From NCBI GenBank assembly GCA_021154285.1, contig JAJKIV010000178.1, positions 1 to 32,219 on the forward strand: a DNA stretch of 32,219 nucleotides, read 5' to 3'. Position 1 is the stretch's first letter. Every line of letters begins with the position of its first letter. Positions 1 through 32,219 of the stretch are shown here, one piece after another. Source of the stretch: Gemmatimonas sp. (lineage in GTDB: Bacteria > Gemmatimonadota > Gemmatimonadetes > Gemmatimonadales > Gemmatimonadaceae). The notes under the pieces are model-generated. The model did not search any database and was not told the DNA's origin. It worked only from the letters and a program-made list of their open reading frames with translations. The position numbers and the translations under genes were made by a program.

Positions 1-110
1 CCCTTCCCCATCGACGAGCCGATCTCCGGCAGGCGCTTCGCGCCAAAGAGCAGGAGCACGACAACGAGGATGAGGAGGATCTCCATGAACCCCATGTTCC
101 CGAAATTCAT
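1..110 (-). CDS. tatA: Twin-arginine translocase subunit TatA/TatE family (partial, C-terminus beyond window edge)
   Basis: Reverse complement of 1-110 translates MNFGNMGFMEILLILVVVLLLFGAKRLPEIGSSMGKG: short N-terminal TM helix followed by the FGxKRLPEIG hinge typical of TatA. Confidence 0.9.
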   Translation of the reverse strand, partial: MNFGNMGFMEILLILVVVLLLFGAKRLPEIGSSMGK

Positions 111-118
111 ATCGTCTC

Positions 119-400
119 CTAGAACAGCGACCGTGCGATGAGGTAGGCGATCAACACGCCAACAAGACTCAGAAGTGATACGTCCAACGCTATCGGTCCG
201 ATGGCGAATTTCAAGATAACGAGATCGATGGGCAGTGGGCCAACTGAAGGTGTCACGCCCGTGGTCAGGAACTCCTTCACCGCGCCAACCGGGAGGAATT
301 TGCGGGCGAACTGTGTCATGAAGCCGCCAACGATGAAGCCGATGGCCAATATTACACCGTGAAATAGGGGTCGGTGCCGCGAAGAGTTCCGGGTCGCCAT
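119..400 (-). CDS. Small membrane protein, DUF4321-like
   Basis: 93-aa ORF with two hydrophobic segments; spacing and C-terminal TM pattern resemble DUF4321 proteins. ATG at 398-400 abuts the stop of the upstream gene. Confidence 0.6.
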   Translation of the reverse strand: MATRNSSRHRPLFHGVILAIGFIVGGFMTQFARKFLPVGAVKEFLTTGVTPSVGPLPIDLVILKFAIGPIALDVSLLSLVGVLIAYLIARSLF

Positions 401-1404
401 TATGACCGCCGATCCATGACGTAGCCAATCGACTCCGCGAGGGAGCTCCGGTACGCGCTCTCGGGGAGCTCCGCCAAGGCCTCTTCGGCCTGCTGGGCGA
501 ACTCCTCGCCCCGGCGGCGGGCATACTCCAGCCCACCCTCATCCCGGACGATGTCGACGACCTCGGCGATGAGGCCGTCGTCGGGGTCAGGGTTCGCGAA
601 CAGCGCGTCGACGCGTCGTCGTGCGGCCGCGGGCATCTTTCGGAGCGCGAAGATCAGCGGGAGCGTGACCTTATGTTCCCGAAGGTCGAGACCGGTTGGC
701 TTCCCGATGGTCTCCTGGGCCTCTGTATAGTCCAGGAGATCATCGGCTACCTGAAACGCCATCCCGAGACGCTGCCCGAATCGCCTCAGCGCATTCCGGT
801 AACGCTGCGCGCCACACAACGACCCGACCTCGCACGCGGCGGCGAATAGCGACGCCGTCTTCGACTCGATCAGCGTGTCGTAGTCATCCTCGGAGAACGC
901 CAGCGCATCGAGGGCCGCAAGCTGTCGCATTTCTCCGAGCGTGAGCGCGTTCGAGGCGTGGGTGAACACCGCGAGGGGCTCCATGTCGCCGAGCCGGACG
1001 AGGTCCGACAATGCTCGCGAATAGAGGAAGTCGCCCATGATCACCGACACCTGATGACTGAACAGGGCGTTGATCGTTGGACGGCCGCGCCGCATGACCG
1101 AGTGGTCGACGGCGTCGTCGTGCACCAGCGTGGCCAGGTGAATGAGCTCCGCCACCGCGGCAAGCGTGGTCGCACGCGGCTCGGGTGACCCGACCACGTT
1201 GCTCGACAGGAGCAGGAGCGTGGGGCGCACCATCTTGCCCTTTGCCAGCAGCAGGTGCGCGTTGACGTCCGAGACGAGCGGATTGTCGGTGGCGACAATG
1301 CGCCACATCTCGTCGATCACTTCGCGCAGACCCTCCTGCACGGGGGTCTGGATCTGCCGGAGTGTATCGGCCGGTGATAGTGAGCTGTTGGCTCGTGCGG
1401 TCAA
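400..1404 (-). CDS. Polyprenyl synthetase family protein (all-trans polyprenyl diphosphate synthase)
   Basis: 334 aa with both Asp-rich motifs region (LVHDDAVDHS; FQVADDLLDYT) and GKPTGLDLREHKVTLPLI. Apparent TTG start overlapping the upstream stop (TTGA). Confidence 0.9.
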   Translation of the reverse strand: MTARANSSLSPADTLRQIQTPVQEGLREVIDEMWRIVATDNPLVSDVNAHLLLAKGKMVRPTLLLLSSNVVGSPEPRATTLAAVAELIHLATLVHDDAVDHSVMRRGRPTINALFSHQVSVIMGDFLYSRALSDLVRLGDMEPLAVFTHASNALTLGEMRQLAALDALAFSEDDYDTLIESKTASLFAAACEVGSLCGAQRYRNALRRFGQRLGMAFQVADDLLDYTEAQETIGKPTGLDLREHKVTLPLIFALRKMPAAARRRVDALFANPDPDDGLIAEVVDIVRDEGGLEYARRRGEEFAQQAEEALAELPESAYRSSLAESIGYVMDRRS

Positions 1405-4400
1405 GTCGCCTTCCGTTCGATCGCCCTGATTCGGTCCGCCACGTCGCGAAACTCGATGTCGACGGCAAATACCCGTTGATAATAATCGAGGGCGTCTCGG
1501 TTCCTGCTCAATGCCTCGGTCGCCCTGCCTAGAAGGTAAAGCACGCCGACGAGATGATGGTCATCTCCGTCGCCGATCGCTATGGCCCGGGACAGGACGG
1601 ATGCAGCCACCTGGAACTGATCCTTCTCGACGAAGCATTGGCCGAGGGCTTCGTAGGCGCGCACCCGGTTCGTTTGCCCGCGGAGGGCCTTCTGGAACTC
1701 CGCGACCGCCTCGTCGATGAGGCCCATCTCCTTATACGCGACGCCGAGATCGTAGTGGCTCTCGAAATCCTCCTCGTCCACGTTGTCGGCGACACCCTGC
1801 TTGAACCGCTTGAGCATCTCCTGGAAGTCCGCCTCCTCGTCGCCGGTGGGAGGCTTTTCGTCGGCCACCATGCGCGTGGACTTCGGGCTCTCGTCCTCGC
1901 GTAGCCAGTCACCCAGGTCGATAAAGTCACCGTTCGTTGCAGCACTGCGATCGAGCGGCGCCGGCTTGTACGGCTGCGCTGGCGCGGCCGTGCCGTTCGA
2001 GGCGCGCGCCGCGTTGGACGGCGTCGGTAACGGCGCGCGGTGCGAATCGCGCGCTGGAGTCGCCGGCACCGCGGGCGCGCGGACTTCCGACATGTGCGCC
2101 GCCGCGGGGATGGCGGCAATCGCACCGGAGCCCTGCGGCGGCGACATCGACGAGACGGATTCCACCGCGGCCTGCGCGCGCGCGTCTTCCGGTGCGAGCT
2201 CGAGGACCCGCTGGTACACGGCGCGCGCTTTCCGCTCTTCACCCGACCTGAATAGCGCATCGCCGAGCTCGAGATACGCGTCGATGAGCTTCGCCCGATC
2301 GTTGGAGCGAAACGCGAGCTCGACTCGCTTCTGATGGTGCCGAGTCGAGTCGGGAGTCAGGCGAATCAGCTCGTCGATGATCGTGAGCGCGCGTTCCAGA
2401 TCACCGATGCGCTCCAGCTCAGCGGCCACCTGCTCGAGCTTCTGCACGCCATTGGGACGGTCACCCGCTTCCAGCATACGCTCGGCCTCCGCGCGCTGAA
2501 TCTCCCATTCGGCGCGATGCTCGGCGGGTGGCTCGTGCGCGGCAGGCGGCGCCTGGCGCGGCTCGACGGAAGCTGTCGTGGCAACTTCGGAGTCCGCCGC
2601 GTGCAAAGGGAGGATCGCGGTGCCCACTACCGACGTGGGCGCCTGTTCCACAGGCGCCGGCGCCTCGATCAGATCATCGATCGGAACGTCGATCGGTCCG
2701 TCCGCGCGCGACGCGGCGTCCGCCACCGACGCCGCAACCGTCTCGGGTTCTGCGACCGGAGGCGTCGTCGCGGCGTCGACGTCATCAACGCCGGGGGTAG
2801 ATGGGCCGGCAAGGAGCATGTCGTCGATGCTTGCGGCGATCGTCGAGCTCACCGACTCGTCCACCCCGGCTGCCAGCGACTCCGCTCCGTGCAGGTCGAA
2901 GTCGAGCCGGTCGTCGCGACCGGACGGCGCCAGGCCCAACGAGCCGCCCGGCTCGGGCTCACCGAACATCAAGTCCTTCGTGGACCCGCCGACGGCATCC
3001 AGATCGAGTACGTCCAGTCCGCCGTTGAGCGACGCGTCGACGCCTAACGCGGACGCGAGATCGCCGCCCGACGTCACGTCGTCGGCCGACGGCAGTGACA
3101 TGTCGCGCAGATCGAACGACGGAAACGAAACGTCGTTGTCGAGCGACAGCAATGGGACGGCGTCCATCGCGTCGCCGTCACTCCTCGGCGGCGACCGGAA
3201 GTCGAAGAAATCGCCACCGTCCGGCTCCATAGGTGCCGTGAAGTCGGCGGCCAGATCGCCGTAGTCCACGGCGAGCGACGGGCCCGCGACGTAGGCGGGT
3301 GTCTCAACGGTGAGCTCCGCGTGAGCGGGCTCCGGATCCGGAACGGCCACCTCGTCGGCGGGCTCGGACAGGTCGAGCGCGGCGACGTCGTGGCTCGCGA
3401 TGGCTGCTGCGGGTTCCGCGGCAACGGCAAAGTCGACCGGCTCACTCGAGGCAAGCTGGCCCGTCATCGCCATTGCATCGACGTCGAATCCTCCTATTTC
3501 GTCGGCGCTCGGCAATTCGTGGCCAATGTCCAGCAGCGGAATCGCGACCGACGATTCATCGTTAGGCGCCGCGAGCTCGAGCGGATCGGCGAGGGCGACC
3601 TCCTGTCCCTTCATCGGCGTGTCGGCCTGATCCTCAAGCGTGAGCAGGACGAGGTCCGGATCGCTCACCTGGCGGCCAGGCGGCGTGGCGACCCGCGGCG
3701 GTGCCGGCGCAGCGGCCGCGGGGGCGGGCGCTGTTGGCGCGCTTCGCGCCGGCGTCGGTGCCGGCTTTGCTGGCCGCGCGGTGTCCTCGTACGATGTGTC
3801 GAGGAAGATGAGGTCCGACGATTTCTGTGTTCGATACGCGCCGGACTTGCGTGGCACAGCCTCCGGATCGATCGACTTCATGCGATCGACCGTCGCGCGG
3901 GCTTCGGCCATGCGTCCTTCACTATCGAGCTTGTCGTGCAGTTTCTGCAGCTGCTCCAGGGCTTCGTCCTGGCGGTTCTCCTTCGTCAGCTGCTCGGCGA
4001 GCATCAGCCGAATGTCGTCCTGATCCGGGCAGAGATCGGCGAACTCCTTCAGCGCACGAAACGCCTCGTCGATCTGCCCGGTCTTCTGCATCCGGTCGGC
4101 GTACTCGAGGAAGTTCTTTTTCGCGTCGCTCTTGAAGCCTTTCGTCGCGCTGATCTTCCCGAGCTTGTAGTAGATGGACGCCCGCCCCGGAGCCTGTCGC
4201 AGCACGCGGTTGCAGAGCGCGATGGCGTTGTTGTGGAAGCCGCGCTCGGCGTAGAGGTCGACGGCCTTTTCGAAGTACGCCAGTGCGTCGGACGAGCTTC
4301 CGGTGCGCAGCATCAGGTCACCGACGCGGTTGTACACCGAGATATCCGCGTCGTCGAGCGATCCCTCGCTTTCCTGAAGGAATTGCACGTACGCCGCGAC

Positions 4401-4469
4401 GGCCTTGTCGAACTGTTTCTTCTGCTCCAGTTCGATGGCTTTCTTCTTCAGCTTCGCTGCGTTCGACAT
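1401..4469 (-). CDS. Tetratricopeptide repeat protein with long low-complexity acidic/Pro-Ala central region
   Basis: 1022-aa ORF; TPR-like repeats at N-terminus (DDADISVYNRVGDLMLRTGSSSDALAYFEKAVDLYAERG) and C-terminus (HYDLGVAYKEMGLIDEAVAEFQKAL), separated by about 400 aa of D/E/A/P-rich sequence. Confidence 0.85.
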   Translation of the reverse strand: MSNAAKLKKKAIELEQKKQFDKAVAAYVQFLQESEGSLDDADISVYNRVGDLMLRTGSSSDALAYFEKAVDLYAERGFHNNAIALCNRVLRQAPGRASIYYKLGKISATKGFKSDAKKNFLEYADRMQKTGQIDEAFRALKEFADLCPDQDDIRLMLAEQLTKENRQDEALEQLQKLHDKLDSEGRMAEARATVDRMKSIDPEAVPRKSGAYRTQKSSDLIFLDTSYEDTARPAKPAPTPARSAPTAPAPAAAAPAPPRVATPPGRQVSDPDLVLLTLEDQADTPMKGQEVALADPLELAAPNDESSVAIPLLDIGHELPSADEIGGFDVDAMAMTGQLASSEPVDFAVAAEPAAAIASHDVAALDLSEPADEVAVPDPEPAHAELTVETPAYVAGPSLAVDYGDLAADFTAPMEPDGGDFFDFRSPPRSDGDAMDAVPLLSLDNDVSFPSFDLRDMSLPSADDVTSGGDLASALGVDASLNGGLDVLDLDAVGGSTKDLMFGEPEPGGSLGLAPSGRDDRLDFDLHGAESLAAGVDESVSSTIAASIDDMLLAGPSTPGVDDVDAATTPPVAEPETVAASVADAASRADGPIDVPIDDLIEAPAPVEQAPTSVVGTAILPLHAADSEVATTASVEPRQAPPAAHEPPAEHRAEWEIQRAEAERMLEAGDRPNGVQKLEQVAAELERIGDLERALTIIDELIRLTPDSTRHHQKRVELAFRSNDRAKLIDAYLELGDALFRSGEERKARAVYQRVLELAPEDARAQAAVESVSSMSPPQGSGAIAAIPAAAHMSEVRAPAVPATPARDSHRAPLPTPSNAARASNGTAAPAQPYKPAPLDRSAATNGDFIDLGDWLREDESPKSTRMVADEKPPTGDEEADFQEMLKRFKQGVADNVDEEDFESHYDLGVAYKEMGLIDEAVAEFQKALRGQTNRVRAYEALGQCFVEKDQFQVAASVLSRAIAIGDGDDHHLVGVLYLLGRATEALSRNRDALDYYQRVFAVDIEFRDVADRIRAIERKAT

Positions 4470-5908
4470 CAGCGCGTGGAAGTCATTCGGTCAATGCCTT
4501 GCGCGAGGGCGCGCCCCTGATGGTACGGGACGATATCGCGGCTCGATGGATGACAGAGTCGCCCTCGCACCCACGTGGCAGCGCATCGGTTGTCGCCGTA
4601 CCAGTAGGGCAGCTCACGGACATCGTCGGCAGCGAACAGCGCGAGATCGGCGGAAAAGTCCGGCGCGATCTGGCCCACCTCATCCGCGAGTGACAACGCG
4701 GCCGCGCCATTCACCGTCGACGCGACGACCGATTCCGCAACGCTCATCCGAAGCTGACTGACGCCGAGGGTCATGACGAGCGGGAAGTTCGTCGTCGGCG
4801 ACGTGCCGGGATTGAAGTCGGTGGCCAACGCCACGGCGGCGCCGGCGTCGACGAGCGCGCGGGCGGGCGCCTGCTTTTCCTTTCCGAGGAAGAGCATCGT
4901 TCCGGGAAGCAGCGTGGCAACTGTAGTGGATGCGGCGAGCACGCGGATTCCCGTTTCGGAGATGGCTGCGAGGTGGTCGGCTGACGTGGCCCCGATCTCC
5001 GCGGCGAGCTCGGCTCCGCCTGACGCCCGAAGCTCGTCGGCGTGGAGTTTGAGCCCCAACCCGGCGGACCGTGCGGCAGTGAGAATCGTTCTCGACTCGT
5101 CGATCGTGAACACACCCGGTTCGCAGAACACGTCCGCGAAACGGGCAAGCCCCGCCGACGAAACGGCGGGGAGCATCGTAGAGACGAGCAAGCGAACGTA
5201 TTCGGAACGTCCGTCCCGTATCTCGCGGAATTCGAGGGGGATTTCGTGTGCGCCAAGCCACGTTGGAACCAGGCGCATGGGGAGAATCTCACCAAGCCTG
5301 CGGATCACGCGGAGCGATTTCAGCTCGTCGTCGGGAGTGAGGCCGTAGCCGGACTTTACCTCGACGGTCGTGACGCCGTGGGCCGCGAGGCGCCTCAGGC
5401 GAGGAATTGCAAGGTCGAGCAGGTCGTCTTCCGACCGGCCGCGAAGGTCGCGCACGGACGAATGGATCCCTCCCCCGCGCCGAGCGATCTCCATGTAATC
5501 GAGGCCTGACGCTCGGAGCTCCTGCTCCTCGTACCGTGGCTTGCCGAAGATCGCGTGGGTGTGCGAGTCGACGAGGCCCGGGGTCAGCACGCCCCGCTGG
5601 CAATCGATCCGGGTTGCGTGCGGATATCGGCGATCCAGCTCGGCTTGCGGCCCGATCTCGACGATCCGCTCGCCGTCTACCGCGACGGCGACGCCGGTCA
5701 CAATGCCGGCGTCATTCATCTCACGCCCGCGTCGGGCCCTCGGCGGACCAGCGCACGTCACCACCTGAGAGGCGTTGATGAACAGTAGACGGGAGACGGG
5801 AGACGGGAGGCGGGAGACGCCAACCCCGGAGACGTCCCCCTCGGGGAGAGACGCATCCCGACGGCTTTCCGTCTCCCGTCTCCCGTCTCCCGTCTCCCGC
5901 CCTGTCAC
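4469..5908 (-). CDS. hutI: Imidazolonepropionase
   Basis: GVLTPGLVDSHTHAIFG metal-binding motif, LKLHADEL, ATDFNPGTSPTTNFPLVMTL. The N-terminal about 40 codons are encoded by an inverted heptamer repeat, so the true start is uncertain. Confidence 0.93.
   Translation of the reverse strand: MTGRETGDGRRETESRRDASLPEGDVSGVGVSRLPSPVSRLLFINASQVVTCAGPPRARRGREMNDAGIVTGVAVAVDGERIVEIGPQAELDRRYPHATRIDCQRGVLTPGLVDSHTHAIFGKPRYEEQELRASGLDYMEIARRGGGIHSSVRDLRGRSEDDLLDLAIPRLRRLAAHGVTTVEVKSGYGLTPDDELKSLRVIRRLGEILPMRLVPTWLGAHEIPLEFREIRDGRSEYVRLLVSTMLPAVSSAGLARFADVFCEPGVFTIDESRTILTAARSAGLGLKLHADELRASGGAELAAEIGATSADHLAAISETGIRVLAASTTVATLLPGTMLFLGKEKQAPARALVDAGAAVALATDFNPGTSPTTNFPLVMTLGVSQLRMSVAESVVASTVNGAAALSLADEVGQIAPDFSADLALFAADDVRELPYWYGDNRCAATWVRGRLCHPSSRDIVPYHQGRALAQGIDRMTSTR
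5788..5901. repeat. Heptamer-based inverted repeat element A (GGGAGAC type)
   Basis: Left arm 5788-5819 GACGGGAGACGGGAGACGGGAGGCGGGAGACG and right arm 5870-5901 are reverse complementary at 30 of 32 positions by hand alignment, with a 50-nt spacer. Confidence 0.95.
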
Positions 5909-6876
5909 GCCATCACATCCCTAACGCGAGACAGCTGCAGCGGCGCCTGCGCCTCACCGCGGCAGGCGTAATAGCAGGCGTTGCAGTCGATCGGTTTGTA
6001 GTCGCGGAACTCCGTCCAGTGAAAGTCAACCGGGAAGTCCGGGCACCGTTTTACGTGTCCCGTCGGATCGATGTGAATGGTACGGAGCCCCGCCTGACAC
6101 GGCTCCTTCATCTCGCCGCGCACATAACGCGGAATCTGCTCGATGTAGTAGTCCGAGTTCGTGATGACGCCGCGTTTGCGCCGCTTGAACGCCAGCAGGT
6201 CGGCCACCACTTGATCGATCGCCGAGAGCTGTTCGTCGCGGACGAGATGGTCCTTGTTGCCGTTCTTCGAGTCCGTGTACACGCTGTAATTCACGCCGCA
6301 GCCCAGCTCCGCGGCGCGATGCGCTATCGGCAGGATCTGATCGAGGTTGTCGTCTTTGATCACCGAGTTGAATCGGATGGAATCGATCCCACGCTCGCGC
6401 ATGATCGCGGCGTTCCGGAAGATCTTCGCCGTCAACCCGGGGATGCCGCGCGCCGTGTCGTGTCGGCCATCGAGGTAATCGAGCGAGATGTTGAACTGAT
6501 TGATGCCGGCTTGCCAGAGCGACCAGGCGCGATCGGGAGTCAACATCCCGCCGTGCGTGATCATGGCGATGTACTTGATCCGAATCGCCTGGCTGACGGC
6601 GGCGACGATGTCCTCGAGGTCGCGCCGAAGCGTCGGCTCGCCGCCGGTGAACGTCACCATCATTGGGTTGAAGAACCGCGCCGCGTCGGCAAAGCTCTTC
6701 AACTCGTGGTCCTTCGCCTCGGCAGGAGTCTTCCAGTAATCGCAGAAGCCGCAGCGCGCGTTGCAGCGCATCGTGACTTCGAAGTGGACGAGCACCGGGC
6801 GACGGCGCGCGGTCAGCCACGCATACTTCGCGAGGAACAGCGGAACGTGATAGGGCTTGAACCGAGCCGAAAGCAT
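5905..6876 (-). CDS. Radical SAM protein with C-terminal Cys cluster (SPASM/twitch-like)
   Basis: CNARCGFCDYW (CxxxCxxC), TFTGGEPTLRRDL; C-terminal EPCQAG...KRCPDFP...CNACYYACRG cysteines. Start chosen at ATG 6876 (MLSARFKPYHVPLFLAK); the ORF is open upstream into repeat sequence. Confidence 0.9.
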   Translation of the reverse strand: MLSARFKPYHVPLFLAKYAWLTARRRPVLVHFEVTMRCNARCGFCDYWKTPAEAKDHELKSFADAARFFNPMMVTFTGGEPTLRRDLEDIVAAVSQAIRIKYIAMITHGGMLTPDRAWSLWQAGINQFNISLDYLDGRHDTARGIPGLTAKIFRNAAIMRERGIDSIRFNSVIKDDNLDQILPIAHRAAELGCGVNYSVYTDSKNGNKDHLVRDEQLSAIDQVVADLLAFKRRKRGVITNSDYYIEQIPRYVRGEMKEPCQAGLRTIHIDPTGHVKRCPDFPVDFHWTEFRDYKPIDCNACYYACRGEAQAPLQLSRVRDVMA

Positions 6877-6884
6877 GTCAGTGC

Positions 6885-7000
6885 GGGAACAGGGAACCGA
6901 ATTGGGAACTGGGAACTGACGACGGGCCACCATGCCCGATGGGCCCGACAAGGCTCACGTCATAATCCGTTCCCTGTGCCCTGTTGCCCGTTCCCTGCCC
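6885..7000. repeat. Heptamer-based inverted repeat element B (GGGAACN type)
   Basis: Left arm 6885-6917 GGGAACAGGGAACCGAATTGGGAACTGGGAACT; right arm 6968-7000, reverse complement GGGCAGGGAACGGGCAACAGGGCACAGGGAACG. Imperfectly complementary; inner CGGGCC/GGCCCG stem at 6923-6928/6942-6947. Confidence 0.85.
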
Positions 7001-8705
7001 GCCCGCGGTCATCCACCATCGGCAGGTGGATGTGCTCTCGCGCTGCGGTCTCGACGGCAAGCTCATAACCGGCATCAGCGTGGCGCGCGACGCCAATGCC
7101 CGGATCGTTGGTCAGCACTCGCTCGAGCCTAACGCGCATCTCGGGCGTCCCGTCCGCGACGATCACCTGCCCCGCATGCAGCGAGTTACCAATGCCGACG
7201 CCGCCGCCGTGGTGGAACGACACCCAGCTCGCCCCGCTCGCGACATTCACCAGCGCGTTGAGGATCGCCCAATCGGCGATGGCGTCGCTTCCGTCCTTCA
7301 TCGCTTCGGTCTCCCGGAATGGCGACGCCACGCTGCCCGTATCGAGGTGGTCACGGCCAATGACAATCGGCGCCGAAAGCTCGCCGCGCGCCACGAGGTC
7401 GTTGAGCGCGATGCCGAATCGCGCACGCTCACCTTGCCCCAGCCAGCAGATGCGCGCGGGCAATCCCTGGAACTGCACCGTCTCGCGCGCCATGGTGATC
7501 CATCGGCGGAGGTGTGCGTTCTCGGGGAACAATTCGAGCACCAGCTCATCAGTGCGATAGATGTCTTCGGGGTCGCCCGAGAGTGCTACCCAGCGGAACG
7601 GCCCCTTCCCTTCACAGAAGAGCGGACGGATGTACTCGGGGACGAACCCCGGGAACGCGAACGCGTAGGCCACACCGGCGTCGAACGCGACCGTGCGAAT
7701 GTTGTTTCCGTAATCGAACGTCACGGCGCCGCGACGCTGCATCTCGAGCATCGCGTTCACATGCGCGACGATCGACGCCGTTGCGCGGCGGATGTACTCC
7801 TCGGGCGCCGATCGCCGCAGTTTTCCAGCATCGGCCAGCGTCAGCCCGCTCGGCACATACCCGTTGAGCGTATCGTGCGCGCTCGTCTGATCGGTCACGA
7901 CGTCGGGCGTTACGCCACGCCTCACCAGCTCGGGTAAGATCGTCGCCGCGTTCCCAACGAGGCCAACCGAGAGCGGACGTTTGGCATCCACTGCTTCGCG
8001 GATCCACGCCAGCGCTTCATCGAGCTCGGCGGTCTTTCGATCCAGATACCGTGTGGCAAGTCGCTTATCGATTCGTGATTCGTCGACGTCCACACCGAGG
8101 AACGCCGCACCGTTCAGCGTTGCCGCGAGCGGCTGCGCTCCGCCCATCCCGCCAAGTCCGGCGGTCAGCACGAAACGGCCGGCCAGCGTTCCGTCGAAAT
8201 GCCGTTGCCCAACTGCCCCGAACGTCTCGTACGTGCCCTGCAGGATGCCCTGGCTGCCGATGTAGATCCACGACCCCGCGGTCATCTGCCCGTACATCGT
8301 GAGACCGAGACGTTCGAGCTCGCGGAATTTCTCCCACGTCGCCCACCGCCCGACGAGATTGCTGTTCGCGATCAGCACGCGGGGCGCACTCGGCTGCGTA
8401 CGAAAAACCGCCACGGGCTTTCCGCTCTGCACGAGCAGCGTCTCGTCGGCGTCCAACCGGCGCAGTGACGCGACGATCGCATCGAACGCCTCCCACGACC
8501 GTGCCGCGCGACCCGTTCCGCCGTACACGACAAGATCGTCAGGCCGCTCGGCGACGTCGGGGTCGAGGTTGTTCATCAGCATGCGCAGGGCTGCTTCCTG
8601 CTGCCAGCCCTTGCACGACAATGCTGTGCCCCGAGGCGCCCTAACGAGTCGCGCGCCGCGCGGCGTGGATTCGGTCGGTCGCGTGGCAACGGATGAAACG
8701 GTCAT
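6960..8705 (-). CDS. hutU: Urocanate hydratase (urocanase)
   Basis: Long match to urocanase ([80 protein letters not shown]). Start chosen at ATG 8705, overlapping the hutH stop as ATGA. Confidence 0.96.
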
Positions 8706-10225
8706 GCGATGGCCATGGCGACATTGGTGAAGCGTCCCGCCGCGACGGCGCGGGCGAGCGCGGCAATATCTGGAGCAAGGACTCGGTCCTGCTCGAGCGG
8801 CTGAACGAGCTCGCGTACCACGGTAACGGCTTCCTCGACAGCACGGGCCGCTCGCAGTGGCCTCCGGTACTCGACTCCCTGCGCCGCGCACATGAGCTCG
8901 ATGCCCATGACGTGCTGCACGTTGCGCACCACGCGCTGGAGCTTCCACGCGGCACCCATGGCCATGGGGACGACATCTTCCTTGCTTCCGTCGGTGGGGA
9001 TCGTATCAACGCTCGCCGGGTGAGACAGCACTTTGCACTCGCTCGCCAGCGCAGCCGCGGTCACCTGTGCCATCATGAAGCCCGAGCACACGCCCGCGTC
9101 GCGCGTAAGAAACGGCGGCAACCCCTGATTGAGGTCCGGGTGCACCAGGCGATCGATGCGCCGCTCGGCGATGGTCGCGAGGTTCGTGAGCGCGATCGCG
9201 AGCACGTCGAGTGCGAGTGCGACGGCCTGTCCGTGAAAGTTGCCGCCACTCAACAGTTCGCCGTTCTCGAACACCAGCGGGTTGTCCGTTGCGGCATTGA
9301 GCTCACGGCTCACGAGTGACTCGGCGAACTCGATGGCGTCGCCAACGGGACCGTGCACCTGCGGCATGCATCGCAGCGCGTACGCGTCCTGGACACGGGG
9401 ATCACCGTAGCGATGCGATTCCCGGATTTCACTGTGCGCGAGCAGCTCTCGCAGGAGCGCTGCCGATCGCTGCTGGCCGGCCTGCCCGCGCGCTTCGTGA
9501 ATACGCGCATCGAACGCGACCGGCGTGCCTAACAGCGCCTCCAGCGACATGGCACCGGCGACGTGCGCCGTGATCCAGAGGCGCAGCGCGTCCGAGACCG
9601 CGAGCGCGGCGATCGCCGTGTGCGCCTGTGTGCCGTTGATGAGCGTGATCCCCTCCTTCGGGCCGAGCGCGAGCGGCGCGAGGCCGTGGCGACGCAGCAT
9701 GTCGGATGCTGGACCACTTGTCGCGTCGTCGTACAGCTCGCCCTCGCCGATCATCGCCAGCCCCAGATGCGCAAGCGGTGCGAGATCGCCACTCGCACCG
9801 ACACTGCCCTGCTCCGGGATCGGCGGCCACAGCCCGGCGTTGAGCATGGCGACGAGCAGCTCGGGAAGCTGCGGTCTCGCGCCCGAGTAGCCCTTCGCCA
9901 GGACGTTCGCCCGGAGCAGCATCATGGCGCGCGTTGCCTCACGAGTCAGGTTCTGCCCGACGCCCGACGCGTGACTGCGCACCAGGTTGACCTGCAGATC
10001 CGCGAGACGCTCCGGCGGTATGGCGACCTCGGACAGCTTGCCGAAGCCGGTGGTCACGCCGTACACGACCTCGCGATCACGAACGATGCGGTCGACGTGG
10101 TGGTGCGCTCGCAGCATTCGATCGCGCGCATCGCCGGCCAACGAAACGTCGCGACCACCTCGCGCAACGGCCTCGACGTCGGCGATGGTGAGTGACCGCC
10201 CGTCGAGCATCACAGGTTCATTCAT
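8702..10225 (-). CDS. hutH: Histidine ammonia-lyase
   Basis: MIO-forming Ala-Ser-Gly in [46 protein letters not shown]. Start chosen at MNEPVMLDG (ATG 10225). Confidence 0.96.
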
Positions 10226-10283
10226 GGCCGGAATGTCGGGACGCGGTGTGCGCAAGGCAAGCGCCCGGCATCATTCCGAGCAC

Positions 10284-13200
10284 TTACTGAAAGCCCCCCG
10301 GCGTTCGCCCGTAGCTGCGCCTGTCGTAATTGAACTTCAGATCCGGTTGCGCGCGTAGCGCAATGAAGAAGTTGAACGCGAAGTTGCCGTTAGGGGACTG
10401 CGTGAATGCAAAGATTGCGTCCCAGTCATGCATCTCGCGGCGCAGCGACACGGTGTGCATCCCGAACTCATGTCGCACGAAGTCGTAGTTCGTCGTCCAC
10501 TGCATCGCCCACTTCGGCGTTATGCTGAAGCGAGTCGATCCCTGGATGTTCTGCGTCGGGGGGCTTTGATAGACCTGGCTGCCACCGGTCGTCGGCGCAT
10601 ACGGATCCTGCACGCCAGGCGTCGTGGTGTGCTGCTGGATGCACTGGTCATACGCGAACGGGTCGACGGTCTGCAGATACGCGCACTGCTGCTGCGGATT
10701 GACCACGATCGCATTCGGGTTCGGACGGAACTGCTGTTGGCTGTACGTCAGATCTATCTGCCATCCTGAGCCAACACCTGAGAACTGCTCGCGCATCCGC
10801 GTCGCCGTGTTGACGCTTCCTGCGATCTTCTGCCGGGCCAGCGAGCTCCGTCCCGCCGAGTCGGTCGTGCCAACTCCGGCCACGGGCGTTGATTGCGCCG
10901 TTCCGTTGAGATCGTAACCGAAGAGCCGAGCGAGCGCGGCGACGAGACCGGATTGTCGGTTGAGCGACAGCGACCCGCGAACTGACTCGCGGAACGGCTT
11001 GAACTGCGCAGTGTCGCTCGTTCGCGGATCGCCGGCGAACAACGAGTAGTCGACGCCGATGTCGAATCCAGGCAGGAGGTCGGACCGTGCAGTGTATCCG
11101 AACCGCGGTGTCACGAACCCCGACTTTCCGGTGCGACGCGCGCGGAGAATGTCATACTCCAGCGAGGTGAAGTTCAGCGAGAGCAGCTTCACGCGCTTCT
11201 TCGACTCGTCGCTCACCGTATCGCTCTTGCCGCGCAGCTTTCCTTCGATGTTCGTCGCCAGCGTTAGGCTTACGATGTTCTGGGCCTGCGACGCGATGTA
11301 TCCCTGACGCGTTTGGTTGGTGGCGCGGAGAAACTCGTCGCTGACCGTCGCCTCCCCGGCATAGCTGTACGAGATCACCGGTGAGATCGAGTGCCGGAAC
11401 CGCTCGACGGGTCCGAAGCCCGGGAACAACCCGAAAAACGTCGGTGACATCGACAAGCCCCAACGCGGCCGCTTCGCCTGTCGGATGAATCCGCCGTTCG
11501 AGAACTCGCTGCGCAACATGAAGGCATGCGGGTCGACGTTCTCGAAGCTGACCGACGGCGTGAGCTTCCAACTCGACTGGAAGAAGCTCGGGAGGTTGAT
11601 CCCGGTCGTCCAGTCGAGCGTCGTCAGGAAGTCTCGGTCATAGGTGATCGTCTGCTTCTTCGACGAATCCGCGGGGTCGAACACCGTCTTCGTGAACGGG
11701 AAGTCGTTCAGGTTATCGGCGAACCTGAACGAGTTCGTCCAGGTGAATCCGCCAATCTTGATCGGCGTATCGAAGCTCGCGCTCGTTTGTCGCGTGCTCT
11801 GATCGAGCTTGACGCTATCGACGCCGATGCCATTCAGGTTCGGCCGATAGGCGTACAGGTTGTTGCCTGTCTGGTCGATGTGCAGGGACTGACGGCTGCT
11901 GGCCTGGAGACTCGGCGTCCACGTCAGCCAGCTCGCGAAGTTGATCGGCTTGCTCGCGAGGTTGAGGCTCGGGAATTCCTGGTCGACCTGTTGGCGCCCC
12001 GGATACTGCTTTCGCGATCCACCAATGCCCAACTGAAACGCGCCGACCTGCTGCTGGTAGTTCAGTCGGGAATCGATCGTGGCGAGCGCGTTGTACGGGT
12101 TGAACGTGTTCTGTCGCTGAAGAGTAGTGCTCGACGCGTAGTTCAGGTTCATCGTCAAGCGGCTCTTTTGCGAGAACTGCTGGTCGTGGCTCCAGGAGTA
12201 CGTTTGGTTCTTGAGCCCATCGCTCTGCGTCAGGAACGACACGTCGATACCGCCGCTCAGGAACCGGTTGAGCCATCGGTAATCAAAGCTGCCCTTGTAG
12301 CGCGTCCAGCCCGGGTCACCCGGCGTCGCGCCGGCGCTGCTTCGCCAGTCCATCGCGACCTGGGCATCGTAGTAGTCGCTGAGTGCGAAGTAGTAGCCAA
12401 GGTCCTCGATGGTGCGGCGGTAGTCAGGGCTGTTGCGAACGATGTCGCTGACTCCGAACCGCGGCGGAATTACTCCGCTGCGTCGACCCGAGCGAAGATC
12501 CTGGAACACGAACGGCAACCAGAACACCGGCACGTCGCCGATGTACAACACAGCAGGTCGCGCCACCATCACGTCCTTCGAGATGACTTTCATCTCCTTG
12601 GACGCGAAGTGATAGTGCGGCGTGGTATCCGTGCAGCTCGTGATCCAGCCGTCCTTCGCGTAGAACGCGTTCTTCTTCGCGGCTGTCGAGTCGTTCTTGA
12701 ACCCGGTCACCTTGCCGTGTACGACCCACACCTGGCCGCTGTTCACCGACGTCGTCACGCCATACGCCTTACCACGGCGCGACGCCACGTCGTACTGGAT
12801 GCGCCTCGCGCGAATGTCATCCTGCGCGCCTGAGGGATCCTGAAGCACGACCTCGCCGGTGTCTTTCGCCACCGCCGTCACGAGGTCGAGCGAGTCGTCA
12901 TAGACGACGGTATCACCAACGAGCACGGCATCGGGTCGACCGACAGCCGCCTTCCCTTCCAGCTTGATCGTTCGATCCTGCGCCTGCAGCTCGACGCGCT
13001 GTCCCTGATACTTCGTGGGTGTGTACCCTTCTCGCTTCAACAGCTCGTTCATGACGGAGTCGGGCTCTGCCCATTCGACTCTCAGCTTCGCAGTGCTGTC
13101 GGAGTTCAGGCTGTCGCGACGTGCTCGGGTCGTGTCTCCGGGCGCGCGGATCGTGTCGCCCCGCGCACGAGTGGTGTCGCGTCGCGCTGTCGTGTCGCGA

Positions 13201-13349
13201 CGCACCTGAGCGCTTGCGTCCGCGGGCAGGGCAACCGCCACGCCGACCAGGGCCAGCATCCCGATCGCGAGCCATGCGCGCCTAACGATCACGCGCCGGA
13301 GAGCGATCACGGCCCGCGCCACGCACTCGACGAGACGTCTCCTTCCCAT
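10284..13349 (-). CDS. lptD: LPS-assembly protein LptD/OstA-like outer membrane protein
   Basis: N-terminal signal-like segment, OstA-type periplasmic region (GDTVVYDDSLDLVTA...IRARRIQYDVASRRGKAYGV; AVLYIGDVPVFWLPFVF) and a long beta-strand-rich C-terminus. A GTG start at about 13292 would avoid overlap with tatC. Confidence 0.75.
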   Translation of the reverse strand: MGRRRLVECVARAVIALRRVIVRRAWLAIGMLALVGVAVALPADASAQVRRDTTARRDTTRARGDTIRAPGDTTRARRDSLNSDSTAKLRVEWAEPDSVMNELLKREGYTPTKYQGQRVELQAQDRTIKLEGKAAVGRPDAVLVGDTVVYDDSLDLVTAVAKDTGEVVLQDPSGAQDDIRARRIQYDVASRRGKAYGVTTSVNSGQVWVVHGKVTGFKNDSTAAKKNAFYAKDGWITSCTDTTPHYHFASKEMKVISKDVMVARPAVLYIGDVPVFWLPFVFQDLRSGRRSGVIPPRFGVSDIVRNSPDYRRTIEDLGYYFALSDYYDAQVAMDWRSSAGATPGDPGWTRYKGSFDYRWLNRFLSGGIDVSFLTQSDGLKNQTYSWSHDQQFSQKSRLTMNLNYASSTTLQRQNTFNPYNALATIDSRLNYQQQVGAFQLGIGGSRKQYPGRQQVDQEFPSLNLASKPINFASWLTWTPSLQASSRQSLHIDQTGNNLYAYRPNLNGIGVDSVKLDQSTRQTSASFDTPIKIGGFTWTNSFRFADNLNDFPFTKTVFDPADSSKKQTITYDRDFLTTLDWTTGINLPSFFQSSWKLTPSVSFENVDPHAFMLRSEFSNGGFIRQAKRPRWGLSMSPTFFGLFPGFGPVERFRHSISPVISYSYAGEATVSDEFLRATNQTRQGYIASQAQNIVSLTLATNIEGKLRGKSDTVSDESKKRVKLLSLNFTSLEYDILRARRTGKSGFVTPRFGYTARSDLLPGFDIGVDYSLFAGDPRTSDTAQFKPFRESVRGSLSLNRQSGLVAALARLFGYDLNGTAQSTPVAGVGTTDSAGRSSLARQKIAGSVNTATRMREQFSGVGSGWQIDLTYSQQQFRPNPNAIVVNPQQQCAYLQTVDPFAYDQCIQQHTTTPGVQDPYAPTTGGSQVYQSPPTQNIQGSTRFSITPKWAMQWTTNYDFVRHEFGMHTVSLRREMHDWDAIFAFTQSPNGNFAFNFFIALRAQPDLKFNYDRRSYGRTPGGFQ
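13111..13206 (-). repeat. Degenerate short tandem repeat (about 21 nt) in the 5' part of the lptD-like gene
   Basis: Encodes RRDTTA-RRDTTRA-RGDTIRA-PGDTTRA-RRDS, a 7-aa period; GTGTC(G/T) recurs on the plus strand. Confidence 0.7.
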
Positions 13350-14179
13350 GGCTCCGTGTCGAGTCGCTGCGGCTCACCCTCGTTTGCCTTCGCCTCGGCG
13401 GCCTCCTCGGCGGCGCGCTGCGCCTCACGCTTCCGCCGGCGTCGGTACACGACTACGGTGAGCACGACGCTGAGCTCGTAGAGCAGGTACAGCGGCGCGG
13501 CGAGCAGCATGGTCGTCCAGACGAGATCGCCCGGTGACAAGAGAGCGCCCGCGACGACGCACAGAACCACGGCGTGTCGTCGATACCGTCGCAGGAATTC
13601 CGGGGTCACGAGGCCGAGCGTCGCCAACAGCAGAATCACGATCGGCAGTTCGAAACACAGCCCGAACGCGAGCGACATGTTCACCGCGAAGCTGAAGTAC
13701 TCGCGGTACGTGATCATGGGCTCGAGGGCGTCGGTGTTCGCCGCGATCTGCATGAGCCAACTGATCGCGAGCGGCAGCACGACATAGAACGAGAGCGCGA
13801 CGCCCGACACGAACAGCAGGATGGCGCCGAAGATCACCGGCAGCACGACACGCTTCTCGTGCTTGTAGAGCGCGGGCGCGAGGAACGCCCACACCTGATA
13901 CAAGATGATCGGCAGTGCCAGCACGATCCCGATCGTCACCGACGCCGAGATCAGCACCGAGAATGGGTCGGCCGGATGTGTGTACTTGAGCTTGTTCCCG
14001 TGGAGATACGGGAGGATCGGCCCCTCGAGAAATTTGAAGATGTCGAACCGCTGCAGGACGATGAACGCGGCAACCACGCCGAGCACCACGGCGAGCAGCG
14101 ACCAGATGATACGCCATCGGAGTTCCTCGAGGTGATCGAGGAACGGCATCTCCGCGGATTCTTTGGTCGACGCCATCAC
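13307..14179 (-). CDS. tatC: Sec-independent protein translocase TatC
   Basis: MPFLDHLEELRWRIIWSLLAVVLG, multiple TM helices, YKHEKRVVLPVIFGAILLFVSGVALSFYVVLPLA, LAFGLCFELPIVI. Confidence 0.95.
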   Translation of the reverse strand: MMASTKESAEMPFLDHLEELRWRIIWSLLAVVLGVVAAFIVLQRFDIFKFLEGPILPYLHGNKLKYTHPADPFSVLISASVTIGIVLALPIILYQVWAFLAPALYKHEKRVVLPVIFGAILLFVSGVALSFYVVLPLAISWLMQIAANTDALEPMITYREYFSFAVNMSLAFGLCFELPIVILLLATLGLVTPEFLRRYRRHAVVLCVVAGALLSPGDLVWTTMLLAAPLYLLYELSVVLTVVVYRRRRKREAQRAAEEAAEAKANEGEPQRLDTEPWEGDVSSSAWRGP

Positions 14180-14197
14180 AACCTCCCGGCGCCGCGG

Positions 14198-15004
14198 CTA
14201 TTCGCTACCCTGTCGGAGTTGCTCGCGGGCGAGCGACGCTTCATCGGAGCGCGGGTATTTGTCGATGACGGTCTGGAACGCCTGGCGGGCTTCACTATCG
14301 CGTTTGGCCTTCTGCAGAAAGAGCCCGTGCTTGTAGAGCGCGGTTGCCGCGCGCGGCGCGCTGGGATACTTCGAAACGACCAACGAGAATACCGAGTCGG
14401 CGCCAGACGTGTTCCCTTCGGCCTGTAACGTCTCACCGATGTAATACTGTGCATCCGGTGCGAGATCTGACGTGGGATACTGGTCGAGCAGCGCCTGGAA
14501 TCCACTTCGCGCGGTGCTGTGACTCCCGCGGCTCATCTGGTCGAACGCGAGCTTGTAGAGTGTTGCGGGACCAGGCGCCGCACCAGCCGCGGGCGCGACG
14601 GCCGCCGCTCGTGTGGTATCGCCAGGGACAGCGGGATTCGGCGTGGGCGGCGGCGCGCTCTTCTCCTCGAGATCCCGACGAAGGTCGAGCAGGCGCTGCT
14701 GGCTCGCGCCCGTCAGCTCCTGAATCTGCACCAACTGCTCTTGAATGTTCCGAATATCGCCCTGCGCGTTCGCCTGCCATCGCCCCATGCGCGCGCTCGT
14801 TGCACGCAGCGAGTCGTTGACCTGGGTCAGCGTCGCGGTGACCTGGGCTAACTGTGCTGCGCGGGCGGAGTCCGCCGCCTGCTGCGACGTCCGGAATTTC
14901 GTGAGATCGTCCTGGAGAATGCGGACGTCACTTCGGGTCGCGAAGCACGCACCCGTCGCCAGCGCGAGCGCGACGGGTGCGAGTCGAAGAGCGAAACGAA
15001 TCAT
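14198..15004 (-). CDS. cpoB: Tol-Pal system coordinator CpoB/YbgF-like TPR protein
   Basis: Lipobox-like LALATGAC, coiled-coil N-terminal region, then YbgF C-terminal repeats (YKLAFDQMSRGSHSTARSGFQALLDQYPTSDLAPDAQYYIGETLQAEG); adjacent to pal/tolB. Confidence 0.88.
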   Translation of the reverse strand: MIRFALRLAPVALALATGACFATRSDVRILQDDLTKFRTSQQAADSARAAQLAQVTATLTQVNDSLRATSARMGRWQANAQGDIRNIQEQLVQIQELTGASQQRLLDLRRDLEEKSAPPPTPNPAVPGDTTRAAAVAPAAGAAPGPATLYKLAFDQMSRGSHSTARSGFQALLDQYPTSDLAPDAQYYIGETLQAEGNTSGADSVFSLVVSKYPSAPRAATALYKHGLFLQKAKRDSEARQAFQTVIDKYPRSDEASLAREQLRQGSE

Positions 15005-15007
15005 TCG

Positions 15008-15595
15008 CTACCTGCTGGTTGTTTGCACCGCGGTGATCTGGCCGCCCGTGATCTCGAACTCATCGCGCCGATTGCGCGACCAGCAGCCTTCAGACTCATC
15101 GGTGCACGTTGGACGTTCCTCACCGAAGCTTACGATCTCGATCCGACTTCCGTCGATGCCGCGATCGGTGAGATACCGCTTCGCCGCCGCCGCGCGGCGC
15201 TGACCGAGCGCAAGATTGTACTCGTCCGAACCGCGACTGTCCGTGTGACCCGCGATCCGGATCCGAACGGCCGTGTTCTGCGTGAGCACCGGAACCTTGG
15301 CATCGAGCTTCGCGCGCGAATCGTCAGTGATATCAGAACGGTCGAGATCGAAGTAGATCGTCGCGGTCAACGCAGCGGTTGCGGCTCTGATCGCTTCGGC
15401 CTTGGCGGCGTTGTTACGGGCCTCCACGCAGGCGGCATCACAGGTTGGCTGCGCCGGTGCAGGCGGCGGGGCCGGCTGCGGCGCAGGAGCGGGCTGTTCC
15501 GCCGGCGCGGGCGCTACCTCCGGTTTCTTCTTGCAGGCGCCCAGGGCGACGAGAGCGATGACCGACAACGAGACGGCTCGGGAAGCACGATGCAT
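15008..15595 (-). CDS. pal: Peptidoglycan-associated lipoprotein Pal (OmpA-like)
   Basis: Lipobox VALGAC, OmpA C-like IYFDLDRSDITDDSRAKLD...IRIAGHTDSRGSDEYNLALGQRRAAAAKRYL; good SD (GGAGAG) upstream of ATG 15595. Confidence 0.93.
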   Translation of the reverse strand: MHRASRAVSLSVIALVALGACKKKPEVAPAPAEQPAPAPQPAPPPAPAQPTCDAACVEARNNAAKAEAIRAATAALTATIYFDLDRSDITDDSRAKLDAKVPVLTQNTAVRIRIAGHTDSRGSDEYNLALGQRRAAAAKRYLTDRGIDGSRIEIVSFGEERPTCTDESEGCWSRNRRDEFEITGGQITAVQTTSR

Positions 15596-15636
15596 GATCT
15601 CTCCGAATTACAGGGGCAGGAAGGAAGTGAAATGGT

Positions 15637-16953
15637 CTACCGCGACAGTGGGGGCGACCATGCAGGAAGACGCACACCCCCGTTTCGCGTCAACTGTCGC
15701 CACCTCCCGGACTCCGAGTCGATGACGAACAGCTGCTTGGATCCCGTCCTCGTCGACGAGAAAATGATGTGACGACTGTCGGGCGCCCACGATGCGTCCT
15801 CGTTGCTCCCATCACTCGTCAGCTGCTTCACACTTCGGTCGCGCAGCGAAATCGTATTCAACTGGAACGACCCATCGGTCTGCTGCGACTGATATGCGAC
15901 CAGTCTTCCGTCCGGCGACCAATCCGGGTTGGAGCGATAGTTCTGATCGCCGACGCTGTAGGTCAACGGCTGCGGGTTCGTCCCATCCGCGTCGCTAATA
16001 TATATCTCCGGGTGGCCGAGTCGACCCGACGTGAAGGCGAGCCGTCGCCCGTCCGGGCTGAACGTTGGACTCGTGTTGTCCGATCCGCGACCCACAGTGA
16101 TGCGTCGCGCCGGTCCGCGCTCGAATGCCGTCGTCGCGAAGAGATCGGTGCCAGACTCCTCGCCGTGCGTGTAGACGATGACGGCGCCGTCTGGCGCAAA
16201 AACGGGTGTGCTGTTCAATCCGCCGCCAACTGCCTCCAGCCGTCGTGCAGCGCCCGACGCGAGGTCCAGCACGTAGAGCTGGCAACAGCCGTGTGCACCG
16301 ACGACGGAGTAGGCGAGGTGCGTTCCCTTGGGGTGCCAGGTCGGTGACATCCCGCCCGAGTCGTCGCCGACGGGTGTCGGAAACGCTCCATCGCTGTCGA
16401 TCACGTGCAGCCGACCGTTCCGCACGCCCTGCACGTACGCAACGCGCGTGGCCGCGATTCCGTGTACGCCGGTGACCCACGCCTCGAGCTCGTCCGACAC
16501 GTTATGCACCGACATGCGCCACCCGCGTGAGTTCGGCGTGCCGTCGATCGCAAAATCTTTTACGCGCGCGACTTTTTGCTGAGCGACGTCATGCACCGCC
16601 ACGTGAAGGCCGGTGGCCGTTGGTGTCGCCTGTACGATCGCGACCGCGCCAAGCTTCGCGTAGAGCGAATAGTTCCCGTTCTTCCCGGCGACGGGAGCGT
16701 CGGGGAACCCGCTCTCCTCCGCGGCGACGACGTTGATGCGATCGCCGTTGTCGAAGTCGCGCTGCAGGATCGCGCGCAACGAGTCGCCATTCACGCCGGG
16801 AACGCGCAGGACGAGAACGCCCGGCTTCGTATTCGGATCGTAGCGAAGGCCGATGCGGATCGCCTGCTGCAGCGTATCCTGCGCGGTGGCGTGCGCGAGC
16901 GGAATTGTCGTGATCGCGGCAACGAGCAGTGCCGCACGAAGCAGTCGAGTCAT
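15637..16953 (-). CDS. tolB: TolB-like translocation protein (beta-propeller)
   Basis: WD40-like/TolB repeats (SPTFSPDGRRLAFTSGRLGHPEIYISDADG; NPDWSPDGRLVAYQSQQ), signal peptide, position in Tol-Pal cluster. Confidence 0.92.
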   Translation of the reverse strand: MTRLLRAALLVAAITTIPLAHATAQDTLQQAIRIGLRYDPNTKPGVLVLRVPGVNGDSLRAILQRDFDNGDRINVVAAEESGFPDAPVAGKNGNYSLYAKLGAVAIVQATPTATGLHVAVHDVAQQKVARVKDFAIDGTPNSRGWRMSVHNVSDELEAWVTGVHGIAATRVAYVQGVRNGRLHVIDSDGAFPTPVGDDSGGMSPTWHPKGTHLAYSVVGAHGCCQLYVLDLASGAARRLEAVGGGLNSTPVFAPDGAVIVYTHGEESGTDLFATTAFERGPARRITVGRGSDNTSPTFSPDGRRLAFTSGRLGHPEIYISDADGTNPQPLTYSVGDQNYRSNPDWSPDGRLVAYQSQQTDGSFQLNTISLRDRSVKQLTSDGSNEDASWAPDSRHIIFSSTRTGSKQLFVIDSESGRWRQLTRNGGVRLPAWSPPLSR

Positions 16954-17666
16954 CAGCGAATCAACGACGGATCGAAGCTGAAGATAACGGGAAGGAAGTC
17001 GTTCGTATAACTCGATGGAAGCGCGCCGAACGCCTTTGCGGAACCGGCAGCTTCCACGGCGCCCTGCGCCTCGAGATCGAACGCGTAGACGCCGGACTTG
17101 GTGAGAAACCGAAACTCGCCAACGGATCCATCGCGCCTGACGATGAAGAACACCTCGGCGCGAAGTGCTCCGGGATTTCTCGGACTGAAGCGAACAGCGA
17201 TCTGTCGGACGATGTTGTTGACGTACGCCGGGTCGGTGAACTCGACGCCTTCGATCTTCACGTTGGCGACGTCGGTCCCCGTACCGCCTGTTGGTCCGCC
17301 TCCGGCCTTCGGCTGCGGTTCGTCCTTCGGTGCCGCTTTCTTCGCGACCGTTGGAGTGGCCGGTGCCGCTGCCTTCTTCGGCGTGGGTTTCGGCTTCGTT
17401 GGCGCCGGCATGTCTCGCGGATTCGTTTCCGCACGCGGCGGCGGCGGTGCGGGAGTTGGCGGCGGGGCTGGCGCGGGCTGCGGCGTCACTTCACCGATCG
17501 CGCGTGGTGCCGGGGGCGCGGCGATCAGACTCACCTTGTATACGGGCGGAAGCGCCTTCGGCGGAGCGGGACGCGCGAAGATCGCTGCCGCGATGATCGA
17601 CGCGTGTAGCACTGCCGAGACGCCGAGCGGGCCGCCTAACCGCACGCCACTCTGAGGGCGAATCAC
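16953..17666 (-). CDS. TonB/TolA C-terminal domain protein
   Basis: N-terminal TM, Pro/Lys-rich linker, and C-terminal TonB-like region (RFSPRNPGALRAEVFFIVRRDGSVGEFRFLTKSG); located between tolR and tolB. Confidence 0.85.
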   Translation of the reverse strand: MIRPQSGVRLGGPLGVSAVLHASIIAAAIFARPAPPKALPPVYKVSLIAAPPAPRAIGEVTPQPAPAPPPTPAPPPPRAETNPRDMPAPTKPKPTPKKAAAPATPTVAKKAAPKDEPQPKAGGGPTGGTGTDVANVKIEGVEFTDPAYVNNIVRQIAVRFSPRNPGALRAEVFFIVRRDGSVGEFRFLTKSGVYAFDLEAQGAVEAAGSAKAFGALPSSYTNDFLPVIFSFDPSLIR

Positions 17667-18076
17667 TACTTCGCCTCCGTCGGCTCCGCGACGAGACCGA
17701 TGTCGCCCACGCCCGCCTGGCGCATCACCGCGAGCACACGCACGACCGAGCCGTAGTTTGCGTTCTCGTCTCCACGGAGATACACGCCCTGCGCGCCGCG
17801 CTTGCTCGCCAGCGCCTTGAACGACGCACGGAACGCATCGAAGCTCATCTCCGACTCGTCGACGAAGATGTGACCCTGCCTGTTCACCGTGACGACCATC
17901 CCGCCCTTGGGATCGAGCGGTTTTGCTTCGGCCGTCGGCAGCTTCACGTCGACGCCACCCTGCATGATCGGCGCGGTGATCATGAAGATCACCATGAGGA
18001 GCATCATCACGTCGATGAGACTCACGACGTTGATCTCCGCATTCAGTGGCGTCCGTTCTCCGCGACGACGATGCAT
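17666..18076 (-). CDS. tolR: ExbD/TolR family biopolymer transport protein
   Basis: INVVSLIDVMMLLMVIFMITAPIMQGGVDVKLPTAEA; ExbD/TolR signature. Confidence 0.94.
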   Translation of the reverse strand: MHRRRGERTPLNAEINVVSLIDVMMLLMVIFMITAPIMQGGVDVKLPTAEAKPLDPKGGMVVTVNRQGHIFVDESEMSFDAFRASFKALASKRGAQGVYLRGDENANYGSVVRVLAVMRQAGVGDIGLVAEPTEAK

Positions 18077-18080
18077 GCTG

Positions 18081-18800
18081 CTAGATCCTCCCCTCGCGAA
18101 CCATCAGCGCGATGAGCTCGGAGCCGAAGCCTTCGAGCTCACTGTCCAGCCGATTCACGCGGTTCGCGAAGATGTTGTACCCGAACACCGCAGGAATGGC
18201 CACGGCCAGCGCGGCCGCGGTGGCGATCAGCGCCTCTCCAATACCCGGCGCTACCGCCGCGATGTTCCCTGAGCCCTGCGTCGCGATGCCCGTGAAGGCC
18301 GAAATCACGCCGAGCACGGTACCGAGCAGCCCGATGAGCGGGCTCACTGAACCGATCGTCGCGAGCGACGCCACGAACCGCGACAACGAATCGCGCTCCG
18401 CGTTCGTCTCCGCGTCGAGCACGAGGCGCAACGCTTCGACCTGTGACCCGCTGAGCCGCGCCGTTCGCTCGGCCGACGCCGCCAGCGCGGGCTTGGTCTG
18501 CGACAGAAACTGCACCGCGCGGTTGAACACACGAGTGAACGGGCTCGCCTTGGCGTGCTTCGCGAGCGTCGCGACCTCCTCGAGCGACTGCGCACGATCG
18601 AAGCTCCGGATGAACGCGTTGGCTGCGCTGCGCACACGCCGGAATTCCACCCACTTGCCGAACATCACCGCCCAGCTGAGCAGCGACAGCACGGCGAGCA
18701 GACCAAGCACGATCTTCGTCACAAGCGTCGCGTTCTGGATCATCTCCCACGGCGTCGTGGGGACGGCCCTGCCGACCTGAAGGTACGCGAGCACGATCAC
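18081..18800 (-). CDS. tolQ: MotA/TolQ/ExbB proton channel family protein
   Basis: LATIGSVSPLIGLLGTVLGVISAFTGIA, EALIATAAALAVAIPAVFGYNIF. A GTG start at 18800 overlaps the upstream TGA (GTGA), preferred over the longer ORF start. Confidence 0.92.
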   Translation of the reverse strand: MIVLAYLQVGRAVPTTPWEMIQNATLVTKIVLGLLAVLSLLSWAVMFGKWVEFRRVRSAANAFIRSFDRAQSLEEVATLAKHAKASPFTRVFNRAVQFLSQTKPALAASAERTARLSGSQVEALRLVLDAETNAERDSLSRFVASLATIGSVSPLIGLLGTVLGVISAFTGIATQGSGNIAAVAPGIGEALIATAAALAVAIPAVFGYNIFANRVNRLDSELEGFGSELIALMVREGRI

Positions 18801-19765
18801 GTCGGTTGACGCTCCCGCCCGAACCGCGCGGCGAAAAACGCGAACGTCTCCTCGAGTCCCGTATGGAGGTCGACACGTGGTGTCCACCCGAGCTCGCGCT
18901 TCGCCTTGTCGATGTTGACGGCGGATCGCTCCTGCTCGCCCGGCCGCGCGGGCGCGAGATGCACCGGAACGTCGGAACCGGCACTACGCTGCAACGCGGC
19001 CGCGAGATCGACCACCGACGTTTCGACGCCGGTGCCGATGTTGAACCCGCGCGCGTCGAGCCGCCCCGGCGCGGGCAGCGTTCGCGTTGCCGCGGCAAGG
19101 TTCGCCCGCGCCACGTCTTTCACGAACACGTAGTCGCGCGTCTGCGATCCATCACCGAACACGGTCAGCGGCTGCCTCGTTAGGATTCGATTGCAGAATA
19201 TGGCGACGACTCCCGCCTCGCCGTGCGGATCCTGACGAGGTCCGTACACATTCGCATAACGAAGCGCCACGGTGTCCACGCGGTGCACGCGCGCGTAATA
19301 CGCGAGATACAGCTCCGCGCTCAACTTCGCGATTCCGTACGGCGACTCCGGGTCCTTGGGGAAGTCCTCCACGTTGGGCGGCGTCACGAAATCGCCATAG
19401 AGCGCGCCGCCAGTCGATGAGAAGATGAACCGCGTCGGATGTCCCGAGGCACGCACCGCCTCGACCAGGTTCAGAGTGCCGACGACGTTGATGGTCGCGT
19501 CGAACCCCGGATTCGCGACGCTCTTTCGCACGTCGATCTGCGCGCCGAGGTGCGAGATCACGTCGAACCTCCCATCGCGAACAGCGCTCGCCGCGTCAGC
19601 GCTCGTGAGGTCCAGTTCCAGGAGACGCGCGCGTTCCGGAAGATTTTCGCGGCGCCCTGTTGCGAAGTTGTCGAGGATCGTGACGTCGTACCCGTTCTCC
19701 AGATACAGGTCGGCCACGTGAGAGCCAATGAATCCGGCGCCGCCGGTGACGAGAGCGCGCGGCAC
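18797..19765 (-). CDS. NAD-dependent epimerase/dehydratase (UDP-glucose 4-epimerase-like, extended SDR)
   Basis: Rossmann TGGAGFIGSHV, catalytic YGIAK (YxxxK), RYANVYGPRQDPHGEAGVVAIF. Apparent GTG start. Confidence 0.93.
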   Translation of the reverse strand: MPRALVTGGAGFIGSHVADLYLENGYDVTILDNFATGRRENLPERARLLELDLTSADAASAVRDGRFDVISHLGAQIDVRKSVANPGFDATINVVGTLNLVEAVRASGHPTRFIFSSTGGALYGDFVTPPNVEDFPKDPESPYGIAKLSAELYLAYYARVHRVDTVALRYANVYGPRQDPHGEAGVVAIFCNRILTRQPLTVFGDGSQTRDYVFVKDVARANLAAATRTLPAPGRLDARGFNIGTGVETSVVDLAAALQRSAGSDVPVHLAPARPGEQERSAVNIDKAKRELGWTPRVDLHTGLEETFAFFAARFGRERQPT

Positions 19766-19912
19766 GTCAGCGGACCTCGATCGTTGCGAGATGGCGAATC
19801 ATTCGATTAGGCAGGCGTGAGTTGGTCGGACGATGGCAAACCTCGGTCTTTTGCCACGAGTCGGACGTGCGTCAGGTCACTCTTGTGACGCGCGAGCCCA
19901 CCAATGTGCAAA

Positions 19913-19940
19913 CGGCGCCGAGGCCGAAGCCGCGGCGCCG
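19913..19940. other. GC-rich intergenic hairpin
   Basis: CGGCGCCG A GGC CGAA GCC G CGGCGCCG: about 11 paired positions with a tetraloop, in the gap between the unknown exported protein and the epimerase gene. Confidence 0.55.
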
Positions 19941-20012
19941 CTGCGCCATCGATCCTGTCATGAGGGCGATCGCGGACGTCACGGTCGCCCTAAGATAACC
20001 GGCCCCTGGGGT

Positions 20013-20846
20013 TCAGGGCATCTTGGCGGTCACGCGCGCGTGCGTGCCCTGTTCGATCGAATCGTATCTCTGATCGACGATGAGGGCAGTCGCCCCCTGT
20101 GGTGTCACCCGGACGATCTGCGCAATGGCGATCTCGGATTCTGGTAAGACTACACCATAGGGGGACATGTGACGCGGGCGATAGAAGCTGATCTGATCGC
20201 CCGCTCGCATGCCCGGCGCAGCGGCCACGACCACATACGACTGAAGCGACGGCAGCACCGGTTCGCTCTTAAGCCAGAGCACGAACGTCTCGGCGCCATC
20301 ATTCACCGCCGCCGGGCGGCCCGCGCCGGCCGGCGACGGATCCATCGGGACGAGCTGATCGCCGATCTGGACCGGCTCGAAGCGGGCCACGACACGCGCC
20401 TCGGCCGCCTGGCCGGGCTGCGCCCGCTCAATGACGACGATGCCCGTCGGCACCATGACCTGGCCGAGGCCTTGGAGCATAGGGCCCGGGCGGGCGGACA
20501 CGTAGCGCGTGCCGGCAGCCGCGGACATGCCGGCGGGCACGGTCACGAACACGCGTTCGTACGACTGCAGTGGCCGCTCGACGTCCGTGAGCGGGATAGC
20601 GGGCACGTCTCCGGTTCCGACGATCAGGCCGGCGTTTGCCGGTCCGCCCAAACGATCGACCCACGGTGCGGCGTAATACTCGCCCGGTCGAACCGTATTC
20701 GGCGATTGCACCGGGCCCGCCTGCCAGGACGAGGCCAGCGCGACGTCCATGTTTGATTGCTGTGCCGAGGCGAACGTGGGGGCCATCACGGCCCCCACGA
20801 GTGCAATCGCCAGCTGGCTAGAACGGAAGATCGTCATCCTCATCAT
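20013..20846 (-). CDS. Hypothetical exported protein
   Basis: 277-aa ORF with signal peptide (LAIALVGAVMAPTFASAQ); no family I recognise confidently. 5' end overlaps the 3' end of ssb. Confidence 0.75.
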   Translation of the reverse strand: MMRMTIFRSSQLAIALVGAVMAPTFASAQQSNMDVALASSWQAGPVQSPNTVRPGEYYAAPWVDRLGGPANAGLIVGTGDVPAIPLTDVERPLQSYERVFVTVPAGMSAAAGTRYVSARPGPMLQGLGQVMVPTGIVVIERAQPGQAAEARVVARFEPVQIGDQLVPMDPSPAGAGRPAAVNDGAETFVLWLKSEPVLPSLQSYVVVAAAPGMRAGDQISFYRPRHMSPYGVVLPESEIAIAQIVRVTPQGATALIVDQRYDSIEQGTHARVTAKMP

Positions 20847-21318
20847 TCAACGCTCCGGGAAAGTCCTCGAAGTCCTCGCCGGCTGCGCCCGCCGCGCTCT
20901 TTGCGCGCTCGGGTGCGCGGCTGCGACTCATTCCGGAACCTCCCTCGGAGTCGTGACTGTCGCCGCCGCCGCGGCCGCCGCCCAGCATGATCAACTCACG
21001 GACATTGATCTCCGTGCTGTACCGGGTCTGGCCATCTTTGTCTGTCCACTGCCGGTACTCGATGCGTCCCTCGACGTAAATCTTGTCGCCCTTCTTGACG
21101 TACTTCTCGACGATGTCCGCGAGTTGCGAACCTTTGGTGTTCCAGACCACACAGCGGTGCCATTCCGTTTTTTCCTGACGGTCGCCCGACTGGTTGTTCC
21201 AAGAACGACTCGTGGCGAGCGAAAAGGTTGCAACGCGGTTGCCACCGGTGGTGGACCGGATCTCGGGGTCGGCACCGAGGTTCCCGATCAACGTCACCTT
21301 GTTCAAGCTTCGGCTCAC
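20818..21318 (-). CDS. ssb: Single-stranded DNA-binding protein
   Basis: SRSLNKVTLIGNLGADPEIRSTTGGNRVATFSLATSRSW OB fold and acidic tip DEDDDLPF. GTG start at 21318 preceded by perfect AGGAGG SD (CCAGGAGGAACTGTG); the longer ORF start is not supported. Confidence 0.95.
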   Translation of the reverse strand: MSRSLNKVTLIGNLGADPEIRSTTGGNRVATFSLATSRSWNNQSGDRQEKTEWHRCVVWNTKGSQLADIVEKYVKKGDKIYVEGRIEYRQWTDKDGQTRYSTEINVRELIMLGGGRGGGDSHDSEGGSGMSRSRAPERAKSAAGAAGEDFEDFPGALNDEDDDLPF

Positions 21319-21445
21319 AGTTCCTCCTGGCGAGTGATGAAGTGCTCGCCGCGGAAAGTAGGGGTCAGAGCCGACACGCCCGCAAACAAATCGGTGCGCG
21401 TCAAGCAGTTTGGTTGCGAGTGGCGAATAGGCGCTGCAAGGCAGG

Positions 21446-21934
21446 TCACAATTCGCGTCGAAGCACCAGCGCGTCTTCGACGGGCTTACGGTAATACTTG
21501 GCACGCCGCCCGGCCACCTCGAAGCCGCGCGACGCGTACAGGGCCCGCGCTCCGGCATTCGACTCGCGGACTTCGAGAAACACGACGTGGGAGTGCCGCT
21601 CTTTCGCGATGTCGAGCGCGTGATCGAGCAGACGCGCGCCAACGCCGGCGCGCCGAACGTCGTTAGCCACCGCCAGGTTCGCAATCTCGGCTTCGTCGAC
21701 GACATACCACGACACCACGTAGCCGAGCACACGGCCGCTCACGGCATCCTCGGCGACCGCAAAATGCACGAGGGGATTCCCGAACAGTGCGCGAAACGAA
21801 CCGGGAGACCAGGGATCGCCGAATGCGCGCCGTTCGATGGCGGCAATGTCGTCGACGTCGTCACGCCGGGCTCCTCGAATCACGAAGTCGCGACGCGGCA
21901 ACGCAGGGCTCGCGTGCGCCCTCGTGTCGGTCAT
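21446..21934 (-). CDS. rimI: Ribosomal-protein-alanine N-acetyltransferase (GNAT)
   Basis: IANLAVANDVRRAGVGARLLDHAL and FLEVRESNAGARALYASRGFEVAGRRAKYY; ATGA overlap with the tsaB stop. Confidence 0.92.
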   Translation of the reverse strand: MTDTRAHASPALPRRDFVIRGARRDDVDDIAAIERRAFGDPWSPGSFRALFGNPLVHFAVAEDAVSGRVLGYVVSWYVVDEAEIANLAVANDVRRAGVGARLLDHALDIAKERHSHVVFLEVRESNAGARALYASRGFEVAGRRAKYYRKPVEDALVLRREL

Positions 21935-22590
21935 CCGGTCGTCAGCGCGCGCCCGTGCGCCGCCTCCCATTTCACCTGCGCCTCGGCAAGCCGTCCGTAG
22001 TTAGGCTCCCAGGTCGCGAGGTCCGCCGCGGCCGGCCACGGTGCGAGACTCCCGAGCTTCGCGACACCGCGCGCGTGCGGACTGACCACCAGTTGTTCGG
22101 CTGGGCCGACAGGTCGAGCGGCGTGCTCGCGCGCAAACTCACCGAGCGCGGCACGCGCGAGCAGCGTGGTGGATGATTCCGTCGTGATCGCGCGATCGGT
22201 GATGGAGAACGCACAGGCAAACACGTCGCCACGCATGGCGTCGAGCACCGCCACGTAGCGGCCAGGCGTCACGACAGGCTCCGCGCCGGCCACGATCAGC
22301 AGCAATGACGACACGGGATGCAGCGGCGTGCGCGCGCTCAGCGCAAGTCCCTTCGCGATCGCGCCGGCGATCCGCAGGCTCGTGAAGCTGCCCGGCCCTT
22401 CGCCGCACGCCACCCGGTCGATCGCGTTAGGCGCGATGCCTGCCTCGGCCAGCGCCTCCGCAACCGCGGGCATCAGTCGCTCTTCGTGGACACCACGCAT
22501 CGCTGTTTCGCGCAAAGCCACCACGACGCCGTCGCGAATCACGGCCACGCTGCCGGTATACGTCGATGCCTCGAGCGCGAGCGTAATCAT
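21931..22590 (-). CDS. tsaB: tRNA threonylcarbamoyladenosine biosynthesis protein TsaB
   Basis: MITLALEASTYTGSVAVI...HEERLMPAVAEALAEAGI...GEGPGSFTSLRIAGAIAKGLA; start trimmed to ATG 22590. Confidence 0.94.
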   Translation of the reverse strand: MITLALEASTYTGSVAVIRDGVVVALRETAMRGVHEERLMPAVAEALAEAGIAPNAIDRVACGEGPGSFTSLRIAGAIAKGLALSARTPLHPVSSLLLIVAGAEPVVTPGRYVAVLDAMRGDVFACAFSITDRAITTESSTTLLARAALGEFAREHAARPVGPAEQLVVSPHARGVAKLGSLAPWPAAADLATWEPNYGRLAEAQVKWEAAHGRALTTG

Positions 22591-22591
22591 G

Positions 22592-22994
22592 TCAGCCGGC
22601 GAGCAAAACGCGGCGATCCGGGTCGACCTGAGCGTGCTCGAGATCGATCGGCACGTGGCCGGCGGGAATGAGATCGCCCGCACGCTCCGGCCACTCGACG
22701 ATGACCAGCGCGTGCGACGTAGAGATCTCGTCCCACCCGATGTTGACGAGCTCGGACGGCCGCTGAATGCGGTAGAGATCGAGATGATAAACGGGCGACC
22801 GCGGCGCGTCGTATCGGTGGACCAGCGCGAACGTCGGGCTGGTCACCGGCTCCGTCACGCCATAGCCCGCGCAGATCGCCTGCGCGAGCGTCGTCTTTCC
22901 AGCGCCCAGGTCGCCGGCCAGCGTGATGATGAGCGGCGGCCTGGCGGCCCGACCCAAGGCCTCACCCCACGCGACGAGCTCCTCGCGCGTCATC
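22592..22994 (-). CDS. tsaE: tRNA threonylcarbamoyladenosine biosynthesis ATPase TsaE
   Basis: LAGDLGAGKTTLAQAI Walker A, SPTFALVHRYD, VYHLDLYRI, VIVEWPERAGDLIP; start trimmed to ATG 22994 (MTREELVAWGEAL). Confidence 0.93.
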
Positions 22995-23063
22995 GCGACA
23001 CGCCCGCGCACTGCAAGCGCCGGAACGAGATGGTGGAACTGTTGCACGGGCGTGTGTGGAAGA

Positions 23064-25124
<2,061 letters not shown>

Positions 25125-25130
25125 GGCCGC

Positions 25131-25136
25131 AATATA
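25131..25136 (-). promoter_or_regulatory. Candidate -10 element for uvrB (TATATT)
   Basis: Minus strand reads ...GCGCATTATATTGCGGCC-ATG; the hexamer sits 6 nt from the ATG, with no SD. Confidence 0.4.
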
Positions 25137-25175
25137 ATGCGCCGCCTCGGAGTTTGTTCGGGCCGCTAACGGTTG

Positions 25176-27365
25176 CTAGCCGTCGCCATTGTCGGTCGAG
25201 ATGCGCTCGCGGCGTGCGACTTCGGTAATGCCTTTCACGCGGCGCGTGGCTTTGATGATCTTCTGGAGGTGCGCAAGGTTCTCCACCTCGACGAGCGCCG
25301 ACCCGTTCACGCGGCCATCCACCGTCTTGAGATCCATGCTTCGGATGTCGGTCCCTGCCCCGGAGACGGCACCGGCGATGTCGGCGTAGAGCCCGCGCCG
25401 ATCGGTTCCCTCCAGCGCGAGCCTAACGACGAACCGCTCGCCCTCCTGCTGCTGCCAGTCGATCTCCAGGCGACGTTCCGGCTCGTGCGCCAGCATGAGG
25501 AGGTTCGGGCAGTCGGCGCGGTGGATGCTCACCCCGCGCCCGCGGGTCACGTATCCCACCACGCTGTCGCCGGGCACCGGCTGGCAGCACTGCGCGTAGC
25601 GCACCATGAGGCCGTCGGCACCCTGGATGCGAATGCCCTTCGGGGTGCCGCGCATGCGCTCCACGAGCCGCTCGATCGCGGTCGGGCGCGGCTGGTGTTC
25701 GGGCGACGTCTCGAGGTCCGGCCGCGCCGCGGCGAGCACCTGTCCGATGTGAAGGTCGCCCTGGCCGATCGACGCGATGAGATGGTTCACGTCGTTCAGG
25801 TTGAACGCCTTCGCCGCCTTTTCCAGGTCGCCGTCGTCCAGCTTCGGGAGCCGGCGCCGCTTGAGCTCACGCTCGAGGATCTCGCGGCCGAGCTTCGCGG
25901 ACGTCGCGTGCTCCTCGTGCCGGAGCCACTGCCGGATCTTGTGCCGCGCTCGACCCGTGCGCACGTGCGCGAGCCAGTCACGACTCGGCCTCGCGTTAGG
26001 CGAGCGGATGATCTCGACCGTCTCCGAATTCTTGAGCTGTCGAGAGAGCGGCGCGATCCGGCCGTTCACCTTCGCGCCCGAACAGTGGAGCCCGATCTCC
26101 GTGTGCACGGCGAACGCGAAGTCGATCGGAGTGGCGCCCTTCGGCAGCTGGATGACGTCGCCGGTCGGCGTGAACACGAAGATCTCGTCCTGGAACAGGT
26201 CGAGCTTCAGGAACTCGAGGAACTCGTCCGGGGTCTTCGCGTCGAGCTGAACCTCGAGGACCTGACGGAACCAGGCGAGGTGTCGGTCCAGCTCGTCCGA
26301 CGACTTGCTCCCGTCCTTGTAGAGCCAGTGCGCCGCGATACCGAATTCCGCCGTGCGGTGCATCTCACGCGTCCGGATCTGGATCTCGAACAGCTGCCGT
26401 GCGGGACCGAACACGGTCGTGTGCAGCGACTGATAGCCGTTCGACTTCGGCTGCGCGATGTAGTCCTTGATCCGCTCCTGGAGCGGCGTCCAGCCGTCGT
26501 GGATGACGCCTAACGCGTGGTAGCAGTCCGGGACGCTGTTCACCAGCACGCGAATCGCGAGCAAGTCGTAGATCTCATCGTACGGCTTGTCGCGCTTCTG
26601 CATCTTCTTGAAGATCGACCACAGGTGCTTCGGGCGCCCGGTGACGTCGACGTCCTTGATGCCAGCGGCCTTGAGCGACCGCTCCAGCGGATCGCGCATG
26701 CGCGCGATGAGGTCCTCGCGCTCGCCGCGCTTCTGTGCGACCAGCTTCGCGAGCGCGCGATAGTCATCCGGCTCGAGATGCTTGAACGCCAGGTCCTCGA
26801 GCTCCCACCGCATCTTCGCCATACCGAACCGGTGCGCGAGCGGCGCGTACAGGTCGCGCGTCTCCTGCGCAATGCGGCGGCGCTTCTCCGGCGCCAGCCA
26901 GTCGAGCGTCCGCATGTTGTGCAGACGGTCCGCGAGCTTGATCAGGATGACGCGAACATCCTTCGCGATCGACAACAGCAGCTTGCGGTAGTTCTCGACC
27001 TGGCGTTCCTGCGTCGAGTTGAGCGGCAGGTTCCCGATCTTCGTCAGCCCATCGACGATCTGCGCGATTTCTTTTCCGAACTCGCGCTCGACGTCCGCGA
27101 CCGTGATGTCGGTGTCTTCGACGACATCGTGGATCAATCCACTCGCGACCGTGACCGAATCGAGCTGCAGGTCGGCGAGAATCCGGGCGACCTCCACGCA
27201 GTGGGACAGGAACGGCTCGCCCGACAACCGCGTCTGCCCGGCGTGCGCGCGCTCGCTGTACTTGTACGCGCGCAGCAGCAGCTCCTGATCGAGCCCCTCA
27301 CGCAGCGGTGTCGCTGGGCTCGTCCACCCCGGGATCGTGATCGGCGTTGGTGCGGTCGACGTCAT
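25176..27365 (-). CDS. Bifunctional (p)ppGpp synthetase/hydrolase, RelA/SpoT family
   Basis: HD hydrolase (SHCVEVARIL...GLIHDVVEDTDIT), synthetase domain (YDLLAIRVLVNSVPDCYHALGVIHDGWTPLQERIKDYIAQPKSNGYQSLHTTVFG), TGS and C-terminal ACT domain. Confidence 0.96.
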   Translation of the reverse strand: MTSTAPTPITIPGWTSPATPLREGLDQELLLRAYKYSERAHAGQTRLSGEPFLSHCVEVARILADLQLDSVTVASGLIHDVVEDTDITVADVEREFGKEIAQIVDGLTKIGNLPLNSTQERQVENYRKLLLSIAKDVRVILIKLADRLHNMRTLDWLAPEKRRRIAQETRDLYAPLAHRFGMAKMRWELEDLAFKHLEPDDYRALAKLVAQKRGEREDLIARMRDPLERSLKAAGIKDVDVTGRPKHLWSIFKKMQKRDKPYDEIYDLLAIRVLVNSVPDCYHALGVIHDGWTPLQERIKDYIAQPKSNGYQSLHTTVFGPARQLFEIQIRTREMHRTAEFGIAAHWLYKDGSKSSDELDRHLAWFRQVLEVQLDAKTPDEFLEFLKLDLFQDEIFVFTPTGDVIQLPKGATPIDFAFAVHTEIGLHCSGAKVNGRIAPLSRQLKNSETVEIIRSPNARPSRDWLAHVRTGRARHKIRQWLRHEEHATSAKLGREILERELKRRRLPKLDDGDLEKAAKAFNLNDVNHLIASIGQGDLHIGQVLAAARPDLETSPEHQPRPTAIERLVERMRGTPKGIRIQGADGLMVRYAQCCQPVPGDSVVGYVTRGRGVSIHRADCPNLLMLAHEPERRLEIDWQQQEGERFVVRLALEGTDRRGLYADIAGAVSGAGTDIRSMDLKTVDGRVNGSALVEVENLAHLQKIIKATRRVKGITEVARRERISTDNGDG

Positions 27366-28127
27366 CTACAAGAGTCCCGCTTCGGCGAAGCTCACATACC
27401 GGCCGCGCCCGATGATCACGTGGTCGTGGACGGGAATGTCCAGCAACCGACCCGCGGCGGCGAGCTGCTCGGTCACCACGCGGTCGTCAGGTGAGGGCGT
27501 AGGATCCCCGCTCGGGTGATTGTGCACGAGTATCACCGCGGCTGCGCGCTCGGCGATCGCTTCGCGAAACACCTCGCGCGGGTGAACCAACGAAGAATTG
27601 AGAATGCCTCGCGTAACGGTCACGTCGCGCTCCAACCGGTGCTGCGAGTCGAGCACCGCGACGTGAAACTCCTCCACCGGCAAATCCTCCAGTCGCGGCG
27701 AGAACACCGCAAAAACGTCCCGTGGTGACCGCATTGGCGCGCCGTCCTCACGTTCCTCGCTCGCGGCGCGCCGGCCCAGCTCCAGCGCGGCGTGCACCGC
27801 GACCGCGCGTGCCGATCCGATCCCCGCGAGCTTGGTGAGCGCTGCGACCGGCTGACCAGCGATGCGGCGCAGAGAGCCGTCTGCCCATACAAGCACTTCG
27901 TGCGCCAGCCCAAGAGCCGATCGTCCCGCCCCGCCGCTCCCGACGATGATTGCGAGCAACTCGGCTGAGCTCAGCGCGTGAGCCCCGTGCGCCTTGAGCC
28001 TTTCTCGCGGGCGCTCGGCACGCGGTAACTCTCGAATACTAAGTCCTTTCGGCGCATTCTGTCGAGCGCCGGCTATCACGTCCAGCGAAGACTGCACGGA
28101 GAACCCCAGTGGTTTGAGATGCTCCAT
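27366..28127 (-). CDS. radC: DNA repair protein RadC (JAB/MPN domain)
   Basis: LSIRELPRAERPRERL; SSLVHPREVFREAIAERAAAVILVHNHPSGDPTPSPDD. Start taken at ATG 28127; the ORF stays open to 28223. Confidence 0.93.
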   Translation of the reverse strand: MEHLKPLGFSVQSSLDVIAGARQNAPKGLSIRELPRAERPRERLKAHGAHALSSAELLAIIVGSGGAGRSALGLAHEVLVWADGSLRRIAGQPVAALTKLAGIGSARAVAVHAALELGRRAASEEREDGAPMRSPRDVFAVFSPRLEDLPVEEFHVAVLDSQHRLERDVTVTRGILNSSLVHPREVFREAIAERAAAVILVHNHPSGDPTPSPDDRVVTEQLAAAGRLLDIPVHDHVIIGRGRYVSFAEAGLL

Positions 28128-28223
28128 ACGTACGCGACGCGGCCGTAGACACTGCCATCGGTCGAACGCCGCCGCAGGTATCCGCGCGCGACACAGGCGG
28201 TCCCGAGTTGTGCGATGCGACAA

Positions 28224-28256
28224 CCCCCCGAACGGTGTCGTGCACCGGCCGGGGGG
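28224..28256 (-). terminator. Strong GC-rich hairpin, putative terminator after the Spy-like gene
   Basis: CCCCCCG AA CGGTG TCGTG CACCG GC CGGGGGG: 7 bp + 2x2 internal loop + 5 bp stem, 5-nt loop, followed on the minus strand by TTGTCG (poor U-tract). Confidence 0.6.
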
Positions 28257-28300
28257 CCTCGCGTCGGATCACGATGGATCCAACGAATACCGCGAAAACG

Positions 28301-28657
28301 TCAGGGCTTCGGCTTACTCATCTGCGCCTTCATTTCGTCGCGATTCTTGTCGAACGTCTTCTGCTGGTCCGGGGTCAGGACGTTGCGAATAGCGGCGTAC
28401 TCCTTCTGCATGACCTCCCTCCCCTTCGCGCGCGTAGCCGAGTCCGGCGGTGTGCCCGCCTGCATCGGCGGCATCTCCGCGCGGAACGCTTTCTGGATCG
28501 AGTCCACGGACGCCTGCTGCTTGGCGTCGAGCGTGATCCCCTGCATCAGCCGCTGCATTCCGCGGCCGCCGCCCTGACCACCGCCGCCCTGTGCGTACGC
28601 GGCCGGCGCGGCGAGCGCCATCATACCAACGAGCGCTGCGATTCGCGTGAGCTTCAT
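28301..28657 (-). CDS. Small exported Spy/CpxP-like (LTXXQ-type) protein
   Basis: Signal peptide MKLTRIAALVGMMALAAPAAYAQ, Gly/Gln-rich stretch, and LTPDQQKTFDKNRDEMKAQM; SD GGAG upstream of ATG 28657. Confidence 0.75.
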   Translation of the reverse strand: MKLTRIAALVGMMALAAPAAYAQGGGGQGGGRGMQRLMQGITLDAKQQASVDSIQKAFRAEMPPMQAGTPPDSATRAKGREVMQKEYAAIRNVLTPDQQKTFDKNRDEMKAQMSKPKP

Positions 28658-28748
28658 GAGTACATCTCCGAAGTTCAATGTCGTCGAGGGATTCTCTTGG
28701 AACACCCGAAACCAAACTCGCCGACATAAACCGCTCATAACAAGCGAA

Positions 28749-31700
28749 CTAGAGATTGGCGCCGTGGCACTTCTTGAATTTCTTGCCCGAACCACACGGA
28801 CACGGATCGTTGCGTCCAACGTTCGACCAGTCGCCAGTCGCGTTCGCCGCACCGGGGACTCCGGGTGCGCTCGCGGTCGGATTCAGTGACCGCGTGCGCC
28901 CCGCGCCCACGATCACCGGGTCCTGTCGCGCCGCGGCCTTCTTCTTGGGCGGCTCGGCCGGACCGACATCCATGACCTTCTCATCTCCCTCCGGGGCGGC
29001 CCCTGCACCATCGCCATTCTCGGTCGGGTGAGCGGTCGCCGCCGGCTCTTCTTCCGGAATGTCCTCCAGGATGCCTAACGCGTTGTAGCGCTTGGTCGGC
29101 TTGTGAGGCGCCTCGGCCTGTCGGGGCTTCGACCCATCGCCGTTTCCGCCGGACGGCTGTCCATACTCGCCGGGCTGCGGCTGCTGGAACACCAGCTGCG
29201 CGCGGAAAAAGCGCTCGGTGAACGTGTTGAAGATGTCGTTCATCAGATCGACGAACATCGAGTACGCCTCCTGCTTGTACTCGATGAGCGGATCCTTCTG
29301 GCCCCATGATCGGTAGTGGATCGCGTTGCGCAGCTGGTCGAGATCGTAAAGGTGATCCTTCCACTTCTCGTCCAGCACGTTCAGCATGACGAGCGAGAGC
29401 AGCCGCCCCGAGAAGCCGTTGCCTTCCTCGTCCTTGACCCGATCCAGCTCTTCGAGCTTGGCCGCGAACTGGCGCCGCCCCGCTTCGATGGACGCGGTGC
29501 GTGCTCCATCGACAGTCGTCGGCGGATCGTTCCCCTCGAACTCCGGCACCGTGAGCAGGTAATGCATCAGCATTTCCTGCTTCAGCAGCGACAGGTCCCA
29601 CGCCTCTTCGGACTCCAGATCGACCAGTCGGTCGTCGACGCGCTTCGTGAGCGCCTTGTCGACCATCTTGAGTGCTTCGCCCTTCAGCTCCTCCCCACCC
29701 TCGAGCGCGAATGATCGCAGCGAGTAGACCACTTCGCGCTGCTGGTTCATCACGTCGTCGAAATCGAGCAGGCGCTTTCGAGACTGGAAGTTCTGCAGCT
29801 CGACGCGCTTCTGCGCCTGTCCAATGGATCGCGTGATGAGCGCGTGTGTGAGCACCTCGCCTTCCTGCGCGCCCATGCGGTCCATCAGCTTCGCGATGCG
29901 CTCGGAGCCGAACAGTCGCATGAGGTCATCTTCGAGCGACAGGAAGAACTGCGACGCACCCGGATCGCCCTGACGACCCGAACGCCCGCGCAGCTGTCTG
30001 TCAATACGGCGCGACTCGTGCCGCTCCGAGCCAATGATGTGGAGCCCGCCGTCCTCGACCACCTCTACGAGCTCGTTGTCTGCATTCTTGCGCTGCGACG
30101 GCTTGGGGTCCGTCACGCCCGGCCCAAGTTTGATGTCGGTTCCGCGGCCGGCCATGTTGGTCGCGATCGTCACTCCGCCCGGCTGCCCTGCCTGCGCCAC
30201 GATCTCGGCTTCACGCTGGTGATACTTCGCGTTCAGCACGTTATGCGGGAGCCCCGCGCGCTTGAACATGCGCGACAGTGTTTCCGACACGTCGACGCTC
30301 ACGGTTCCCACGAGCACCGGGTAGCCGAGCTTGTGGAGGCGCTCGGTCTCTTCCATGATCGCGTTGTACTTCTCGCGCCGCGTCTTGTAGACGAGGTCGT
30401 GCCGATCGTCGCGGACCATCGGCTTGTTCGTCGGGATGACTGCGACCTCGAGACCGTAGATCTGATGGAATTCCGATTCCTCGGTTTCCGCCGTACCCGT
30501 CATGCCCGACAGCTTCTCATACATGCGGAAGTAGTTCTGAATGGTGATGGTCGCGAGCGTCTGCGTCTCGCCCTTCACCTGAACTCCTTCCTTTGCCTCG
30601 ACGGCCTGGTGCAGTCCTTCGGACCATCGTCGGCCGGGCATCGTGCGGCCGGTGAACTCATCGACGATGAGAACCTGGCCTTCCTGAATAACGTAGTTGA
30701 CGTCCTTCTCGTACAGCGCGTGGGCGCGGAGCAGCTGATGCACGATGTGCAGCCGCTCGCTCTTCATCGCGTACTCGCGCTCGATCGTCTGCCGCGCGTC
30801 GATCTTCGCCTGCGCCTCCATCTCGGGATCGTGCTCGATCCGGTGGACCTCGCTCGAGATGTCGGGCAGGACGAACGCCTCGTGATCGTTAGGCGACATC
30901 TCGTCCACGCCGCGATCCGTGAGGTGCACGGTGTGACCCTTCTCGTCGAGGACGAACAGAAGGTCGTCCTCGATCTCGCGGTACTGCTGCTTGGCCGGCG
31001 GCAGCTTGCGATCGGCGATGTGGTCGAGCTCCATTTTCTGCACGAGCTGCTTCACACCCGGCTCGAGCAGCATCTTCATAAACCGCTTGTTCTTCGGCGC
31101 GCCGAGCTGCGCCTTGTACAGCAGCAGCGCGGCCCTGTCGGTGTCCTTGGCCTCGAGCGCGCGCTCCCCTTCGCCAACGAGCTGGTTGGCGAGGTCCGTT
31201 TGGCGTCGCACCAGGCGTGAGACCGCCGGGTTGTGCTGGGCATACTCGGCATCGGTGTCATTACCCACCGGGCCCGAAATGATGAGCGGCGTCCGCGCCT
31301 CGTCGATGAGGACCGAGTCGACTTCGTCGACGATCGCGAAGATGTGGCTCCGCTGCACCCGCTGATCGAGCGAGACCACCATGTTGTCGCGCAGGTAGTC
31401 GAACCCGAACTCGTTGTTCGTGCCGTACGTGATGTCGCACTCGTACGCCGCGCGACGCGCCTGCGTGCCGGGCTCCGTATCGTCCAGGCACCCGACCGTG
31501 AGGCCGAGGTAGTTGTACAGATGCCCCATCCACTGCGAGTCGCGGCGAGCCAGGTACGAGTTGACCGTCACCAGGTGGGCGCCGCGCGCCGGAAGCCCAT
31601 TGAGGTACAACGGCAGCGTCGCGACGAGCGTCTTGCCTTCGCCCGTCGCCATCTCCGCGATCTTGCCGAGGTGCAGCTCGATGCCGCCCATGAGCTGGAC

Positions 31701-32141
31701 GTCGTAGTGGATCATGTTCCACTCGAGCTCCTGGCCGGTGACGGATACCTTCGACCCGACCAGGCGTCGCGCGCCCTCGCGCACGGTCGCGAACGCCTCG
31801 GGCAGAATCTCGTCGAGCACCTCCGCGGTCGCCTCGCGCAGCTTCGCTTCGACGCCGCCGCGGCCGTCGGCACCACTCAGCTCGTTGTCGACGCGCTCCC
31901 GCTCCGCGGGGTCGCTCGTCGTCCGCTTCGCGAGCTTGAGACGCGCGACCTCATCCTCGAGCTCCTGCGTGCGCTCGCGGATGATGGACCGGAACTTCGC
32001 CGTCTGCCCGCGGAGCTCCTCCTCGGAGACACCCTGCAGTCGCGCGTAGTGTTCGTTGATCTCGTCGACGATCGGCTGGATGCGTCGTCGTTCGCGTTCG
32101 TGGCGGGTCCCGAAGACCTTGCCCAATACGCCTTTCAGCAT
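28749..32141 (-). CDS. secA: Preprotein translocase subunit SecA
   Basis: 1130 aa; MATGEGKTLVATLPLYLNGL, DEVDSVLIDEARTPLIISGP, ATNMAGRGTDIKLG, GRSGRQGDPG, C-terminal SEC-C zinc motif NDPCPCGSGKKFKKCHG. Confidence 0.97.
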   Translation of the reverse strand: MLKGVLGKVFGTRHERERRRIQPIVDEINEHYARLQGVSEEELRGQTAKFRSIIRERTQELEDEVARLKLAKRTTSDPAERERVDNELSGADGRGGVEAKLREATAEVLDEILPEAFATVREGARRLVGSKVSVTGQELEWNMIHYDVQLMGGIELHLGKIAEMATGEGKTLVATLPLYLNGLPARGAHLVTVNSYLARRDSQWMGHLYNYLGLTVGCLDDTEPGTQARRAAYECDITYGTNNEFGFDYLRDNMVVSLDQRVQRSHIFAIVDEVDSVLIDEARTPLIISGPVGNDTDAEYAQHNPAVSRLVRRQTDLANQLVGEGERALEAKDTDRAALLLYKAQLGAPKNKRFMKMLLEPGVKQLVQKMELDHIADRKLPPAKQQYREIEDDLLFVLDEKGHTVHLTDRGVDEMSPNDHEAFVLPDISSEVHRIEHDPEMEAQAKIDARQTIEREYAMKSERLHIVHQLLRAHALYEKDVNYVIQEGQVLIVDEFTGRTMPGRRWSEGLHQAVEAKEGVQVKGETQTLATITIQNYFRMYEKLSGMTGTAETEESEFHQIYGLEVAVIPTNKPMVRDDRHDLVYKTRREKYNAIMEETERLHKLGYPVLVGTVSVDVSETLSRMFKRAGLPHNVLNAKYHQREAEIVAQAGQPGGVTIATNMAGRGTDIKLGPGVTDPKPSQRKNADNELVEVVEDGGLHIIGSERHESRRIDRQLRGRSGRQGDPGASQFFLSLEDDLMRLFGSERIAKLMDRMGAQEGEVLTHALITRSIGQAQKRVELQNFQSRKRLLDFDDVMNQQREVVYSLRSFALEGGEELKGEALKMVDKALTKRVDDRLVDLESEEAWDLSLLKQEMLMHYLLTVPEFEGNDPPTTVDGARTASIEAGRRQFAAKLEELDRVKDEEGNGFSGRLLSLVMLNVLDEKWKDHLYDLDQLRNAIHYRSWGQKDPLIEYKQEAYSMFVDLMNDIFNTFTERFFRAQLVFQQPQPGEYGQPSGGNGDGSKPRQAEAPHKPTKRYNALGILEDIPEEEPAATAHPTENGDGAGAAPEGDEKVMDVGPAEPPKKKAAARQDPVIVGAGRTRSLNPTASAPGVPGAANATGDWSNVGRNDPCPCGSGKKFKKCHGANL

Positions 32142-32149
32142 GCGTTCCT

Positions 32150-32219
32150 CTATCGATACAGCCCGTGCGAGCCGATGTACTCGGCTACGGGGTCGGTGAC
32201 GAACCCGTGGATCGACCGC
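32150..32219 (-). CDS. C-terminal fragment of an unidentified CDS running past the window edge
   Basis: The only fully open minus-strand frame ending in a stop just before the secA SD: ...RSIHGFVTDPVAEYIGSHGLYR*. Too short to assign. Confidence 0.45.
   Translation of the reverse strand, partial: RSIHGFVTDPVAEYIGSHGLYR

Follow-up and report, generated by a model that had tools for sequence, protein, structure and literature searches.

The stretch of DNA analysed here, which we call the window, covers 32,219 nucleotides of a Gemmatimonas sp. contig (JAJKIV010000178.1, assembly GCA_021154285.1). Its minus strand carries hutH, hutU, a gene for a radical SAM protein (radSAM) and hutI, in that order, with names assigned by reading the translations. 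The radSAM frame spans 5905-6951 (-), with a likely start at 6876, and the gene is conserved beside hutI in Gemmatimonadota. The hutI frame (imidazolonepropionase, 479 aa) spans 4469-5908 (-), and the two meet in a GTGA (5905-5908, -), where the radSAM stop TGA (5907-5905) would overlap a probable hutI start GTG, as suggested by the open frame and by the ATGA/GTGA junctions of relatives. Between these two histidine-breakdown genes lies a palindrome of about 113 bases (5787-5901) that essentially makes up the first 40 codons of the hutI frame and is predicted by folding to form a long hairpin, of about 45 bp, on both strands.

Tandem Repeats Finder resolved both arms of the palindrome. Arm 1 (5787-5819, G-rich strand +; period 7, 4.7 copies, 92% matches) is (GGGAGAC)4, with units at 5791-5797, 5798-5804, 5805-5811 (here GGGAGGC) and 5812-5818, and stops just short of the conserved LLFINA start of HutI. 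Arm 2 (5869-5899, -; period 7, 4.4 copies, 100% matches) is (GGGAGAC)4 on the opposite strand, with units at 5898-5892, 5891-5885, 5884-5878 and 5877-5871. The arms are complementary at all 28 unit positions, one of them by a wobble pair, and enclose a spacer of about 50 nt (5820-5868). The first-pass annotation had described this layout of about four tandem units, a 50-nt spacer and about four inverted, near-perfectly complementary units correctly, but arm 2 begins 5-7 nt past the radSAM stop codon and not 3 nt. It had also proposed a very long hairpin in the operon mRNA, and RNA folding agrees: the segment 5770-5910(-), in the direction of the operon, folds at -102.6 kcal/mol, compared with -65.5 +/- 4.1 for dinucleotide shuffles (z -9.1), and z is -7.8 when the stretch is folded as DNA. 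Searching Rfam 15 gave no match at the gathering score, the below-threshold miRNA matches being those of any long hairpin, and a terminator scan of the window gave no match; this copy has no U-tract.

We then compared the junction with those of relatives. The relatives of HutI come nearly all from Gemmatimonadota (top identity 74%), and in 56 of the 80 relative loci radSAM is the direct neighbour of hutI. The radSAM stop and HutI's conserved LLF are 116 nt apart in the window, against a median of 26 nt in those 56 relatives, whose junctions lack the window element as such. By this measure the element is an addition of about 90 bases. Its position at the junction had been given correctly; the junction is, however, not cleanly intergenic, as the hutI frame is open from the GTG overlapping the radSAM stop across both arms (MTGRETGDGRRETESRRDASLPEGDVSGVGVSRLPSPVSR, then LLFINASQVV). 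The element could thus be read as an in-frame N-terminal extension of HutI. Many relatives use an ATGA or GTGA overlap and have a short in-frame extension, and the junction gap of 31 of the 56 would allow an overlapping in-frame hutI start. However, the extension is not conserved among relatives, further copies of the element lie at non-coding loci, and the open frame is weak evidence of coding because all six frames of the GGG heptads in use are free of stop codons. We consider such an extension rather improbable; it concerns the local effect of the element and not its origin, and is compatible with the reading that we prefer below.

To place the element in its genome we used the 5.69-Mb assembly (488 contigs, 78% complete). 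Statistics come from an 863-kb sample, not selected for repeats except for the window, and from pattern searches; genes were called with a simple codon-usage caller made for this analysis, so starts may be misplaced. The pattern GGGAGACGGGAGAC (GGGAGAC-GGGAGAC) has 47 matches in the genome against 2 for its reversed-pattern control, bearing out the proposal of a dispersed palindromic family of tandem and inverted heptamers. The contrary outcome named in the first-pass annotation, arrays that occur nowhere else in this genome and are preserved because they encode protein, is not what we found. Exact period-7 tandem repeats number 61 in the sample, where a second-order Markov model predicts 11, and period 7 is the standout excess over chance among the tandem repeats of this genome. 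The G-tract words counted in the sample included GGGCGAC (16), GGGAATC (10), GGGAACT (5) and GGGAGAC (3). Arrays of GGG heptads are intergenic in 32 of 39 cases, while intergenic DNA makes up 11% of the sequence by our caller.

These arrays are also oriented. The G strand points away from the nearest gene in 25 of 29 arrays of the window genome (17 versus 4 at stops, 8 versus 0 at starts), and likewise in the relatives G026 (18/22), G002 (7/9) and G016 (29/32), the G026 and G016 stretches having been picked around known arrays. Since the orientation holds at both gene ends, the rule is one of DNA, with inverted arrays bracketing intergenic spaces. Outside the core family described below, arrays are found beside both starts and stops, and this speaks against a role at 3' ends alone. 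The word itself differs from genus to genus: G002 and G005 are rich in GGGAATC, G026 in GGGAGAC, G016 in GGGACTC and G052 in GGGATGC/GGGGCTC. In many other genera the heptad pattern is absent. Several contigs end within heptad arrays (L109 and the G002 contigs C142 and C173 at their starts, L028 at its end). As these short-read assemblies break at arrays, copy numbers are underestimates. An assembly artefact is unlikely, as the family is genome-wide and is found in near-complete relatives; G016 consists of 4 contigs and is rated 100% complete.

The organizational unit is the convergent inverted pair. In the window genome, 17 of 35 arrays have the inverted word within 250 nt downstream of the G strand and one has it upstream; of the 50 GGGACTC arrays of G016, 47 are matched by an inverted array no more than 300 nt downstream, and again one by an array upstream. 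One G016 hairpin is present in 11 copies, on two contigs and in both orientations, with at most two mismatches in its 25-nt loop region. This recurrence of hairpins with a common loop in both orientations suggests that whole hairpins are copied as units.

The window genome points the same way through a shared core. The core hairpin AACCCTCGGGATGC..GCATCCCGAGGGTT is common to about 32 fetched loci, usually within inverted heptad arms, which may be of the GGGAGAC, GGGCGAC, TGGCGAC, GGGAATC or TGGTTAC/TGGTAAT type. The core search matched the window at 5798-5891 (E 5e-13), and the spacer, at 5821-5867, is a decayed member of this family. The hairpin copies have a median fold z of -7.7, compared with -1.0 for other intergenic DNA. 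Arm type agrees within a copy (summed score 594, against a mean of 398 and a maximum of 542 in 20,000 permutations). Copy-specific mirroring of unit variants had been suspected in L236, L237 and L248 and was rejected (p 0.40 and 0.60 in the two testable classes); when copies of one arm class are compared, the arms of a copy resemble each other no more closely than they resemble those of other copies. In several copies (L009, L011, L017, L021, L234) an extra degenerate tract, GGCTGGTTGCTGGCTGCTCGTGCTGGCTGCTGGCTGAC, lies between the GGGAGAC arm and the core, and at L143, L156 and L212 a different dispersed repeat, similar to GTGTCATTCCGAGCGAGCGGCGAGGAAT, comes after the GGGCGAC arms.

Taken together, we favour the reading, to which we give a probability of a little under 0.6, that the palindrome represents a non-coding, dispersed hairpin element, armed on either side with an inverted array of some four heptamers, and that this element is copied as a hairpin. 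The hairpin would be the copied form, by way of single-stranded or cruciform DNA, an enzyme may propagate it through such a hairpin intermediate, and the copy would insert into small spaces between genes. Slippage by 7 nt would afterwards alter the length and sequence of the arms. Counting against this reading, we found no mobilizing enzyme and saw no target-site duplication. More tentatively, heptamer repeats at large may be the arms of widespread mobile hairpins and not simple slippage microsatellites, copied whole by a non-RAYT enzyme, with a new word in each genus and complementarity kept.

The core copies could instead be selected intrinsic terminators or stabilizers of mRNA 3' ends, in which the arms merely lengthen the stem and which, in the hut operon, separate the expression of radSAM from that of hutI. 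Placement fits this well. Thirteen core copies lie between convergent genes, 11 between tandem genes and none between divergent genes, against a background of 29:146:78 for intergenic regions of 100-600 nt, and nearly all lie 30-60 nt past a stop codon. Core pairing is conserved. In genus G014 (L264-L270) the core, as CCCTCGGGANGC..GCNTCCCGAGGG, is framed by long inverted arms of another kind (CGGCACGGAGACGGCG / CGCCGTCTCCGTGCCG), and most of these copies separate convergent genes. However, a U-tract is missing from most core copies; the window copy, which has neither U-tract nor terminator match, sits within an operon and an open frame; and the coreless pairs of G016 are as frequent at gene starts as at stops (15 versus 14). 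Terminator-like placement holds for the core family only. As a full account we think this improbable; it is partly compatible with the dispersed hairpin element, whose shared-core copies past stop codons probably serve as 3'-end hairpins, in termination or in protection from 3' exonucleases.

Local mutation, with neither mobility nor function, is somewhat less likely still. Polymerase slippage by 7 nt would build the arrays, which small hairpins would then cause to be copied in inverted form by template switching. Gene edges would simply be the places where insertions are tolerated, the more so as most heptads have no stop codon in any frame. In favour, period 7 dominates, words vary by genus and drift within arrays, and variation in repeat number has been reported in Xanthomonas (PMC4692102). 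The same hut junctions hold unrelated inverted 7-periodic pairs in other genomes: between radSAM and hutI in L035, where the order is reversed (C-to-G), L041 and L043, and between hutU and radSAM in L041 and L071. Slippage and template switching, however, do not account for loops that recur unchanged, in either orientation, at loci that are not linked, nor for one core at about 32 loci, both of which need the copying of whole hairpins; the strictly convergent orientation and the minimum of four units in every G016 arm counted also argue against it.

That four G-tracts per arm form a G-quadruplex (G4), in DNA or RNA, and so tune expression near gene ends is very doubtful even though the mode is four GGG tracts per arm in the window genome and in G026, G016 arms have four or more, and closely related heptameric oligonucleotides form G4 in vitro (PMC4692102), because a good many arms fall short of four tracts, with two or three, a fully complementary partner arm would compete, and the TGGTTAC-type arms, which rule out the G-quadruplex as common denominator, surround the same core in the same architecture without GGG and keep the 7-nt period (lag-7 identity 0.53 versus 0.56). 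The clean hairpins of G016, with their minimum of 4+4 heptads and shared loops, and the single core of the window genome with its several arm types, some of which cannot form three-tetrad quadruplexes, make the hairpin, G4 and slippage models separable. Gemmatimonadota thereby make the cause of abundant intergenic heptamers testable.

Among known repeats, the closest are the G-rich heptamers of Rehm et al. (2015), GGGAATC in Xanthomonas and GGGGA(C/T)T (GGGGAYT) in Nostoc, which are intergenic and favour four units, lie on the sense strand after stops and on the antisense strand before starts, and are few between divergent genes (PMC4692102). About 70 convergent pairs were found in one genome, and their function was not explained (PMC4692102). 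The tandem-plus-inverted heptamer architecture is therefore a known one, a correction to the first-pass annotation. The present repeats share with those the 7-nt unit with a G-tract, dispersed tandem arrays with an intergenic excess, the outward G strand, the preference for four units and the convergent inverted pairs. They differ in phylum and in unit (GGGAGAC, which matches neither GGGNATC nor GGGGAYT, although GGGAATC occurs elsewhere in the window genome). In addition, several units coexist in one genome, pairs abound, hairpins that have a loop or core in common are dispersed whole, and the architecture also includes arms that have no GGG (compare PMC4692102). The window feature thus belongs to the broader kind of G-rich heptameric intergenic repeats and not to the Xanthomonas/Nostoc family itself. 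What is new here is the phylum, the genus-specific words, the evidence of pair copying and the GGG-less arms; searching the open-access literature, we found no report of these repeats in Gemmatimonadota. The SPADE survey, in the part available to us, gives heptamers as the most abundant intergenic tandem repeats in prokaryotes, without explanation, and describes there neither Gemmatimonadota nor a paired hairpin as the unit (PMC6344855).

REP, BIME and REPIN elements are also dispersed intergenic palindromes, with inverted dimers of about 100 nt, mostly between tandem or convergent genes, and possible RNA hairpins (PMC3733652). They differ from the window-type elements, whose arms are heptad arrays and which have no conserved GTAG/CGTC tag; a GTAG adjoins the core in about 8 of the 32 copies but not in the window copy. 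A RAYT/REP origin was rejected, as there is no constant tag and the presence of Y1_Tnp does not track the arrays: the window genome has two Y1 (RAYT) transposases, and none of the RAYT type was found in the array-rich G016, G026, G002 and G005. The earlier statement that the element is not an IS element, CRISPR or classic REP is upheld: it is neither of the first two, and it does not behave like RAYT-linked REPs. With MITEs the element shares its short non-coding form, many copies and long terminal inverted repeats; unlike in MITEs, these repeats are tandem arrays, the element has no known partner transposase, and inspection by eye of the G016 elements displayed showed no target-site duplication.

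In the hut operon, the dispersed hairpin element would have landed between radSAM and hutI and displaced the original start region of HutI. It may now either give HutI about 38 more residues or reduce its translation, and the transcribed copy would act passively on the operon, as a long stem in the RNA. The hutU-radSAM junction holds a second heptad pair, decayed and of GGGAAC type (6885-7000). One arm (6885-6918, +) reads GGGAACA GGGAACC .. GGGAACT GGGAACT; the opposite arm, GGGCAGGGAACGGGCAACAGGGCACAGGGAACGG (6967-7000, -), encodes an extra C-terminal tail of HutU, about 18 residues beyond those of relatives. Such repeats appear to rewrite protein ends in this operon, the N-terminus of HutI and the C-terminus of HutU. 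At the hutU-radSAM junction of L047, a telomere-like heptad array, CCCTAAACCCTACACCCTAAACCCTA, lies upstream of radSAM.
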